Shown piece after piece: positions 1 through 63,692 of a stretch of 63,692 nucleotides of DNA (the stretch's first letter is position 1; each line of letters opens with the position of its first letter). This stretch comes from Candidatus Nitrosopelagicus sp. GTDB lineage: Archaea > Thermoproteota > Nitrososphaeria > Nitrososphaerales > Nitrosopumilaceae. The stretch is taken from the NCBI GenBank assembly GCA_028345965.1, contig JAOMEP010000005.1:1-63692 (forward strand), given 5' to 3'. The notes under the pieces were generated by a model. The model had not been told where the DNA came from. It did no database searches and saw only the letters and a program-made list of their open reading frames with translations. Both the position numbers and the translations under genes were made by a program.

Positions 1-26
1 TTAATAATTGATTAAGCAGATTATCT

Positions 27-1124
27 ATGAGTGCTAAACGTGATTATTATGAAGTATTAGGAGTAACAAAATCTTCTAATCCTGATGAAATCAAATCGCA
101 ATATAGAAAGTTAGCCTTAAAATTTCATCCTGACAGAAATAAGTCTCCTGATGCACAAGAACATTTTAAAGAAATTTCTGAGGCATATGCAGTTCTTTCA
201 GATTCATCAAAACGTGATCTATATGATCAACATGGACATGAAGGTGTAGATGGGAGATACTCTACTGAAGATATCTTTAGAGGTGCAGGTGGTAACTTCA
301 ATGATATTTTCAATGATCTATTTAGCGGTCAGGGAGGACGTGGAGGTGGAGGATTCGGATCTGTCTTTGAAAATCTATTTGGTGGCGGTGGTAGAGGATT
401 CGGTCGTTCACGTGGAAATGATCTTTTACATGAATGTTACATTACTTTGGAAGATGTATTACATGGAAAACAAATCGAACTTGATCTCCAGAAATATGTA
501 GATTGTCCTGATTGTAGTGGTACGGGATGTAAACCTGGAACATCAAAAGCAACTTGTAAAGATTGTAATGGTCGTGGACAAGTTCGAGTCCGAAAAAATA
601 TGGGTGGATTCCTATTAGAAACTGCTCAAGCATGTGGAACATGTAGAGGACGAGGAGAAATTATTAAAGATCCATGTAAAAAATGTCAGCGTGGAAAAAT
701 TAAAGGAACAAAACATCTTTCATTTAATCTCCCATCAGGAATTGACAATGGTGATTATGTTATTCAAAATGAAGGTGAATCAATTCCAGATGGTGATAAT
801 GGTGATCTAATTGTACGTGTACGTGTTGAACCACATTCACACTTTAGACGTGATGGTATAGATCTATACTGTGATGCAAGACTTTCTATGATAGATGCAA
901 GTTTAGGTACTGAAATTAATGTCAAAACACTTGAAAAAACAGAAACATTGAAAATTGAATCTGGAACTCAACCAAACTCAATCTTAAAAATTAAATCCCA
1001 GGGATTGCCTAGTCAGAATTCTAATCGACGTGGTGATCTTTTTGTACATATTGTAGTAGAAATTCCAAAAAAATTAACAAAACAACAAAAATCTCTATTA
1101 GATGAATTCAGAAAATCCGATTAA
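27..1124 (+). CDS. dnaJ: Chaperone DnaJ (Hsp40)
   Basis: Co-chaperone that delivers unfolded clients to DnaK and stimulates its ATPase. The J domain fills roughly residues 5-70, with the HPD tripeptide near residue 35. A Gly/Phe-rich linker (about 75-130) follows, then a zinc domain with four Cys pairs (CPDCSGTG, CKDCNGRG, CGTCRGRG, CKKCQRGK). The fourth pair has lost the usual glycine spacing. The C-terminal substrate-binding beta domains complete a normal 365-residue type I DnaJ. The ATG at 27 is the first possible start in the window. dnaK and grpE would be expected upstream, outside the window. Confidence 0.97.
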   Translation: MSAKRDYYEVLGVTKSSNPDEIKSQYRKLALKFHPDRNKSPDAQEHFKEISEAYAVLSDSSKRDLYDQHGHEGVDGRYSTEDIFRGAGGNFNDIFNDLFSGQGGRGGGGFGSVFENLFGGGGRGFGRSRGNDLLHECYITLEDVLHGKQIELDLQKYVDCPDCSGTGCKPGTSKATCKDCNGRGQVRVRKNMGGFLLETAQACGTCRGRGEIIKDPCKKCQRGKIKGTKHLSFNLPSGIDNGDYVIQNEGESIPDGDNGDLIVRVRVEPHSHFRRDGIDLYCDARLSMIDASLGTEINVKTLEKTETLKIESGTQPNSILKIKSQGLPSQNSNRRGDLFVHIVVEIPKKLTKQQKSLLDEFRKSD

Positions 1125-1285
1125 TTCTTTTTTGATGATCTAATTGTTAGATTATGGCCTTGTTTGATTTCTTGTTCATACAGTTTTTTAATAATTTCTC
1201 CAATTTTTTGTTCAGTAAAATATTCCTGATTATATCTTCCTAGAATTTCTTTCTCATTATCCAAAATGATTTCCCAAAATGACAT
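1121..1285 (-). CDS. Small hypothetical protein (54 aa)
   Basis: Open frame of 54 codons from an ATG at 1285 to a TAA that overlaps the dnaJ stop by four bases, in convergent orientation. The product starts MSFWEIILDNEKEILGRYNQ and is rich in Glu, Lys and Ile, with an amphipathic helical look. I do not recognise a family. It is supported only by the uninterrupted frame, the tidy tail-to-tail fit to dnaJ and an ordinary amino-acid composition, so it could be a chance frame. Confidence 0.45.
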   Translation of the reverse strand: MSFWEIILDNEKEILGRYNQEYFTEQKIGEIIKKLYEQEIKQGHNLTIRSSKKN

Positions 1286-1372
1286 AAACCTACAGAATTT
1301 CTCTTACATTTCAATATTTTGTGAATAAGTAACTTATTCTTGAAAATACAAAATTTTCATTCGAAAACACCC

Positions 1373-1444
1373 GCCTGATCAATGGTACAAGGTTCAGAAT
1401 TGTTATCTGTTGGAATTTGTGGGTTCAAATCCCACTTTCCACAC
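1373..1444 (+). other. tRNA-like sequence without a matching acceptor stem
   Basis: A perfect T-arm is present: GTGGG (1419-1423), loop TTCAAAT, CCCAC (1431-1435). A D-arm-like stretch with AATGGTA lies at 1381-1387. Between them CAGA/TCTG (1395-1398 and 1406-1409) encloses a seven-base loop ATTGTTA with T at the position-33 equivalent. The segment 3' of the T-arm (TTTCCAC, then ACA) does not pair with the bases 5' of the D-arm, and the loop has T instead of a purine after the anticodon. It therefore looks like a tRNA relic or another structured RNA, not a clean tRNA gene. TGGAA/TTCCA can also close around the T-arm, and the trailing ACA leaves an H/ACA-type guide as a weak alternative. Confidence 0.35.
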
Positions 1445-1501
1445 AAATTGTTTCATTATCATTATGAACAACTTTAAAACACTGTAGTTTGCCTATTTTC
1501 C

Positions 1502-1762
1502 ATGGCAAAAGTAACCCGTGTTGGTGGTAGAGGCACAACTCGTAGAAAGACTGACACTAGTAAGAAATCAACCTTTTCTGGAGATTCTTACAAAGAATAT
1601 CAGGAGACCAAAAAGAAAGCTGCAGGAAATCGTAGCGTTTCAACAGGTCGTGGTACGGGAAAAAGAAAATTATCATCAACTCCAACGACAAAAAAAGTAT
1701 CTACCAAAGGCAGAACACGTACAACTGGTAGAGGTACTGGTAGTAGAAAGACAAAAAGTTAA
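1502..1762 (+). CDS. Small basic low-complexity protein (86 aa)
   Basis: Product starting MAKVTRVGGRGTTRRKTDTS, made almost wholly of Lys, Arg, Thr, Ser and Gly, with recurring GRGTG(K/S)RK motifs. Such composition suggests a disordered, nucleic-acid-binding tail-like protein, but no fold or family can be named. The ATG at 1502 follows a 60-base spacer after the tRNA-like element. A second frame over the same DNA (1518-1808) is open but gives an implausible composition and runs into the gatE stop, so the frame given here is preferred. Confidence 0.7.
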   Translation: MAKVTRVGGRGTTRRKTDTSKKSTFSGDSYKEYQETKKKAAGNRSVSTGRGTGKRKLSSTPTTKKVSTKGRTRTTGRGTGSRKTKS

Positions 1763-1804
1763 TCCCCTTAACTTATTCTCTTTTATTCATCTACTGATAT
1801 TTTA

Positions 1805-3703
1805 TTAATTTAGGAAATTTTGAATCTTTTCCTTTAATTTCTGATTAATAATCTTGCCAGATGCCTTTCCTCTAACTTCTTTCATAGCTATTCCCATTAT
1901 ACCACTTAATGCGCGCATTTGTTCTTGTTTTATTTTATCGGTATTATCTTGAATTATTTTATCTAAGATATCATCTAATTCATTTTCAGTCAATTGAGTT
2001 ATAGATGCATTTTCTAATGCTTGTAGAACATCATTTACTTTTTTAGACATTATCTGTTCAAAAATTATCTGAATTGATTCTTTGTTTATTTTTTCTTGTC
2101 CTAATAATTCAAATGTCATCATTATCTGTTCATCATTCAGTAGACTAGAATCTAATCCACTTCTTTCTAAATTAGTTATAGTTGAACATAGAACAGATAC
2201 GACAAAATTTGGTGAATTTTGTTTTTTAGAACATATTTTTTCAAAAATCTCAAAATATTCTGAATCAAAAATTTGTTCTGCAAGCTGATTATTGATTTGA
2301 TATTTTTCTTCTAATTCTCTGATTGATTCTTCCCATGATTTTGGTATATTGGATCTTACTTGTACAAGTTCTTCATTTGTTACTTTCACTGTAGGTATGT
2401 CAGTTTCTGGATACATTCTAGATGCACCTGGTCTAGGTCTTAGGAATATGGTATCTCCATTTTGAGTAGCGGCTCGAGTTTCAGCAGGTGGTCCATTCTT
2501 TGCAAGCTCAATTCTGTTAATTATAGAATCAATTGCAAATCCGACTGAAATTTTTTCACCAGCAATAATTAAAAATGCATCATCATTTTGAATATCTAAT
2601 TTTTCAGTAACTCGTTTGATATCTATGTCTTCAATTCCATAATTTGGTAATTCATCTGAATGAAAAACACCACCAATACCAAAAAATCTCACTAATTGTC
2701 CAATCTCTTTTCCTAATCTCACATCTGAATATGGCTCGAAACCAAATATTCCTTTCAATTTTTTAATTTTCATTCCAAAAATTTTCTCTTGTTTTTCTAT
2801 TGATTTTTTAATAATCTTTGAATTACACTCTTGCATTACCTCTGTAACATCAAAGACATCTTCTTTTCTATCAATTTCTGTAAATTCGGTCTGATTAATT
2901 TTCTCTGAAATTATTTTTAATCCATGTTGTCTTTTTGCTTCAAATTCAATAATTTTTTCTAACTGATCTAATTGTTGAACACCTTTTACTTCAATAACGC
3001 CTCCTCCTTCGACAGAAATATTCACATCTTGTCTAATTGTCCCAATCCCGCGCATCACTTTTTTTGTAACTCGTAATAATCTGCCTAGCGTTAATGCAAT
3101 ATCTTTTACAAATTTTGGATCTCCTTCAACAGGATCTAATGCAATTTCAACTAAAGGAACTCCAAGTCTATCTAAACTAAAAAATCTATGATTTCCTTCG
3201 TCTTTGATTAATTTTCCCGCATCTTCTTCAAGACATATTGATTGAACTCCTACTTTCTTACCATCTACCTCGATATATCCTCCTTGTGCAACAAGCATTG
3301 TTCTTTGAAATCCGGTTGTGTTTGAACCATCAATTACTGTTTTTCTCATTACGTGAATTTCTGAAAATATTTTTGATTCTAATGCTGAACTTATCAAGAG
3401 TGCAATATTCTTTGCATCAGTATCTAGTGCATGTGGTGGTTCTTCATCTTCTTCTACTAAACAACTACTTTTTGGGTCTGCATAGTAAACTATAGTTTTT
3501 GATTTAGTACTCTCAAAAAGTGCAGCAGGATCTATTTTCCCTAATTCACTTTTTGCTGCTCTTAGTTTTCTTGAAAATTTTATTGAAAACTCTTCTTCTT
3601 CTATCGGAGTACAGTCACAAAATAATTTCTTTTTTGTATCTAATTGTTGATGAATCTCCAAGCCAACTTTTAATCCAATATTTTTAATATCTAATTCTGA
3701 CAT
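1805..3703 (-). CDS. gatE: Glu-tRNA(Gln) amidotransferase subunit E
   Basis: tRNA-binding kinase/transamidase subunit of the archaeal GatDE complex. It phosphorylates the glutamyl group on mischarged Glu-tRNA(Gln) and amidates it with ammonia supplied by GatD, so the organism makes Gln-tRNA indirectly. At 632 residues it has the usual family length. The N-terminal GatB-like core begins near VGLEIHQQLDTKKKLFCDC, an AspRS-like insertion with RPGASRMYPETDIP lies past the middle, and a YqeY-like helical tail includes SGIMGIAMKEVRGKASG. It lies directly downstream of gatD with a six-base gap, so the two are co-transcribed. Confidence 0.97.
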   Translation of the reverse strand: MSELDIKNIGLKVGLEIHQQLDTKKKLFCDCTPIEEEEFSIKFSRKLRAAKSELGKIDPAALFESTKSKTIVYYADPKSSCLVEEDEEPPHALDTDAKNIALLISSALESKIFSEIHVMRKTVIDGSNTTGFQRTMLVAQGGYIEVDGKKVGVQSICLEEDAGKLIKDEGNHRFFSLDRLGVPLVEIALDPVEGDPKFVKDIALTLGRLLRVTKKVMRGIGTIRQDVNISVEGGGVIEVKGVQQLDQLEKIIEFEAKRQHGLKIISEKINQTEFTEIDRKEDVFDVTEVMQECNSKIIKKSIEKQEKIFGMKIKKLKGIFGFEPYSDVRLGKEIGQLVRFFGIGGVFHSDELPNYGIEDIDIKRVTEKLDIQNDDAFLIIAGEKISVGFAIDSIINRIELAKNGPPAETRAATQNGDTIFLRPRPGASRMYPETDIPTVKVTNEELVQVRSNIPKSWEESIRELEEKYQINNQLAEQIFDSEYFEIFEKICSKKQNSPNFVVSVLCSTITNLERSGLDSSLLNDEQIMMTFELLGQEKINKESIQIIFEQIMSKKVNDVLQALENASITQLTENELDDILDKIIQDNTDKIKQEQMRALSGIMGIAMKEVRGKASGKIINQKLKEKIQNFLN

Positions 3704-3709
3704 ATACGC

Positions 3710-4993
3710 TCAAAACTCTGATGAATAATTCTCCAACATCATATTTTTTATCTCGTCATCTGAATTAGAATTTCCTAAAACCCACATTGCTTTGACCAAA
3801 GCTACTTCTGGAATCATATTTTCTAACGGAATAATTCCCATATCGAGTAAGTCTCTTCCACTTTCATACACTGTCATGCTTACACGTCCATCAATACATT
3901 GTGATGTCATTCCAAGAAATATTCCATTTTCTTTTGCTTTTTTAATTGAGTCATACATTGTTCTTCCTACATGTCCTAATCCTGTACCTTCAAAAATTAT
4001 TCCTCTGTATTCTAATTTTATCAATGATTCAATTATTTCTGGATTAAATCCAGGATGATATTTGATAAGGGCAACTTTTGTATCTAAATTGATTCGTGGA
4101 TTATACTCATTTTCACTAAAGAATGAATTTTTCATATTTTCTAAAATTTTATCTTCATACACTACAAATGCTGGTTCAGAACCGACTGTTTGAAATGCAC
4201 TTCTTTTACTTGTATGATTTTTTCTAACTCGTGTTCCTAAATGACATGCTACTGCATCATCACTTTCATTTTGATGCATTACTACAAAAACACCCTTAGA
4301 TTTTGTATTAACTAAAAATTTTGTTGCTGAAATCAAATTTAATGCTGCATCAGATGATGGTCTGTCTGATGATCTTTGTGAACCTACTAAAGTAATTGGT
4401 TTTTTAAAACCAGATAATGCAAATGATAAAAATGCAGAACTATAATGCATTGTATCTGTACCATGTGCAATAATTACTCCTACATAATCTGAATCTACAA
4501 TACTATCTAATTTTTTTGCAATCTCTAACCAATGTTCTGGTTGTAAATTTTCTGAATATTCTGAAAATAACACTTCTGCATCAACATTTGCAATTTTTGC
4601 AATTTCGGGAACAGCTTCGTATAGTTCTGCTGCAGATAATGCAGGAGTAACTGCACCTGTTCTATAATCTACTTTACTTGCAATAGTTCCCCCTGTTGAT
4701 AAAAGTAAGATTTTTGGCAATTCTTCATTTTTTTCAATGGTTTGTGAGTTTTCATTATTTGATTGTCTTTCACCAGTTTTTTCTAATTTCTCAATTTTTT
4801 CAAACTCGATTCCAATATTATATCCGCTTTTTAATTTTAGAACAATATGAGATTCATCACCACTTTCGTATCTAGGCATTAAAATTCCAGAATATGTCAA
4901 TTCAGATGTAATTTTCACTAAATCTCCTACATCGACTTTATTCGTGATTAAGAAATCACGGATTTTACCTTTGTATCCTTTTAGTTCTGACAT
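3710..4993 (-). CDS. gatD: Glu-tRNA(Gln) amidotransferase subunit D
   Basis: Asparaginase-type glutaminase subunit that frees ammonia from Gln or Asn for GatE. An N-terminal small beta domain (about residues 1-75) precedes the asparaginase fold. The catalytic threonine motifs are visible: LLLSTGGTIAS near residue 97, AHGTDTMHYSS near 177 and GSQRSSDRPSSDAA near 205. The length (427 aa) is normal for GatD and longer than a simple asparaginase, which with the adjacent gatE settles the assignment. The ATG at 4993 is 34 bases from the cdc48 stop on the same strand. Confidence 0.97.
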   Translation of the reverse strand: MSELKGYKGKIRDFLITNKVDVGDLVKITSELTYSGILMPRYESGDESHIVLKLKSGYNIGIEFEKIEKLEKTGERQSNNENSQTIEKNEELPKILLLSTGGTIASKVDYRTGAVTPALSAAELYEAVPEIAKIANVDAEVLFSEYSENLQPEHWLEIAKKLDSIVDSDYVGVIIAHGTDTMHYSSAFLSFALSGFKKPITLVGSQRSSDRPSSDAALNLISATKFLVNTKSKGVFVVMHQNESDDAVACHLGTRVRKNHTSKRSAFQTVGSEPAFVVYEDKILENMKNSFFSENEYNPRINLDTKVALIKYHPGFNPEIIESLIKLEYRGIIFEGTGLGHVGRTMYDSIKKAKENGIFLGMTSQCIDGRVSMTVYESGRDLLDMGIIPLENMIPEVALVKAMWVLGNSNSDDEIKNMMLENYSSEF

Positions 4994-5027
4994 TTATGAA
5001 AATTAGATGGTATGTATTTTATTAAAA

Positions 5028-7262
<2,235 letters not shown>

Positions 7263-7285
7263 ATCTATACACTCCTCATTCTTTT

Positions 7286-7296
7286 TTTATATATTT
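7286..7296 (-). promoter_or_regulatory. TATA box for cdc48
   Basis: On the minus strand AAATATATAAA is the strongest TATA-like run between the divergent cdc48 and rpl2 genes. It ends 24 bases before the cdc48 ATG at 7262, so transcription should begin close to the gene. The rpl2 side has its own weaker CTTAAAATC at 7337-7345. Confidence 0.5.
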
Positions 7297-7370
7297 AGCG
7301 TATTATTCTATTGATCGACTCAAAACTGATCACAAGCTTAAAATCATGATTCTAGTCACAATCGTTTACT

Positions 7371-8114
7371 ATGGGTAAAAGACCAGGTGTTCGTAGACGT
7401 GGACGTGGAGGCATGCAGTTCAGAGCAGCTGCTACTCAAAAGCTAAAACCTGCCAAATACCCAAGTTTTTCACTAGATGAGGAACGTCGAGGAGAGATTA
7501 TTGATCTAGTTCATGAATCTGGCCGTGATGTACCTCTTTCAAAGGTGAGATTTGAAGATGGTGCGATCTCATTTATTCCTGCACCTTTAGGAACTAGAGT
7601 TGGTCAAAGAATCAATTTTGGTCTAAATTCTGAAATTATTGATGGTAATGTAATTAGTATTCAAAACATCCCTGACGGAACAATCGTTTGTAATGTAGAA
7701 CAGCAATTTGGAGACGGTGGCGCCTTAATGAAATCAGCAGGTGCTGACGCAACAGTATTTTCTCATGCAGACGATGGAGTAATTTTGAAATTAGCATCTG
7801 GAAAATTCAAAAAATTAAACCCAAAAAATAGAGCAATGATTGGAACTCTAGCAGGTGGTGGAGTTGAAGATAGACCATTAATGCGTGCTGGAGTTAAAAT
7901 GATGCGCTTTAAATCAAAAGGCAAGAAATATCCAATTGTTAGAGGTGTTGCTCAAGCAGCATATGTACATCCTCACGGTGGTGGACGTCATCAACATGTT
8001 GGACAATCATCTACTGTATCTCGTAATGCACCTCCAGGTGCTAAAGTTGGAAGCATCGCTGCAAAGAAAACTGGTAGAGCAAGAATTAAGGAAAGAAAAC
8101 AATCTATCAAATAA
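7371..8114 (+). CDS. rpl2: Large-subunit ribosomal protein L2 (uL2)
   Basis: Universal 50S protein needed for subunit joining and peptidyl transferase structure. The 247-residue product starts MGKRPGVRRRGRGG and has the typical archaeal central domain. Near the C-terminus it carries HPHGGGRHQHVG, the conserved loop containing the histidine close to the peptidyl transferase centre. It stands apart from the main ribosomal operon and is divergent from cdc48. The ATG follows a CTTAAAATC promoter-like element by about 25-30 bases, so the transcript is probably leaderless. Confidence 0.98.
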   Translation: MGKRPGVRRRGRGGMQFRAAATQKLKPAKYPSFSLDEERRGEIIDLVHESGRDVPLSKVRFEDGAISFIPAPLGTRVGQRINFGLNSEIIDGNVISIQNIPDGTIVCNVEQQFGDGGALMKSAGADATVFSHADDGVILKLASGKFKKLNPKNRAMIGTLAGGGVEDRPLMRAGVKMMRFKSKGKKYPIVRGVAQAAYVHPHGGGRHQHVGQSSTVSRNAPPGAKVGSIAAKKTGRARIKERKQSIK

Positions 8115-8138
8115 TAGATTAACAATCTATCTTTTAGA

Positions 8139-8417
8139 ATGATTCAAAAAAGAATTCATATTTTTATTACTGGTAGAGTACAAGGTGTATTTTTCAGACA
8201 ATCTACCAGAGTTATGGCAATTAAAAATAATGTGAATGGTTGGGTTCGTAATCTTGATGATGGACGAGTTGAAATTGTTGCAGAAGGTGAAAAACAAAAT
8301 ATTGACAATCTTACAACTTGGTGTAAAACTGGGCCTGCAAATTCTCGCGTTGATGAGTTTGAATTGTCTGAAGAAAATTATACTGATGAGTTTGAAAACT
8401 TTGAAGTTAGATATTAG
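8139..8417 (+). CDS. acyP: Acylphosphatase
   Basis: Small hydrolase of acyl phosphates such as carbamoyl or acetyl phosphate. The 92-residue protein has the family signature GRVQGVFFRQSTRVMA (residues 12-27), in which the arginine binds phosphate, and the catalytic Asn-containing segment NNVNGWVRNLDDG. It lies 24 bases after rpl2 and may be read through from it. Its last four bases overlap the convergent gene 8414-8746. Confidence 0.95.
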   Translation: MIQKRIHIFITGRVQGVFFRQSTRVMAIKNNVNGWVRNLDDGRVEIVAEGEKQNIDNLTTWCKTGPANSRVDEFELSEENYTDEFENFEVRY

Positions 8418-8746
8418 CGAATTGTTGTAAATGCATTTTTTAGTGTAGCTTCTATTTTTGTCAGTTCTTGTTCTGGTGTAATCTCTAAAATTGTAGCTTC
8501 TGCTTTTCGTTCTTTTTGAATTTTAATTATGATTGAAGATTGAGTTGGTTCCATATCGGCAAACCATCTAAAACTCATGGTTTTACAAAAAACTACTCTA
8601 TGCATTCTAACATCTTCTATCACTTTTTCATCAAGTGACATGCAATATGTTCGTAATTTATCAAATAATGGCTTTACAGGTTCAGGAATTTGTCTCTGAA
8701 AATCTGCGTAAGTTCTTCCAGTTCCAACTCCGATAAAATTTTCCAT
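8414..8746 (-). CDS. DUF5655-like small protein
   Basis: A 110-residue soluble protein. The segment VKPLFDKLRTYCMSLDEKV, followed by a basic strand and IIIKIQKERKAEATILEIT, resembles the DUF5655 group, whose members have this helix plus predicted transport/restriction-like beta fold and no settled function. The match is by eye only. The gene is convergent with acyP (four-base overlap) and lies directly downstream of the SRP RNA on the same strand, 29 bases from the RNA's predicted 3' end. Confidence 0.7.
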   Translation of the reverse strand: MENFIGVGTGRTYADFQRQIPEPVKPLFDKLRTYCMSLDEKVIEDVRMHRVVFCKTMSFRWFADMEPTQSSIIIKIQKERKAEATILEITPEQELTKIEATLKNAFTTIR

Positions 8747-8775
8747 ATTTCATCTCCTTTGATTCACAATTTAAT

Positions 8776-9089
8776 GTAGTAGTTCTGCTGGCTCCAGTCT
8801 AGGCTGATAGTCCCATTTCGAGGCATACAAGATCCCCCACGTAGACGAGGAAGCGTGGATGCTCCACCTTAGGATTGCTCCCTCCCGGACCTCATCCCTT
8901 TCGATGGTTCGGTCTTAGGAAAAATCCCTTCGGATTATCCTTGTCCTGCAACCACCCGCCTCGGCGTGAATTCATTTCCGCACACCAAGCGGGAGTTACC
9001 TGCCTAGAGATTTACCCAGCAGTTGCTGATCTCTGCATATAGCCGGTTTCAGAATAGGGCACGGCTGGCACCCTGATCCTCCCTACTAC
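8776..9089 (-). ncRNA. ffs: Signal recognition particle RNA (7S)
   Basis: RNA scaffold of the SRP that targets nascent membrane and secreted proteins. On the minus strand the ends pair perfectly: GTAGTAG (9089-9083) with CTACTAC (8782-8776). This gives a molecule of about 314 bases, the usual archaeal size. The S-domain helix 8 signature is clear: AGGTCCGGGAGGGAGCAAT in the middle of the 3' half, where SRP54 binds. GC content is far above the flanking DNA, as expected for a structured RNA. A TATA element lies at the right distance upstream. Confidence 0.92.
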
Positions 9090-9110
9090 GTTTTAGATAG
9101 AATAGAATGT

Positions 9111-9118
9111 TATATTTG
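9111..9118 (-). promoter_or_regulatory. TATA box of the SRP RNA gene
   Basis: Minus-strand CAAATATA centred about 25 bases before the predicted RNA 5' end at 9089. It sits in the gap directly after the stop codon of the upstream thiolation gene, so the RNA has its own promoter. Confidence 0.6.
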
Positions 9119-9120
9119 AA

Positions 9121-10035
9121 TTAGGATCGTTGTTTCTTCAAGTCTGTAACCATATTACACACGGCACAAATCTTTCCTGTACACTGATTTCCACAATTTG
9201 TACAAACTCGTTTTTCTTTGAAACTTGAATCTTTCATAACTTCTGAAATTTTGATTATCGAGCGATACATATTATTTTTAATTCCACTATGTTGGTCTTC
9301 AAGAGAATTTAGAAATTCACGAATCTCTGTTCTAATACCTTCATTCATGTGAGGACACGGTTCTGTTTGAAATGGTAGTTTATTGGTAAATGCATAAAAT
9401 ACAATTTCAGATTCATAAATTTCTGCAAGCGGTTTTATCTTTCTAATTTGTTTTGAATCACTTCCTGGACTCATCCACCCAATTTTATTTGAATCTCCAG
9501 ATAGTGTGTTTATCAAAAATGTTTGTAATGAATCATCTAAGTTGTGACCTGTAGCAATTACATTTGCTCCTAATTCTTTTGCAGCATGATCTAACGCTCT
9601 TCTTCTAAAAATGCCACAGATTGAACAAGATGTGGTTTTCTCTTCATCTCTTAGTTCTAATGATTCTGATAATGTGACATCATACAGTTCTTTGTATGAA
9701 TAAGTTCTAAATTCTACATCTAATTTTGAGCAGAAATCTTTGACTATTTCCAAAGCCTCATCTCTATAACCTGGAATTCCTTCATCAATTGTTACCGCAA
9801 TTATTCGAAAATTATGAGTTTCTGACATTTTTTTTAATATGCTAAGTAATACTAGAGAATCTTTTCCGCCTGAAACTCCAACAACAACTAGTTCATCATT
9901 TTTTATCATCTTGTACTTGGAGATGGTTTTTGCAGCTTTTCTCAAAATAGAGTTTGAAAAGCATTCGGAACATAGGCTTTCTCCACTATACTTTCTATTG
10001 TATACGGCAGTGTTTTTACACTTTTGACATTGCAT
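9121..10035 (-). CDS. ttuA: tRNA 2-thiolation protein, TtuA/Ncs6 family
   Basis: Adenylating enzyme that installs 2-thiouridine in tRNA. The N-terminal zinc site uses CQKC and CSEC. The PP-loop SGGKDSL sits near residue 55, and the catalytic CSICGIFRRRALDHAA follows in the middle. The C-terminal zinc site has CTNCGNQC and CAVC. This order of Cys pairs around a PP-loop is diagnostic for the TtuA/Ncs6/CTU1 family (304 aa, normal length). Whether it targets wobble U34 or T-loop U54 cannot be decided from sequence alone. Confidence 0.92.
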   Translation of the reverse strand: MQCQKCKNTAVYNRKYSGESLCSECFSNSILRKAAKTISKYKMIKNDELVVVGVSGGKDSLVLLSILKKMSETHNFRIIAVTIDEGIPGYRDEALEIVKDFCSKLDVEFRTYSYKELYDVTLSESLELRDEEKTTSCSICGIFRRRALDHAAKELGANVIATGHNLDDSLQTFLINTLSGDSNKIGWMSPGSDSKQIRKIKPLAEIYESEIVFYAFTNKLPFQTEPCPHMNEGIRTEIREFLNSLEDQHSGIKNNMYRSIIKISEVMKDSSFKEKRVCTNCGNQCTGKICAVCNMVTDLKKQRS

Positions 10036-10135
10036 AATCTGGAGATTCTATTTGAGTTAATATCTGATTCTTTATCATAATTGAATTCTATGAAAACCTG
10101 AATAATTAATTAGACCCTATTGTTGTTTCTCTAAT

Positions 10136-12217
10136 ATGCGACTTAATTTCATGTTGCTGATAGTCGTCTTACTCTTTGTAGGAATATCTCCTATGATATA
10201 TGCGGAATATGTACCGTCATGGGTGAAAAACACTGCAGGATGGTGGGCAACTGATGCAATTTCTGAAACAGAGTTTGTTAATGCAATTGAATTTTTAATT
10301 AATGAAGAGATAATTGTTGTTGTTGATGTATCAGATATTCCTGAAAACTCAAAAAATGTTCCAGATTGGGTAAAAAATACCGCTGGGTGGTGGGCCACAG
10401 ATGCTATATCTGAAGCAGAATTTTTGTCTAGTATACAATGGCTTGTATCAAATGGAATAATCACGCTTGAATCTGAATTAAATAATCATGATATCGATGA
10501 AGGACAAAAAAATGCAGATGGAACTTTGACAGGTCAAAATTGTAATAAGGAAATTGATAAAAACGGTGATAAAGTTCCAGATGATCTAAATGCTGAAGGT
10601 TCAGTAGACTGGTCACATTGCACAGTAGAAGGTCGTGATTTATCAAATCGTGACTTGTCAGGCGCAAATTTATCGGGTGCTAATATGTATGGGGTGATTC
10701 TTGATAATACGGATCTTTCTGGAGCAGATCTCTCGTACACTGTGTTGTATAAAGCAAATTTGGCAAATACAATTTTCACAGGAGCCAATTTATCTTACAC
10801 TAACATGTGTGGTGCAACTAATCCTATTGTAAAAATGGATTGGCCTGGAGGTACATATGATGAACCACGTTATTTGACTTTTGATTTTACAGATACTGAT
10901 TTGTCATATGCAGATTTTGATCATTCTCAGATTCAATATGCAGATTTAACAGGTGCAATAGTGACACATACTAATTTCCATGATGCAAATTTGTTAGGAG
11001 TAAATCTCTCTGGCAAAGATCTCACCGGAACAAATCTAACAGATGCTAATCTTACTAATGCTAATCTCTCTGGAGTAAATCTCTCTGGCAAAGATCTCAC
11101 CGGAACAATACTAAAAGGCGCTGATCTCTCTGGAGCAAATCTTGATGGCGTTGATCTCTCTGGAAAAGATCTCACATGGACAAATCTAACAAATGTCAAT
11201 CTTGAAACTACCATCCTTACTGACACAATACTAAATTGTATAGGTAACACTGTCTGTTCTCAAATGAATCTAAATGATATGGATTTGAAGGATGCTAATC
11301 TTACTAATGCTAATCTTGATGGCGTTGATCTTTCAGGTAAAGACCTTACAGGAACAATACTAAAAGGCGCTAATCTTTCAGGTAAAGACCTTACAGGAAC
11401 AATACTAAAAGGCGCTGATCTTACCGATGTTATACTCCCCGTTGATTATTCTTTATTTCAACAGACTTTACAAAGAACGGTGTTTGATGGAATTAATCTG
11501 TCTGGAAAAAATATATCTGCTTCTTCCTTATGGGATACTAGTTTTAAAAATACAAATCTAGAGAATGCAGATCTTTCTTGGTCAGATTTTCGAGCCGCTG
11601 ATTTCAGAGAAGTAAAAAACATGTCTGGTTCGGATTTATCTTATACCGCATTTCTCCATGCAAATTTATCAGGAATTGATTTATCAGATGCTATTTTAAA
11701 AAGTATTAATTTTGGAAAAACAGATTTAACAAAAGTAAATTTTTCTAACAATCGTATAGACAATGTGATATTTTATGACGCAATATTAAAGAATGCAAAT
11801 TTCCAAAATTCAGACATGGAAGCACTTTCCGTAACAACATTGCATAAAAATAGTCTAGATCTTTTAGAATTAGATCAAAAAACATTCAGAGAAAAAGTTA
11901 ATCCTACTCCATGGGCAGCTGGTTGGAACGTAACAAATGTAGAAAGAATTGGAAATGATTTAGAAATTTCATTTGTTATTTTTACTGTTTTTGCTGATTC
12001 TGATTTAGAAGGCGCAAACTTCAAAAATGCCAATTTAGTATATGCTAATTTTCGGAACACAAATCTGAGTAATGTTGATTTTAGTGGTGCTGATATGAGG
12101 GAAGTCTTTCTTAAAGATGCTAATTTACAAGGCGCTAATTTACAAGGCGCTAATTTACAAGGCGCTAATTTACAAGGCGCTAATTTGAATTGTATAAATC
12201 ACAAAGTTTGTAACTAA
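10136..12217 (+). CDS. Secreted pentapeptide-repeat protein
   Basis: A 693-residue exported protein of unknown function. A signal peptide occupies about residues 1-24. Two tandem copies of a roughly 45-residue module follow, each opening with VP(S/D)WVKNTAGWWATDAIS, a motif I associate with thaumarchaeal surface proteins. From about residue 165 to the end the chain is pentapeptide repeat, with A(N/D)L(S/T)(G/N) units dominating, and should form a right-handed quadrilateral beta-helix. Interruptions occur near residues 235, 375 and 575. Several repeats are identical at DNA level, so the array is evolving by slippage. The long antisense frames over it are artefacts of this repetition. Confidence 0.9.
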   Translation: MRLNFMLLIVVLLFVGISPMIYAEYVPSWVKNTAGWWATDAISETEFVNAIEFLINEEIIVVVDVSDIPENSKNVPDWVKNTAGWWATDAISEAEFLSSIQWLVSNGIITLESELNNHDIDEGQKNADGTLTGQNCNKEIDKNGDKVPDDLNAEGSVDWSHCTVEGRDLSNRDLSGANLSGANMYGVILDNTDLSGADLSYTVLYKANLANTIFTGANLSYTNMCGATNPIVKMDWPGGTYDEPRYLTFDFTDTDLSYADFDHSQIQYADLTGAIVTHTNFHDANLLGVNLSGKDLTGTNLTDANLTNANLSGVNLSGKDLTGTILKGADLSGANLDGVDLSGKDLTWTNLTNVNLETTILTDTILNCIGNTVCSQMNLNDMDLKDANLTNANLDGVDLSGKDLTGTILKGANLSGKDLTGTILKGADLTDVILPVDYSLFQQTLQRTVFDGINLSGKNISASSLWDTSFKNTNLENADLSWSDFRAADFREVKNMSGSDLSYTAFLHANLSGIDLSDAILKSINFGKTDLTKVNFSNNRIDNVIFYDAILKNANFQNSDMEALSVTTLHKNSLDLLELDQKTFREKVNPTPWAAGWNVTNVERIGNDLEISFVIFTVFADSDLEGANFKNANLVYANFRNTNLSNVDFSGADMREVFLKDANLQGANLQGANLQGANLQGANLNCINHKVCN
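12119..12178. repeat. Four exact 15-bp tandem repeats
   Basis: The unit gctaatttacaaggc occurs four times without a mismatch and encodes ANLQG repeats at the C-terminal end of the pentapeptide protein. Longer near-exact copies occur earlier in the gene: a 33-base stretch beginning gtaaatctctctggc recurs 75 bases later (11000 and 11075), and an ACAATACTAAAAGGCGCT block recurs 45 bases later. All spacings are multiples of 15, so changes in copy number keep the frame. Confidence 0.95.
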
Positions 12218-12239
12218 CTTATTTGTCTATTTTCTGATT

Positions 12240-13457
12240 TTAGATTGTAAACCAACCTGATTTAGCATAAGACAATCCAATATTGAGACCAAATGTAATG
12301 AATGTGAATGCATAAACTGCTATCATTGTTCCGTTAACAGCTTTTTCTGAAATTTTCCCTTCAATTATAGTATGAATGAATTTTCCACCATCCAGGATTG
12401 GTAGTGGTAACATGTTGATTATTCCAATGAAAAATGAAATCATCCACAACCATAGTAGGAACATGGAGAATTGAAATCCCATAGGAGTATCCAAACCCCA
12501 ATCAATAATGTTGTAAATTGGTTGAGGAGGTTGATCATTTCTCATTATTCCTATTAATCCTCTCTCAGGATCATCAGGTGATGCCATTATTGTAACTGGA
12601 ATCACAATCTCACTTCCATCTCTTACTATTGTAACATTAACTGTATCACCGGGCTCAACTGGATTTTTCTGTAAATCCATTGCCGACGCTATGTTGACAT
12701 CGTTAATTCCTATGATGACATCATTTTCTTGAATACCTGCTTGTTGTGCTCCTCCGCCCTCAATTAATGAAAGTACTAAAACCCCATCTTCTGCTTCTTC
12801 ATAAAATGAACTCAAAAATGGTTCTGGTACAACCATTGCAAACATTGGATTTGTAAATAATATTGCTCCTAGTGCAAAAGCAAAAATCACATTTGATGTT
12901 GGACCTGCACCAATCAAACGTAATCTTGAAATCTTTTTTGCTTTACTAAATTGTTCTTCATCTGGTTCTACAAAACCTGCAAACATTGCAATGAATATTG
13001 CAAATCCCCCTGTTTTGATACCAATTTTTTCCATAACTCCCACAATTCCATGTGCTCCTTCATGAATTACTAGAACAATTGGAATTGAAAGCAAAAAGTA
13101 CATGATAGCTGAACCAGAAGTTAATGTGACACCTGGAATTAGTACTGTTAATTCTGCAAATTCTGTTGGTTGAACAAAGTAGTTTGTAATATTTGAAAAC
13201 AAAAACCAAAATGCAAATCCCATCATCAAAAATCCTGCAATTACACTGACATCTGCAAAAACCCGAATTCCTCTCCTCGTTCTTCCTAATACACGAATTA
13301 ATGCATCTTGAACTTTGTAATTTTTGTAAGTTAGACTATATGGTTTAATCGTAAATCCATATTTTTCTAATTTTAGACCTTTAGCTACTCCAAAAATTAC
13401 AACCCATGCTATGAGTACGTAAATAATTGCATTGTCTGTTAAAATATCAAGTTCCAA
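12240..13457 (-). CDS. Site-2 protease family membrane metallopeptidase with PDZ domain
   Basis: Intramembrane zinc protease (M50). The HExxH-type site HEGAHG lies near residue 131, and the third ligand region NMLPLPILDGGKF near 345. Between them a PDZ domain (about 225-300, GGGAQQAGIQENDVIIGIND) is placed on the outer face. Four to six hydrophobic segments are visible at both ends. It probably processes membrane-anchored regulators or clears signal peptides. It is convergent with the pentapeptide gene and divergent from cutA. Confidence 0.93.
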   Translation of the reverse strand: MELDILTDNAIIYVLIAWVVIFGVAKGLKLEKYGFTIKPYSLTYKNYKVQDALIRVLGRTRRGIRVFADVSVIAGFLMMGFAFWFLFSNITNYFVQPTEFAELTVLIPGVTLTSGSAIMYFLLSIPIVLVIHEGAHGIVGVMEKIGIKTGGFAIFIAMFAGFVEPDEEQFSKAKKISRLRLIGAGPTSNVIFAFALGAILFTNPMFAMVVPEPFLSSFYEEAEDGVLVLSLIEGGGAQQAGIQENDVIIGINDVNIASAMDLQKNPVEPGDTVNVTIVRDGSEIVIPVTIMASPDDPERGLIGIMRNDQPPQPIYNIIDWGLDTPMGFQFSMFLLWLWMISFFIGIINMLPLPILDGGKFIHTIIEGKISEKAVNGTMIAVYAFTFITFGLNIGLSYAKSGWFTI

Positions 13458-13496
13458 TTAAGAAAATTTTTTAGTCTCGGCAATTTATCGTTTCCT

Positions 13497-13808
13497 ATGA
13501 AACCTGTCATAATTGTCTCTACATTCCCTAACAAGGCTGTCACAAAAAAGGTTGCAAATCAATTGGTAAAAAAGAAACTTGCTGCATGTGTAAACATTAC
13601 TAAAATTGATTCTGTTTATTCATGGAAAGGAAAGATACAAAATGATTCAGAATATTTGGCATTTTTCAAAACTACAAAGAAAAACGAAAAAAATCTAAAA
13701 AATGAAATAAAAAAACTTCATCCTTATGATGTACCAGAAATCGCTGAAATTAATGTAAATTCTATGAATAAACCATATCTTGATTGGTTGATAGATTCTA
13801 CCCTCTAG
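13497..13808 (+). CDS. cutA: Divalent-cation tolerance protein CutA
   Basis: Trimeric PII-like protein of 103 residues. The family signatures are STFPNKAVTKKVANQLVKKK at the N-terminus, LAACVNI with its conserved Cys, and the Y(S)W(K)GK motif. The C-terminal KLHPYDVPEI is highly typical. The physiological role is debated (copper tolerance, signalling). Its stop overlaps the convergent pelota gene by four bases. Confidence 0.96.
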   Translation: MKPVIIVSTFPNKAVTKKVANQLVKKKLAACVNITKIDSVYSWKGKIQNDSEYLAFFKTTKKNEKNLKNEIKKLHPYDVPEIAEINVNSMNKPYLDWLIDSTL

Positions 13809-14857
13809 TATTCTAGTGGAAATCTCAATAATGAGATAATTCCACCTAAACCTGAAACTCTCAATCCTGCATCAATTGTACTATCTACGCTAAAAATTTC
13901 TCCACCTTTAGATTCTACATCATTTAAGAAATCTACAATCTCTTGTTCATCAGAATCTTGAATGGCTTTTTCTGAAAATACTAAAGATTCTATTGCACCT
14001 GCATCATTTGCTTTTTTTGTCTCATCAATTCCCATAGAGAACTTCTTACTTTGTTTATTTGCAAGAAACATCACCTCGTCAATTATTTGTGATACCTTGG
14101 CAAGTTTAGTATCTGCCATCACTTCTTTCATTGCATCTGATTTTGTAAATATGTGAATTCCATCTTCTCCTCCTGAATCAATTCCTTCTATTATTTTGAA
14201 TTGACATCTGTCTGCAAGCGGTTTTTTTGATACATAATTGTAAAATTTCTTTTTTGTTTCTCCAGGACCAAAAATTATTACTAGATTATCTTTCTCAACA
14301 ACTGAACCAATTGCACCAATAACCCCATCAAAAAATGTTTCAATTTTAAAATTAGATTTGTATCTTTTTCCACTAGAACCGGAATAAAGATTTGGTAAAA
14401 GATGCAAATGTGTTCCTTTTAATCTTCCAATTCCACAATCACCTGTATCTATTGCAACTAGAATGAATTTTGTTTTTTTTCCTTTTGCTTTTGCAAGTTT
14501 TTTCTCAACACTACTCCATTTTTTCTTTACTAGATTAAACCCTTCATCTATTTTTATTGTAAAAGAATGATGTGTACCATGTGGAACTGATTCATTATTT
14601 GATTCTAAAATTGTACCTCCAACTCTAATTCTATCTAACACATTATCAAGTGAAATTTTTTCTACCTTTATTGCAAGTCGGACATGAACTCTTTCTCCTT
14701 TGTCTGGCCGTGCATATTCTTTATCTTGTTTTATTACTCTAGTTGTTTCACCCACAATTTTATCATCAGTTTTTAATATTCTTCTGATTGTTAGTAAATC
14801 ATCAGAATCTTCAGGCATTAATGAAATTGTATTCTCATCAAGAGTCTTTGTAATCAT
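13805..14857 (-). CDS. pelA: mRNA surveillance protein pelota
   Basis: Dom34/Pelota, the eRF1-like factor that rescues stalled ribosomes with aEF1A or ABCE1. The 350-residue length is normal. The N-terminal Sm-like domain covers about 1-130. The central domain has LVAIDTGDCGIGRLKGTH and lacks the GGQ motif of true release factors. The C-terminal domain contains VIFGPGETKKKF just before it and ends with the GLGGIISLLRFPL strand. The ATG at 14857 is followed upstream by a short AT-rich gap. Confidence 0.96.
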   Translation of the reverse strand: MITKTLDENTISLMPEDSDDLLTIRRILKTDDKIVGETTRVIKQDKEYARPDKGERVHVRLAIKVEKISLDNVLDRIRVGGTILESNNESVPHGTHHSFTIKIDEGFNLVKKKWSSVEKKLAKAKGKKTKFILVAIDTGDCGIGRLKGTHLHLLPNLYSGSSGKRYKSNFKIETFFDGVIGAIGSVVEKDNLVIIFGPGETKKKFYNYVSKKPLADRCQFKIIEGIDSGGEDGIHIFTKSDAMKEVMADTKLAKVSQIIDEVMFLANKQSKKFSMGIDETKKANDAGAIESLVFSEKAIQDSDEQEIVDFLNDVESKGGEIFSVDSTIDAGLRVSGLGGIISLLRFPLEY

Positions 14858-14885
14858 GTTTTTTTATAAAATCTCTAAAAGATAA

Positions 14886-15284
14886 CTAGTTTGATTCTTC
14901 TTGTTTCTTCTTAACATATTTCTCAACCCATTCGAGAGTTATGACTCCGCCTTCTGCCAAATTTACTAATGAGTTTGATGATGCTTCGCCTGTTACCTTA
15001 CCGGTATTTTTTCTAGTTTGTCTCCATTTTAGACTGGTGTTTCCACTCTTTGATGAATAGATAACTCCTAAAACATCTTTAGCGTTGACAAATGTTATCT
15101 CTCTAATTTTTTTCAATGTTACTTTGTCTGCTGCTTCTACATAGATGGAACCTAAACTATCATCTCTTTCCGCAAAAACTTCTGGATCTTCAAGATAACT
15201 TCTTGGTGCAAATGAACTACATGTACTAGCTATGATGAATCTTCGAAAACTTTCTAATGATGAAGGGGCATCTATCTCGACCAT
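14886..15284 (-). CDS. Hypothetical protein (132 aa)
   Basis: Soluble mixed alpha/beta protein, not recognised. It begins MVEIDAPSSLESFRRFIIAS, carries a Cys-Ser-Ser cluster (STCSSFAPRSY) near residue 21 and ends in a charged helix rich in Lys, Glu and Gln. The gene ends 28 bases upstream of the pelota start on the same strand and may share its transcript. A helicase- or ATPase-type motif is absent. Confidence 0.8.
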   Translation of the reverse strand: MVEIDAPSSLESFRRFIIASTCSSFAPRSYLEDPEVFAERDDSLGSIYVEAADKVTLKKIREITFVNAKDVLGVIYSSKSGNTSLKWRQTRKNTGKVTGEASSNSLVNLAEGGVITLEWVEKYVKKKQEESN

Positions 15285-15356
15285 TTTTTTTCAATAAATC
15301 TATCTCACTTATCAAGCTTATTGAAAGGTTCAAGTATGATTATCTGAAATTTCTAC

Positions 15357-15419
15357 TGCAGACTGTGATGTACGCTATCCTATGATTTGATGATTAGGAT
15401 CTTGAGTTCTGAGTCTGCA
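15357..15419 (+). ncRNA. C/D box small RNA (candidate)
   Basis: Terminal arms TGCAGACT (15357-15364) and AGTCTGCA (15412-15419) are perfectly complementary. Just inside them are a box C-like GTGATGT (15365-15371, one base off RTGATGA) and a perfect box D CTGA (15409-15412). A good internal C' box TTGATGA lies at 15387-15393; the D' box is degenerate, perhaps around CTATGA at 15380-15385. Archaeal C/D sRNAs of about 60 bases guide fibrillarin-dependent 2'-O-methylation of rRNA or tRNA. The guide adjacent to box D would be within 15394-15408. Confidence 0.6.
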
Positions 15420-15456
15420 ACTTAGAATTTTTATGCCATAATTTTCTATATGCTTT

Positions 15457-15876
15457 ATGAAGTCATTAACTGAATATCTTACATTCAAGACAAAAACAAG
15501 AAGAGCATTTGTTAACATTACACCAGATATAGAAAAGTTAGTTATCAAAAGTGGTGTCAAAGACGGACTTTGTTTAGTTAATGCGATGCACATCACTGCT
15601 AGTGTTTTCATTAATGATAACGAAAGTGGTTTACATCATGATTATGAAAAATGGTTAGAGGAATTAGCACCTCATGAACCAATTGATCATTATCGTCATA
15701 ATGATACTGGAGAAGATAATGCCGATGCGCATCTAAAAAGACAAGTAATGGGAAGAGAAGTGGTAGTTGCTATTACTAATGGTGAATTAGATTTTGGACC
15801 ATGGGAAACTATCTTTTATGGTGAATTTGACGGTAAACGAAACAAAAGAGTCTTAGTAAAAATTATTGGTGAATAA
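15457..15876 (+). CDS. YjbQ/UPF0047 family protein
   Basis: 139-residue member of the secondary thiamine-phosphate synthase enzyme family (YjbQ, UPF0047). Hallmarks include [20 protein letters not shown], a His-rich [16 protein letters not shown], the HLKRQVMG segment and the C-terminal [16 protein letters not shown]. The true in vivo reaction is not established for most members; weak thiamine phosphate synthase activity is reported for the family. The ATG at 15457 lies 38 bases after the sRNA candidate. Confidence 0.93.
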
Positions 15877-15877
15877 A

Positions 15878-16042
15878 TTATCCAAAGTCAGTATCTCGTT
15901 TTTGTGATTGTTCCACATTTTTCCTTGCTGATTCGCGCCATTCATTATCATGATTTTGTCTACCATGATTGCAATTTACACAACCCATAATCTTCCCATT
16001 AGAGTTTTTCACATATTCTTCGCATCCACAAAAACAAGCCAT
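15878..16042 (-). CDS. Small Cys-rich (probable zinc-binding) protein, 54 aa
   Basis: Uninterrupted 55-codon frame. The product starts MACFCGCEEYVKNSNGKIMG and continues CVNCNHGRQNHDNEW. It contains CFCGC followed about 17 residues later by CVNC, a plausible treble-clef or zinc-ribbon site, then a charged tail. It lies 32 bases downstream of the DtxR-type regulator on the same strand and may be co-transcribed. The specific spacing of Cys pairs makes chance unlikely. No named family recognised. Confidence 0.7.
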   Translation of the reverse strand: MACFCGCEEYVKNSNGKIMGCVNCNHGRQNHDNEWRESARKNVEQSQKRDTDFG

Positions 16043-16074
16043 ACTCTTATCAAATTTCTATAGTATATCTTCTT

Positions 16075-16539
16075 TTACTCTTCTTTCCCTCTAGTTGTTT
16101 TACAACATTCTCCCATTGGAATTTCACGACCTCTTGGGCTTTTAGCTGGACATTTTAACATTATACATAATGCATCTGTAAACTGTTTATTCATATGATG
16201 TTCAATTCCGCAAACCATCTCTTCATCAATTTCAATTTTTAAAGCGCTGTCCATTAATACTTCCAGTAAACGACTATTACGAATCATAGATGATGCAACC
16301 TTCTCGCCACTTTCTTTCAATGAAACTCCTGCTTTGTTGTATGTGACCAAATCTCTTTCTGCTAATTTTTTTAACATCTGTACGACACTTGGTTGGCGAA
16401 CATTCAGTCTTTTTGCAATGGTACTGATTTTGACATCATCACCTTTTTCTCTAATATGCCAAACTGCTTTTAGATACATTTCTGTATGTTCAGCTTCTGC
16501 AGTTCCTACAAACAGAACTTCTTCATCCATTGCATCCAT
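16075..16539 (-). CDS. DtxR/MntR-type metal-dependent transcriptional regulator
   Basis: Repressor expected to bind DNA when loaded with Fe2+ or Mn2+. The N-terminal winged helix (about 18-80) includes SEIAKRL-type helix STIAKRLNVRQPSVVQMLKK. The dimerisation/metal region has CGIEHHMNKQFTDAL, with Cys, Glu and His in the positions of the DtxR primary metal site. The C-terminus carries the characteristic CPAKSPRGREIPMGECC, and no SH3-like domain follows (154 aa). A second Met three codons in is an alternative start. Confidence 0.92.
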   Translation of the reverse strand: MDAMDEEVLFVGTAEAEHTEMYLKAVWHIREKGDDVKISTIAKRLNVRQPSVVQMLKKLAERDLVTYNKAGVSLKESGEKVASSMIRNSRLLEVLMDSALKIEIDEEMVCGIEHHMNKQFTDALCIMLKCPAKSPRGREIPMGECCKTTRGKEE

Positions 16540-16594
16540 AACTCATCTAATTTCTTTAATCTAATAAATTTTCAATACTTCTAAACAATTGAAA

Positions 16595-17362
16595 CTATGG
16601 TTTTTTAGCATCTTTTAACAAGAAATCAAAATATTCTCTTGCAAATCCTGCTAATCCTGCATGATCTGCCCAAATTGCTACTATTTCGGATGAAGTAGAG
16701 CTACTAATCTCAGGACCTAGCAAAATAACGACATACCTCTTATCTGAAATAATACCTCCTCCGAATAATCCTCCTTTTACTTTAACATCTGCAACTCGAG
16801 AAATTGCTTTAATAGATTCTTTATCAAATTCATCTGAAATAAGAATTGTAATTTTTATTCCCTTATCGTGTAATTGCCTAAGTTTCGGAAGTGCTTGCTT
16901 AACAATCATTTCTCCTGCTTGAGGAACTGCAATCATTACTTCTTCTCTACAATGCTCAACCATTTCCATAATTTTTGAAACAATATTCATAGCACCAGAA
17001 ATAAACCAAATATCTGGTTTTTCACTTGTTCCAGTTTTTTCATAGAGAGGAATTAATTCTGATAAAATGACATTTTTGTTCTCTGAAAATATGGCGTCTG
17101 CATTTTGTTTTGAAGTTTCTAATGCATTTGATGGAGCCTTTGCAAAGTATTTTGTTGGTCTTGAATCATCTGACCCAATCCATCCTTTTTCTTCCAGCGT
17201 TCCCAAAATCTCATAAATTTTTGAATAGGGAACTCCTGAGTTTTGGCTGATTTCTGATGCATTACTTTCTCCATCTTTGATTAGGGTTGTATAAGCTCGA
17301 ATTTCGTAGCTAGTTAATCCAACCTTCTCTAATGACTTCTTTGTCTTATCAGAAATGCTCAC
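16595..17362 (-). CDS. TrmB-family transcriptional regulator
   Basis: Sugar- or metabolite-responsive regulator. An N-terminal winged helix-turn-helix (EIRAYTTLIKDGESNASEIS and GVPYSKIYEILGTLEEKGWI) is followed by a PLD-like effector domain typical of short TrmB proteins. I place the start at the GTG at 17362 because TTTAAATA (17384-17391) lies about 25 bases before it, giving a leaderless transcript. The ATG at 17377 would be only about 10 bases from the TATA element. The gene is divergent from tes, with promoters sharing about 100 bases, so it may regulate itself or tes. Confidence 0.92.
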   Translation of the reverse strand: MSISDKTKKSLEKVGLTSYEIRAYTTLIKDGESNASEISQNSGVPYSKIYEILGTLEEKGWIGSDDSRPTKYFAKAPSNALETSKQNADAIFSENKNVILSELIPLYEKTGTSEKPDIWFISGAMNIVSKIMEMVEHCREEVMIAVPQAGEMIVKQALPKLRQLHDKGIKITILISDEFDKESIKAISRVADVKVKGGLFGGGIISDKRYVVILLGPEISSSTSSEIVAIWADHAGLAGFAREYFDFLLKDAKKP

Positions 17363-17383
17363 GAACAGAATTACCAAATTCGC

Positions 17384-17391
17384 TATTTAAA
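17384..17391 (-). promoter_or_regulatory. TATA box of the trmB-family gene
   Basis: Minus-strand TTTAAATA whose distance (about 25 bases) points to initiation at or next to the GTG codon at 17362. Confidence 0.55.
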
Positions 17392-17439
17392 TTGACTATG
17401 ATCGTTCCCTCATTCATCCGGTGGTTAGTAGGAGTTGCA

Positions 17440-17447
17440 TTATATAC
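17440..17447 (+). promoter_or_regulatory. TATA box of tes
   Basis: TTATATAC about 25 bases upstream of the ATG at 17469, so initiation should fall on the start codon and give a leaderless mRNA. Confidence 0.6.
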
Positions 17448-17468
17448 TCATTTTCAAGAGATTAGTTA

Positions 17469-19142
17469 ATGGCTCTAATTCAGATATCTAATCAGTCATC
17501 AAAGACTCAAGGTAAGAAATCCACTATTAGATTTACCCAAAGTATTTGCCCTGATTGTAACATGATTTTAGATGCTGAAGTTTTTGAAAGAGAAGGTAAA
17601 GTCTTCATGTCCAAAGTTTGTCCAACACACGGTGAAACTGAGGAACTTTATTTCGGTTCTTATGATATGTATAAAAAATTCAGTACATACTGGGTTGATG
17701 GAAAAGGTGCACATGCTCCAAATGTAATTATGGAAGACAAGTGTTCTTGTCCAAACAATTGTGGATTATGTTCAAACCACTTATCACACAGCGGATTGGC
17801 AAACATGATTGTTACAAACAGATGTGATCTTACTTGTTGGTATTGTTTCTTCTATGTTAAGAAAGGACTAGAAGGTGCTTACATGTATGAACCAAATCAT
17901 GATCAAGTAAGAGGAATGATGAAAACATTAAGATCAGAAAGACCAATCCCAGGAAATTCTATGCAGATTACTGGTGGTGAACCAATGTTAAGAGAAGATA
18001 TTTCAGATTTAATCAAAATTATGAAAGAAGAAGGTGTTGAACATATTCAAATGAATACAAATGGAATCAGACATGCAATGGATCCAGAAGCAGGACGTGA
18101 AGTAAGAATGGCAGGTTGTAATAATTTGTACCTCAGCTTTGACGGCGTAACTGCAAGAACAAACCCAAAGAATCACTGGGAAATTCCATATGCATTAGAT
18201 ACTTGTAGAAAAACTGGAACAACTGTAGTCTTTGTTCCAACTGTTATCAAATCAATTAATGATCATGAACTAGGAGGAATTATCAGATATGCACAAAAGA
18301 ACTTAGACGTTGTACATGCAGTAAACTTCCAACCAGTATCATTAACTGGAAGAATGGGAAAATCAGAACGTGAAAAATATAGAATCACAGTACCTGATTG
18401 TATCCAAAGAATTGAAGAACAAACAGAAGGTCAAGTAACTGTTGACGATTGGTATCCAGTTCCAAGTTGTATGCCATTGACAAATGTCATTGAAGCATTC
18501 TCAAGTAAACCAAAATACGAATTATCTATTCACTTTGCATGTGGAGCAGGAGCTTATGTATTCCAAGATGCAGACACAAAGAAACTTGTCCCAATGACAA
18601 GATTCTGTGATATTCAAGGTATGTTAGAATTATTTGAAGACAAAGCAGAACAAATCCGCTCTGGTGCAAACAAATACTTTACAATGCTTGAAGTTGTAAG
18701 AAAACTGAAAGGATTCATCAATAAAGAAAACCAACCAGCCGGACTAGATTTGGCTAAAATGTTTGGAAATATCTTAATGAAGAGATCATTTGAAGCAGTA
18801 GGTTCATGGCACGTCAAAGGTCTATTCTTAGGAATGATGCACTTCCAAGACAAATACAATGAAGATTTAGAAAGATTACAAAGATGTGATATTCACTATG
18901 TTACTCCAGACCTTAGAATTATTCCATTCTGTGCATTCAATGTAATTCCAGAATGGTACAGAGACAGAATCCAAAAGAAATACTCTATCACTGTTGAGGA
19001 ATGGGAACAACGTGAAGGTGTAAAACTCGAAGACGGTCTTTACAGAGGTCTTATGAGAAGAGGTGCAGGTGACGAACTTGCAGCAGGTTGTGCAAAGAGT
19101 GAGATGTTCCACCAAGCAGAACAAGCAATGGGCGCTCAATAA
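17469..19142 (+). CDS. tes: Radical SAM enzyme, tetraether lipid synthase (Tes) family
   Basis: Likely joins two archaeol phytanyl chains tail to tail to make membrane-spanning GDGT lipids. The 557-residue protein has an N-terminal Cys-rich zone (CPDCNMI, CPTHGE, CSCPNNCGLC), the radical SAM cluster motif CDLTCWYCFFY near residue 120, the SAM-binding ITGGEPMLREDI and further Cys in the C-terminal half. This matches the multi-cluster Tes family of archaea. Codon use is more regular than in the neighbouring island and there is a strong leaderless promoter, consistent with high expression. An assignment to an uncharacterised radical SAM paralogue is the main alternative. Confidence 0.82.
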   Translation: MALIQISNQSSKTQGKKSTIRFTQSICPDCNMILDAEVFEREGKVFMSKVCPTHGETEELYFGSYDMYKKFSTYWVDGKGAHAPNVIMEDKCSCPNNCGLCSNHLSHSGLANMIVTNRCDLTCWYCFFYVKKGLEGAYMYEPNHDQVRGMMKTLRSERPIPGNSMQITGGEPMLREDISDLIKIMKEEGVEHIQMNTNGIRHAMDPEAGREVRMAGCNNLYLSFDGVTARTNPKNHWEIPYALDTCRKTGTTVVFVPTVIKSINDHELGGIIRYAQKNLDVVHAVNFQPVSLTGRMGKSEREKYRITVPDCIQRIEEQTEGQVTVDDWYPVPSCMPLTNVIEAFSSKPKYELSIHFACGAGAYVFQDADTKKLVPMTRFCDIQGMLELFEDKAEQIRSGANKYFTMLEVVRKLKGFINKENQPAGLDLAKMFGNILMKRSFEAVGSWHVKGLFLGMMHFQDKYNEDLERLQRCDIHYVTPDLRIIPFCAFNVIPEWYRDRIQKKYSITVEEWEQREGVKLEDGLYRGLMRRGAGDELAAGCAKSEMFHQAEQAMGAQ

Positions 19143-19161
19143 TTAATTTTCAAAAAATATT

Positions 19162-20511
19162 CTAACTATAGTTATTTGAATAGAAATTATTCCAACAATA
19201 GTATAATCCTCGTTCGTATGTATTTGGAACTCTTTTGTATGTAATGTGGCAACCTATGTCTGCAATACTCCAATGTGCTTTTCGAGGCCCTTGTAAAATC
19301 CATTTCAATAATCTATCATCTAGAGTCATCATCAAAAATTGATTAAATTTTTGAATTTCCTTTGCAGTACATATCTCATAACCATCTCCATTGCAAGAAA
19401 TTATACCAAATGAATCATCATTAATTTTTAGAATTATTTTAGTTTCAGATACCCAACTGATACTTTTTCTTGCTTTCTCAAAATTTTCATAACACTCTGG
19501 TAACAATTTAATCAAATCCTGTTCAGATGGAATGGATTCATCTTCATATTCATATCTCTGTTTTGAAAACACGGACGCAACAAAATTCAATTTCTCATCA
19601 AAATCGACAGGAATGAATTCCTGTGATTGTTTCCCTGTTGAAATATTAAAATTACATTCATGATTTAACACAACACACTTTGATTCATTTTCTGGAATAT
19701 TTTTTACAAGATATTCATATGCATGTTCTAATTCTGGTTCTCCACGATATTTGTTAAGATCTACATTCTTTCCTGTTAGCGTATAACGTCCAGCAAAAGG
19801 CATAAAATATCTAGGTTTAAATAAATTTACATATTGTAACGTTGTTTGTAATTTTTTTTCTTGTTTAATGACAGCTTCATTCATTTTTTCTGCTTCATCT
19901 AAATCAAAACATTGAGGATATGATGATGCTTTCACATATCCCACCAAAAGAAAATCGATATCTGGATGTAATTGTTTAACTTTAAACGATGTTTTTTCTG
20001 CAATTGGAAATGGACAATCATTTGTATTTACAATTACTTCATTGCCGTTATCAATTATTGACAGTGTATCTATTTGCGTTGTTCCATAATTCTTTTCTAA
20101 AACATTACATCCCATCAATTTTCCACAAATTTCTGGATTACAATCATCTGCTGCTAAAATATTGATGTGAACATTTTCTTTCAATTTTGTTCTTTTATTA
20201 TGTTCTAATTCTATTACATTGAATCCAAGATTTTCTAGAAATGATTTAAGAAATTTTTCAGGAAACTTATGAATAATGATTGGAATTTTTTTATTTAATT
20301 TTGATAATGTAGATGAACTACAATGATCTGGGTGGATATGACTAATATGAATAAAATCTACATCATCAAATATTTCTGGTCTAAAATCATATGGAGGATA
20401 AATCCCCCATGAGCCAAAATATTCTTCTCCATCTAACCAAGGATCACATAAAATTTTGACATTTTTATCCTCGATTAAGACCGATGCAGAATTTAGATAT
20501 GTTATCTTCAC
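19162..20511 (-). CDS. Metallo-beta-lactamase-fold hydrolase (CMP-NeuAc hydroxylase-like, no Rieske domain)
   Basis: 449-residue protein opening MKITYLNSASVLIEDKNVKI, the first strands of the MBL fold. The metal motif HISHIHPDHC is near residue 54, and a long C-terminal region follows. This organisation resembles the hydrolase half of CMP-N-acetylneuraminate hydroxylase-like proteins and UlaG-type lactonases. The Rieske iron-sulfur domain expected of a hydroxylase is missing. It is the first gene of the glycan island and is convergent with tes, so a role in a nucleotide-sugar or sugar acid step is an inference from context. Confidence 0.75.
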   Translation of the reverse strand: MKITYLNSASVLIEDKNVKILCDPWLDGEEYFGSWGIYPPYDFRPEIFDDVDFIHISHIHPDHCSSSTLSKLNKKIPIIIHKFPEKFLKSFLENLGFNVIELEHNKRTKLKENVHINILAADDCNPEICGKLMGCNVLEKNYGTTQIDTLSIIDNGNEVIVNTNDCPFPIAEKTSFKVKQLHPDIDFLLVGYVKASSYPQCFDLDEAEKMNEAVIKQEKKLQTTLQYVNLFKPRYFMPFAGRYTLTGKNVDLNKYRGEPELEHAYEYLVKNIPENESKCVVLNHECNFNISTGKQSQEFIPVDFDEKLNFVASVFSKQRYEYEDESIPSEQDLIKLLPECYENFEKARKSISWVSETKIILKINDDSFGIISCNGDGYEICTAKEIQKFNQFLMMTLDDRLLKWILQGPRKAHWSIADIGCHITYKRVPNTYERGLYYCWNNFYSNNYS

Positions 20512-20598
20512 TTTTTTTAATTAAAATTTTAGATATTAAAATTAATCATATGAAATGTATCCAAGAGCTTAAAAACTCACTTGTTAAGAAATTTCAAA

Positions 20599-21549
20599 AT
20601 GAAATTCTTATTCATCTCACCTAGATTCTCTGGTGGAATTGGTGGTCATGCTGCAATGTTAGCTGAACAATTAACTAAAAATGGTCATCAAGTCAAAAAA
20701 ATGGAAACTACTCATATTCCGATAAAGAATATGAAAAACCCAAGCTTTGCTGTCTTAAGTAGCTTGAAGAGTATGGTTGACAGAAAATCCTACGATATAG
20801 TTCATGGATTTAATATTCCATCAGCATATGCAATGAAATATGCAAAAGGAAAAAAGAAAGTTCTATCAGTTCATGGAGTATTTAGTGATCAAGTTGATAC
20901 ATTACATTCAAAATCAGTTTCATCTATTGCAAAAAATGCACAATCGCAGGTTTTACAATGGCCTGATAAATTAACTACTGACTCAAAAGCTACAAAAAAA
21001 CTATACAAAGAAAAATTTGATATTGAATTTGAATATTTACCATCACCTTTGGATACAACCATGTTTAAAAAAATTGGTTCTGTTGAAAAAATTGAAAACC
21101 AAATAGCATATGTTGGACGTGATAGTCGTGAAAAAGGAATTGATATTCTAAAAGAGGCTGAATCAGAAATTAATGGAAATGTTGTGTATTGTACAGATCG
21201 TTCCTGGGAAGACGCAATGCATATTATAAAATCATCTAGTATCGTTGTGGTTCCATCTAGAATGGAAAGTTTACCTACAACTGTTAAAGAAGCATTTTAT
21301 CTTAACGTTCCAGTAATAGGAACTAATGTTGGTGGAATTCCTGAATTAATAAAAAATAATGAAACCGGAATTATAGTTCCACCTGAAAATCCATCTAAAC
21401 TAGCACAAGCAATTAATGAATTATTATCTAACAAAGAAAAATCAGCAAAACTTGCTACTAATGGGAATACATTTGTAAAAAATAATATGACTTGGGATGT
21501 TATATTACCAAAATATATCCAATTCTATCAAGATTTGTTAAATGATTAA
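20599..21549 (+). CDS. Family 4-type glycosyltransferase
   Basis: GT-B fold glycosyltransferase that adds a sugar from a nucleotide donor. The N-terminal MKFLFISPRFSGGIGGHA contains the Gly-rich loop after strand 1. The donor-site motif is ESLPTTVKEA (E-x7-E), then VPVIGTNVGGIPELI, typical of GT4. I use the ATG at 20599; a TTG 18 bases upstream is in frame but poorer. It is convergent with the following aminotransferase (four-base overlap). Confidence 0.92.
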   Translation: MKFLFISPRFSGGIGGHAAMLAEQLTKNGHQVKKMETTHIPIKNMKNPSFAVLSSLKSMVDRKSYDIVHGFNIPSAYAMKYAKGKKKVLSVHGVFSDQVDTLHSKSVSSIAKNAQSQVLQWPDKLTTDSKATKKLYKEKFDIEFEYLPSPLDTTMFKKIGSVEKIENQIAYVGRDSREKGIDILKEAESEINGNVVYCTDRSWEDAMHIIKSSSIVVVPSRMESLPTTVKEAFYLNVPVIGTNVGGIPELIKNNETGIIVPPENPSKLAQAINELLSNKEKSAKLATNGNTFVKNNMTWDVILPKYIQFYQDLLND

Positions 21550-22604
21550 CTGATAATCTTGTTTACATGTTCACTAATTTCTAAAGCTTGGTCATCTGTG
21601 AGTTGTGGGTATGACGGAAGAGACATTATTTCTTTTGAAAATTTTTCACTATTTGGTAATTCATATACAAATTCTTGATAAATTGGTTGTTTGTGTATTG
21701 GTGTTTCATAATAAATAGCAGAGCCTATATCGTTATCTGCTAACTCCTTACGTATTTCATCTCTTTTTCTGTGTTTTATTACAATTTGATGATAGACTGA
21801 TTTTCCATCTTTATTTTCAGGTAAAATACAATCTTGCACTAAATTTTTTCTGTAAATAGATGCAATTTCTCTTCTTCGTGCAGTTTTTTCATCAAGATGT
21901 TTTAGTTGTACTCTCCCGATTGCAGCATTTACTGTGTTAAGACGCATTGTAAATCCTAGTTTATCAAACTCATTCTTTGTTTTTCTACCATTATCACGAA
22001 TTGATTTAACTTTTGATATGATATCTTCATCATCCGTGGTAGTCATTCCTCCATCTCCGCCAACTGTCATATTTTTTGTTGGATAAAATGAAAAACAACC
22101 TATATCGCCAAGACTACCAACCTTTTTTCCTTTGTATTCTGCACCATGTGCTTGACATGCATCTTCTATAATTGGAATTTTTTGTTCTTCTGCAAATGAT
22201 TTAACAGAATCAAAATCACAAGGATTGCCGTAAATATGAACAGGAATGATTGCATTTACAATATTCTCATTATTTGATAGATCAATGCCTCCATCATTTG
22301 TATTAATATCTGTAAGAACTGGTTTTGCATTTGTCATTCTAATGCAATTTGCTGAAGCAATGAATGAATTTGTTGGAGTTATGACTTTGTGTGATTCTCC
22401 TATTCCTAATGCCATCAATGAAATTTGTAATGCACCATTTCCGGAACTGACTGATGCTGCATATTTTGTACCCGTATATTTTGCAAATTCTTCTTCAAAC
22501 TTTGAGACACTTTCTCCACCAACAAATGATTCATTTCGTAATGCATGAATTGCAGCTTCCTCCATTTCATTTGTAAATTCTTGAACAAAAAATGGAATTT
22601 TCAT
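21546..22604 (-). CDS. DegT/DnrJ/EryC1/StrS aminotransferase
   Basis: PLP-dependent sugar aminotransferase that converts a keto-sugar nucleotide into an amino sugar. The start MKIPFFVQEFTNEMEEAAI is followed by SSGNGALQISL (PLP phosphate site). EDACQAHGAEYKGKKVG carries the PLP-binding Asp, and FSFYPTKNMTVGGDGG carries the Schiff-base lysine. The length of 352 residues is normal. It is the last gene of a minus-strand operon with the GT at 22606 (one-base gap) and the epimerase at 23672, suggesting all three build one amino-sugar. Confidence 0.94.
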   Translation of the reverse strand: MKIPFFVQEFTNEMEEAAIHALRNESFVGGESVSKFEEEFAKYTGTKYAASVSSGNGALQISLMALGIGESHKVITPTNSFIASANCIRMTNAKPVLTDINTNDGGIDLSNNENIVNAIIPVHIYGNPCDFDSVKSFAEEQKIPIIEDACQAHGAEYKGKKVGSLGDIGCFSFYPTKNMTVGGDGGMTTTDDEDIISKVKSIRDNGRKTKNEFDKLGFTMRLNTVNAAIGRVQLKHLDEKTARRREIASIYRKNLVQDCILPENKDGKSVYHQIVIKHRKRDEIRKELADNDIGSAIYYETPIHKQPIYQEFVYELPNSEKFSKEIMSLPSYPQLTDDQALEISEHVNKIIS

Positions 22605-22605
22605 A

Positions 22606-23670
22606 TCACATGTCTCCTATATTGTGTTTCTTTAAGTGATTTAAAAAATCATTAGAAATTTTATCCCAATTAAAATTATTTTTCACAAATTCTTTGCCTT
22701 TTACACCCATTTCCTTGGCATTTTCTAAATTATTGAGTAGCATTGAAAGTTTTTCAAATAATTCATCTGAATTATTTTTTTCAATTAAAAATCCTGTTTC
22801 ACCATCTTTCATAAGTTCAGGAATTCCGCCAACATTAGTTGCAATAACAGGTTTTTCCATTAACTGTGCTTCCTGTAATGTAAGTGGTGACATATCAATT
22901 CCACTAATTAATGCGTAAACATCAATTTCTGTTAAAAACTCTCTAACTTTATTTGGATATTCTAATGAACCAAGCCAATGAAAATTTTCATATTTTTTTA
23001 ATAATGGAAGAACCTTATCTCTATACACTCCATCTCCTGCCCAGTAGAAATGAACATCAGGCATTTTTTTTAAAATTTCTGGTAGAATCATTAATTCTTT
23101 TGTTTTTTCCCAGATGGTTGCACTTTGTAAAATTCCAACACATGGATGTTTTAATTCCATACCTTTCGTATGAAACCAATTATCTGGAGTAATTCCTTGA
23201 TACATTGTTTCAACCGGTTTTTTAGAATATCTTTTTTTAGTTATTTCTGAAAGATGATTACAAATCGGAAGAATTAATTCTGAATTATTAAAACAAATTT
23301 CTCCCATTTCATCCCATTTGTTTATTGCAATTTTTTTACCTGCTGATTTGTATAATGTTTCTCTTGCCATGATTATTTCTGCCCAGTGATTACCTCGTAA
23401 GTGAATTACCAGAGGAATATCAGTTTTTGATGCTTCTAATGTAAAATGTCTTGTTCTATCCACGAAAATTACATCAGGCTCAAATTCATTAATTAATTTT
23501 CTAAATTTCTTATTTGAAGAAAACCATTTTGAAATTTTTCTGTTTGGAAAACCATCGGCATAGTCCGAATCAAAAACTACTTTGCATTCTATATTTTTCT
23601 TTTTTAAATTCTCTGCAAATTCTTTTAAATGAAAAATTTTAGAACTAGATGCCCCAATTAATAATTTCAT
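22606..23670 (-). CDS. Family 4-type glycosyltransferase (paralogue of 27981-29048)
   Basis: GT-B glycosyltransferase of 354 residues starting MKLLIGASSSKIFHLKEFAE. The donor-binding region contains GSLEYPNKVREFLTEIDVYA and SPLTLQEAQLMEKPVIATNV. It shares this region almost residue for residue with the GT at 27981, and about 80 bases of DNA there are nearly identical, so the pair arose by duplication or is homogenised by gene conversion. It is packed between the aminotransferase and the epimerase on the same strand. Confidence 0.92.
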   Translation of the reverse strand: MKLLIGASSSKIFHLKEFAENLKKKNIECKVVFDSDYADGFPNRKISKWFSSNKKFRKLINEFEPDVIFVDRTRHFTLEASKTDIPLVIHLRGNHWAEIIMARETLYKSAGKKIAINKWDEMGEICFNNSELILPICNHLSEITKKRYSKKPVETMYQGITPDNWFHTKGMELKHPCVGILQSATIWEKTKELMILPEILKKMPDVHFYWAGDGVYRDKVLPLLKKYENFHWLGSLEYPNKVREFLTEIDVYALISGIDMSPLTLQEAQLMEKPVIATNVGGIPELMKDGETGFLIEKNNSDELFEKLSMLLNNLENAKEMGVKGKEFVKNNFNWDKISNDFLNHLKKHNIGDM

Positions 23671-23671
23671 T

Positions 23672-24568
23672 TCATACGATCTCCTCTAACCATTCTTCTA
23701 ATTTTCTTTCGGGTTTCCAATCAAATGATTTTCTAGCTAAAGAGCTATCTGATTGACTTTTCTCAATGTCTCCTTCTAAAGCTTCAGACATAATCGGTGT
23801 CAAATCTAACTTTGAAATCTTGATCATAAGTTTTGCTAATTCTAAAATTGAAATTGAATTTCCTGTTCCTACATTTACGTGAGAGTTTGAAACATTACTA
23901 ATCATTCCTAAATAATTTGCAGCTGCAATATCTTCAACATGAATAAAATCACGAATTTGTGAACCATTGCCAAAAATTATCGGTGCTTTTCCTTCTCTAA
24001 TTCTATCTAAAAATTTGGTAATCACTCCTGCATATTCAAGTGTTTGACCTTTACCAAAAATATTGAAATATCGTAGTCCAATTATTTTAACTCCCAATTT
24101 AGAATATTTTTCTGCAAGAATTTCATCATCTAGCTTTGTTTGTCCATATGGATTAATTGGTTTTTTTTCATAATTTTCTAAAATTGGAATATTTTTTTGA
24201 TGCCCATACACACTTGAACTACTAGCATAAACTACCTTGAAATTATTCTTATGAGCTATTTTGAATATGTTTTCAGTTCCTTTAACATTCACATTGTGAT
24301 ATTCTTCTGGTATTCTGAATGAATCTTGAACAACTGTTAATGCAGCTTGATGAAAAACACCATCTACATCTTGCATATTTTTTTCCATAGAATCATAATC
24401 TTGAATATCTAAATTCAGAAATTCAATTTTCTCAATTACTTTATCCAAATTTTCCTTTTTTCCTTTATGTAGATTATCTATTACTGTTACCTGATGTCCA
24501 TTTTTTACCAACAATTTTACTAAATTACTACCAACAAAACCTGCTCCGCCTGTAACAACAAACTTCAT
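23672..24568 (-). CDS. NAD-dependent sugar-nucleotide epimerase/dehydratase (GalE-like)
   Basis: Extended short-chain dehydrogenase acting on a UDP- or dTDP-sugar. Rossmann loop GGAGFVGSNLVKL comes near the N-terminus, VDGVFHQAALTVV in the middle, and YGQTK (catalytic YxxxK) near residue 143. The ATG at 24568 (MKFVVTGG) is chosen because it puts the Rossmann strand at the very N-terminus; an ATG seven codons upstream is also in frame. It heads the three-gene minus-strand operon. Confidence 0.93.
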   Translation of the reverse strand: MKFVVTGGAGFVGSNLVKLLVKNGHQVTVIDNLHKGKKENLDKVIEKIEFLNLDIQDYDSMEKNMQDVDGVFHQAALTVVQDSFRIPEEYHNVNVKGTENIFKIAHKNNFKVVYASSSSVYGHQKNIPILENYEKKPINPYGQTKLDDEILAEKYSKLGVKIIGLRYFNIFGKGQTLEYAGVITKFLDRIREGKAPIIFGNGSQIRDFIHVEDIAAANYLGMISNVSNSHVNVGTGNSISILELAKLMIKISKLDLTPIMSEALEGDIEKSQSDSSLARKSFDWKPERKLEEWLEEIV

Positions 24569-24658
24569 ATCGCAACTAATCCATGTCACTCTTTAAGTAT
24601 TAGGCAGAATGAGGATTAAATCCAAAACTACAAAAACAACATTTCTAGAATTATAATA

Positions 24659-26035
24659 TTGCCAACAAATCTCTCATTATTGAATAATTCTCAAATCAAA
24701 GAATGTTTAAAAAGTAAATCATTAAAAATTGGAGTTATAGGTATAGGTAGAATTGGTTTACCAACTGCGTTATGTATAGCAAATTCTGGTTTAGAAACTA
24801 TTGGAATTGATATAAATGAAAAATTAGTCAATATGGTCAATTCAAAAGATTATCCCTTAAAGGATGAACCTGAATTTGATAAAATCTTTGAAAATGTAAT
24901 ATCACAAAAAAAATTATCTGCTACAACTGATATCACTGAAGCTATTCCAAAATGTGATGTTGTAATACTTTCTTTACCTACTCCAATGAATAATCAAAAT
25001 GTTCCAGATTATACTGCATTGTTAACTGTAGGAAAAAGTTTGAATGAACTATTATCAGATGGACAAATTGTTATAGTTGAAAGTACTGTTGAACCTGGTT
25101 TTGTTGAAAATGAATTATTAGAATTAATTGAAGGTCCACAAAAATCTCTAAAATCTGGAGTTGATTTCCATCTAGCAGTTTGTCCTGAAACTGCAAATCC
25201 GGGTGAAATAATGAAAGATTTTCAAAAATTACCGCGTTTAGTTGGATCAATTGAAGAAAGAATCTCCCCTATTGTTTCTGAACTTTATACCTATGTTTTT
25301 GGAGTAGAATTAATTCAAATGCCAAATTGTAAAACCGCAAATGCAGTAAAATTAACCACCAATGTTTTCCGTGATATCAATATTGCATTTGTAAATGAAT
25401 TAGCATTATTATTTGAAAAATTAGGCATTGATACTCATACTGTAATAGATGCTGCAAAAAGAAAATATAATTTTCAACCACATTTTCCTGGTCCTGGCGT
25501 TGGCGGTCCTTGTTTACCAGTTAATTCATACCAATATCTTAACTCTGCTAAAAAAATAGATGATAATTTTTTACAAATTGTTCAAGCAGCTAGAAAAATT
25601 AATGAAACTATGCCTCATCATGTAATCAACTTGCTGATTTCTGCATTTGAGCAATCAGAAAAAAATTTAGATAATTCAACTGTTGCAATATTAGGCGTAT
25701 CATACAAACCAAATGTCCATGATATTCAAATTGCACCTTCAGAGCAGATTATCAAATTATTAAATCAAAAAAATGTGAAATTAAAAATATTTGATCCATA
25801 TTTTATATCAGAAACTGTATTTGAGGAAAAACTCAAAAACTCAATTGATGATGCAATAAATGCATCAGATGCAATAGTGATTGTAACAGGTCACAAAGAA
25901 TTTGATAACTTGGATCTTGAAAAAATCTCAAAATCAATGAACAAACCAATACTAATTGATTGTACTGGAAAAATTAATCCTTTACAAGCAAAATCAAAAG
26001 GAATTATTTTTCGAGGAATTGGACGTGGAAACTAA
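24659..26035 (+). CDS. Nucleotide-sugar dehydrogenase (UDP-ManNAc/UDP-Glc dehydrogenase family)
   Basis: Oxidises a UDP-sugar C6 alcohol to a uronic acid in two NAD-dependent steps. The dinucleotide loop IGVIGIGRIGLPTALCIANS follows a 22-residue N-terminal extension. The catalytic cysteine is in GPGVGGPCLPVNSY near residue 280, and the C-terminal UDP-binding domain has SYKPNVHDIQIAPS. At 458 residues it most resembles the WecC/WbpA subgroup. The start is a TTG at 24659; no ATG or GTG lies before the Rossmann strand. The gene overlaps the next one by about 11 bases. Confidence 0.93.
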   Translation: MPTNLSLLNNSQIKECLKSKSLKIGVIGIGRIGLPTALCIANSGLETIGIDINEKLVNMVNSKDYPLKDEPEFDKIFENVISQKKLSATTDITEAIPKCDVVILSLPTPMNNQNVPDYTALLTVGKSLNELLSDGQIVIVESTVEPGFVENELLELIEGPQKSLKSGVDFHLAVCPETANPGEIMKDFQKLPRLVGSIEERISPIVSELYTYVFGVELIQMPNCKTANAVKLTTNVFRDINIAFVNELALLFEKLGIDTHTVIDAAKRKYNFQPHFPGPGVGGPCLPVNSYQYLNSAKKIDDNFLQIVQAARKINETMPHHVINLLISAFEQSEKNLDNSTVAILGVSYKPNVHDIQIAPSEQIIKLLNQKNVKLKIFDPYFISETVFEEKLKNSIDDAINASDAIVIVTGHKEFDNLDLEKISKSMNKPILIDCTGKINPLQAKSKGIIFRGIGRGN

Positions 26036-27239
26036 GCTAAATAACATTCAACTAGAAAATATAAAACAAATTCTAACATTAAGATATTCTACAAACCTTG
26101 AAAACTCTTCTTTACCCTTACAATCTCATGATATTCAAAATTCTATAATAGAGACTCCTGAAATTTTTGTTGAAAAATCCATTAGAAATTGTATTTCTAA
26201 TGAAGTAAAAAACAAAAATGAAAAAATTGGTATTTCTTTAAGTTCAGGTATTGATTCAACTTTAATTTTAGCATTATTAAGAGAAGAATTTCCTTCAATA
26301 GAAATTGAATCACTTTCTATAAAATTTTCTGAAAGTATAGATGAAACTGAAAACTCAAAAAAGATTTCAGAAAAATTTGAAACTAATCATCATGTATTAG
26401 AAATTAATAATTTTTTTGAAGAATTGCCAAAAGCAATTAGTATAGTTAAACAACCTTTTTGGGATCTTCATTGGTATTACCTTGTTAAAAAAATGAAGAG
26501 TTTTTCAAACATTTTCTTTTCTGGTGATGGTGGTGATGAATTATTTGGAGGTTATACATTTCGTTATAAAAAATTCCTAGAATTAACTACAGAAAATTCT
26601 AGTGTTCATGATAAAATTTTTTCGTATTTGAATTGCCATGAAAGAGATTGGGTTCCTGATCAAGAAAATTTATTTGGAAAAAATTGTTCATTTGATTGGA
26701 AAAATATTTATAAAATATTGGAACCTCATTTTGGAAATTCATTACCTAGGCTTTCACAAGTATTTTTAGCAGATTATAATGGAAAACTTCGCTATAACAT
26801 GCAACCACTATATTCTAAAATACATAATTTCTTTAATATGAAAAATATAACTCCAATCCAAAATAATGAATTGTTACAATTTGCATTTCAATTAAATAAC
26901 AATCTAAAATATAATTCTGAAAATAACAGTGGAAAGATACCTCTTGTGAAAATACTGAAAAAATTTGATGTCATGAATCTAATCTCATCCAAAAAACAAG
27001 GATTTTCAGTTAATACATTAAATCTATGGAATTCAACCGGATATGAAATTTTTCAAAACTATTTTGATAAATCTAGATTAATTGAAGATCATATCATTAA
27101 TTCCGACTGGATTCAAAAGCATATTTCAAAAAATATTACTGATGTAAGATATGTAAATAAATTTCTAGGATTAATAGCATTAGAAATATGGTATCGATTG
27201 TTCATCTCTAATGATATTAGTTCAAATCAAAAATTATAA
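26025..27239 (+). CDS. Asparagine-synthase-like ATP-dependent amidotransferase lacking the glutaminase domain
   Basis: AsnB C-terminal-type domain: the PP-loop SSGIDSTLILALL near residue 75 and SGDGGDELFGGYTF near 170 bind and use ATP to activate a carboxylate. The N-terminal Cys2 glutaminase domain of true asparagine synthetase is absent, so ammonia must come from elsewhere or another nucleophile is used. Downstream of a uronic-acid-forming dehydrogenase, amidation of a uronic acid is an attractive guess. The GTG at 26025 (VETKLNNIQ) is the best start; the open frame continues upstream into the dehydrogenase. Confidence 0.85.
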   Translation: METKLNNIQLENIKQILTLRYSTNLENSSLPLQSHDIQNSIIETPEIFVEKSIRNCISNEVKNKNEKIGISLSSGIDSTLILALLREEFPSIEIESLSIKFSESIDETENSKKISEKFETNHHVLEINNFFEELPKAISIVKQPFWDLHWYYLVKKMKSFSNIFFSGDGGDELFGGYTFRYKKFLELTTENSSVHDKIFSYLNCHERDWVPDQENLFGKNCSFDWKNIYKILEPHFGNSLPRLSQVFLADYNGKLRYNMQPLYSKIHNFFNMKNITPIQNNELLQFAFQLNNNLKYNSENNSGKIPLVKILKKFDVMNLISSKKQGFSVNTLNLWNSTGYEIFQNYFDKSRLIEDHIINSDWIQKHISKNITDVRYVNKFLGLIALEIWYRLFISNDISSNQKL

Positions 27240-27284
27240 AACTAAATAAGATAATATTATATTTTGATATAATATTGTTAATAC

Positions 27285-27971
27285 ATGTTTGAATCAATTA
27301 AAAATAAAATAAAAAATTTTGAACCACTTACAAAAAATAGCTATGGACGTTTATGGAATGAAAAATCTGGAAATAATCAGCTTGACTGGTATACTGAAAT
27401 GCATAATTCTTGCTTACCTATGCACGAAGATTTTATTGATTTTCTTAAAAAAAATTCTTTTAAAACTATTTTAGAAATTGGCTGTGGAACTGGTTATTAT
27501 CCAATTAATTCACGTGACCTTTTTAAAGATAAAATCTACACTGGATTAGATTTTTCACAAACTGCAATTGAAACTTGTAAGCGTAATTCAAAATTTGATT
27601 TCATTTGTACTGATTTTATAAAATTTAATTTTGAAAAAAAATTTGATTTCATTTTTTCTCACGCAGTAATAGATCATGTATATGATATTGAAAAATTTAT
27701 TGAGAAAATTTTTAATTTGTCTACAAAATATGCATACATAACTTCGTATAGAGGATTTTTTTCAGAATTAGAAAAGCATAAAATGAATTGGAATGGTTCT
27801 GAAGGAAGTTATTATAATGATATTTCGATAAAAACAATAAAAAAACAATTAACAAGTTTGGGTTTAAAAGAAAGTGAATTCAATCTACGATCAATTAAAG
27901 TTGATGATAATGGTACTGATGATGATTATCAGACAATTATAGAAATAATAAAAGAAACTTCTAATAATTAA
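27285..27971 (+). CDS. Class I SAM-dependent methyltransferase
   Basis: 228-residue Rossmann methyltransferase. Motif I is ILEIGCGTGYYPI near residue 63, motif II-like YTGLDFSQTAIE follows, and FDFIFSHAVIDHV is motif IV. The substrate is unknown; in this setting a sugar hydroxyl or carboxyl is likely. A 45-base gap with several TATATT runs separates it from the amidotransferase, so it may have its own promoter. Convergent with the GT at 27981. Confidence 0.9.
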   Translation: MFESIKNKIKNFEPLTKNSYGRLWNEKSGNNQLDWYTEMHNSCLPMHEDFIDFLKKNSFKTILEIGCGTGYYPINSRDLFKDKIYTGLDFSQTAIETCKRNSKFDFICTDFIKFNFEKKFDFIFSHAVIDHVYDIEKFIEKIFNLSTKYAYITSYRGFFSELEKHKMNWNGSEGSYYNDISIKTIKKQLTSLGLKESEFNLRSIKVDDNGTDDDYQTIIEIIKETSNN

Positions 27972-27980
27972 ATATAAAAA

Positions 27981-29048
27981 TTAAAAATAGAGATTATTTT
28001 TTTTAATAATCTCTAAAAATTCATTTGCAATTTGTTCCCATAAAAAATTCTTAACTATGAAATCATGTCCATTACTTCCCATCTGATTTATTTTTTCCTT
28101 ATCTTGAATTAATTCATTGATTCTTTTAATCCATTCATCATAATTTCCTTCTTCAATCAAATATCCTGTTTTCTCATTTTGTATAGATTCTGGAATTCCT
28201 CCAACGTTTGTGGCAAGTACAGGCTTTTTCATAATACTTGCTTCTAAAATTGTATGTGGTGACATATCCATTCCACTTAACAATCCGTAAACATCAATTT
28301 CTGTTAGAAATTCTCTAACTTTTTCTGGATATTCTAATGAACCAAGCCAATGAAAATTTTCATATTTTTCAAGAGAAGGTAAAATTTTTTTCATGAAAGG
28401 TCCATCACCTACTAAATAGAAATTAACTTTAGGTAAAGCATCAAGAATTTTTGGAAGAATCAGTAATTCTTTACATTTATCCCAAACATTTGCATTTTGT
28501 ATAAATCCAATTGATGGGTGTTTTAATTTTATATCCCCCTTTTCAAGAAACCAATCTTCTTCATTTATTCCCTGATAGAAGACTTGAATCTTATTTTCAG
28601 GATATTTTTCTTTAGTTATTTTTTCTAGATGTTTACAAATAGGTAAAATCATTGCAGATTTTGAAAAACATTTGTGTGCAATTTTTTCTTTTGCGCTTAA
28701 TTCAAATTGTTTAATTTTTGATTTATCTAGTGTCTGTTTTCCTAATTCTATTTCATGCCAATAATTTCCTCGTAAAAAAATGATTAACGGAATATCCATT
28801 TTAGTTATTAGAGAACTAAAATGACTAACTCTTTCTGTCAAAATTAGATCTGGTTTAAACTCATCAATAATATTTTGAATTTTTTTTGGAGTTGTTATCC
28901 ACCTTAGATATTTTTTTCCAAATTTTGAATTTCCATAAATATCTAAATCATCAATGATTTGATAATTTACTCCTTTTAATTTTAATGCGTTAGCAAATTG
29001 ATTCATATAAAAAAATCTTGTTTTATCTACAGCTATTAGTAATCGCAC
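27981..29048 (-). CDS. Family 4-type glycosyltransferase (paralogue of 22606-23670)
   Basis: 355-residue GT-B enzyme opening MRLLIAVDKTRFFYMNQFAN. Its donor site includes EYPEKVREFLTEIDVYGLLS and MKKPVLATNVGGIPES. The alignment with the GT at 22606 runs the full length, with the N-terminal acceptor half more diverged, as expected if the two use the same donor on different acceptors. Confidence 0.92.
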   Translation of the reverse strand: MRLLIAVDKTRFFYMNQFANALKLKGVNYQIIDDLDIYGNSKFGKKYLRWITTPKKIQNIIDEFKPDLILTERVSHFSSLITKMDIPLIIFLRGNYWHEIELGKQTLDKSKIKQFELSAKEKIAHKCFSKSAMILPICKHLEKITKEKYPENKIQVFYQGINEEDWFLEKGDIKLKHPSIGFIQNANVWDKCKELLILPKILDALPKVNFYLVGDGPFMKKILPSLEKYENFHWLGSLEYPEKVREFLTEIDVYGLLSGMDMSPHTILEASIMKKPVLATNVGGIPESIQNEKTGYLIEEGNYDEWIKRINELIQDKEKINQMGSNGHDFIVKNFLWEQIANEFLEIIKKNNLYF

Positions 29049-29134
29049 AAGTTTCTAGTTTTTTTTATATATTTATTATGTTCTGATGATTACACAGTTT
29101 TTTCATAATATTATTTCATAAATCAATTTTTAAT

Positions 29135-29812
29135 CTACAAAACAAATTTTCTACTTTCGTAACCCATGTTAAATAATAAATCTAATATGCTGAGATTAGG
29201 AATAAACGATTTAGAGTTTAATTGTGAATACAATGTTGGAGTATATTTTTGATATTCAATATCGATATGGTTTTTTTGAAAGATTTTTTCATCTAAATAA
29301 TTTTTTCCGCCAGATCCAGATACATATTTTGTTGCATCAATTTGTTTACAAATATTAAATAATTTTTCAGAAGATGTACCTTTTACATTAAGTTCAGATT
29401 CAAAAATAATTTTAGTTTTTATATCAAGCCATTCAAAAATTGTTTTTAATATTTTAATATTAATCTCTATTAGATATTCCCATTTTTCTTCAAAAATCGA
29501 ATTAATTGAAGTATTATACAAATCAAAAAATTTAGACTTACTATATGACTTTGATATTAAATCTAAATTTTTTTCTTTCCAATTCATATCATTATTTATT
29601 TTGACATCATTAATCTGAAAAAATTTTTGGCCATTTTTTACTGGAACTGAAATTCTTGTCCATGTGCCTTCTGGAGTAATAATTTTATTTCTATTTGTAA
29701 TACCGAATTCAAATTGTGTTCTATCTAAAATAACAAAAATATCTGAAAGAAAAATTTTATTAAAAAAACCTGGGTATGGAAAAAAATCAGGTTGATGAAT
29801 TGAAACATTCAT
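29135..29812 (-). CDS. WbqC-family protein
   Basis: 225-residue member of the WbqC-like family, found in O-antigen and surface glycan clusters. Diagnostic features are the N-terminal MNVSIHQPDFFPYPGFFNKI with its HQP motif, the DRTQFE-type motif and a later NRNKI segment, plus KYVSGSGGKNYLDE. The biochemical role is uncertain; several members occur with acyl- or amino-acyl-sugar modification genes. It is alone on its strand, flanked by AT-rich gaps. Confidence 0.9.
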   Translation of the reverse strand: MNVSIHQPDFFPYPGFFNKIFLSDIFVILDRTQFEFGITNRNKIITPEGTWTRISVPVKNGQKFFQINDVKINNDMNWKEKNLDLISKSYSKSKFFDLYNTSINSIFEEKWEYLIEINIKILKTIFEWLDIKTKIIFESELNVKGTSSEKLFNICKQIDATKYVSGSGGKNYLDEKIFQKNHIDIEYQKYTPTLYSQLNSKSFIPNLSILDLLFNMGYESRKFVL

Positions 29813-29973
29813 AATTTAATATTTTTTATTTCATACTAATAATAATTATTATGTAATTATTTTTCTATTCGAAGTTATTAAAAAATTTATGAATTTAATT
29901 TTTAATTGATTTTGACTTCTGAGTTATTATAAGAATGGTTTATCTAACTGGAGTTTCTGTTTATAATAGTTAA

Positions 29974-30996
29974 ATGATAAAAGATGAATTAGAATTAAAA
30001 AGACAATTTAAAGATAAAATCATTCTCATTACCGGTGGAACAGGTTCTATAGGACACGGAATTATAAAACAGCTAATCAATTTTAAACCAAAACAAATCA
30101 GAGTTTTTACTAATGACGAAAATTCCCTTGTAGAACTTAAAGAATATTTAGATAATAATAATATTTTTCAATTTATGGTTGGCGATGTTAGAGATAGAGA
30201 TAGATTAAATCTAGCTATTAGAAACGTAGACATAGTTTTTCATGCAGCTGCTATGAAACATATTGATATTTGTGAGGAAAATCCTTTTGATGCAGTAAAA
30301 ACAAATGTTGTTGGAACGAGTAATATTTTAGAAGCATCCATAATTGAAGATGTTGAAAAGTTTATTTTTATTAGTACTGATAAAGCAACTAATCCCTCTA
30401 CAACTTTAGGAGGAAGTAAATTATTAGCTGAGAGGTTAACTCTTGATGCAAGTACATATGTTGGTAAAGGTAAAACTAAATTTGCTATTGTTAGATTTGG
30501 TAATGTTTTAGGTTCACGAGGTTCAGTTTTTCAAATATTCCAAAAACAAATACAAAACCAGAAACCTCTTACAGTGACTGACGCAAGAATGACACGTTTC
30601 ATCATGTCTATCTCTGAAGCATCAAAAATGATCTTAAATGTTACACATCTTGCAAAAGATGGAGAAATATTCATATTAAAAATGCCATCAATTCGAATTG
30701 AAGATCTTGCAAAAGGTATGTTAGAAGTTTACAAAAAGAAATTTCCTAATAATAAAATTGTAAAACAAATTAAAATTTTAAAATCTCGAGAAAGGGAAAG
30801 ATTTCATGAATTACTTATCACACAAGATGAAATTCCGTATTGTCATGATGTTGGAAATATGTATAAAATATCAAACAAAGAAACTAAAAAATTAATATCC
30901 ATGAAAGAATTTAGTTCTCAAACATCAAAAAGAATTAGTAAAGAAAAACTGCATAAAACTATTAATGAATTGATTGACGATTATTTATCAAATTAA
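29974..30996 (+). CDS. UDP-GlcNAc 4,6-dehydratase-like protein (FlaA1/PseB/CapD family)
   Basis: Dehydrates a UDP-N-acetylhexosamine to its 4-keto-6-deoxy form, the first step to aminodideoxy sugars. TGGTGSIGHGIIKQL is the NAD loop, AAMKHIDICEENPFDAVKTN is the family hallmark and STDKATNP provides the catalytic Asp-Lys. The position of the usual catalytic Tyr in NPxxxYGxTK is Leu here (NPSTTLGGSK), as in divergent members where that residue is also not Tyr. Adjacent with a one-base overlap to the aminotransferase that would take its product. 340 residues. Confidence 0.92.
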   Translation: MIKDELELKRQFKDKIILITGGTGSIGHGIIKQLINFKPKQIRVFTNDENSLVELKEYLDNNNIFQFMVGDVRDRDRLNLAIRNVDIVFHAAAMKHIDICEENPFDAVKTNVVGTSNILEASIIEDVEKFIFISTDKATNPSTTLGGSKLLAERLTLDASTYVGKGKTKFAIVRFGNVLGSRGSVFQIFQKQIQNQKPLTVTDARMTRFIMSISEASKMILNVTHLAKDGEIFILKMPSIRIEDLAKGMLEVYKKKFPNNKIVKQIKILKSRERERFHELLITQDEIPYCHDVGNMYKISNKETKKLISMKEFSSQTSKRISKEKLHKTINELIDDYLSN

Positions 30997-32147
30997 TGAA
31001 AAAATTGTCAAAAAATAAATGGAAAATACCTCTGTATAAAGTCAATAATGATGTACGTGAAATAGAATCTATTTCTAAAGTGATTAAAAGGGGAATGGAC
31101 TGGGCTATTGGATCAGAGATTGAACAATTTGAGCAAAATCTTGCAAAATATATTGGAACAAAATATTGTGTAGCGTTTAATTCAGGAACGTCTGCTGGTC
31201 ATGCAGCATTATTATCATATAACTTAGGAAAAAATGATGAAATTATTGTACCATCTTTTAGTTTTATAGCAACAGCTAATTGGCCATTAATGGTAAATTC
31301 AATACCAAAATTTGTTGATATTGAAAATACAACTTTTGGTATGGACCCAAATAAAATAGAGGAATCAATAACAAAAAAGACTAAAGCAATAATTCCTGTT
31401 CATTACGCTGGATTGCCATGTAAAATCAATGAAATAAAAAAAATCGCAAAAAAACATAATTTACTTCTAATAGAGGATGCAGCTGAATCTATTGGTGCTC
31501 ATATAAATAAAAAAAAGGTTGGAACTTTTGGCGATATGGGGATTTTTAGTTTTGCAGGGAATAAAATTTTAACATCTGGTGAGGGTGGGGCTGTAGTTAC
31601 AAATTCAAAAAAACAATATGAAAAATTAAAATTAATTCGATCACATGGAAGAAAAACAACGGGTAATTATTTTTCTAATGTAAATGCACCCACGTATCTT
31701 GAATTAGGATTTAATTGGAGAATGTCATCAATTACTGCAGCATTAGCATTATCTCAACTAAATAAAATAGAAAAATTAATTCAATCTAGACGTAAACATG
31801 TTTCTCAGTATCATAAAAATTTAAAAAAATTAAATGGGATAAAATTTCATTCAGAACCTAAAGATTTCATGCATGTATATCAATTATTCAATATACAATT
31901 ACCTTCTAAAAAAATTAGAAATAATCTTATGGAATTTTTAGCAAAAAAAGGTATAATGTCTAAAGTATTTTTTGAACCTATTCATTCAAGTTATCATTTT
32001 AAAAAATATAGGTTAAAACATAAAAATTTGATAGTTACCAAACAAGTCTCAGATACAATTTTATCATTGCCTATGTATCCTGATCTTACAAAAAATGAAA
32101 TCAATAAGATTACTGATTCTATAATTCAATTCATGAAAAAAGTATGA
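30996..32147 (+). CDS. DegT/DnrJ/EryC1/StrS aminotransferase (PseC-like)
   Basis: PLP enzyme expected to transaminate the 4-keto sugar made by the preceding dehydratase. CVAFNSGTSAGHAALLSY binds the cofactor phosphate, IEDAAESIGAHINKKKVG holds the Asp, and FSFAGNKILTSGEGG holds the catalytic Lys. Length 383 residues, typical. Start ATG overlaps the TAA of the upstream gene, so translation is coupled. Convergent with the fibrillarin-like gene. Confidence 0.94.
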   Translation: MKKLSKNKWKIPLYKVNNDVREIESISKVIKRGMDWAIGSEIEQFEQNLAKYIGTKYCVAFNSGTSAGHAALLSYNLGKNDEIIVPSFSFIATANWPLMVNSIPKFVDIENTTFGMDPNKIEESITKKTKAIIPVHYAGLPCKINEIKKIAKKHNLLLIEDAAESIGAHINKKKVGTFGDMGIFSFAGNKILTSGEGGAVVTNSKKQYEKLKLIRSHGRKTTGNYFSNVNAPTYLELGFNWRMSSITAALALSQLNKIEKLIQSRRKHVSQYHKNLKKLNGIKFHSEPKDFMHVYQLFNIQLPSKKIRNNLMEFLAKKGIMSKVFFEPIHSSYHFKKYRLKHKNLIVTKQVSDTILSLPMYPDLTKNEINKITDSIIQFMKKV

Positions 32148-32159
32148 TGAATCTTTAAA

Positions 32160-32753
32160 TTACTTAAATTCTGAAATAATTTTTTTATTTGAAAATATAA
32201 TTAATGATTTATTACGAAAATAATTTTCAATATTTATTTCCTGTATGACATGAAGTGATTTAGATAATTCTTTAAATGAATTCCTAAATTCTTTTTCCAA
32301 TAATCTAGATAAAACTATTATCAAATATCCAAATTCATCTAAAAATTCATCTAAAATATTAGTGATATTTTTTATAGAAATTATATCATTATTTACATAA
32401 ATCACAGAAAATAATTTTCCTTTAATTTCTTCTAAATTATCAATACACTGAAAATTCTCAATTTCTGAACTCATATTTTTACATTCTTTATTGAAAATGA
32501 AATTTTTTTGTTTATTTTCAACCAGATCCAAATAATTAAACTGTTCTTTTTTGTCTATTTTTCCAATGTACAAAATATTTGTTAATTTATTTATTGGAAT
32601 TATCTCTAAACCTGACATAATTGCTGCAGATAATGCATCTTCAAATGGTTCCCATCGTCTTAACATATCTTCGTTTGAAGATTTTTCTTTATAATCAAAT
32701 TTTTTTGTTGCGGGAATTTTCTTTCCATCTCCAACCCAATTTATTATTACCAT
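32160..32753 (-). CDS. Fibrillarin-like protein with degraded SAM-binding site
   Basis: A 197-residue protein that aligns by eye to archaeal fibrillarin over its whole length. Residues 32-63 (RRWEPFEDALSAAIMSGL, then NILYIGK) match the fibrillarin segment (R)xW(N/D)P..SKLAAAI..GL...KILYLGA. The C-terminal strand-helix pattern with NIENYFRNKSLIIFSNKK matches LEPYxxDHxMVVGxxxK. The glycine-rich SAM loop that follows ILYLGA in true fibrillarin is replaced by a charged KIDKKE stretch, and the acidic VYxDVAQP motif is not evident. It is therefore probably not an active methyltransferase. Its ATG overlaps the end of the sulfotransferase gene by seven bases. Confidence 0.7.
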   Translation of the reverse strand: MVIINWVGDGKKIPATKKFDYKEKSSNEDMLRRWEPFEDALSAAIMSGLEIIPINKLTNILYIGKIDKKEQFNYLDLVENKQKNFIFNKECKNMSSEIENFQCIDNLEEIKGKLFSVIYVNNDIISIKNITNILDEFLDEFGYLIIVLSRLLEKEFRNSFKELSKSLHVIQEINIENYFRNKSLIIFSNKKIISEFK

Positions 32754-33673
32754 TGAAATTCCTTCTTAATCATTCTAAATAATTTTTCATTATGAGGTTT
32801 GTAAAAATCTATTAAAAATTCTCTAATTTTTTCTTTCATAGGTTCATGTAGAACTTTCTCAACTCCTACATTCTTTCTTTTCACTTTTGTTAATTCTATA
32901 TTTTTAATACCAAAAAAAGTGAATAATGAATTCATTATTTCATCATAGTTATCATCTAATTCTTCTGTTGAATAATGTCTAAATTGATTTTCTTCAAATT
33001 CATCAAACCAATTTTCAAGATTATCAGCATAGAGTCCATGACGTAGATATGAAAATTGTAAATAGTTTACTGAATTCTCATTATTTATTTTCATATCTGA
33101 ATTATCTTTAAGTAAATTCATTCTTTCGATTTCAGCTTCTATCGCATTTTCAAAGCTGGAATGTTCCCATCCATACCTGACAGCATGATTATAAGCAGAA
33201 TATGCTCTGTTAACAGGATTTCTAAAAAAATTAATTAATTTTACATTTGGTAATACTTTCTTTATCCGAGTTGGTGCTGATGGATTGGTCAAATATGTCC
33301 CTGGAGCTTCTCCTACAATTTTGAATTTTGAAATTTTTGTAGGAAAATGTGATCTATACCATGATATAGAATTTATTTCAAAACTCCCATCAAAATAATG
33401 AACTCCTGCATGATCTTTGAAACCTGCACTTATTTCATGATGCTGATTAAGATATGATAAAACACTATATTTTCCAGCTTTGCTGGTACCGATAATTAGA
33501 AAATGTGGTAAAAATCTAATTGAATTTGTTAAGTATCTAAATGTAGAATCCCATGAAAATCGATATGGATTAATTTGTTTATTCTGTAGTAGAAATTTTC
33601 TAGCTGATCCTTTTATTCCCATATGTTTTTCATATTTTTCTAATATTTGAAATTCACTACGACAAAAACTCAC
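32747..33673 (-). CDS. Sulfotransferase family protein
   Basis: Expected to move sulfate from PAPS onto a glycan. The 5' phosphosulfate loop FLIIGTSKAGKYSVLSYLN is at residues 58-76, with Lys where most members have Thr/Ser before the final Ser. The 3' phosphate motif FFRNPVNRAYSAYNH is near residue 148. The 308-residue length and GWEHSSFENAIEAE-type segment resemble heparan-sulfate-type sulfotransferases. The GTG start at 33673 overlaps the upstream stop codon. Middle gene of a three-gene operon. Confidence 0.88.
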   Translation of the reverse strand: MSFCRSEFQILEKYEKHMGIKGSARKFLLQNKQINPYRFSWDSTFRYLTNSIRFLPHFLIIGTSKAGKYSVLSYLNQHHEISAGFKDHAGVHYFDGSFEINSISWYRSHFPTKISKFKIVGEAPGTYLTNPSAPTRIKKVLPNVKLINFFRNPVNRAYSAYNHAVRYGWEHSSFENAIEAEIERMNLLKDNSDMKINNENSVNYLQFSYLRHGLYADNLENWFDEFEENQFRHYSTEELDDNYDEIMNSLFTFFGIKNIELTKVKRKNVGVEKVLHEPMKEKIREFLIDFYKPHNEKLFRMIKKEFQW

Positions 33674-34245
33674 TTTTCATATTGTGTAACTCTCTTTTCA
33701 TCATCACTAAACATTACGCCTACAGTTCTCAATAACAAAACATTATTTTCTTCACAAAATTTGCCTAATTTTTCAATATATTTTTCAAATTCGCTTTTGT
33801 CAATATTTTGTCTAATTATTGATGAAAATAGATCATCATGATCTAACATCATAATTTTTTCATTTTCTCTTAAGGATTCAAAAATTTCTTCTATATTATC
33901 AACTGCATTTGGACTTTCAATCTTTGGAACAATGATTATGTCTTTTGGTAATTTTTCAAGAAACGGTTCCAAGTCTTTCTTTTTTTCAACATTTGATACT
34001 GCAAAATATTTAATCTCAGAATGTGATTCTAATATTGGTATCATTTCGTCTAGAGAATATTTGTTATTTGGTGGTTTTATTCTACCTTGAGGTAAATCTA
34101 AAAAGAATTTAGAATTTTTATCATCAGATAATTTTTTTTCTAATTCATTAAGACTGTTACACCAAGCTAAATTAATTCTTAAAATTGCATCATCTGGTAA
34201 TTTGAAATTATAATGATTTTTTATATTTTGGGAAATCAGGAACAT
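33670..34245 (-). CDS. Miniature pyruvate-kinase-like TIM-barrel protein
   Basis: 191 residues that read like the core barrel of pyruvate kinase without its B and C domains. ILRINLAWCNSLNELEKKL resembles the first barrel strand with its substrate Arg. KFFLDLPQGRIKPP resembles the LDLxGPxIR strand. IIIVPKIESPNAVDNIEEIF resembles IIAKIENxEGVxNIDEI with the catalytic Lys and metal Glu. MMLDHDDLF resembles the metal Asp of GDLG. It may bind PEP or pyruvate, or belong to the related HpcH/citrate lyase group. First gene of the operon with the sulfotransferase and fibrillarin-like genes. Confidence 0.6.
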   Translation of the reverse strand: MFLISQNIKNHYNFKLPDDAILRINLAWCNSLNELEKKLSDDKNSKFFLDLPQGRIKPPNNKYSLDEMIPILESHSEIKYFAVSNVEKKKDLEPFLEKLPKDIIIVPKIESPNAVDNIEEIFESLRENEKIMMLDHDDLFSSIIRQNIDKSEFEKYIEKLGKFCEENNVLLLRTVGVMFSDDEKRVTQYEK

Positions 34246-34292
34246 ATTCGTTCAATTTTTAATTGTTTAATAAAATTTTCGAATGTTTCATA

Positions 34293-35225
34293 CTAATTAC
34301 TTATTTTTTTTATAAGGGCAATTATATCTCCTTTTGAAACAATTTTAGGATTATTATCTAGATGTTTTTTATCTGTTAAAATTACTTCTGCAGCATCCTC
34401 AATATTCATTTTTAATTTAATTTTTGAAAAATCTAATTTTTCCACTAATTTTTTAAATCGTGAACTAAACTTTGAATCATTAAAATCATGTGCAACGGCA
34501 GTAGTGTATGATAATGCATGTCCATGGGAATACCCTTCATTTGAAAATACATACGAAAGAGCATGTCCTAATGTAGTTGAACAATTCCCAAATCCTAATC
34601 CTGAAATCAATGAACCTAAAACTATTTTTTCCTTATCCATATTCATAATTCCATTTTCTAATAATTGAAATGCATGTTCACACATAAATTTTGTATACTG
34701 ATTCCCATTTTTACTATCAAACCCCTCAGAACATTGTGCAACTGCGTCAATTGCAGAATTTTTTATTATATCGATGGGTGAATCTTCAATAAAATGCGAA
34801 TCTACAATTGCAACGTCCGCAAAAAATTCATCATCATGAAAACTTTTTTTTAAACCATTCACTTTCAAGACTGAAATTCTTGTGACTTCGCTTCCACTTC
34901 CAAATGTAGTTGGAATTAGAATCTTCTTTTTTTGCATTTTTGATGCAACATATTTTGCAACATCTAAGCTACTTCCTCCACCAAGTCCAATTACAGTATC
35001 AATTTCAGAATTAGAAAATTCTGATTGAATGGTATCTATTGTCTCGATAGAGGGATTAGGTATCACATCATCAAAAATATAAGAATTATTTATTCCAAGA
35101 TAGTCAAACCAGCCTCTTTTTTCAGAACCATTAGATGTGATTACTAGTGATTTTTTTGAATATGTGTATTCATTTGCACTATTACAACCAAAAATAATTT
35201 TGTTTGGCTGCTTTATTGTAAACAT
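34293..35225 (-). CDS. Iron-containing alcohol dehydrogenase, probable phosphonoacetaldehyde reductase
   Basis: Group III (Fe-dependent) dehydrogenase of 310 residues. The NAD site is IGLGGGSSLDVAKY near residue 80, TTFGSGSEVT follows, and metal histidines lie in GYSHGHALSY with Asp in DAVAQCSEGF. Divergent by 47 bases from PEP mutase and next to the decarboxylase genes. In phosphonate clusters this family reduces phosphonoacetaldehyde to 2-hydroxyethylphosphonate, and that role is inferred here from context. Confidence 0.85.
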   Translation of the reverse strand: MFTIKQPNKIIFGCNSANEYTYSKKSLVITSNGSEKRGWFDYLGINNSYIFDDVIPNPSIETIDTIQSEFSNSEIDTVIGLGGGSSLDVAKYVASKMQKKKILIPTTFGSGSEVTRISVLKVNGLKKSFHDDEFFADVAIVDSHFIEDSPIDIIKNSAIDAVAQCSEGFDSKNGNQYTKFMCEHAFQLLENGIMNMDKEKIVLGSLISGLGFGNCSTTLGHALSYVFSNEGYSHGHALSYTTAVAHDFNDSKFSSRFKKLVEKLDFSKIKLKMNIEDAAEVILTDKKHLDNNPKIVSKGDIIALIKKISN

Positions 35226-35232
35226 AACGGAA

Positions 35233-35266
35233 TCTAATTTTATAGAATGTTTTTAATACTTAAAAT
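35233..35266. promoter_or_regulatory. Divergent promoter of the phosphonate genes
   Basis: Only 47 bases separate the start codons of the reductase (35225) and PEP mutase (35273). Forward-strand TTTTATAG (35238-35245) is about 28-30 bases before the pepM ATG. Reverse-strand TATTAAAAAC (35258-35249) is about 25-30 bases before the reductase ATG. The two cores nearly overlap, so the promoters are likely to interfere with or be controlled by one bound factor. Confidence 0.45.
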
Positions 35267-35272
35267 TATTTG

Positions 35273-36181
35273 ATGAAATGTCTGTTGTCTAAAAATCATA
35301 GTTTACGTGAAAAATTAGAAAAGAATTCTATAGTAAAAGTTGGAGGCGCTTATGATGCAATGTCAGCTAAATTAGTAGAAACATCTGGCTTTGATGCAGT
35401 TTGGGCCGGAAGTTTTGCAATATCTGCAACACATGCATTACCCGATGCAAGTATTTTGACCATGACAGAATTTTTTGATGTTGCATCAAATATGTCTTCA
35501 ACATGTGAAATACCAATTATTGCAGATTGTGATACAGGTTATGGAGGTCCAAATAATGTCAATCATATGGTAAAAAAATATGAAAATGCAGGAGTATCAT
35601 CAATTTGTATAGAGGATAAAACATTTCCAAAACAAAATAGCCTGCTAGAGAATGGAAAAAATGATTTACTATCAGAAAAAGAATTTGTTGCAAAAATATT
35701 ATCTGCAAAAGAAGCAAGAATTGATAAAGATTTTTTGATCATTGCCAGAGTTGAGGCATTAATTTCAGGTGCAGGAATGAATGAGGCATTGAAGCGAGCT
35801 ACCGCATATGAAAATGCAGGAGCCGATGCTATACTAATTCATTCAAAACAAAAAACTCCGGATGAAATATTTGAATTTACAGAATTATGGAAAGGTTCTG
35901 TTCCAATTGTTGTTGTACCAACAACATATGATAACGTAAAAATTTCAGAATTAGCTTCTCATAAAATTAAAATGGTTATTTATGCAAATCAAACATTACG
36001 TGCTGCACATAATTCAATTACATTATTACTAAAAGAAATGGTTAATTCTGAACGTATTTCCGACATTGATAATAAAATATCTACGATGAAAGATATTTTT
36101 GATTTACAAGAAATGTACAATATGAAAAACAAAGAAAAAGAATTAGAAAATGAATTAAAGAAATTAGGTTATATTAATTGA
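35273..36181 (+). CDS. pepM: Phosphoenolpyruvate mutase
   Basis: Forms the C-P bond by rearranging PEP to phosphonopyruvate, the entry step of nearly all phosphonate synthesis. The diagnostic motif EDKx5NS is present as EDKTFPKQNS near residue 117. DCDTGYGG supplies metal-binding Asp residues, and KVGGAYDAMSAKL is the N-terminal strand of the isocitrate lyase fold. The ATG at 35273 is preferred to a TTG three bases earlier. The gene starts a tight four-gene operon. Confidence 0.96.
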   Translation: MKCLLSKNHSLREKLEKNSIVKVGGAYDAMSAKLVETSGFDAVWAGSFAISATHALPDASILTMTEFFDVASNMSSTCEIPIIADCDTGYGGPNNVNHMVKKYENAGVSSICIEDKTFPKQNSLLENGKNDLLSEKEFVAKILSAKEARIDKDFLIIARVEALISGAGMNEALKRATAYENAGADAILIHSKQKTPDEIFEFTELWKGSVPIVVVPTTYDNVKISELASHKIKMVIYANQTLRAAHNSITLLLKEMVNSERISDIDNKISTMKDIFDLQEMYNMKNKEKELENELKKLGYIN

Positions 36182-36666
36182 AAAAATCGTATCAGGAACA
36201 AATGTTTGATTATTTACATGAAAATGGTATTAAAAATTTTGTCGGTGTTCCCGATTCAACATTAAAAAAATTTATCAAATGTGGATTAGAAAATAATAAA
36301 ATCATCATAACGACTAGAGAAGAAGAAGCAATTGGAATTGCTACGGGAATGCTTTTAGCAAAAAGTCCATCATTAGTCTTCATGCAAAATGCAGGTTTTG
36401 CAAATTCATTAAGTACAATTACTTCATTAGTACAATTATACAAAATTCCTCTAATTTTTTTAATTGGTTGGCGAGGTTTTTTAAAAAATGATGCGCCAGA
36501 ACATACCAAAATAGGACGAATTCAACCTGATTTATTAAAAATTATGGAAATTGATCATAAAATTGTTCAAGATAGTAATTGGAAAAAAATGTGTGATTGG
36601 GCATTAAAAAAATTTCAAAATAATAAATCATGTGCATTGATAATACCGAGGGAATTTCTTGATTAG
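36178..36666 (+). CDS. Phosphonopyruvate decarboxylase, alpha (PYR) subunit
   Basis: 162-residue thiamine-diphosphate enzyme half. It contains the PYR domain with GVPDSTLKKF and TREEEAIGIATGM, where Glu activates the cofactor, and APEHTKIG. Together with the next gene it equals one full decarboxylase, as in split sulfopyruvate decarboxylases. The partnership with PEP mutase makes phosphonopyruvate the likely substrate; decarboxylation pulls the unfavourable mutase reaction forward. A TTG at 36178 overlaps the pepM stop; the first ATG is eight codons in. Confidence 0.9.
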   Translation: MKKSYQEQMFDYLHENGIKNFVGVPDSTLKKFIKCGLENNKIIITTREEEAIGIATGMLLAKSPSLVFMQNAGFANSLSTITSLVQLYKIPLIFLIGWRGFLKNDAPEHTKIGRIQPDLLKIMEIDHKIVQDSNWKKMCDWALKKFQNNKSCALIIPREFLD

Positions 36667-37210
36667 AAACGAAGCTATGCAGATTTTTCTTGAAAAAATC
36701 AAGAAGGATCCAATTGTATCTGCTAATGGTTTCATTAGCAGAGATCTTTTCAATATTCATGATAAAAAAACAAATTTTTATATGATTGGCTCAATGGGAT
36801 TAGCTTCATCAATTGGTTTAGGTATAGCATTAACAATACCTAGGAAAAAAATTTTTGTTTTTGATGGGGATGGTAACATTTTGATGAATCTTGGTTCTTT
36901 AACTACCATCGGTAAATTACAACCAAAAAATTTGATTCATGTAATTTTTGATAATTCAATACATGAATCAACTGGAGGTCAACCAACAAGTTCAAGTATA
37001 ATTTCAATTGCAAAAATTGCAAAGTCATGTAAATACAAAAAAATTTTTACTGCATCTGGCAAAAAAGGAATATTAAAAATTCTTAATACAATTAAAAATA
37101 ATCAAGGTCCAATAATGATTATTGTAAAAATTAAAGGTGGAGGAAATAGTGGTAAGAGGATTTCAATATCACCCGAAAAAATTAAAGACTATTTTATTGA
37201 AGAATTATAA
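36659..37210 (+). CDS. Phosphonopyruvate decarboxylase, beta (PP) subunit
   Basis: 183-residue thiamine-diphosphate binding half. The Mg/TPP motif GDG-x(~27)-N is seen as FDGDGNILMNLGSLTTIG ending in VIFDN, followed by STGGQPTSS. It overlaps the alpha gene by eight bases, pointing to coupled translation and equal dosage. The TTG at 36659 or the ATG at 36677 may be the start. Confidence 0.9.
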   Translation: MIRNEAMQIFLEKIKKDPIVSANGFISRDLFNIHDKKTNFYMIGSMGLASSIGLGIALTIPRKKIFVFDGDGNILMNLGSLTTIGKLQPKNLIHVIFDNSIHESTGGQPTSSSIISIAKIAKSCKYKKIFTASGKKGILKILNTIKNNQGPIMIIVKIKGGGNSGKRISISPEKIKDYFIEEL

Positions 37211-37213
37211 AAC

Positions 37214-37966
37214 ATGAAAATAATTTTTATTGCCGCAGGTTCTTCAACAAGATTAGGAGAAAACACATACAATATTCCAAAAGGTTTGTTAAAAATTAAT
37301 GATAAATCAATTATTGGTAATCAAATTGAATTATTTAAAAAAAAGAATATTGATAATATTGTAATAATTACTGGTCCAAATTCTGACAAGTTTACATTTA
37401 AAAATGTAATATACATTAATGATAAAGATCATAAAAATCATGATGTATTAGGTTCACTAATGGCGGGGGAATCTCAAATGGATGACCAATTAATCACAAC
37501 ATATTCCGATATAATTTTTGATGAAGCAATCTTAGATTCAATAATTAAATTTTCAGGAGAATTTGGAATTGTAGTAGATTTAAACTGGGAAAAAAATTAT
37601 GAGAATAGGAACCAACATCCAAAGAGTGAGGCAGATAATGTTTTAATTAATAATGGAAAAATATTAAAAATTAAAAAAAATATTACGCAGTGCAAAGATA
37701 ATGAAGTTATAGGCGAATTTATAGGAATAATGAAGATATCTGAAAAGGAAATAAAAAATTTTAAAAATGTATTTTCTGAATTAAAAAAATCACATAATGG
37801 AAGATTTCATAATGCGTCATCATTAGAAAAGGCTTACTTAACAGATATGTTACAAGAATTAATTGATTTAGGAGTGAACATATCTCCAATTATCGTAGAC
37901 GGAAAATGGTGTGAAATAGATACACCACAAGATCTTGAAAGAGCTCGAGAAATACTAAATGATTAG
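37214..37966 (+). CDS. Phosphonate/phosphocholine-type CTP nucleotidyltransferase (PntC/LicC-like)
   Basis: GT-A-fold nucleotidyltransferase of 250 residues. The signature IFIAAGSSTRLGENTYNIPK opens the chain, and TTYSDIIFDE carries metal-binding Asp. The segment DLNWEKNYENRNQHPKSEAD is typical of the LicC/PntC group that activates phosphocholine or phosphonates with CTP. The C-terminal KWCEIDTPQDLERA is standard. Last gene of the pepM operon, so it probably makes a CMP-phosphonate donor such as CMP-2-hydroxyethylphosphonate. A sugar-1-phosphate substrate is the alternative. Confidence 0.83.
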   Translation: MKIIFIAAGSSTRLGENTYNIPKGLLKINDKSIIGNQIELFKKKNIDNIVIITGPNSDKFTFKNVIYINDKDHKNHDVLGSLMAGESQMDDQLITTYSDIIFDEAILDSIIKFSGEFGIVVDLNWEKNYENRNQHPKSEADNVLINNGKILKIKKNITQCKDNEVIGEFIGIMKISEKEIKNFKNVFSELKKSHNGRFHNASSLEKAYLTDMLQELIDLGVNISPIIVDGKWCEIDTPQDLERAREILND

Positions 37967-39078
37967 TCTATAAAATGTAACAGTTCATCTGAAAGTTTTT
38001 TTTCAACTTCATTATTTTTACCAATTAAATTATTTTCTTCTTTAGGGTCATTTTCAAGATCATACAATTCTTTAGAATTGTTATGTTCGTTAAGGATTAA
38101 TTTCCATTTTGAATCACGAATAGATTTTGTATTCGGGGTTTTAGGAGGGGCATTTTCATTTAGAGGATTTCCAGTTTCAGAAAATGCAAGTTTTTCAATT
38201 TGTTTTTCACCTTTTATTAGAGGCATTAATGATTCACCATCCAATTTTTCAAAGGAATTATTAATTTGAATGTCTAACATTTCTAGAATTGTTGGCATAA
38301 AATCAATATGTCTTACTTGTGATGAAATTACTTTTGATTTCATATCTGAATTATGAAGGTAAGCAAATGTTTTCAAAGTATAATCATAACAAAATGCACC
38401 ATATGCACGTTCTCCATATTTTTCGCCTATACTAATTCCATGATCAGATAAAATTAGAATTATTGAATTAGAAAGAAATCCTAAATTCTCAATTTTTTTC
38501 ATAACTGATTCTAGATAATTCTCTGCATTATGAAATAATTTTGAGTATCTTTCATAATTTAATTCATGATTATCAAAATATTCATTACTAAAATTATTAA
38601 AAACTTTTAGAACTTCATTACTTATACCAGTATGAATTTTACTGTAATGTAAATATAAGAAAAAATTTTCACCGTTGTCATATCTACTTTTCATCTTATC
38701 TAATAATTCTAAATGCCATTCAACTAAGTTAATTTTTTGTTCATCATGAACATTAAATTCTCTAAAACCAAATTTTGGAATTATTAATTCAGTATGCCCA
38801 TCTGCATACGTATAATAATTTTTTTCAGCTAAATAATCTGCTAATGTCAAAAAATTGTTATTTTTGAATTTATATATATTCCAATAACTGTTTACTCCAG
38901 TTCTATTACCATAACATCCAGAAAGAACTGCATGCATTGCAGCAGTAGTATATGGGGCATACGTAATTGATTGGTTAAACTGTATGATATTAGGTGTTAA
39001 TTTTTTAAAAATGGGAGATTTTTCAGCAAAATCTAATCTACCGCCATCAATTAGAATAATTATCACATTTTTTTTCAT
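37963..39078 (-). CDS. Sulfatase-fold hydrolase/transferase (alkaline phosphatase superfamily)
   Basis: 371-residue soluble enzyme. Metal residues sit in IIILIDGGRLDF near the start and ILILSDHGISIGEKYGERAY in the second half. The nucleophile position in APYTTAAMHAVLSG is Thr, not the Cys/Ser of sulfatases that mature to formylglycine, so a phosphodiester or phosphonate transfer/hydrolysis is more likely than sulfate ester hydrolysis. The C-terminal KELYDLENDPKEENNL is typical of the superfamily. No signal peptide is seen. Convergent with the nucleotidyltransferase. Confidence 0.87.
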   Translation of the reverse strand: MKKNVIIILIDGGRLDFAEKSPIFKKLTPNIIQFNQSITYAPYTTAAMHAVLSGCYGNRTGVNSYWNIYKFKNNNFLTLADYLAEKNYYTYADGHTELIIPKFGFREFNVHDEQKINLVEWHLELLDKMKSRYDNGENFFLYLHYSKIHTGISNEVLKVFNNFSNEYFDNHELNYERYSKLFHNAENYLESVMKKIENLGFLSNSIILILSDHGISIGEKYGERAYGAFCYDYTLKTFAYLHNSDMKSKVISSQVRHIDFMPTILEMLDIQINNSFEKLDGESLMPLIKGEKQIEKLAFSETGNPLNENAPPKTPNTKSIRDSKWKLILNEHNNSKELYDLENDPKEENNLIGKNNEVEKKLSDELLHFID

Positions 39079-39109
39079 AGATTTGAAAATGATTTTCTAT
39101 TTATCAATA

Positions 39110-39134
39110 TTGCCATCAATAAAATTGATGGCAA
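39110..39134. promoter_or_regulatory. Perfect 11-bp inverted repeat, candidate operator
   Basis: TTGCCATCAAT and ATTGATGGCAA flank a three-base AAA spacer, with no mismatch. It sits in the 87-base gap between the divergent sulfatase (start 39078) and dioxygenase (start 39166) genes. It lies just before an ATATTTTTAA promoter-like element located about 25 bases upstream of the dioxygenase ATG. That position suits a repressor or activator site better than a terminator, because no gene is ending there. Confidence 0.55.
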
Positions 39135-39165
39135 GATATTTTTAACTCAAATCAAAAAGATATCT

Positions 39166-39939
39166 ATGAAGGATTTAACTTCTGAAGAAATTGAAGAATT
39201 TAATAAAAATGGATTTTTAGTGAAAGAAAAATTTTTTGATGAAGATGAAATTTTAGAAATTAGAAAGTGGATTTATGAATATAGTGAGAAAAAACCAGAA
39301 GATTGGAAAGAAGGACAAGAAATGGGATATTATGAAACTAGCAAAAATAGTGGAGATAGAATTTTAACACGATTAGAGAATTTTGTAGACTACAATGAAA
39401 ATTTTCATAATTTAGTATATTCTAAAAAAATTATGAACTGTGTGGAAATCTTATTGGGTGAAAAATGTGTATTCTTTAAAGAGAAAATTAACTTTAAGAA
39501 TCCAGGAGGAGCAGGTTTTAAACCACACCAGGATATAATTTCAAGATGGGACGACTATGCTCCTGATTTCATGAATGTCCTAATTGCTACAGATAAAGGA
39601 ACAATTGAAAATGGGTGTTTGGAAGTTGCAGCAGGTTTTCATAACAAAGGATTTCTAGGTCCTTACGATGCGCCAATTCCGGAAGAACGGTTGAAGGAAA
39701 TGACTTTTGAACCATTGAAACATTTCTTAGGCGACGTTGTATTTTTTAATGGTTTTACTCCGCACCAATCAAAAGAAAATAAATCAAATAGTCCACGAAC
39801 AAATCTTTATCTTACTTACAATAAGCTTTCTGATGGAGATCATAGAGAGAAATATTTTGAAAGAAAACGGAAAGAATTACCTCCAGATAATGAACGAGGA
39901 GAAAACTTCAAAGATAGTCCATTGCATGAATACAAATAA
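39166..39939 (+). CDS. PhyH-family 2-oxoglutarate/Fe(II) dioxygenase
   Basis: 257-residue phytanoyl-CoA dioxygenase-type protein. The facial triad is HQD in GFKPHQDIISRWDD near residue 119 and the distal His in FNGFTPHQSKENKSN, with the 2-oxoglutarate Arg in SPRTNLYLTYN. Close relatives hydroxylate small molecules, including 2-aminoethylphosphonate (PhnY*). Given PEP mutase 3 kb away, hydroxylation of a phosphonate headgroup is a reasonable inference, though a sugar or lipid is possible. Confidence 0.87.
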   Translation: MKDLTSEEIEEFNKNGFLVKEKFFDEDEILEIRKWIYEYSEKKPEDWKEGQEMGYYETSKNSGDRILTRLENFVDYNENFHNLVYSKKIMNCVEILLGEKCVFFKEKINFKNPGGAGFKPHQDIISRWDDYAPDFMNVLIATDKGTIENGCLEVAAGFHNKGFLGPYDAPIPEERLKEMTFEPLKHFLGDVVFFNGFTPHQSKENKSNSPRTNLYLTYNKLSDGDHREKYFERKRKELPPDNERGENFKDSPLHEYK

Positions 39940-39946
39940 TTTTGAT

Positions 39947-41293
39947 TCAAATATAGCCTAATTTTTTTAGTTCGTTTGAAATTTTTAGATCATCATCTGT
40001 GGTTTTATCCTCAGTATCACTAAAATCTGATTCAGGAAAACCTGAGAGTGTCATTTCAAAATTTTTAACAATATCTGGAAATTTGTAATTTATGTTATCA
40101 TTTTCAAAAGTATCGTTGATTAAATCAAAAAGATGAACATTTTGAGTTGGAATTCGTGCATGTCTAAAATATTTATATTTTGAGGTTCGAATTCCAACGC
40201 AATCATTTTCAGAAATTTTTTGATGTGGCATTGTGTGTATGTAAATTGGATTTTCAGGAAAAATTCTTCCATTTATCAAAGGCAACAAACTGACACCGTC
40301 AAATTTTGTATTTGACTCCAATTCTAAAATATTTAATATAGTTGGAAAAATATCCACTGCTCCTACCTGTTGAGTAATGATTTTTTTATTAATTTTTGGA
40401 CCATTTATTAACAAAGGTATTTTGATATTCTCATCAAATAAAGAGAGCGTAAAATGTGGTAAACGAGAACGTTTTTCATAATGTGTTAAATTTCTATTTG
40501 CATTTGCTATTCTTACTGCAGCAATACTTTTTCTTAATTTAGATAAAGATTTTCCTCCAATATTTTGAGCAGATTTGGGCAATAGTTTTTTCCCAATTTC
40601 TTTTCCAGTTGTCAAAGGAGGTTCAAATGATACACAATCTTTTTCATCTATAGGTATTTTTTCACCATGATCTGCAGTAATAATTACAATAGTATTTGTA
40701 AGATCAATTTTTTCTAAAATTTTTCCTATCCAATAATCTATGGAAGAGACAATCTTTTCATATTTTGTTGAACCAAATTTTTCAGTATCAAAATTTTCTA
40801 AACCTGTAGGCATAGATCCTTCTCTAATTGCATGAAGATCAAATATATGTAAAAAATAAAACCATGGTTCGCTAAGATTTTTGGAATTTAGAAGTTTTAA
40901 TATTTGAGAACCCGTCTTTTCTAAAGGAATTGTAGGTGGTCCAGGATCATATGTTGGATCCTCATTTTCACATAATTTGATTAAAGATTGAAATGAAGTT
41001 AGATTCGGTAAAAAACCGTAGAAATGATAATTATTTTGAATTAATGTTGAAACTAAATTCTCTTTTTTTAATTTAATTCTTAATTCTCTTGTTCCGATAG
41101 AATTGGGAAATAATCCGTTAATTATGGTATTTAATGATACAATAGTTCCATCTGCAGAACTAATTGCTTGTGAAAAATATGTTCCATTTTTCACCAGAGA
41201 ATCAATATTTGGAGTAATAGATGTTTTTTCAGCATTTTGAAATTGATCACTTCGAAGTGAATCAATTACCAATAACAGGATATTTGGTTTCAT
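39947..41293 (-). CDS. Sulfatase-fold hydrolase/transferase
   Basis: 448-residue member of the alkaline phosphatase superfamily. LLVIDSLRSDQF near residue 6 and IIITADHGEKIP near 210 hold metal ligands, and SSADGTIVSLNTIINGLFP places Thr at the nucleophile position. A C-terminal YKYFRHARIP and HLFDLINDT follow the sulfatase pattern. No signal peptide or membrane segment. Convergent with the dioxygenase. Its Thr nucleophile parallels the enzyme at 37963. Confidence 0.87.
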   Translation of the reverse strand: MKPNILLLVIDSLRSDQFQNAEKTSITPNIDSLVKNGTYFSQAISSADGTIVSLNTIINGLFPNSIGTRELRIKLKKENLVSTLIQNNYHFYGFLPNLTSFQSLIKLCENEDPTYDPGPPTIPLEKTGSQILKLLNSKNLSEPWFYFLHIFDLHAIREGSMPTGLENFDTEKFGSTKYEKIVSSIDYWIGKILEKIDLTNTIVIITADHGEKIPIDEKDCVSFEPPLTTGKEIGKKLLPKSAQNIGGKSLSKLRKSIAAVRIANANRNLTHYEKRSRLPHFTLSLFDENIKIPLLINGPKINKKIITQQVGAVDIFPTILNILELESNTKFDGVSLLPLINGRIFPENPIYIHTMPHQKISENDCVGIRTSKYKYFRHARIPTQNVHLFDLINDTFENDNINYKFPDIVKNFEMTLSGFPESDFSDTEDKTTDDDLKISNELKKLGYI

Positions 41294-41350
41294 GAGAGTA
41301 TTTTTATTTATTTATATTAAATTGATTCTATTGTTTTGATATTTCTATCA

Positions 41351-41683
41351 CTAAAAGAAGATATTTTTGAAAAAATTAATTATAATTTTAATAAGATCGA
41401 AGTTACCTGAAGTATCCGATATTTTTTGATATGATTTTACAGTAGCATCACTGTTCAGAAATAAAATGTAAATCGCGCCTTTATCTTTTCCTCCATCATC
41501 ATCTTCAGAAGCTCCTACTGCAAGATCAATTATTCCATCTCCATCAAAATCACCTATTCCAATTATTTCATTTCCAAAAGTATCATAATCATCTAATTCA
41601 GGAAATGAACTAGAAAAAGCGTTGTGATTAATTAATGAAAAAACAATTAAAAAAATTGTTAATGTAAAAATTATTAATTTCAT
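41351..41683 (-). pseudogene. Truncated FG-GAP/integrin-alpha-like repeat protein
   Basis: The first 24 residues form a signal peptide. They are followed by a calcium-binding FG-GAP blade (GIGDFDGDGIIDLAVGASED, then AIYILFLNSDATVKSYQKIS). The homology ends abruptly at SDTSGNF, and the last 17 residues are AT-rich read-through (Ile, Asn, Phe, Lys). Family members carry several such blades to close a beta-propeller, so one blade alone should not fold. No remaining blades exist in the 57 bases before the next gene. A 3' deletion relic is the best reading. Confidence 0.75.
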
Positions 41684-41695
41684 ATAATCAAATTA

Positions 41696-42334
41696 CTAAC
41701 TAATATTTCGAATTAATTGAAACGCTTCTGCTTTCTTCAATCCTGATTGTATTCCTCTGTATACAGCTAAATTTTCAATTGCCTCAATAGATCTTGCATG
41801 AGGAAATTTTCTTATTTCTGATTTATAATTTTTAAATGCTCGAATTTTATAAGAAAACTCCTTTGTTATGTCTTCAAAATAATTTGCTAAAAATGGGTCT
41901 TTAACAAAACCAGGCAATTCATAAGAAAAAACCTGTTTAATTTCAGTAGAATTTGGTCTGGTAGCGACTAATGTTGAATTGAATGTAATTTCATGATCCA
42001 TGTTAAGATCATTTTTTGGAGAAGTAAAAACAATTTTAGGTTTATATTTTTCGATAACTCTTTCAATTTCTTTATTTATCTGTAATTGTGAAACTGAATC
42101 AAGTTTCATATCTTGAAATTTTAGAAATTCAATATTTGATATTCCTAAAATTTTAGATGATTTTTTACATGATTCTTTTCTAACATCAATCATTTTTGGA
42201 TCTTTATATTGTGCTGATGCTCCATCGGTCATAACAACTAATGAAATTTTATTTTTTTTAGATAGTTTTTTAATGGTTCCTCCCATTCCTAAAACCTCAT
42301 CATCTGGATGAGGAGCTATAACTAAAACATTCAT
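41696..42334 (-). CDS. PIG-L/LmbE-family deacetylase
   Basis: Zinc enzyme that removes N-acetyl groups from amino sugars. The metal motif PHPDDEVLGMGGT is near residue 8, and the third ligand is in NDLNMDHEITFNST near residue 108. At 212 residues it is a standard single-domain member. It would act on a GlcNAc-type residue of the polymer or of a lipid-linked intermediate. Confidence 0.93.
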   Translation of the reverse strand: MNVLVIAPHPDDEVLGMGGTIKKLSKKNKISLVVMTDGASAQYKDPKMIDVRKESCKKSSKILGISNIEFLKFQDMKLDSVSQLQINKEIERVIEKYKPKIVFTSPKNDLNMDHEITFNSTLVATRPNSTEIKQVFSYELPGFVKDPFLANYFEDITKEFSYKIRAFKNYKSEIRKFPHARSIEAIENLAVYRGIQSGLKKAEAFQLIRNIS

Positions 42335-42418
42335 TATTTAAAAACTAAATTAATCAATATTAAATTATAACTATTCAAAGTTCTCATATCTATTGTTATT
42401 TCAAATTATAATACAAAA

Positions 42419-43594
42419 TTACACATTTTTCCAATAGAGTCTATTTCCAATCAAAATTAGTAACAATCTAATCTTAATTTGAAAAACTGAGGAATTTTTA
42501 CGTATTTTTGGATATTTTTTATGGATCTCATTAAAAAAATCATCCCACCATAAAGCATTTTTTTCTGGGTCTGAAATCTCCCTTGCAAAATTGTATTCTT
42601 TGTTTAGTAATTCTTCTCTAAATTCTTCATTTAAGACAATTTTATCAATAGTTTCAGCAATAATTTTTGGGTCATTTGAAGTTGGTATCATGGGTGAAAT
42701 CAATTCTTTACCATTTGCTAAAATTTTCATTTCAGGATTTGTATATTGTATTACTGGTTTTTTACAAATTATACCTTCTAATTCAATTAATGCGTAAGTT
42801 CCAATTCTCATATTTCCTAATACTGCATCTGCATGGTTATAATAACGACTCATATCCTCACGTTTAATCATTGGAACTAATTTAACTTGAGATGGTTTTG
42901 TTTTAATTAATTCTTTTTTTATTTCCAATTCTTCATTTGTAGATACATCATACCATTCAACCTGAATTATTTCAAAATCTGATTTACATAATGGTAATGC
43001 TTTCCAAATTAGATCTGTTCCTTTTGGCCTTCCCATTCTTTGTGGACTAAAAAAAGTGAATTTTTTCTTTTCTAACTCCAAAGGTTTAAGATCTGGTTTA
43101 AAAATCTCTTGATTTACTGGAATCATGTCCATTTTAATTCCATGGCTTGTATATTTTTTTAAATGTTCGAAGACCCATGTATACGCTAAATGCGCTATTG
43201 CATTTTGAAAAGTTTTTTTGTAAAAAAATCGTTCAAGAAAATTTAATCTATGTAGTGGTTCGTTAAACCATTCTTCTTTTGAATTTTTTATAAATCTTGG
43301 TGCATCTATATCTCGTCCAACATAGAATGTGATATAATTCAAATCTGCTAAGTATGCAATTCTTTCTCCTGTACCCATTGTAATACAAACATCATATTCA
43401 TCTGCTATTTCATCAATTTTTTTTACATGATCATTTATTTTATAATTTGAAAATGTTTCAACATCATTTTCATATGTATAATTTCCTGCGCCATCTTTGA
43501 AAAAATTTATTATATGAATTTCAGACTTAGTATACTTACTAATTGTGTGTATTATGTTACCCACGTCTCCTATAGCCAAAACTTTGATTACCAT
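42419..43594 (-). CDS. GT-B-type glycosyltransferase
   Basis: 391-residue protein with the two-domain GT-B pattern. The first strand is VIKVLAIGDVGNIIHTIS, a donor-domain strand FTFFSPQRMGRPKGTDLIWK follows the linker, and GTYALIELEGIICKKPVIQY occupies the E-x7-E region (ALIELEGI). It is more diverged from the other GT4 enzymes here. Start ATG at 43594. Confidence 0.85.
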   Translation of the reverse strand: MVIKVLAIGDVGNIIHTISKYTKSEIHIINFFKDGAGNYTYENDVETFSNYKINDHVKKIDEIADEYDVCITMGTGERIAYLADLNYITFYVGRDIDAPRFIKNSKEEWFNEPLHRLNFLERFFYKKTFQNAIAHLAYTWVFEHLKKYTSHGIKMDMIPVNQEIFKPDLKPLELEKKKFTFFSPQRMGRPKGTDLIWKALPLCKSDFEIIQVEWYDVSTNEELEIKKELIKTKPSQVKLVPMIKREDMSRYYNHADAVLGNMRIGTYALIELEGIICKKPVIQYTNPEMKILANGKELISPMIPTSNDPKIIAETIDKIVLNEEFREELLNKEYNFAREISDPEKNALWWDDFFNEIHKKYPKIRKNSSVFQIKIRLLLILIGNRLYWKNV

Positions 43595-43755
43595 TCAGCC
43601 TTTTTAGAAAATTCCCACTAATTATCATTTTTATACATTCATTCATCATATTATTCAAAAATTTCAGAAATCTAGAATTTGATGTCATAAAATTTTACAT
43701 TTTTACGAGATATTTGTAGTGAAATTGATATATTGTAAGAAATTTTTCATTAATT

Positions 43756-44256
43756 ATGCGTAAAAATAGCGTTTCTTTTCGTGTATGGTTTTACTTTAGA
43801 ATGGGGTGGTCCACCTATTTCGCGTTTATCTTGGCCGCCATCAATACTTTAACAGTAACATATTTTCTAGCAATTGACAATTATCCATCATTAAAATTAA
43901 TTTTTCCATCATTTGAAGTATATGTAATTGTAATTGTAACTATTGGTATACCACTTTTAGTGGCTATTGGGTATGCACATTTTAAACGAACACAAGCTTT
44001 CAAATCTGAAATTGATGTACAAATTGAAAGTAATCCTTACCAAAGAAGAAATACAGTAAATAATGAAATTAATCTTCGTGTTAATTTACAATTAATGAAA
44101 TTGATTACAAAATTAATGAATGATGAAAAACTTGAAGTTAAGGAATATGAAAATTTAAAAGAATTAATTTCTACATATGAACAATTTACTAAAAATCGTA
44201 CTTTTGTCAATGATTCTGATATAGATTTTATTAAAAAAGAAATTCAAGAAAAATAA
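43756..44256 (+). CDS. Hypothetical membrane protein with two transmembrane segments
   Basis: 166 residues: a basic N-terminus (MRKNSVSFRVWFYFRMG), hydrophobic helices at about 19-40 and 55-73, then a charged cytoplasmic-type tail with a helical, coiled-coil-like region of about 80 residues. Family not recognised. It has its own leader, an isolated forward orientation and more balanced codon use than its neighbours, which suggests it may be a native gene caught inside the island. It ends seven bases before the convergent GT39 gene. Confidence 0.75.
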   Translation: MRKNSVSFRVWFYFRMGWSTYFAFILAAINTLTVTYFLAIDNYPSLKLIFPSFEVYVIVIVTIGIPLLVAIGYAHFKRTQAFKSEIDVQIESNPYQRRNTVNNEINLRVNLQLMKLITKLMNDEKLEVKEYENLKELISTYEQFTKNRTFVNDSDIDFIKKEIQEK

Positions 44257-44262
44257 GAACTT

Positions 44263-45879
44263 TCAATCAGATAAATTATTGAATTTATCATAATTAATTT
44301 CAAAAACTTTTATTTTTAATTCTTTAAATCCATATTCGTTAGAATCAAATATTTTTTCTAAATAGGTATATTTTGCATGATTGTGATATAGCCTATCTGT
44401 AATTGGATGAACAACTCCTTCTATCTCATTACTAATAATATATTTCAGATTATAATCTTCTCCATTTGTGATAAATTCCTCTATTGTTTCTCCATTAGGC
44501 GCATCAGTCTCTTCAAATGTTGTATCTACTGAATCAAGAATAGCTGAATTAATTTCATAGTCTTTAAACGAATTAGAAATTAAAAGATATTGCAAATAAT
44601 CTAAACTTCCAACATAATCTCTCAAAGTTGCACCTTCATCAAAATTCTCTAAGGCATATTTTGAAAATTCTAACTTTTCACTTTCTAATTGTGAATTAGG
44701 AATATATCCAATAATTACTATTATTGAGAGTATAATTGCAGTGATTACTATTCCTGTAAGAAAAATATCCTTCTGTTTTCTTGAAAATGTGAATGTACTA
44801 AGACCATATTCTACTACTCTCTGTATTGGAATTACAGAGAAAATAATCAAAAAAGGCAATAAGTACATAACAAATCTTCTATCTCCAACAATTGCCATTG
44901 TAAAACTTATCATAACTCCTGAAGTAATGAGAAATATCCAATTAGATTTAATGAAATTCTTATTTTGATCAACAGCACGAAACGAAAAAAGAATCCCAAA
45001 TGGAATCATTATGAACAAATAAGGAAAACATAGACTCCATGTTACAGAAAGTGTATTGTACCATCCAGTTAAAATATACACATTGAGGAATGAAATTATT
45101 CCATTCTCTTCTACATAATCAAAAACAGAAATTTTTTTGTCGTTTTCAATTGCAGCTAACATAGATTCTAGGTCTCCTGCCCATACAGTATCTTTGTACA
45201 CTGAATAAAATGGATCACCAAATTCATTATACCGTTCAGACAGAACTGGAGATATAACTAGAAAAAATATTCCTACCCCTATTCCATAATTGATAATAAA
45301 TTTCCATGATTTTTTTTGAGTTATAAAATAAATTATTGATATTGCAATGATGACCCAAACACCATTAATTCTTATCCAATATGCAATTCCTGCAAGAATT
45401 GATGAGATAAAAAATAATCGTGTATTTTGATTTAAAATGAAATAGAATGAACCTACTACAGCTAAAATAAAAATAGGTTCAGTTAATCCTAATGTCGAAT
45501 TATAATTAAGGTGTGGTTCAAACGCAAAGAGGCTAGCGGCGAATAATGAATATCTTTCATCAAAAAATTTCCTACCGACTAAATATATTACTGGTATTGT
45601 AGATAGTCCAATTACAATACTAAGTGTTTTAATTGTGATTGAATAATCAAGAAGACTTTCTGAATCAATAAATCCAAAAAATATTGAGGTAAACATTGAC
45701 CACCCCATACCTCTGTGAGATGATTGTGAGAAATCACCATTAGCATGTGCTATCGCAAAAAGAGTATAATCAAGATTATCGGAATTTACAGGAATTGAAA
45801 AATCAGAAACAAGTAACTTAAAACCAAATGAAACAAGTGTAATTAATATTAGAAATAAAATAACTGACTTGGTTTTCAT
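44263..45879 (-). CDS. GT39-type (ArnT/PMT-like) membrane glycosyltransferase
   Basis: Polytopic enzyme using a polyprenyl-phosphate sugar as donor outside the membrane. SVILFLILITLVSFGFKLLV is the first helix. The acidic catalytic loop holds SDFSIPVNSDNLDY. More than ten hydrophobic segments follow and a soluble C-terminal region (from about 440) closes the chain. The ATG at 45879 is chosen so that the gene just follows the GT2 gene; an upstream ATG at 45897 would overlap it. The adjacent dolichol-phosphate sugar synthase-type GT2 can supply its donor. Confidence 0.87.
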   Translation of the reverse strand: MKTKSVILFLILITLVSFGFKLLVSDFSIPVNSDNLDYTLFAIAHANGDFSQSSHRGMGWSMFTSIFFGFIDSESLLDYSITIKTLSIVIGLSTIPVIYLVGRKFFDERYSLFAASLFAFEPHLNYNSTLGLTEPIFILAVVGSFYFILNQNTRLFFISSILAGIAYWIRINGVWVIIAISIIYFITQKKSWKFIINYGIGVGIFFLVISPVLSERYNEFGDPFYSVYKDTVWAGDLESMLAAIENDKKISVFDYVEENGIISFLNVYILTGWYNTLSVTWSLCFPYLFIMIPFGILFSFRAVDQNKNFIKSNWIFLITSGVMISFTMAIVGDRRFVMYLLPFLIIFSVIPIQRVVEYGLSTFTFSRKQKDIFLTGIVITAIILSIIVIIGYIPNSQLESEKLEFSKYALENFDEGATLRDYVGSLDYLQYLLISNSFKDYEINSAILDSVDTTFEETDAPNGETIEEFITNGEDYNLKYIISNEIEGVVHPITDRLYHNHAKYTYLEKIFDSNEYGFKELKIKVFEINYDKFNNLSD

Positions 45880-45880
45880 T

Positions 45881-46552
45881 TTAAAATTTCCACACAAAAA
45901 ATTCTCTAATTATCTGCCAACTAAGTGATGCTCCTACAGGCAAAGGTCTCATCTTTTTTTTACCTCCTACACGTGCAGGTTCATTTCCAACCAATTCAAT
46001 GATTTTCTGTTTTTTTATTAAACCTCTTATACTCAATTGTTGAGTCGAGTCCATTTTTAATGCATTAAAATTTAATTCTTCATACGCTTTTCGGCTTATA
46101 ATTCGACTTTCATTTAATGTATCAGTATAATTTCCACAGAAAAATACATTTGCTAAAAACACAAACATTTTGTTCCCAAACCATTCAATAAAATTTGCAT
46201 CATCGTTAATTGAACCCTTTCCAAATCTTGAGATTAATACTTGATCATAACCTTCTTGAAATTTTTCAATTAATCTTGGTATTTCTTCAGGTTCGTGATT
46301 TCCATCTGGGCCAAAAAATATTGCTGCATCGTGATCAGTATTTTGCATTCCTGTAACAATTGCTCCTCCATGACCTCTATTTTTTTGATGAATAATTTTA
46401 AAATTCTGACGTTTAGCTTCTTCAATTGTTCCGTCTGTTGAACCCCCGTCAACAACTATAATATCATCCACCCATTCTCTTTTCACATGTGGCATGATTT
46501 TTTTAAAACCATCAATCTCATTTAGAGTAAAAACTAACAATACAATTGACAT
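45881..46552 (-). CDS. GT2 glycosyltransferase, dolichyl-phosphate sugar synthase type
   Basis: 223-residue GT-A enzyme of the DPM1/Ag81-like group. VLLVFTLNEIDGFKKIMPHV opens the chain, VVDGGSTDGTIEEAKR is the nucleotide site, and FFGPDGNHEPEEIPRLI provides the DxD-like motif. It lacks transmembrane helices. It would charge a polyprenyl phosphate lipid with a sugar for the GT39 gene directly downstream. Confidence 0.93.
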   Translation of the reverse strand: MSIVLLVFTLNEIDGFKKIMPHVKREWVDDIIVVDGGSTDGTIEEAKRQNFKIIHQKNRGHGGAIVTGMQNTDHDAAIFFGPDGNHEPEEIPRLIEKFQEGYDQVLISRFGKGSINDDANFIEWFGNKMFVFLANVFFCGNYTDTLNESRIISRKAYEELNFNALKMDSTQQLSIRGLIKKQKIIELVGNEPARVGGKKKMRPLPVGASLSWQIIREFFVWKF

Positions 46553-46597
46553 ATTGGAGTGAATTTTTTTTAATTATTTATCGTTTACCAGAGAATT

Positions 46598-47596
46598 TTA
46601 CTTATTCTTATAGTACCAACGACTGAAAGGTGCACTAAAAATTACTTTATTTTTTTGAGCCCATTTATACGTCAAAGATAATCCTTTTTCAACTGAAATT
46701 GTTGGCTTCCATTTTAAAATTTTTCTTGCTTTTGAATTATCTGCTAAAAGACGATTAACATCGTATGGTCTTTCTCTGCTTTCATCATACTTGATCTTAA
46801 TCTTCTTTTTTGAAATTTTTGCAATTTTTCTTGCCAAGTCATAAATAGAAATCTCTTTTCCTGATCCAATATTTATGATCTCACCAACTGCTTTTTTCTC
46901 TTGCAAACATCTTAGTATTCCATTAGCTGTGTCTTCTACATACGTGAAATCGCGTGAACTATGAACATTACCTAGTGTTAATTCATTATTACCTCGAAGA
47001 ATTTGATTCATTATTTCCGGAATAATGTATGGTTCTGTAAATCTAGGTCCAAATGAATTGAATGGTCTAATAACTACTACTGGAAATCCATTTTCTTTAT
47101 GTAATGTAAAAGCAGCTCTGTCAGCAGCTAATTTACTTACTGCATATGTAGAATGTGGTGCAGTTGGATGATTTTCATCCATAGGAACTGTTTGAGCAGA
47201 ACCATAAACTTCACTAGTTGAAATGTGTATGAATAAGTCCGTAGTATTTGATTTGATAGATTTCCATAACATGTTTACGCTCCCAATGGTGTTAACACTA
47301 AAAAAATCACCTGGATAAAAATATGAATCAGGTATGAATGGCAAAGCAGCTATGTTAACTACTGCTTCTTGATCTTTTACAACTTTGGCAACAATTTTTT
47401 CATCACGAATATCGCCTTTAACAATTTTCAGATTCTTATTTTTTGGTAAATAAGGTCTTTTTCCTGAAGAGAAGTTATCAAGAACTGTTACTCTTGCTCC
47501 ACCCTTGATTAGCTGTGAAACTACTTCTGAACCAATAAAACCTGCTCCACCTGTGACTAATACTCTTTTTTCTTTAAAATTCAATTTATTACTCAT
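46598..47596 (-). CDS. NAD-dependent sugar-nucleotide epimerase/dehydratase
   Basis: 332-residue extended SDR. VLVTGGAGFIGSEVVSQLIK binds NAD, STSEVYG precedes YAVSKLAAD (catalytic YxxxK) and NSFGPRF marks a GDP-/UDP-hexose dehydratase or decarboxylase. Substrate is not clear: GDP-mannose 4,6-dehydratase and UDP-glucuronate decarboxylase relatives look alike here. If it makes GDP-4-keto-6-deoxymannose, the divergent fucose-synthase gene would complete a GDP-L-fucose pathway. Confidence 0.9.
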   Translation of the reverse strand: MSNKLNFKEKRVLVTGGAGFIGSEVVSQLIKGGARVTVLDNFSSGKRPYLPKNKNLKIVKGDIRDEKIVAKVVKDQEAVVNIAALPFIPDSYFYPGDFFSVNTIGSVNMLWKSIKSNTTDLFIHISTSEVYGSAQTVPMDENHPTAPHSTYAVSKLAADRAAFTLHKENGFPVVVIRPFNSFGPRFTEPYIIPEIMNQILRGNNELTLGNVHSSRDFTYVEDTANGILRCLQEKKAVGEIINIGSGKEISIYDLARKIAKISKKKIKIKYDESRERPYDVNRLLADNSKARKILKWKPTISVEKGLSLTYKWAQKNKVIFSAPFSRWYYKNK

Positions 47597-47663
47597 CAGA
47601 ACTTGCCTACTACTTTTATCTTTTGATGATAATTTCTACTTTCTCTATCTAAATGATTGATAA

Positions 47664-48629
47664 ATGGTAAAGTCAATAAAGATCAAAAATCTCAAAAAAT
47701 CATTGGATTGGTCTCAAAAAACAGTACTAGTAACCGGTGGGAATGGGTTTCTAGGTTCAAATGTTGTTAACATTCTGAAAGAAAAAAATGTCAAGGATAT
47801 AATTATTCCATCTTCAAAAAGCCATGATCTACGAAAGATTGAAAATTGTAGAGATGTTGCAAAAAATGTAGACATAATTTTTCACTTAGCTGCACATGTT
47901 GGGGGTATCGGTTTGAATAGAGAAAAACCTGGTGAATTATTCTATGATAATTTGATGATGGGCACTCAACTTTTACATGAAGCACAACTTGCTAATGTAG
48001 AGAAATTTGTTGCATTAGGAACTGTTTGTAGTTATCCAAAATTCACTGAAATACCTTTTTCTGAAACTTCTATTTGGGATGGATATCCTGAAGAAACAAA
48101 TGCTCCATATGGATTAGCTAAAAAAATGCTACTTGTACAATCTCAAGCTTATCGCCAACAATTTAATTTTAAATCAATAGTTGTTATTCCAACAAATCTA
48201 TATGGACCAAATGATAATTTTGATCCTTCTAGTTCACATGTAATTCCTGCATTAATACTAAAAATATTAGATGCAAAAAAAAATAATTTAGATAACGTAA
48301 TTGTATGGGGTGACGGAAGTCCAACCAGAGATTTTATGTATGTTGCAGATGCAGCTAATGGAATTATTTTATCTGCTGAAAAATATGATGAAGAATTACC
48401 TCTAAATCTTGGGTCTGCAGAAGAAATTTCAATTAAGGATTTAGCTAATTTAATCTGTAAAATAATTAATTATGATGGAAAACTTACTTGGGATAAAACA
48501 AAGCCTAATGGTCAGCCAAGAAGATGTGTTAGTTATGAACGTGCTAAAGAAAAACTTGGTTTTGAACCAAAAACTCATCTTGAAGATGGAATTAAAAAAA
48601 CAATAGAGTGGTTCCTTGAAAAAAATTAA
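47664..48629 (+). CDS. GDP-L-fucose synthase-like epimerase/reductase
   Basis: 321-residue SDR of the WcaG/Fcl group. VLVTGGNGFLGSNVVNIL is the NADP loop, HLAAHVGGIGLNREKPGELF is the family hallmark, LGTVCSYPKF carries the Ser/Cys and YGLAKKM the catalytic YxxxK. Standard reaction: epimerisation and reduction of GDP-4-keto-6-deoxymannose to GDP-L-fucose. Divergent from the dehydratase-like gene with 67 bases between starts. Confidence 0.92.
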   Translation: MVKSIKIKNLKKSLDWSQKTVLVTGGNGFLGSNVVNILKEKNVKDIIIPSSKSHDLRKIENCRDVAKNVDIIFHLAAHVGGIGLNREKPGELFYDNLMMGTQLLHEAQLANVEKFVALGTVCSYPKFTEIPFSETSIWDGYPEETNAPYGLAKKMLLVQSQAYRQQFNFKSIVVIPTNLYGPNDNFDPSSSHVIPALILKILDAKKNNLDNVIVWGDGSPTRDFMYVADAANGIILSAEKYDEELPLNLGSAEEISIKDLANLICKIINYDGKLTWDKTKPNGQPRRCVSYERAKEKLGFEPKTHLEDGIKKTIEWFLEKN

Positions 48630-48680
48630 TCAACACATAAAGATAGAAACAATTCATACTTTTCTTAGGAGTAGTAAAAT

Positions 48681-50645
48681 TTGATTAAAGTCTATAGTTC
48701 TCAATTTAATTTTCAATATGGTGACCAAATACATTTTCCATATAGTGTAGCTAGACTAGCCTCATACATTAAATTTAATACCGATTTAGGTCCTAATTTT
48801 GATTTCAAAAAAACTTTCATTTTTAGAGATGATGTAGAATCATATATTGAATCATGTACTGATTGTGATATTCTCCTATGTTCATGTTATGTATGGAATT
48901 GGGAAATTACAAAATATACAGCTGAAAAAATAAAAAATAAAAATCCAAATTGTTTAGTGATTATGGGCGGACCACAAATTCCAAACCATTCTGAAGAGTT
49001 TTTTAAAAATCATCCATATGTTGACATAATTGTTCATGGTGAAGGTGAATTAGTTCTATCAAATATTTTTAAAGAATATCTAAATGAAAAAAATTTCTTA
49101 CAAATTAAGGGTATAGAGACTAAAGACTTCAAAAATGAACCTGAAGATAGAATAAAAGAACTTGATACATTAGCATCTCCATATCTTACAAATGTTGTAT
49201 GGGACTTGGTAGAAAAAGTACCTAATGTGAATTTTCTTGCTTCTTGGGAAACAAATCGTGGGTGTCCTTATCAATGTACATTCTGTGATTGGGGAAGTTT
49301 AACAAACGCAAGAATGACTAAATGGTCAGAAGATGTTCTCTTTAAAGAGATAGAATGGTTTGCAGATAATAAAATTCCATATGTTGATTGTTGTGATGCA
49401 AATTTTGGAATCTTTCAGAAAAGAGATTTCAAATTAGCTGAAAAATTTAAAGATGAAGCACTAAAAAAAGGATTTCCTGAACGTCTTAGACCTGCATGGG
49501 CAAAATTTTCATCAGAAAAAATTATCCCAATCGCAAAACAATTACAAGAAGGTGGACTATTACGTGCGGTAACTTTGGCATTGCAATCACTTGATGAAAC
49601 AACTTTGGAAATTGTAAAACGTGATAATATCAAATTTGATCAATTCTCTGCATTAACTCAAACTTTTCGTGATAATGGAATTCCTACATATACTGAATTG
49701 ATAATGGGTATGCCTGGGGAAACATTAGAAAGTTGGAAAAGAGGTCTTGAAACATTAGCACGTGATACCAAAATTGGTTCCATCTATATCTATAATTGTG
49801 GTATATTTCCTAATGCTCCGATGAATGAACCTATCTATAGAAAATTACATGAAATCAAAACAGAACGTTCTCCAATTTACTTAGCTCATTCATCAATACA
49901 CAACAGAGGAATGCCAGAATACGAGGATATTGCAGTTAGTACAAAATCATATTCTACTGATACACTAAAAGAAATTTATCTATACTCTTGGCTAATTCAA
50001 ACTTTTCACAGTCTGGGTATATTTGAGTATGTTTCAAAATTCTATAAAATCAATAATGATTTGTCTTATATGGAATTTTATGAAACATTCTTGGAATATT
50101 GTAGAACAAATCAATCTATGTTTTCTGAAGAATATGAAAAAGTTGTAAAATACATTGATGATGGTTATTCTGGTAAGGGTTGGAATTATCATGATCCTCA
50201 ATTTGGTGATATCTATTGGCCAATTGAAGAGGTTACATGGTTAAGATTTACACTTGACAAAAATGAATTACTTCAAGAAACAAAAGCATTCTTGGAATTT
50301 CTTCAAAAGAAATTTGACTATGATATCCATGATGAACTCTTAAATGATTTAGTAAAATTTCAGACATTCTTGATTACTACTAGATCTTCTGAAGAAATGA
50401 AATCTGAAACATTTTCTCACAATTGGAAAGACTATTTCACTACTGAACAAAACTTGAAATCAGTTTCAAAATCATATTATTATAAAAATTTAGTTTTAGA
50501 AAATGAACCAATTGAATGGGGATTTAGAGCAATCTGGTATGGAAGAGGTTCAAAAAATTACAAATACCATCATGAAAAACTTTTTGAACAAAATCTAAAT
50601 GATGATATAAAACATAATGAATCTGAACAAATTCTAAAGTGTTGA
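48681..50645 (+). CDS. B12-binding radical SAM enzyme
   Basis: 654-residue class B radical SAM protein. An N-terminal cobalamin-like domain (about 1-160) has CLVIMGGPQIPNHSEE and VDIIVHGEGE. The cluster motif TNRGCPYQCTFCDWGS is near residue 195 and GMPGETLESWKRG follows. A C-terminal domain of about 280 residues is unusual in length. Members methylate unreactive carbons or rearrange substrates; a glycan or lipid target is inferred from the site. The TTG start at 48681 is supported by an AGGAG about 11 bases before it. Only three bases separate it from the carbamoyltransferase. Confidence 0.9.
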   Translation: MIKVYSSQFNFQYGDQIHFPYSVARLASYIKFNTDLGPNFDFKKTFIFRDDVESYIESCTDCDILLCSCYVWNWEITKYTAEKIKNKNPNCLVIMGGPQIPNHSEEFFKNHPYVDIIVHGEGELVLSNIFKEYLNEKNFLQIKGIETKDFKNEPEDRIKELDTLASPYLTNVVWDLVEKVPNVNFLASWETNRGCPYQCTFCDWGSLTNARMTKWSEDVLFKEIEWFADNKIPYVDCCDANFGIFQKRDFKLAEKFKDEALKKGFPERLRPAWAKFSSEKIIPIAKQLQEGGLLRAVTLALQSLDETTLEIVKRDNIKFDQFSALTQTFRDNGIPTYTELIMGMPGETLESWKRGLETLARDTKIGSIYIYNCGIFPNAPMNEPIYRKLHEIKTERSPIYLAHSSIHNRGMPEYEDIAVSTKSYSTDTLKEIYLYSWLIQTFHSLGIFEYVSKFYKINNDLSYMEFYETFLEYCRTNQSMFSEEYEKVVKYIDDGYSGKGWNYHDPQFGDIYWPIEEVTWLRFTLDKNELLQETKAFLEFLQKKFDYDIHDELLNDLVKFQTFLITTRSSEEMKSETFSHNWKDYFTTEQNLKSVSKSYYYKNLVLENEPIEWGFRAIWYGRGSKNYKYHHEKLFEQNLNDDIKHNESEQILKC

Positions 50646-50648
50646 TTT

Positions 50649-52361
50649 ATGTATATACTCGGATTGTCAGGTTATGCTCATGAATCATCATGTTCATTGA
50701 TTAAAGATGGTGAGATAAAATCTATCATAGAAGAAGAACGTCTTAATCGTGAAAAACATACTTGGAAATTTCCTGTATTATCAATAAAAAAATGTCTAGA
50801 AATGGAAAAAATTTCTATTACTGATATAGATCATTTCACATTTTTTTGGGAACCTAAAAAAGAAATCTCTGGAAATCTTAATCATTTTATTCGTTATTTT
50901 CCTTCTACTTTGAATACGCTTACTGCATCATCTGGAGGTGGTGAAATGAATTCTATGCAAAGAATCAAGGCAATGAAAAATATTGGCAAAGCTTTACAAA
51001 GAGAATTTAATCTATCACATACTCCTCATATTGAATTTATTGAACATCATCTGGCTCATGTTGCAAGCTCATTTTTTGTTTCAGAGTTTGAGAAATCGGC
51101 TATATTGATACTTGATGGTAGAGGAGAATCAATTTCAACTAGTATGTATTATGGAGAAAAAAATAGTATCGAAAAAATATCTGAAACTAAAGTACCACAT
51201 TCTTTAGGGCATCTTTATGCTGCTATAACTGATTTTTTGGGATTCAAACCTTTTTTTGATGAATGGAAAGTAATGGGAATGTCTGCATATGGAAAAGATA
51301 CGTTTGTTGAGAAATTTTCTAAATTGGTAAATTTACAACCAAATGGACAGTTTCACCTAAATCTTGATTATTTTAATTTTCATACGCATGGTTCTAGTAA
51401 ATGGATAAGTGATAATTTTATTAAAGAGTTCGGAGAAAAACGAAAACCAAATTCTGAATATGATCAAAGACATTTTGATATTGCATTTGGTCTACAAAGG
51501 CTTATTGAAAAAATTGGAATACACTTAGCAAATTTTCTATACAAAAAAACAAATGTTTCAAATCTTTGTCTTGCTGGCGGTGTCGCATTAAATGTTTTGA
51601 TGAATCGAGAAATAATTAGAAAAACACCTTTCAAGAATATATTCATTCAACCAATTGCACACGATGCTGGAACATCATTTGGTAGTGCATTATATTTTTA
51701 TAATTATAAGCTAAAAAATGATAGAACTTTTCAATTTGATCATGCGTATTGGGGCCCTGAATATGATAATGATGAAATTGAAACTATTTTGAATGAAACA
51801 AAATTAAATTATCATAAATCTGATAATATTGCATTTGAAACAGCACAACAAATTGCAAATGAAAAAATTGTTGGTTGGTTTCAAGGAAGAATGGAAGCTG
51901 GTCCAAGAGCGTTAGGTAATAGAAGTATTACTGTTAGTCCACTAAAAGCAGAAATGAAAGATAGACTTAATGAACGTGTGAAGAGACGTGAATATTTCAG
52001 ACCATTTGCGCCGTCTATTCTAGAAGAACGTGTTTCTGATTTTTTTGAAATGCCAAATAATCTTAAATCACCATACATGATTCTTTCAGGAGAAGTAAAG
52101 GAAGAAAAAAGAAATATTATTCCTGCTGTTACTCACGCTGATAATACTGCTAGAGTTCATACTGTTAACTCAAAAGTTAACCCCAAATATTGGAATCTTA
52201 TTCATGAATTTGAAAAAATTACAGGCGTTCCTGTTTTATTAAATACGTCATTTAATGAAAATGAACCAATTGTATGTACTCCGAAAGAAGCTGTAAATTG
52301 TTTTCTTAGAACTGATTTCGATATTTTATCTATTGGAGATTTCATAGTAAACAAAACTTAA
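50649..52361 (+). CDS. Carbamoyltransferase (NodU/CmcH family)
   Basis: Transfers a carbamoyl group from carbamoyl phosphate via carbamoyl-AMP to a sugar hydroxyl. The N-terminal ASKHA-like domain starts ILGLSGYAHESSCSLIKDGE, HHLAHVASSFF carries the catalytic-site His residues, and LAGGVALNVLMNREI follows. The C-terminal YrdC-like part has MEAGPRALGNRSI and FRPFAPSIL. 570 residues, typical. Translationally linked to the radical SAM gene upstream. Confidence 0.95.
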   Translation: MYILGLSGYAHESSCSLIKDGEIKSIIEEERLNREKHTWKFPVLSIKKCLEMEKISITDIDHFTFFWEPKKEISGNLNHFIRYFPSTLNTLTASSGGGEMNSMQRIKAMKNIGKALQREFNLSHTPHIEFIEHHLAHVASSFFVSEFEKSAILILDGRGESISTSMYYGEKNSIEKISETKVPHSLGHLYAAITDFLGFKPFFDEWKVMGMSAYGKDTFVEKFSKLVNLQPNGQFHLNLDYFNFHTHGSSKWISDNFIKEFGEKRKPNSEYDQRHFDIAFGLQRLIEKIGIHLANFLYKKTNVSNLCLAGGVALNVLMNREIIRKTPFKNIFIQPIAHDAGTSFGSALYFYNYKLKNDRTFQFDHAYWGPEYDNDEIETILNETKLNYHKSDNIAFETAQQIANEKIVGWFQGRMEAGPRALGNRSITVSPLKAEMKDRLNERVKRREYFRPFAPSILEERVSDFFEMPNNLKSPYMILSGEVKEEKRNIIPAVTHADNTARVHTVNSKVNPKYWNLIHEFEKITGVPVLLNTSFNENEPIVCTPKEAVNCFLRTDFDILSIGDFIVNKT

Positions 52362-52413
52362 TTTTTAAAATTGATTATAATGAATTATAAAGAAAAATTT
52401 GGAAAGTAAAGGG

Positions 52414-54030
52414 ATGAATACCACACAATTATCTAAAAAAAGAGTAAAAATTTTTCATCCTTTTCTTGTTGCAATTTTTCCTGTAGTCATATTGTATTCT
52501 CAAAATATTGGGCGAGTTCAAATTGAAGATGTATTTTTTCCATTAATTTTACTAGTTGGATTTTCAATAGGATTATTTTATTTGATCAAATTAATTCTTA
52601 AAAACCCATACAAATCTGCCTTGATTGTAACAATTCTTCTTATATTTTTATTTTCATATGGTCATATCTACTATTTATTAACTGAAATCTCTCTTGATGG
52701 GTTTGATTTAGGAAGAAATCGCTATCTTATCCCAATCTTTGGATTATCATTAATTGCAGGAATTTATTTTGTTATAAGAGCAAAAAGAATTTTTGATAAT
52801 GCTACATCAATTCTAAATGTTATATCAATAGTGTTTATACTAGTAGCAATTTCCAATGTTGGTTTTGTGGCTGCCGAAATAACGAGCTGTGAAGATTGTG
52901 CAATTCAGGGATTGTTTTATGAGACCACTGATTTTTCAAAATATTTTGAACCGCATGATTTTTCAATATCTCAAGATCAACAATTGCCGAATGTTTATTA
53001 TCTAATTTTGGATGAATATGCTCGTCATGATGCATTAACAGAATTCCATGAATTTGATAATAGTGAATTCATTAACTATTTAGAGGAAAAAGGATTTCAT
53101 GTTGCAAAAGAAAGTTTAGCAAACTATCCTCTGAGTATAATGTCAATCCCTGCAATAATGAATATGAATTATCTCAATTTTTTATCTGATGAAATGGGTT
53201 CTGAAGTAAGAAATTATCAACCTATGAATGAAAAAAATAATGGATTATATCCAAATAATATGGTAATGAAAAATTTTAAAGAAATGAATTATAAAATAAT
53301 TAATTTTAACACATTTGCATTACATGCTCATGATCTTCCGTTAGCAGATGAGTCAGTTTGTCATAGAACACCTTTCGTTTTGGATAATAGATTAGTTGAT
53401 GTTATAGCTAGAACTTCAATAGTTGGTTATTTTGTTGAAAGATGGGCTGAGGCTGAATTACGACAAGTAACAGTATGTGCATTAGACAAATTTTCAGAAT
53501 CTGGAAAACTTTTTTCTGAACCTACTTTTGTCTGGGCACACATAATGCTGCCACATCCGCCATGGATTTTTGGTCCAAATGGTGAAGAAATAACTCCTGG
53601 AAATCCTTTACTAATAACTGATAATCCTGAGTTTCGTGAAAGTGGTTGGGAACCAAGACAACAATATATTCAACAACTTCAATTTGCAAATAAAAAAACT
53701 ATTCAATTAGTAGATCAAATTCTTGAAAATGATCCTTTTTCAATAATTATCATTCAAGGTGATCATGGAACGGCGTGGGGTATGGATTGGGAAAATCCCT
53801 CGGAAAAAGATGTGTATCAAAGATTAAGAAATTTTGATGCTATTTATTTTCCTGATAGTGATAAAAGAATACAATTGAAAGACGATCGAACCTTAGTTAA
53901 TACATTTAGAACTATTTTTAATGTATATTTTGGTAGTAATTACGATATATTAGAAAATAAACTGTACTGGCATACATTTGAAAAGCCATTTTCTATTGAT
54001 GATGTGACTAATTATGTTATTAAAGAATAA
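52414..54030 (+). CDS. Membrane-anchored sulfatase/LTA-synthase-like enzyme
   Basis: 538 residues. Four or five transmembrane helices fill about 10-160, then a large extracytoplasmic alkaline-phosphatase-fold domain. Metal motifs: YYLILDEYARHDAL and IIIQGDHGTAWGM; ANYPLSIMSIPAIMN places a Ser at the likely nucleophile site. The architecture matches phosphoglycerol or phosphoethanolamine transferases (LtaS, EptA-like), which move a phospho group from lipid to polymer outside the cell. Start ATG at 52414 follows AAAGGG; a TTG 15 bases upstream is weaker. Confidence 0.83.
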   Translation: MNTTQLSKKRVKIFHPFLVAIFPVVILYSQNIGRVQIEDVFFPLILLVGFSIGLFYLIKLILKNPYKSALIVTILLIFLFSYGHIYYLLTEISLDGFDLGRNRYLIPIFGLSLIAGIYFVIRAKRIFDNATSILNVISIVFILVAISNVGFVAAEITSCEDCAIQGLFYETTDFSKYFEPHDFSISQDQQLPNVYYLILDEYARHDALTEFHEFDNSEFINYLEEKGFHVAKESLANYPLSIMSIPAIMNMNYLNFLSDEMGSEVRNYQPMNEKNNGLYPNNMVMKNFKEMNYKIINFNTFALHAHDLPLADESVCHRTPFVLDNRLVDVIARTSIVGYFVERWAEAELRQVTVCALDKFSESGKLFSEPTFVWAHIMLPHPPWIFGPNGEEITPGNPLLITDNPEFRESGWEPRQQYIQQLQFANKKTIQLVDQILENDPFSIIIIQGDHGTAWGMDWENPSEKDVYQRLRNFDAIYFPDSDKRIQLKDDRTLVNTFRTIFNVYFGSNYDILENKLYWHTFEKPFSIDDVTNYVIKE

Positions 54031-54032
54031 TT

Positions 54033-55187
54033 CTATTTTTCATTAATTTGAAGTATATTCAATATATTTTCAATTCCAATATCAGAAGAATTACCTAAAT
54101 TAAATACTATATTTTCTCGTACATCTTTTATTTGTTCTTGATATTTTCCTTTTTCATAAATTATTTTTTCCAAAATTTCAGCAATTTGTTTAATATCATT
54201 TGGAGAAACAACCTTTCCAATTTTTTCTCTTGTTGTAATTTCAATAGGTATATCTAAAAATTTTGTAGCTTCTGGATTAAACTCTTTTTTTGGTACATCA
54301 ATGAAAATAATTGGTTTTTCATGAGTAAAAGCATACTCAAATGATATTCCTGACCAATCTGAAATTAAACACTTTGAATTCTGAAATTTTTCAAAAGGAA
54401 TTACCCCTTCATGAAAAATAAAATTCGAATTTTCTAAAAATTTATTTTTAATTGAGTTGATTAATTCTGGTGAATCTCTAATTATTCTAAAGTGTGGTCG
54501 TAAAAAAATTTTATATCCGTTTTCTAATAATTTTGAAATCAATTCTATTCCACATTTTTCAAGAAGATTATCTTTTCCATATGAAGGGGTTATCAAAATC
54601 AATTTTTCATTATTTCTTTCATGAGTAAATTCTTGTTTTTTCTCCAATAATGTATCTAATCTGCCAAATCCATATTCCACAAGTTGTTTTGGTTCTAAAT
54701 TATATTCTTTTTCTGTCATTCTAATTTCATTTATGTGGTGAGGTCCTACACAAAAAATTGTATTATAATTATCAAGTGCATCTTTTCTAAGATATGAATG
54801 AGTACTAAACATTGAATGGAATATGTAAATATAATGAACTGGATAAACTTTAGATCTTTTAATATGAAATGTATCTAAATCTGGCATATCCATTATCAAG
54901 ATTTTTGCTTTTAGTGTAAGAAAAAATTTTGTTCGAGTTACTCCATCTCCAATATAAAATGTTTTTATATTTTTATCATTCTTGTTTAAAATTGGATCAT
55001 TTTCTACTGATGTAACGTAACAAATTTGAAGTTTTTTTTCTTTTGTTAATTTGGTAATTAAATTCTGAAAATGATTCATAGATGCAATATTTTCTGCATA
55101 AAATACTATAGATTTTTCTTCCATAGGTAATTTTTCAAATTTTTTTAGTTCCTTCCACTCTTTTCCAAAATTAAAATTTAATTTCAT
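54033..55187 (-). CDS. CDP-glycerol glycerophosphotransferase-like (TagB/TagF family)
   Basis: 384-residue GT-B-type enzyme. IYIFHSMFSTHSYLRKDALD and KCLISDWSGISFEYAFTHEK are characteristic: the latter is the C-terminal CDP-binding SDxSS motif region with the adjacent YxF. Canonical members transfer glycerol phosphate from CDP-glycerol onto a lipid-linked sugar. In this island the donor could instead be a CMP-phosphonate made by the nucleotidyltransferase at 37214. That is an inference only. Convergent with the membrane enzyme at 52414. Confidence 0.85.
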   Translation of the reverse strand: MKLNFNFGKEWKELKKFEKLPMEEKSIVFYAENIASMNHFQNLITKLTKEKKLQICYVTSVENDPILNKNDKNIKTFYIGDGVTRTKFFLTLKAKILIMDMPDLDTFHIKRSKVYPVHYIYIFHSMFSTHSYLRKDALDNYNTIFCVGPHHINEIRMTEKEYNLEPKQLVEYGFGRLDTLLEKKQEFTHERNNEKLILITPSYGKDNLLEKCGIELISKLLENGYKIFLRPHFRIIRDSPELINSIKNKFLENSNFIFHEGVIPFEKFQNSKCLISDWSGISFEYAFTHEKPIIFIDVPKKEFNPEATKFLDIPIEITTREKIGKVVSPNDIKQIAEILEKIIYEKGKYQEQIKDVRENIVFNLGNSSDIGIENILNILQINEK

Positions 55188-55202
55188 ACCAATATAATGT
55201 AA

Positions 55203-55376
55203 TTATGATCTTCTTGATATTTTTTCCTTAATTTTAAACCAATACAGTTTCAAAGTCATTCCTGCACCTGCTATTGCTCCAATTATTATTGCAAAAACTG
55301 CACTAGCACTACCTGGATCAATGTAACCAGATGTTTTTAACAGAAAAAAACTTTCAATAAAAAATTCATCTAGCAT
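55203..55376 (-). CDS. Small membrane protein with YIDPGSAS motif (57 aa)
   Basis: Frame of 57 codons, product starting MLDEFFIESFFLLKTSGYID. Then comes PGSASAVFAII, one transmembrane helix rich in Ile, Ala and Gly, and a basic amphipathic tail (KLYWFKIKEKISRRS). Small proteins with a Y(I)DPG turn before a single helix often lie next to surface phospho-polymer or sulfatase-fold genes in bacteria and archaea. This one is 15 bases upstream of the TagB/F-like gene on the same strand and could be its membrane partner. The remaining bases 55377-55532 are AT-rich with no feature I can support. Confidence 0.75.
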   Translation of the reverse strand: MLDEFFIESFFLLKTSGYIDPGSASAVFAIIIGAIAGAGMTLKLYWFKIKEKISRRS

Positions 55377-55532
55377 GACATGAATTTAATTTCATCATGT
55401 TTATAATCTTTAGTATGTTTTTACACTTCTCATTCAAAATAATATTTTTTTAGATTAAAAAAAATAAGTGAAAAAACTTTCATTACAATATATTTTTTCT
55501 TAAATTGAATAATTTTATTTTTTTGTATGATT

Positions 55533-56045
55533 TTAAATTACTTTTTTTCCTTTTTTAGTAGGAATAATTTTCCTCACAGAATTATCGAATTTCATATCAA
55601 ATTGCTTTCCTTTATGAAGACGATCTAAGACAATTCCCAATGCGCTAATTTCTGAATGTGGTTGATTTGAAACTGATACGTTATAATCAGATTTTTCATA
55701 AATTGTTCTAGGTACCTTTTCTGCTCCCACGACAATCAAAATTTTTTGATTTTTTCTAATCTCTTTAGCAACATCATCAATTTTCTCTCCATACATCGTC
55801 AAATGAACAATTTTGTATTCTTTGATCTTTGAGTTTAGAACCTTTTTCCAATCCTCAAAAAACTCTACCTCAAAATCTCCTCCCCACGTCTTATTCATTC
55901 TCTTAATTGTATTTTCAATCTCAGGATCAACTTCATTCATGTAAATTTTGGATGCTCCAAATGCTCTTGCTACTAGTGCGACATGAGTTGTCACTCTGTC
56001 ATCACGTATAACTCGCTGTCCAATTCTTAAAACTTCAATCTTCAT
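55533..56045 (-). CDS. tRNA (cytidine-56) 2'-O-methyltransferase aTrm56
   Basis: Archaea-specific SPOUT enzyme that methylates C56 in the tRNA T-loop. The N-terminal MKIEVLRIGQRVIRDDRVTT with the Arg-Asp-Arg core and the C-terminal knot region IVVGAEKVPRTIYEKSDYNV then SNQPHSEISALGIVLDRL are all family signatures. I use the ATG at 56045 (MKIEVLR); the open frame extends six codons into hflX. First core gene to the right of the glycan island. Confidence 0.94.
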   Translation of the reverse strand: MKIEVLRIGQRVIRDDRVTTHVALVARAFGASKIYMNEVDPEIENTIKRMNKTWGGDFEVEFFEDWKKVLNSKIKEYKIVHLTMYGEKIDDVAKEIRKNQKILIVVGAEKVPRTIYEKSDYNVSVSNQPHSEISALGIVLDRLHKGKQFDMKFDNSVRKIIPTKKGKKVI

Positions 56046-56046
56046 T

Positions 56047-57117
56047 TTATTCAGTTTTTCCATAAAATCTTTCTTGTAATAGTTGTTTTAGTTCAATCAA
56101 ATTTTTTCCTGTCAGCGCTGATATGTCTAAACAATTTTCAATCTCATCAATTTTTAAATTATTCATAATATGTAATATTTTTTTATCATCTATTGTTTCT
56201 GATTTGTTAAATAGAAAAATCATATTTTTCCTTTCTACTCCTAACTCAACCAGTGTTTTGTAACAAGTAGAAAATTTCTTTTTCATTAATTCATCATCAT
56301 CTAGTGAATCTATTACTAGCAAGATGATGTCTGTAAAAAGCAACTCTTCTAATGTTGATTTGAATGCATCAATCATGTATGCAGGTAATTTACTGATAAA
56401 ACCTACAGTATCTGTAATTAATGAAATTTCTCTTCCAAGCTTTAATCGTCTAGTTGTAGTTGTTAGTGTTGTAAATAGTGATTCACTTCTCTCTTTTGTT
56501 TCTCCAGTTACATTATTGAATAGAGTTGTTTTTCCTGCAGATGTATAACCTGCTAATGAAATTGTTTTAAATCCTAATCTGTCTCTTCCTTGTCTGTGTA
56601 ATGCTCTTTGCTTTCCTGCTTTTTCTAATTTTCCTTTAATCACTTTGCCTCTATTTTTTATGTCATCGTAATATGCATCAATGTCATACTTGCCGATTCC
56701 CATAAAACCTGGCTGTTCACCACCTTTTGCCAATCTAACTCGTTCTTTTGCTCTTGCTCTTTCATATCGTAACTGTGCTAACTTTACTTGCAACTTTGAT
56801 TCTGCACTACTTGCTCTACTTTCAAAAATTTCTAGAATTAATGATTCTCTATCTACAATTTCTAACTTTAATTTTCCAGCAAGGCTATAATTCTGGTTAG
56901 GTTTCAAAAGTTCATCAAATACTATAACGTCTGGTTTTAATTTCTCTATTTTTTCTTCTAATTCTTCGATTTTTGATTCGGTAATTCCATATTTTCTTTT
57001 TTGTAAATTTTCTACTTTTATCGTATACAGTACGTTGTATTGGGCTGCCTCACACAGGGATTTTGCCTCAGAACTGATATTTTCATTCACATATGTGATT
57101 AAAATACACGATTTCAA
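56047..57117 (-). CDS. hflX: GTPase HflX
   Basis: Ribosome-associated GTPase that splits or remodels stalled ribosomes. The N-terminal HflX domain (about 1-160) ends in a coiled Arg/Ala-rich stretch ([20 protein letters not shown]) typical of the family. The G domain has G1 [11 protein letters not shown]3 DTVGF and G4 NKSE. 356 residues. Its ATG is eight bases from the stop of the PhoU-like gene on the same strand, and it leads into aTrm56 with a one-base gap. Confidence 0.96.
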
Positions 57118-57125
57118 AATTATCT

Positions 57126-58169
57126 CTAGTTTTTCTTGGTTACTTTCTCAATATTCATGTTTAGAACAATTTCGCCAATATCACTTGCATATTCGGCAAT
57201 TCTTCTTATATTTTCAGCAATTCGCCTAACTCTAAAAACCTCTTCGGAGTTCTTTGATTGCTCTAGGGTTTTTAGGACGTCATCTTCATATTTTTTGATC
57301 TTACTTGATTCACTAATTGCATTTTCTGCCTCTAGATAGTCATTTTTGAATAAGGCCAAACATGTATTGTCTATTGCTGTTAGTGCAAAATTGTTCATTT
57401 TTTCAATACTGGTCATTATCTTACCTTTGATTGGTTTTTTGATATCTATGGCATCTTGGGCTAGCGTAACTGCGTGATCTCCAATTCTTTCTATATTTTT
57501 CACAATGACCCGATATCCTAAACAATCTCTTGAATTTTTAAACCCCATTTCTTCAAGCATGTGTTGATTTTCAATTGCTATTGTTAATTGTCTAATTATA
57601 TAGAAACCAAATCTATCAACATCATCATCAGAGTTGATGACTTCTTGTGCTAGTTCATCATTGTTTTCTTTTAGAGATAGTAAAGCATCTGTTTGCATGG
57701 ATTTTGCCATAGACAGCATTCTTTTGAAAGCACCATCAACTGATAATTCTACTAAATTGATCAATACCTGAACCGTTATTCCATCTGTAGAATCTGCTGT
57801 AATCTCAGAACCCATTAAGACTTTTTTTACAGCATTTCTGATTGCAATTCTATGAGTTGGAGATATCCTTGTTCCTACTTTTGGTTTAACATTGATTGTT
57901 TTAGAGTTTAGAAAGTATAATGCGATTAATTTTCTAACTATTGTAGATTTGTCATCTTCTGGTGAAATTACAAGATTAGATGATTCATCTACTGAAGATT
58001 TTCCAAAACTGACCGGCTTTACTTCTAGTATGGTGCTCCCATTTCTTCCAACTGTAACTTGGTCGCCTTGTTTTAGACCTTGGTCTTTAATCCAATCTTT
58101 TGGTAACGATACGATGTATGATGATTTTCCTGTAAACTGGATTTTTCTAATTTGGTCTCTATCTGCCAT
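57126..58169 (-). CDS. Phosphate uptake regulator: AbrB-like plus PhoU domains
   Basis: 347 residues. The N-terminal swapped-hairpin AbrB/SpoVT domain ([20 protein letters not shown] and [11 protein letters not shown], residues 9-45) gives DNA or partner binding. Two helical PhoU repeats follow, with acidic, metal-binding-type helices such as [16 protein letters not shown] and [20 protein letters not shown]. This fusion is standard in archaea and likely senses phosphate status. Pst transport genes are not in this window. Confidence 0.93.
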
Positions 58170-58333
58170 AACGCGGATTACTATATAGAATTAATAAATA
58201 TATGGTTTTTTGGGCGATCTATGTGTTTTAGTCAAAAACTAGTATCATTTTCCATAATTTTTCCCTCACAAAATCATACTTTTTGTATCATTTTTCACTC
58301 AGACTAATATTTACGAAATTATTCTCAAGAACT

Positions 58334-58810
58334 ATGGACCCATTTGAAAAAATCTCACATTCAGTTGATGCATTATTTGGTAGTGGAGTATCAAAGAATA
58401 TTCCAAAGGATATTGATTTCAAAATGTCAAAAAAGACCGGAAGAATTAGAGCAGTTTATCATAATGGTTTATTGCTATTTACTCCTCGCACAGATGGTGG
58501 AATTGCAATGTCAATTTACTGTGCTGAACTCTTTTCAAAAAATAAGAAATTCACAAATGATTATTGTATAGAAGTTGATGCTGATTCAAAACCATTTGTT
58601 GAGCAGGGAAAATCAGTTTTTTGCCAACATGTGAAACGATGTGGATCTAAGATAGAAATCGGCTCAGACGTGCCTATATTTTTCAAAAAACAGATAATTG
58701 CTGTTGGAAAATCCATTCTTTCTTCAAATATGATAACATCTCAATCTAGAGGTATGGCAATTAGAGTTCGGGATAGTTTAAAATCTCAGACTGATGGAGA
58801 TCAAGTATAA
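58334..58810 (+). CDS. PUA-domain RNA-binding protein
   Basis: 158 residues from the ATG at 58334 (MDPFEKISHSVDAL). The C-terminal half is a PUA domain: DADSKPFVEQGKSVFCQHVK, then SDVPIFFKKQIIAVGKSIL and SQSRGMAIRVRDSL. It resembles the MCT-1/TGT-type PUA proteins of archaea, probably acting in tRNA or ribosome binding. The 17 codons of open frame upstream of this ATG are AT-rich and lack a promoter fit. The stop overlaps the NAC start by one base, a common archaeal pairing. Confidence 0.88.
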   Translation: MDPFEKISHSVDALFGSGVSKNIPKDIDFKMSKKTGRIRAVYHNGLLLFTPRTDGGIAMSIYCAELFSKNKKFTNDYCIEVDADSKPFVEQGKSVFCQHVKRCGSKIEIGSDVPIFFKKQIIAVGKSILSSNMITSQSRGMAIRVRDSLKSQTDGDQV

Positions 58811-59157
58811 TGATGGGTGGACGTGGCGGAAATCGCGAAATGCGTAGAATGATGGATAAGATGGGTCTTGATATGGAAGAGATTCAAAATGTCCAAGAAG
58901 TAATAATCAAGACCGATAAAAAAGAGATCATAATCAGCAAGCCATCCGTTACAGAGATGAAGGCAAAGGATAACTCGATATTTCAAGTAGTTGCTGAAAA
59001 TATAGAGGAAAAAGAGTTAGAGGTTCAAATTTTCAGTGATGATGATATTTCACTAGTTGCGCAGCAAGCAAATGTGGATGAAGAAGCAGCCAAAAATGCT
59101 TTGGCTGAGGCTGAAGGCGATCTAGCAAGAGCAATTTTACTTTTAACTACAAATTGA
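58810..59157 (+). CDS. nac: Nascent polypeptide-associated complex protein (aNAC)
   Basis: Homodimeric chaperone at the ribosomal exit tunnel. Residues about 1-20 are a basic ribosome-binding tail (MMGGRGGNREMRRMMDKMGL), the NAC beta-barrel covers about 25-75, and a UBA domain forms the C-terminus (LVAQQANVDEEAAKNALAEA). 115 residues, normal for archaea. The ATG overlaps the stop of the PUA gene, so the two are translated together. Confidence 0.97.
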   Translation: MMGGRGGNREMRRMMDKMGLDMEEIQNVQEVIIKTDKKEIIISKPSVTEMKAKDNSIFQVVAENIEEKELEVQIFSDDDISLVAQQANVDEEAAKNALAEAEGDLARAILLLTTN

Positions 59158-59192
59158 AGATTTTAATAATGGCGTGAGAGGTTTAAATCAAA

Positions 59193-59516
59193 ATGAGTCA
59201 AAAAGTCGATGGAATTATCAATTCGTTATCTGAGCTAGAATCTGATATTGACTCTGTAAATCTTAGTTTAGCTGATATGAAAAAATCACTAAATTCCACT
59301 GCCCAAAAAGAGATTGACTCACTTCTAGAACAGACTAGAAAAATGGCTACTTCTGAAGCAGAATCTATGATTTCCAACTCTAAATCTAACGCCGAATCAG
59401 AATCTCAAAAAATCACCCAAGATGGTGAGTCTAAAGTTGCTGAAATTCAGCAAAAAATTGACTCTAACTTTGATTCTGCAGTAAATGATGCAGTATCCAC
59501 AATTCTAAAATCCTAA
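59193..59516 (+). CDS. Coiled-coil protein, possibly an A-type ATPase H/stalk-like subunit
   Basis: 107 residues, almost wholly helical with Ser/Asn/Glu/Lys-rich heptads (MATSEAESMISNSKSNAESE). The right-handed-coil-like alternation of Ala and Ile and the C-terminal short globular tail resemble stalk subunit H/AhaH-type proteins. However, no other ATPase gene is nearby and low complexity weakens the match. A general coiled-coil scaffold is equally possible. Confidence 0.7.
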   Translation: MSQKVDGIINSLSELESDIDSVNLSLADMKKSLNSTAQKEIDSLLEQTRKMATSEAESMISNSKSNAESESQKITQDGESKVAEIQQKIDSNFDSAVNDAVSTILKS

Positions 59517-59610
59517 ATTTTAAGACATTTTTGACAACTTATGTAGCAAATTTACGCCCAAAAGTACTAAATTTGTTGAAGTAATACACAAGGTATTACA
59601 CGTATAGAAA

Positions 59611-60248
59611 ATGCAAAAATTGGAATAGCCACGGAGTATGGAAAACCCTATTTCAAACTATCCAAAATTTTCAAGGAATTATCTATCCCATTTGATTCAA
59701 TATTACCTAGTGAAATTAATGATTTTGATGGTGATTTGGTAGTCACCACCGAAAAAGAGGCTCCAAAACAAATCTCAATACCAATGTTATTTGATGAAAT
59801 TATTAACAAAGATCCAATTGTTGTTAAGGGAATTATAACAAAAATGCTCAACTCATCAACTAATTCAAGCAAATTAGTTTTGGGAATTGATCCTGGTCAG
59901 AGAATTGGTGTTTCTGTAACATATTTAGAAAATGAAATCGCTAGAGCATTCTTTGTTTCACTTGATAAATTAATTCATTATTTGATTTCCATTTTAGCAG
60001 AATTACCTGCAGCCAGAAAAATTGTAAAAATTGGAAATGGTGATATGAAAACTGCAAACAAAATCCTTCAAATGTTAAACTTACAATTTTGTTCAAAGTT
60101 TGAAATTGAATTTGTTGACGAATCAAGTACTACACTTAAAATTAAAAATCATAATCAACGTGGAAAACGGGATATGTTATCTGCGCAATTCATTTCACAA
60201 CGAAGTGGAATTCCAAAATCAATTTTACCACTTTCTATAACCGGTTAG
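59611..60248 (+). CDS. RuvC/RNase H-fold protein with a one-base frame disruption at its start
   Basis: Roughly 212 residues if intact. The core LVLGIDPGQRIGVSVTYLEN has the acidic GIDPG strand of RuvC/YqgF-type nucleases; later FEIEFVDESSTT and KRDMLSAQFIS could supply further acidic residues. The frame is open from just after a TGA at about 59572, but contains no ATG, GTG or TTG until 59736. An ATG at 59611 is followed by CAAAAATTGG: with six A residues instead of five it would read straight into the conserved-looking KIGIATEYGKPYFKLSKIF. Sequencing error, a recent mutation or an ATT/ATA start are the options. Confidence 0.72.
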
Positions 60249-60289
60249 TACAAAGTCCGAAAACACAAAGATATTTATATTTAATTTCG

Positions 60290-60297
60290 TTTTTTTT
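60290..60297 (+). terminator. T-run after the RuvC-like gene
   Basis: Eight consecutive T residues 42 bases after the stop codon, the usual archaeal intrinsic termination signal. The whole gap 60249-60375 is very AT-rich. AAATCAAT and ATTGATTT also form a loose inverted repeat with a long spacer around 60320-60355. Confidence 0.35.
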
Positions 60298-60379
60298 GAA
60301 ATTGATCAGTTTTTAAATATAAATCAATAAAAATTTTACATAAAAAATTGATTTTTTTGTAAAAAATCACGCGATCCGT

Positions 60380-60387
60380 TTTATATA
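60380..60387 (+). promoter_or_regulatory. TATA box of the zinc-ribbon gene
   Basis: TTTATATA preceded by a short GC-containing block (cgcgatcc) in an otherwise AT-only gap. The predicted start of transcription is about 60410, a leader of under ten bases before the ATG at 60418. Confidence 0.6.
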
Positions 60388-60417
60388 GTTGTAAATTCTA
60401 TACTATATGCAAACAAA

Positions 60418-61044
60418 ATGACATGTAAAGGAATCTGTTCTAGATACAAAGCACAAAAACCAGTGGGAACTGGACGTTATGCATCTGGTCAAAGACGATG
60501 TCAAATCTGTGAAATCTTCATTAATTGGGAAGGACTTTGGTGCCCATGTTGCGGTTACCGATTAAGAACTAAACCACGTAATTTGAAGTACAAGGCTAAA
60601 CTTCGAGCACGAGTTGAAGCTGACGCAGCATCTGCCAAATCTCAAACTATTGAGGTAGCACAAGTGGCTACAGTTTCAGCATCATCATCTGATTTTGTTA
60701 AAACAACATTAGAAACTGCTGTCTCTGAAGGATGGACAAAGACAAAGACCGTTGAAGAACTCAGAAAATCTGAAGAACGCATGACCATCAAAAAGGCAAG
60801 AGAATTAACCAAAGAAGCATTTGATACAAAGAATGCACCAGTTGAAACTCCTGTTAAAGTTGCAGCATCATCATCTGATTTTGTTAAAACAACATTAGAA
60901 ACTGCTGTCTCTGAAGGATGGACAAAGACAAAGACCGTTGAAGAACTCAGAAAATCTGAAGAACACATAACCATCAAAAAGGCAAGAGATCTAGTCAAAG
61001 AAGCATTTGAAGCAAAGTCTGAACCGATAGCAATAAAGGCATAA
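60418..61044 (+). CDS. Zinc-ribbon protein with a duplicated C-terminal helical module
   Basis: 208 residues. The N-terminal part starts MTCKGICSRYKAQKPVGTGR and continues with CQIC and CPCCGYRLRT: three Cys pairs that should bind zinc. This head is a family I recognise from thaumarchaea, where several copies per genome occur; function unknown, nucleic-acid binding likely. Residues about 88-149 and 150-208 are tandem copies of a helical unit containing SSSDFVKTTLETAVSEGWTK, almost identical. A strong TATA box suggests high expression. Confidence 0.85.
   Translation: MTCKGICSRYKAQKPVGTGRYASGQRRCQICEIFINWEGLWCPCCGYRLRTKPRNLKYKAKLRARVEADAASAKSQTIEVAQVATVSASSSDFVKTTLETAVSEGWTKTKTVEELRKSEERMTIKKARELTKEAFDTKNAPVETPVKVAASSSDFVKTTLETAVSEGWTKTKTVEELRKSEEHITIKKARDLVKEAFEAKSEPIAIKA
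60679..60964. repeat. 100-bp perfect direct repeat inside the zinc-ribbon gene
   Basis: Bases 60679-60778 and 60865-60964 are identical at every position and begin gcatcatcatctgatt. The period is 186 bases (62 codons), so the copies stay in frame. Divergence starts only after the shared block and is itself modest. Synonymous positions have not drifted, which points to a very recent duplication or continuing gene conversion. Confidence 0.95.
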
Positions 61045-61060
61045 TTGAAAAAGTCTTGTT

Positions 61061-61393
61061 GTGGAAATTGGTTGTAATACAAAGACAGTTGTTTACGATA
61101 ATCGTACTTTCCTAGTGAATATGCTAAACTTTGAAAATGGTTTAATTCTCTCTATTTCTGAAAATTCACTAAAAATCGGTCCGATGCTAATCTCTATTAG
61201 CTCAGGTCCTGTACCTTCCACATCTGTCATTATTCCAACCAAATCTGAAGAACTTTTTTTAAAACTACTTGCTGAAAAAATTTCATCTTTTTTAAAAGGA
61301 ATTTGTGTTGTTACTGGAAATTTTGAAAAACCATTAGATAATGAAACCACAAAGCAATTAATGCATGAAATAATTGGAGAAATTAAAGAATGA
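61061..61393 (+). CDS. Hypothetical protein, possibly proteasome-assembly-chaperone-like
   Basis: 110 residues beginning at a GTG (MEIGCNTKTVVYDNRTFLVN). Pattern: N-terminal strands, ILSISENSLKIGPMLISISS, then a helix KSEELFLKLLAEKISSFLKG leading to a strand ICVVTGNF and a terminal helix. The strand-helix-strand order and the LLAEKIS helix recall the PAC3/PAC4-type proteasome assembly chaperones, but the match is weak. The stop overlaps the ubiD start by four bases, so the two are co-translated. Confidence 0.75.
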   Translation: MEIGCNTKTVVYDNRTFLVNMLNFENGLILSISENSLKIGPMLISISSGPVPSTSVIIPTKSEELFLKLLAEKISSFLKGICVVTGNFEKPLDNETTKQLMHEIIGEIKE

Positions 61394-62718
61394 CTGGAGA
61401 TTTACGAGAATACATTTCTAAACTAAAAAAATCAAAAGAAATCAAAATTATCAAAAAAAAGGTTTCAACTAAATTTGAAATTGCTGGAATTACAGCAAAA
61501 GCCGATGGAAATTCTGCCTTACTTTTTGAAAATATAAAACAAAATAATTTCAATTTGGTCAGTAATCTAGTTGGTACAAGAAAGCGATTTGCATTAGCAG
61601 TAAACTCTAAAGAAAATAAAATCCATGAATCCATTTATTCCTCAATTAAAAAAGCAAAAAAACCAAAAATAACACACAAAGGTAAATTTTTTGAAAATGC
61701 CTCAAAAAATCTCTCTGAACTTCCTATTGTTACACATTTTGAAAAAGAATCTGGGCCATTTATTACATCTGCTATAGTTTACTCTCAAAATCATGAATTC
61801 AAAACTCAAAATTCCTCATTTCATCGATTAATGCCTATAGATAAAACACATTTCTCGATTAGAATGGTTGAAGGACGTCATTCTCATCGAAATTTCATGA
61901 ATGCAAAAGAGCACGGTGAAGATCTTAAAGTTGCAATTACTGTTGGTGTTCATCCTGCGATATCAATTGCAGGTGCTTATCAAGCTGATTGGGGAAAAGA
62001 TGAATTGCATATCGCCAATTCCTTGTTGGGAAACAAATTGACATTAACAAAATGTCCATACACTGGAATGCATGTTCCTTCTGGAACAGAAATTGTTATG
62101 GAAGGTAAGATTCTCCAAGATAAAACAGACAAAGAATGGATGGTTGAAATGTTACGTACATATGATCATCCTAGAGACCAACCACTCTTTGAACTAGAAA
62201 AATTGTATTATAGAAATAATCCAATTTTTCATGATATACTCTCTGGATACGGCGAACATCATTTGTTAATGGGAATGCCAATAGAATCAAAACTTAATGG
62301 AATAATAAAGAAAAAATTCCCTTCAACTAACCAAGTGGTACTATCTAATGGAGGTTCACACTGGCTTCATGCTGTAGCCCAAATTTCAAAAAAACCTTCA
62401 ACTAATGTTAAAAAAATAATTAATGAAATTTTTGCATCTCACCGCTCTTTGAAAATGGTTACTATAGTGGATGATGATATTGAACCTTCAAACTCTGAAC
62501 AGGTTGAATATGCAATGGCAACACGATTTCAGGCTGACAAAGATATGGTATTAATAAAAAATGTACGCGGTTCCAGTTTGGATCCTTCCAGTAATCAGAA
62601 AAAACTCAAAACTGCTAAACTTGGAATTGATGCAACTAGACCCTTTGACAAGAGAAAAGAAGGATTTGAAATCGCAAAAATTCCAAAACTTGATAAAATC
62701 TCTCTAGACAATTACTAA
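61390..62718 (+). CDS. ubiD: UbiD-family decarboxylase
   Basis: Prenylated-FMN-dependent (de)carboxylase of 442 residues. Typical segments are FHRLMPIDKTHFSIRMVEGR, HPAISIAGAY, the FMN/metal region PYTGMHVPSGTEIVMEGKI and RFQADKDMVLI near the C-terminus. In archaea it probably takes part in quinone or mevalonate-pathway-type decarboxylation. The precise substrate is not shown by sequence. The prenyltransferase UbiX that makes its cofactor is not in the window. Confidence 0.95.
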   Translation: MTGDLREYISKLKKSKEIKIIKKKVSTKFEIAGITAKADGNSALLFENIKQNNFNLVSNLVGTRKRFALAVNSKENKIHESIYSSIKKAKKPKITHKGKFFENASKNLSELPIVTHFEKESGPFITSAIVYSQNHEFKTQNSSFHRLMPIDKTHFSIRMVEGRHSHRNFMNAKEHGEDLKVAITVGVHPAISIAGAYQADWGKDELHIANSLLGNKLTLTKCPYTGMHVPSGTEIVMEGKILQDKTDKEWMVEMLRTYDHPRDQPLFELEKLYYRNNPIFHDILSGYGEHHLLMGMPIESKLNGIIKKKFPSTNQVVLSNGGSHWLHAVAQISKKPSTNVKKIINEIFASHRSLKMVTIVDDDIEPSNSEQVEYAMATRFQADKDMVLIKNVRGSSLDPSSNQKKLKTAKLGIDATRPFDKRKEGFEIAKIPKLDKISLDNY

Positions 62719-62722
62719 CAAA

Positions 62723-63692
62723 ATGAAAGCTTTAGTTTATGAAAAATATGCAGAAAATAATGATTTTGCATCAATTTTAAAACTAAAAGAAGTTCCTGAC
62801 CCTGTTCCAAAACCAAATGAAGTATTATTTCGTGTGAAAGCTGCTGCATTAAACTATGATGATATTTGGGGAATGAGAGGTAAACCTTTGGCAGTTCCTT
62901 TACCGCATATCTCTGGAACTGATGCAGCTGGAGAAGTAATTGCAGTTGGTGAAGATGTAAAAAATATCAAAGTTGGTGATAGAGTTGTTTCACATGGAAA
63001 CATGTCTTGTCGTGTTTGTTCCAGATGTACTTCTGGAAGAGAATTTGATTGTAAAAAAAGAATAATCTGGGGATTTCAAACAGGTCCTCTTTGGGGTGGA
63101 TACTGTGAAATTGCACATCTACCAGAAATTAATGTTTTAAAAATTCCTGATTCAATTTCTTATGAAGAAGCTGCTGCTGCATCCATGACACTTTTGACAT
63201 CTTGGCATATGCTGATTGGAAGAGCTAAGATCAAACCAGGACAAATTGTTCTTGTGATGGGCGGCAGTTCTGGTGTCGGTATTTTTGGAATTCAAATTGC
63301 AAAATTATATGGTTGCACTGTAATTGCAACTGCAAGTCCAGAAAAATTAGAAAAACTAAAAGAACTTGGTGCTGATTACGCAGTAGACCACCGAAAGGAA
63401 GACTGGAACAAAGAAGTTTTCAAAATTTCAAAAGAATTGGCAAAAAAGAAAGGTGAAGCCCCAGGACTTGACGTAATTTTTGAACATATTGGTGGCTCAC
63501 ATTTCAATAAAGAACTAACTCTACTGAAATATGGTGCAACAATGGTAACCACCGGTGCAACAACTGGTTATGATGTGCCAGCAGATTTACGACAAATCTT
63601 CTTTAAGGGAATCAATATTTTAGGTTCAACGCAAGGAACTCGTGCTGAATTAGAAGAGGGATTCTATTGGATGGGTAAAGGAAAAATCAAAG
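62723..63692 (+). CDS. Zinc-type alcohol dehydrogenase / quinone reductase-like MDR protein (3' end outside window)
   Basis: Medium-chain dehydrogenase starting MKALVYEKYAENNDFASILK, four bases after ubiD. The catalytic GroES-like domain contains HISGTDAAGEVIAVGEDVKN and the structural zinc cluster CRVCSRCTSGREFDC. The Rossmann loop is GGSSGVGIFGIQIAKL. About 323 residues are present and the frame is still open at the window edge. Crotonyl-/acryloyl-CoA reductase-type members look similar; substrate unknown. Confidence 0.93.
   Translation, partial: MKALVYEKYAENNDFASILKLKEVPDPVPKPNEVLFRVKAAALNYDDIWGMRGKPLAVPLPHISGTDAAGEVIAVGEDVKNIKVGDRVVSHGNMSCRVCSRCTSGREFDCKKRIIWGFQTGPLWGGYCEIAHLPEINVLKIPDSISYEEAAAASMTLLTSWHMLIGRAKIKPGQIVLVMGGSSGVGIFGIQIAKLYGCTVIATASPEKLEKLKELGADYAVDHRKEDWNKEVFKISKELAKKKGEAPGLDVIFEHIGGSHFNKELTLLKYGATMVTTGATTGYDVPADLRQIFFKGINILGSTQGTRAELEEGFYWMGKGKIK

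Follow-up and report, generated by a model that had tools for sequence, protein, structure and literature searches.

A degenerate fibrillarin paralogue beside a sulfotransferase-like gene in Nitrosopelagicus suggests a non-methylating role

Introduction

Fibrillarin is encoded by a single gene in nearly all archaea, with three euryarchaeal exceptions (PMC7608942), and the known fibrillarin duplicates keep their methyltransferase core (PMC12155479). Among eukaryotes, the duplicates FBLL1 (mammals) and fbl-1/fbl-2 (planarians) have diverged in expression, with the methyltransferase domain conserved (PMC12155479, PMC7608942). The gene analyzed here, for which we coin the name fibL, is likewise a second fibrillarin copy, but it lacks the catalytic core. 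It lies at 32160..32753 on the minus strand of a 63,692-nucleotide stretch of DNA (the window; contig JAOMEP010000005.1, assembly GCA_028345965.1) from Candidatus Nitrosopelagicus sp., a member of the marine ammonia-oxidizing archaea, which are very abundant in the ocean. A literature search of limited reach found no published description of a gene of this type. We conclude that the fibL of the window is a fibrillarin by descent and fold and very probably no longer a fibrillarin in function. An extra, degenerate fibrillarin beside a sulfotransferase-like gene suggests a new, non-methylating job.

Results

Family membership and fold

The fibL open reading frame begins with ATG and encodes a 197-aa product that matches the Pfam Fibrillarin model (PF01269) over residues 17-67 at 32.5 bits (cut-off 27, E 6e-8); its orthologues in two further genomes score 45.3 bits (single-cell genome AC-665-F20, here G010) and 121.1 bits (G002). 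The best PDB sequence matches of the window protein are archaeal fibrillarins, with residues 29-186 aligning to P. horikoshii fibrillarin 1g8a by phmmer (2e-5), and a two-sequence profile of the window and G010 proteins matches PDB fibrillarin over almost the full protein length (1e-9). With the NCBIfam equivalog for fibrillarin-like methyltransferases, the window protein reaches 31.4 bits, short of the at least 113 needed.

An AlphaFold2 model of the window protein, made with 33 relatives in the alignment, has a pLDDT of 84.8 and a pTM of 0.84, and Foldseek against the PDB places fibrillarin chains at ranks 1-37, ahead of any other methyltransferase (1fbn, E 3.5e-11). The alignment behind this model contained flpA rows, which could have carried the fold over. 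A model built from two orthologues only, without flpA rows, is of low confidence (pLDDT 40.7), too low for detail, and still returns fibrillarins in places 1-4 (best E 1.4e-3, probability 0.99). These searches, together with the presence of both genes in G010 described below, bear out the first-pass annotation of this reading frame as a fibrillarin paralogue. Compared with archaeal fibrillarin flpA (PF01269; PDB 1fbn, 1g8a, 1pry and 3pla), fibL has the same fold and N-terminal domain and retains the WxPxxxxLxAAIxxGL block and the order of secondary-structure elements. The position-by-position correspondence to fibrillarin claimed earlier holds closely for residues 32-63, but the C-terminal block follows flpA only in outline and with few identities, the YDKDHAM of flpA reading YFRNKSL.

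Paralogy and distribution

G010 encodes a fibL orthologue on contig C6 (44% identical to that of the window) and a full-length true flpA (287 bits) on contig C5, about 0.15 kb after nop5. Because this genome holds both genes, fibL is a paralogue and not the housekeeping copy, and unlike flpA it is not found with nop5. The genome of the window (G000) is 72% complete and contains no fibrillarin other than fibL; the G000 and G002 assemblies lack nop5 too, and the simplest explanation is that their nop5-flpA operon falls in a portion that was not assembled. A second Pfam fibrillarin match in G000 (C41:12105-12455) proved to be an ordinary 280-aa SAM methyltransferase and not flpA.

G002 carries the third and less eroded fibL copy. 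All three copies fall within one genus, which we take to be Nitrosopelagicus, and all three genomes are drafts. Profile searches found no further fibL in 250 genomes of the family, nor in 400 genomes sampled across the order or 398 across the phylum; in the order sample, the matches below the top two were ordinary flpA. When genome contigs were searched with the window protein alone there was no match, and a two-row alignment recovered G010 only. Viral contigs and phage records yielded no fibL. One origin for all three copies has support of 93/89 in one tree and a p-AU of 0.26 with fewer rows, and the branches are very long; one duplication behind them is thus neither shown nor rejected by these sequences.

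Loss of cofactor and catalytic sites

In an alignment of the three paralogues with 31 flpA, the SAM loop of flpA (GxSTGTT) corresponds to GKIDKKE in the window (residues 64-70, positions 32544..32564, minus strand), GTLDDDI in G010 and NPLEEST in G002, in agreement with the earlier observation that the loop after ILYIG is replaced by KIDKKE. The glycine and threonine residues of the loop are gone in the window and G010 copies and mostly gone in that of G002. The K-D-K-H catalytic set, whose columns we chose from what we take to be the family's catalytic residues, reads A40/N121/S149/K182 in the window, T/D/K/K in G010 and K/D/K/Y in G002. The acidic residue that follows strand 2 is missing from the window protein as well, as are the DAR and DxAQ motifs. 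Both the window and the G010 copies have also lost the helix that lies on the cofactor side between strand 2 and strand 3. Over 84 columns that are near-invariant in the 31 flpA, the flpA themselves keep 77-84, G002 fibL 38, G010 fibL 24 and window fibL 19. The damage is therefore wider than the eroded SAM site first described, extending from the glycine loop to the catalytic set, the helix and 65 of the 84 near-invariant columns. The three copies form a graded series of loss, with G002 as the least eroded intermediate, and the missing residues point to a loss of SAM binding.

Selection on fibL

In the three genomes, the open frames of fibL span 197 (window), 205 and 240 codons at about 21% G+C. 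A chance open frame is excluded because a run of 197 codons has a probability of about 1e-10 at the base composition of the window and because orthologues exist. Across 192 codons compared between the window and G010, 47 differences fall at position 2 and 80 at position 3 (p 5e-4), whereas base composition without constraint predicts that position 2 differs at least as often as position 3. For this pair of fibL genes, pN/pS is 0.68 over the whole length and drops to about 0.34 in residues 31-65 (69% identical), compared with 0.28 for the sulfotransferase-like gene of the same two genomes and 0.22-0.27 for flpA. By these codon comparisons, fibL is kept under weak but real selection and is not in neutral decay.

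Pairing with a sulfotransferase-like gene

The immediate neighbor of fibL is a sulfotransferase-like gene of the 3-OST/NDST type (32747..33673, minus strand; Pfam Sulfotransfer_1, 41.7 bits), which was compared with a PDB profile and with its relatives in a set of 26 homologues. The start of fibL and the end of this gene overlap by 7 nt in the window; the two genes are separated by 3 nt in G010 and by 7 nt in G002. The sulfotransferase-like gene comes first in the window and G010, and fibL comes first in G002. The first-pass annotation had suggested a search for the same gene near sulfotransferases in related genomes, and the pairing indeed recurs in these two further genomes of the genus. The partner proteins of the window and G010 are 68% identical. 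In a tree of the 26 sulfotransferase-like proteins, the three fibL-linked members and that of a fourth genome, G018, form one clade (support 95/96). Beside the other 22 genes, which include a few at the edge of a contig, no fibL was found. In G018, the contig ends 99 bases beyond the sulfotransferase-like gene. A short open frame there, starting MNQFVPKILWENNHGKKKLYSF, looks fibrillarin-like by eye, but 16 of 345 ordinary N-termini score equally and its HMM score is negative, and it was not counted.

On its other side, the sulfotransferase-like gene of the window overlaps by 4 nt a gene for a 191-aa protein (33670..34245, minus strand) that weakly resembles the barrels of HpcH/HpaI aldolase and pyruvate kinase, giving a run of three overlapping genes. 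This uncharacterized barrel-like family is a recurrent neighbor of sulfotransferases in islands of the genus and its relatives (loci L105, L106, L107, L108, L113 and L115).

Altered active site of the partner

The sulfotransferase-like protein of the window matches heparan 3-OST-3 by PDB profile (4e-42), and its sequence places it and the other partner proteins with the heparan 3-O- and N-sulfotransferases. It has the PSB lysine (K65) and the 3'-phosphate motif (RNPVNRAYS) of that family; the PAPS-loop Lys/Arg and the motif RNPxx[RK]AYS are kept in all four clade members. In 3-OST-3, the catalytic base is Glu184, and the E184Q variant keeps less than 1% activity (PMC8341778). The corresponding residue, before the [HY][FY]F motif, is glycine in the window (G90) and G010, alanine in G002 and aspartate in G018; a small loop insertion nearby leaves the register at this site uncertain, and no reading yields glutamate. 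Glutamate is thus present in 0 of 4 members of the clade, compared with 19 of the 22 other homologues (Fisher p 0.002). In the PAPS loop, the GTTS (residues 67-70 in the window) reads GKYS in the window and GKHS in G010, both threonines being replaced. We report here that the fibL-linked sulfotransferases depart, as judged from their residues, from the canonical active site.

The four clade members without this glutamate are encoded at window 32747-33673, L063:9541-10422, L099:4759-5748 and L100:2661-3557. Asparagine or histidine stands in its place in three other sulfotransferase-like proteins of the genus (L107:3566-4414, L108:5362-6183 and L106:4533-5396), and the loss is therefore not confined to the fibL-linked clade.

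Genomic island

Convergent with fibL in the window are genes for a PseB/PseC-like dehydratase and aminotransferase of amino-sugar synthesis (29974..32147, plus strand; TIGR03589 and TIGR03588, each scoring under its curated cut-off), and relatives of these lie within the same 10 kb as fibL in G010. Beyond the run of three overlapping genes follows a phosphonate block (34293..37966) that consists of an Fe-alcohol dehydrogenase (minus strand) and, on the plus strand, PEP mutase, phosphonopyruvate decarboxylase in two ORFs and a nucleotidyltransferase. The island also encodes WbqC, glycosyltransferases, two sulfatase-family proteins and a methylphosphonate-hydroxylase-like dioxygenase. A similar phosphonate and sulfatase gene set is found in G002, with PEP mutase 15 kb from fibL, while the fibL contig of G010 carries amino-sugar genes and PEP mutase is on another contig.

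Marine phosphonates have been proposed to be built into glycan chains of surface proteins (PMC8931226). PEP mutase is present in all four genomes with a clade member, but only the window and G002 have it on the contig that carries the gene pair. What the pair accompanies is thus the glycan island and not phosphonate itself, and a specific tie to phosphonate was rejected. Of the glycan/phosphonate island described at first, the surface-glycan context stands, while phosphonate is a frequent companion and not the rule.

Discussion

Proposed role and alternatives

We propose, with a probability of about 0.5, that fibL is a fibrillarin-fold pseudo-methyltransferase that, without catalyzing a reaction itself, partners the sulfotransferase-like protein encoded next to it when surface glycans are decorated. 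On this proposal, a fibrillarin gene was duplicated and the copy would have lost S-adenosylmethionine binding and catalysis and have been retained as a structural (pseudoenzyme) protein. It would be co-produced with the neighboring sulfotransferase-like protein and would most likely bind that protein, stabilizing it or shaping its recognition of a glycan or lipid-linked substrate, and the two would act together in cell-surface glycan decoration. We infer both the physical complex and its action on surface glycans. The reading of fibL as a pseudo-enzyme, already put forward in the first-pass annotation, gains support from the lost cofactor and catalytic positions, and its new job may be the binding of a partner. 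Several observations weigh against the partner model: the pair comes from three draft genomes only, gene order in the window and G010 differs from that in G002, the overall constraint on fibL is weak beside that on the sulfotransferase-like gene, and the three copies may or may not share one origin. If the model is true, the locus would show clearly how a core RNA enzyme can become, by stepwise loss, a partner protein in cell-surface chemistry, with the intermediate visible in G002.

The state of the sulfotransferase-like protein raises the question of whether both proteins are pseudoenzymes that form a binding module (e.g., for a nucleotide-sugar, glycan or lipid carrier) devoid of transfer chemistry. 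The loss of the catalytic glutamate throughout the clade, the replaced PAPS-loop threonines of the window and G010 (K-Y and K-H) and the near-inactivity of E184Q in 3-OST-3 speak for it. We consider it unlikely, however, as the RNPxx[RK]AYS motif and loop Lys/Arg are retained in all four proteins, the three unlinked homologues noted above also lack the glutamate, a nearby His or Asp could act as base, and the sulfotransferase-like gene is well constrained. By comparison with these two inactive partners, an active enzyme that has switched cofactor or substrate, such as the methyltransferase recast for a sugar that was suggested earlier, is a good deal less probable: G002 fibL retains the K, D and K of the catalytic set and a more complete fold, but the SAM-loop residues and cofactor-side helix are missing to the extent described, and the loss of all cofactor and catalytic positions in the window copy disfavors it. 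Nor do we put much weight on fibL still binding RNA or Nop5, in which case it would be a catalytically dead competitor of box C/D RNPs or an accessory to them. The fibrillarin N-terminal domain and the WxPxxxxLxAAIxxGL block are kept, as this would require, yet fibL lies in a glycan island away from nop5 and is linked to one sulfotransferase clade, and a search of G010 found no second Nop5. Long branches and weak overall constraint would suit a decaying pseudogene or island debris; this is very improbable given open frames of such length at low G+C, the constraint at codon position 2 and the same partner in three genomes.

In a bolder form of the partner model, the two genes would make up a conserved module whose products, a pseudo-methyltransferase derived from fibrillarin and a sulfotransferase with altered catalysis, co-evolved into one heteromeric machine for archaeal surface glycans; a normally single-copy archaeal RNA methylase would then have been recruited to a non-RNA job. 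We offer this as a tentative possibility.

Other features of the window

The phosphonopyruvate decarboxylase of the window (36178-37210) is encoded by two overlapping ORFs, one for each TPP domain (N- and C-terminal), an arrangement shared with sulfopyruvate decarboxylase, and the same split occurs in G002 (L099:18430-19465). The best NCBIfam match of the phytanoyl-CoA-dioxygenase family protein at 39166-39939 is methylphosphonate hydroxylase, at 152 bits versus a cut-off of 500. The two proteins of the sulfatase/alkaline-phosphatase superfamily are encoded at 37963-39078 and 39947-41293, with G002 counterparts at L099:6001-7440 and 8462-9586. Further along the window, a small protein (60418-61044) contains an internal repeat, in which the segment SSSDFVKTTLETAVSEGWTKTKTVEELRKSEE is present twice.

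Follow-up and report, generated by a model that had tools for sequence, protein, structure and literature searches.

A variant of the archaeal phosphonate cassette without methylphosphonate synthase, and a proposed route to surface-bound 2-hydroxyethylphosphonate

We describe a phosphonate locus in an ammonia-oxidising, Candidatus Nitrosopelagicus-type archaeon of the open ocean, which is a variant of a known archaeal phosphonate cassette without methylphosphonate synthase (MpnS); such MpnS-less cassettes are a recurring class in the family. The locus lies on one contig of 63.7 kb, the whole stretch of DNA that was analyzed (here called the window), from a 1.0-Mb assembly that is 72% complete. 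On balance, we consider it probable that CMP-2-hydroxyethylphosphonate (CMP-HEP) is made by this archaeon and attached to a surface glycan.

The open reading frames of positions 34293-39939 lie where the first-pass annotation of the window had placed them, and its interpretation as a HEP-type cassette was right in outline, with PepM, a split phosphonopyruvate decarboxylase, an Fe-type reductase and a cytidylyltransferase (CTase) all present in one cassette; the weak part was the TagB/F-like protein named as a partner. A comparison of the family genomes shows that the gene order is common to about 20 relatives, and it is thus not due to chance. The constant part in these relatives comprises the reductase, PepM-PpdA-PpdB-CTase and a gene for an alkaline-phosphatase-superfamily protein, referred to here as the sulfatase-fold protein. 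Downstream of this part some relatives carry MpnS, others a B12/radical-SAM protein together with a NUDIX protein and a second CTase, and others neither; the window carries a PhyH-type dioxygenase.

The PepM (phosphoenolpyruvate mutase) gene at 35270..36181 on the plus strand encodes a protein with a PEP_mutase match of 6.9e-58, which scores 196 bits against PF13714 and 304 bits against TIGR02320, slightly below the cut-off of 319.6. Its closest solved structure is the PEP mutase 5unc (5.6e-78), and the EDKx5NS motif that had been read in it is present as EDKTFPKQNS. The phosphonopyruvate decarboxylase profile TIGR03297 is spread over two adjacent reading frames on the plus strand, PpdA (alpha half, 36178..36666, profile positions 1-155) and PpdB (beta half, 36659..37210, positions 171-357); both halves of the TPP enzyme are present, and the split is kept in relatives including N. 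maritimus. The Fe-type phosphonoacetaldehyde reductase (PhpC-like, 34293..35225, minus strand; PF00465, 4.5e-29), whose second NCBIfam match is the phosphonate Fe-ADH PsrA, is kept across the cassettes; Gln replaces His after the ligand Asp in the window protein, and likewise in 19 of 19 aligned archaeal relatives. A second PEP-mutase-like protein, encoded on contig C3, was rejected as a PepM because EDKx5NS is missing from it. The search for PhnW gave no match above the cut-off in the 72%-complete assembly (best score 124 bits against 400.8), and the control genomes fell below the cut-off too.

Several observations on neighboring genes and on other PepM loci accompany this core. The pyruvate-kinase-like small barrel at 33670..34245 on the minus strand (191 aa), in which the RxN, LD and KIE motifs are kept and the other kinase domains are absent, occurs in the islands of several genomes, some of which have PepM and some of which do not; since it is found in 8 of 22 PepM genomes and 7 of 26 others, we do not link it to PepM and rejected it as a pathway enzyme. 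At L011:9980-10882 a divergent PepM (53%) keeps the motif, has no Ppd genes nearby and is followed by a DegT-like aminotransferase-type gene, and may possibly serve a different phosphonate. L012:6356-8216 is a decaying cassette with an interrupted PepM and no Ppd seen, and a single genome (G161, contigs C43 and C97) holds two PepM cassettes, both without MpnS.

The lack of mpnS in the window, already remarked on in the first-pass annotation, extends to the rest of the sequenced genome. The query was the N. maritimus SCM1 (G087) protein, which matches the 6b9s entry from end to end; neither the window nor the remainder of the 72%-complete assembly gave a match to it at E<=1e-20. Among 250 family genomes, MpnS was found with this query in 11. 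PepM was found in 22, of which 10 also have MpnS and the majority has no detectable copy. Five genomes of that majority are near-complete (G024, G118, G131, G138 and G161), and the absence is therefore not a quirk of one fragment. In nine of the ten genomes with both genes, mpnS lies within about 6 kb of pepM on the same contig. G065 is the exception, with mpnS on a separate short contig, where a copy of the sulfatase-fold gene lies on each side of it. These figures bear on the explanation that methylphosphonate is made after all, by an mpnS located in the 28% of the genome that the assembly lacks, and that the CTase activates methylphosphonate. The incomplete assembly leaves room for an unlinked gene such as that of G065, and the nearest PepM, which is sister to that of the window in the tree (L003, support 99/97), comes from an MpnS genome; yet close linkage to pepM is the usual state, the G065 copy is itself flanked by a sulfatase-fold gene, the corresponding region here is intact, with no mpnS in 63.7 kb, and the window CTase groups with those of MpnS-less cassettes. 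We judge this explanation improbable.

The CTase (37214..37966, plus strand; NTP_transf_3, 8.7e-10) is LicC/PntC-like, and we propose that it acts on HEP or a derivative. Its assignment to the phosphonate pathway, made at first from the window, is borne out by a panel of 49 genomes, in which it is present in all 22 with PepM, in G031, where it lies beside MpnS, and in 1 of the 26 others. The closest solved structures are LicC (3.9e-22) and then PntC (9.3e-18), with which the catalytic residues D99 and E234, unchanged across 20 sequences, align. In PntC and LicC the substrate amine is contacted by Glu104 and Asp105, respectively, Glu104 touching the amine of AEP (PMC6697681); the window CTase has Tyr97 at this position, and the aligned archaeal CTases have Tyr or Phe. 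The replacement of the acidic contact argues, as far as the alignment goes, against AEP or phosphocholine as the substrate and does not prove HEP, against which it may be said that sugar nucleotidyltransferases, too, usually have an aromatic residue there. Thr95, found in four MpnS-less sequences (window, L004, L109 and L110) and replaced elsewhere by Ile/Val or another residue, might touch the HEP hydroxyl; this stays a hint because Thr95 is absent from L115 and L116.

The CTase and the sulfatase-fold protein co-vary with the tailoring gene. Where the tailoring gene is shared, identity exceeds the PepM-based expectation by 4.2 points for the CTase and 5.3 points for the sulfatase-fold protein (0 of 5000 label shuffles, which ignore relatedness among genomes), and PpdA, PpdB and the Fe-ADH show no co-variation in the same test. 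With the comparison confined to MpnS versus none, the effect is 2.4 points for the CTase (p=0.051) and 2.7 points for the sulfatase-fold protein (p=0.004). The PepM, PpdB and Fe-ADH of the window are nearest to those of the MpnS-bearing L003; the three nearest relatives of its CTase are all MpnS-less (60.8, 57.7 and 54.6% identity, with L003 at 47%), and it groups with that of the MpnS-less L004 in the tree (support 91/96). L006 and L010, one with MpnS and the other with the radical-SAM gene, are 92% identical in PepM, 43% in the CTase and 48% in the sulfatase-fold protein. On the CTase tree the MpnS label takes 5 changes against 7.3 expected (p=0.07), or 4 against 7.0 (p=0.024) when the decaying L012 is left out, a signal that is no more than suggestive; on the PepM tree there is none (7 changes against 6.6 expected). 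The fact that CTase identity follows the tailoring gene at a given PepM identity suggests that the CTase recognizes the headgroup in its finished form. Exchange of the whole block through linkage could by itself produce the same co-variation, since the tailoring gene, the CTase gene and the sulfatase-fold gene are neighbors, yet PpdB, which is equally close to the CTase, shows none.

The PhyH-type Fe(II)/2-oxoglutarate dioxygenase of the window (39166..39939, plus strand; PhyH, 4.6e-22) occupies the place that mpnS has in relatives, with a sulfatase-fold gene on either side. The second of these genes (39947..41293, minus strand), recognized by its Pfam match and motif, encodes a protein that likewise has Thr at the nucleophile position. 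The placement of PhyH raises the possibility that it hydroxylates HEP, with 1,2-dihydroxyethylphosphonate as one example of the product; the step could precede or follow cytidylylation, and the headgroup would then be a tailored HEP. The Fe ligands HxD...H align with those of EctD, the best NCBIfam model is the methylphosphonate hydroxylase PhnY (NF052437), and no PhnZ-like HD gene was found in the assembly with one query, a single empty search that shows little. The PhnY match, however, is non-discriminating: the window protein, which has no HD neighbor, scores 152 bits against a curated cut-off of 500, PhyH proteins in non-phosphonate contexts (beside RiPP maturase or nif genes) score 130-184, and two neighbors of an HD-domain (PhnZ-like) gene score 258-261, and we rejected the score as evidence that the window protein is PhnY. 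Nor does the gene recur with PepM; one genome among the 250 of the family and one among 398 of the phylum carry it, so that it was probably acquired, and no relatives were found among phages and viral contigs. PhyH may tailor HEP or act on another product of the island, and we regard a hydroxylated headgroup as unlikely.

The sulfatase-fold protein encoded beside the CTase (37963..39078, minus strand; identified by Pfam, a structural model and motifs) had been named as a candidate transferase from the window alone, and its distribution strengthens that candidacy: the gene is present in 19 of 22 PepM genomes and, at lower identity, in 4 of 26 others, and it abuts the CTase gene in 16 of 17 loci. 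One copy, in a decaying cassette, is split by a stop (L112:2364-3487). The predicted structure (pLDDT 83, pTM 0.89) matches sulfatases over the whole length (Z 32.7), followed by LtaP (30.0), phosphonate monoester hydrolase (29.5) and YejM (28.1). Thr44, invariant in 17 orthologues, stands at the position of the sulfatase formylglycine Cys/Ser, as judged by motif spacing; the Cys/Ser-x-Pro-x-Arg motif of formylglycine (S1) sulfatases is missing, with T-T-A-A-M in the window protein, and the DHG motif (D212-H213) is conserved. A putative Thr nucleophile with DH metal ligands is the combination expected of LtaS/EptA-type transferases. The protein contains no hydrophobic stretch that would mark a membrane segment (maximum KD19 1.38) and is predicted to be cytosolic.

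The TagB/F-like glycerophosphotransferase encoded 16 kb away (54033..55187, minus strand) had also been put forward as a transferase. It could be that the CTase acts on methylphosphonate or HEP, that this or another enzyme carries out the transfer, and that the sulfatase-fold protein has a hydrolytic or editing role, as its best fold match to sulfatases would allow. TagB/F genes do adjoin CTase genes in G168, G079 and G057 and lie near one in G087, but the window protein belongs to a subgroup that is not paired with the CTase, its gene is present in only 7 of 22 PepM genomes, and a 65% identical protein occurs in the complete, PepM-less G052; we rejected it as the dedicated transferase. Set against the regular pairing of the sulfatase-fold gene with the CTase, transfer by another enzyme appears rather doubtful.

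The same pairing occurs outside the PepM cassettes. A divergent CTase gene abuts a sulfatase-fold gene in N. maritimus SCM1, at a locus some 455 kb away from pepM (L146:2148-7187; G087:C1, about 600-605 kb), and in G038, which has no PepM (L145:5010-10080). Next to the pair, both loci encode a PEP-utilising kinase, which scores 996 and 832 bits against NF004508, and a protein resembling gamma-glutamyl-CDP-amidate hydrolase, with 121-125 bits against NF045546, below the cut-off of 250. We take the kinds of gene at these loci to be those of the Campylobacter phosphoramidate pathway. That pathway has a glutamine kinase (PMC6429109), and the glutamine-kinase-like, hydrolase-like, CTase and Thr-type sulfatase-fold genes form a possible archaeal phosphoramidate headgroup pathway. 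Because the sulfatase-fold gene partners two different activated phosphorus headgroups, we propose that its product is a headgroup transferase. More tentatively, and as something possible rather than probable, the CTase and the cytosolic Thr-type protein may form a general headgroup attachment module in marine ammonia-oxidising archaea, which would take HEP, methylphosphonate, a radical-SAM-modified phosphonate or phosphoramidate, activate it with CTP and transfer it to surface glycans, would be exchanged together with the tailoring enzyme, and would make marine HEP esters in MpnS-less lineages. If this is true, the sulfatase-fold protein would represent a new class of CMP-phosphonate:glycan transferase.

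In L007, L008, L009, L010 and L112 the core cassette is followed by B12/radical-SAM, NUDIX and second CTase genes, a possible branch toward a C-modified phosphonate with Fom3-like logic. The window, too, encodes a protein with B12-binding and radical SAM domains (48681-50645), which is KedN5-like by its best model and is followed by a carbamoyltransferase (48681-52361 for the pair). C-methylation of CMP-HEP by this protein, as by Fom3 in fosfomycin biosynthesis, would accord with its domains and with the related proteins beside the CTase at those five loci; but it is only 27-28% identical to them and lies 11 kb distant, and with the KedN5 match and the carbamoyltransferase next to it we hold such a role to be highly improbable.

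In the pathway that we infer, PepM would convert PEP to phosphonopyruvate, PpdAB would convert phosphonopyruvate to phosphonoacetaldehyde, and the Fe-type reductase would reduce this to HEP, which would not be cut to methylphosphonate because MpnS is missing. The CTase would turn HEP or a close derivative into a CMP ester, from which the cytosolic sulfatase-fold protein would take the phosphonyl group onto Thr44 and hand it on to a growing glycan, so that HEP esters would form on a putative surface polysaccharide or glycoprotein acceptor. Methylphosphonate is a source of ocean methane, and PepM alone is often taken as a sign of methylphosphonate, and hence of methane, in these archaea, a practice on which the many family PepM genomes without detectable MpnS bear directly. 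In marine high-molecular-weight organic matter the abundant phosphonates are HEP esters together with methylphosphonate esters, and HEP esters release ethylene, not methane, when C-P lyase degrades them (PMC5649143, PMC8931226). We found no paper naming an archaeal source of marine HEP esters; the cassette offers candidates for the attachment steps, both for the phosphonate substrate of the CTase and for the transferase.

The closest known system is the methylphosphonate cassette of N. maritimus SCM1, which has the same core genes in the same order, including the split Ppd, the CTase and the sulfatase-fold neighbor (PepM 65%); the window differs in lacking MpnS, with PhyH in its place, and in a CTase that is 46-47% identical and belongs to another subgroup. 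PntC (6pd1) and LicC (1jyk) share the catalytic Asp and Glu with the window CTase, whereas the archaeal CTase gene is stand-alone and its product has Tyr/Phe in place of the acidic residue near the AEP or phosphocholine amine (PMC6697681). The first half of fosfomycin biosynthesis (Fom1, Fom3), in which the Fom1 CTase makes CMP-HEP (PMC6697681), shares the HEP to CMP-HEP logic of the proposed pathway, although the window CTase belongs to the MobA-like family (PF12804) rather than to PF01467 and is unfused to PepM. With S1 sulfatases, LtaS/LtaP and YejM-type transferases the sulfatase-fold protein shares its whole fold; it differs from S1 sulfatases in lacking CxPxR and from LtaS/EptA-type transferases, whose exported domain is anchored in the membrane, in having no membrane segment. 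Its Thr nucleophile position and DHG motif are features that we take to resemble those of LtaS-type transferases.
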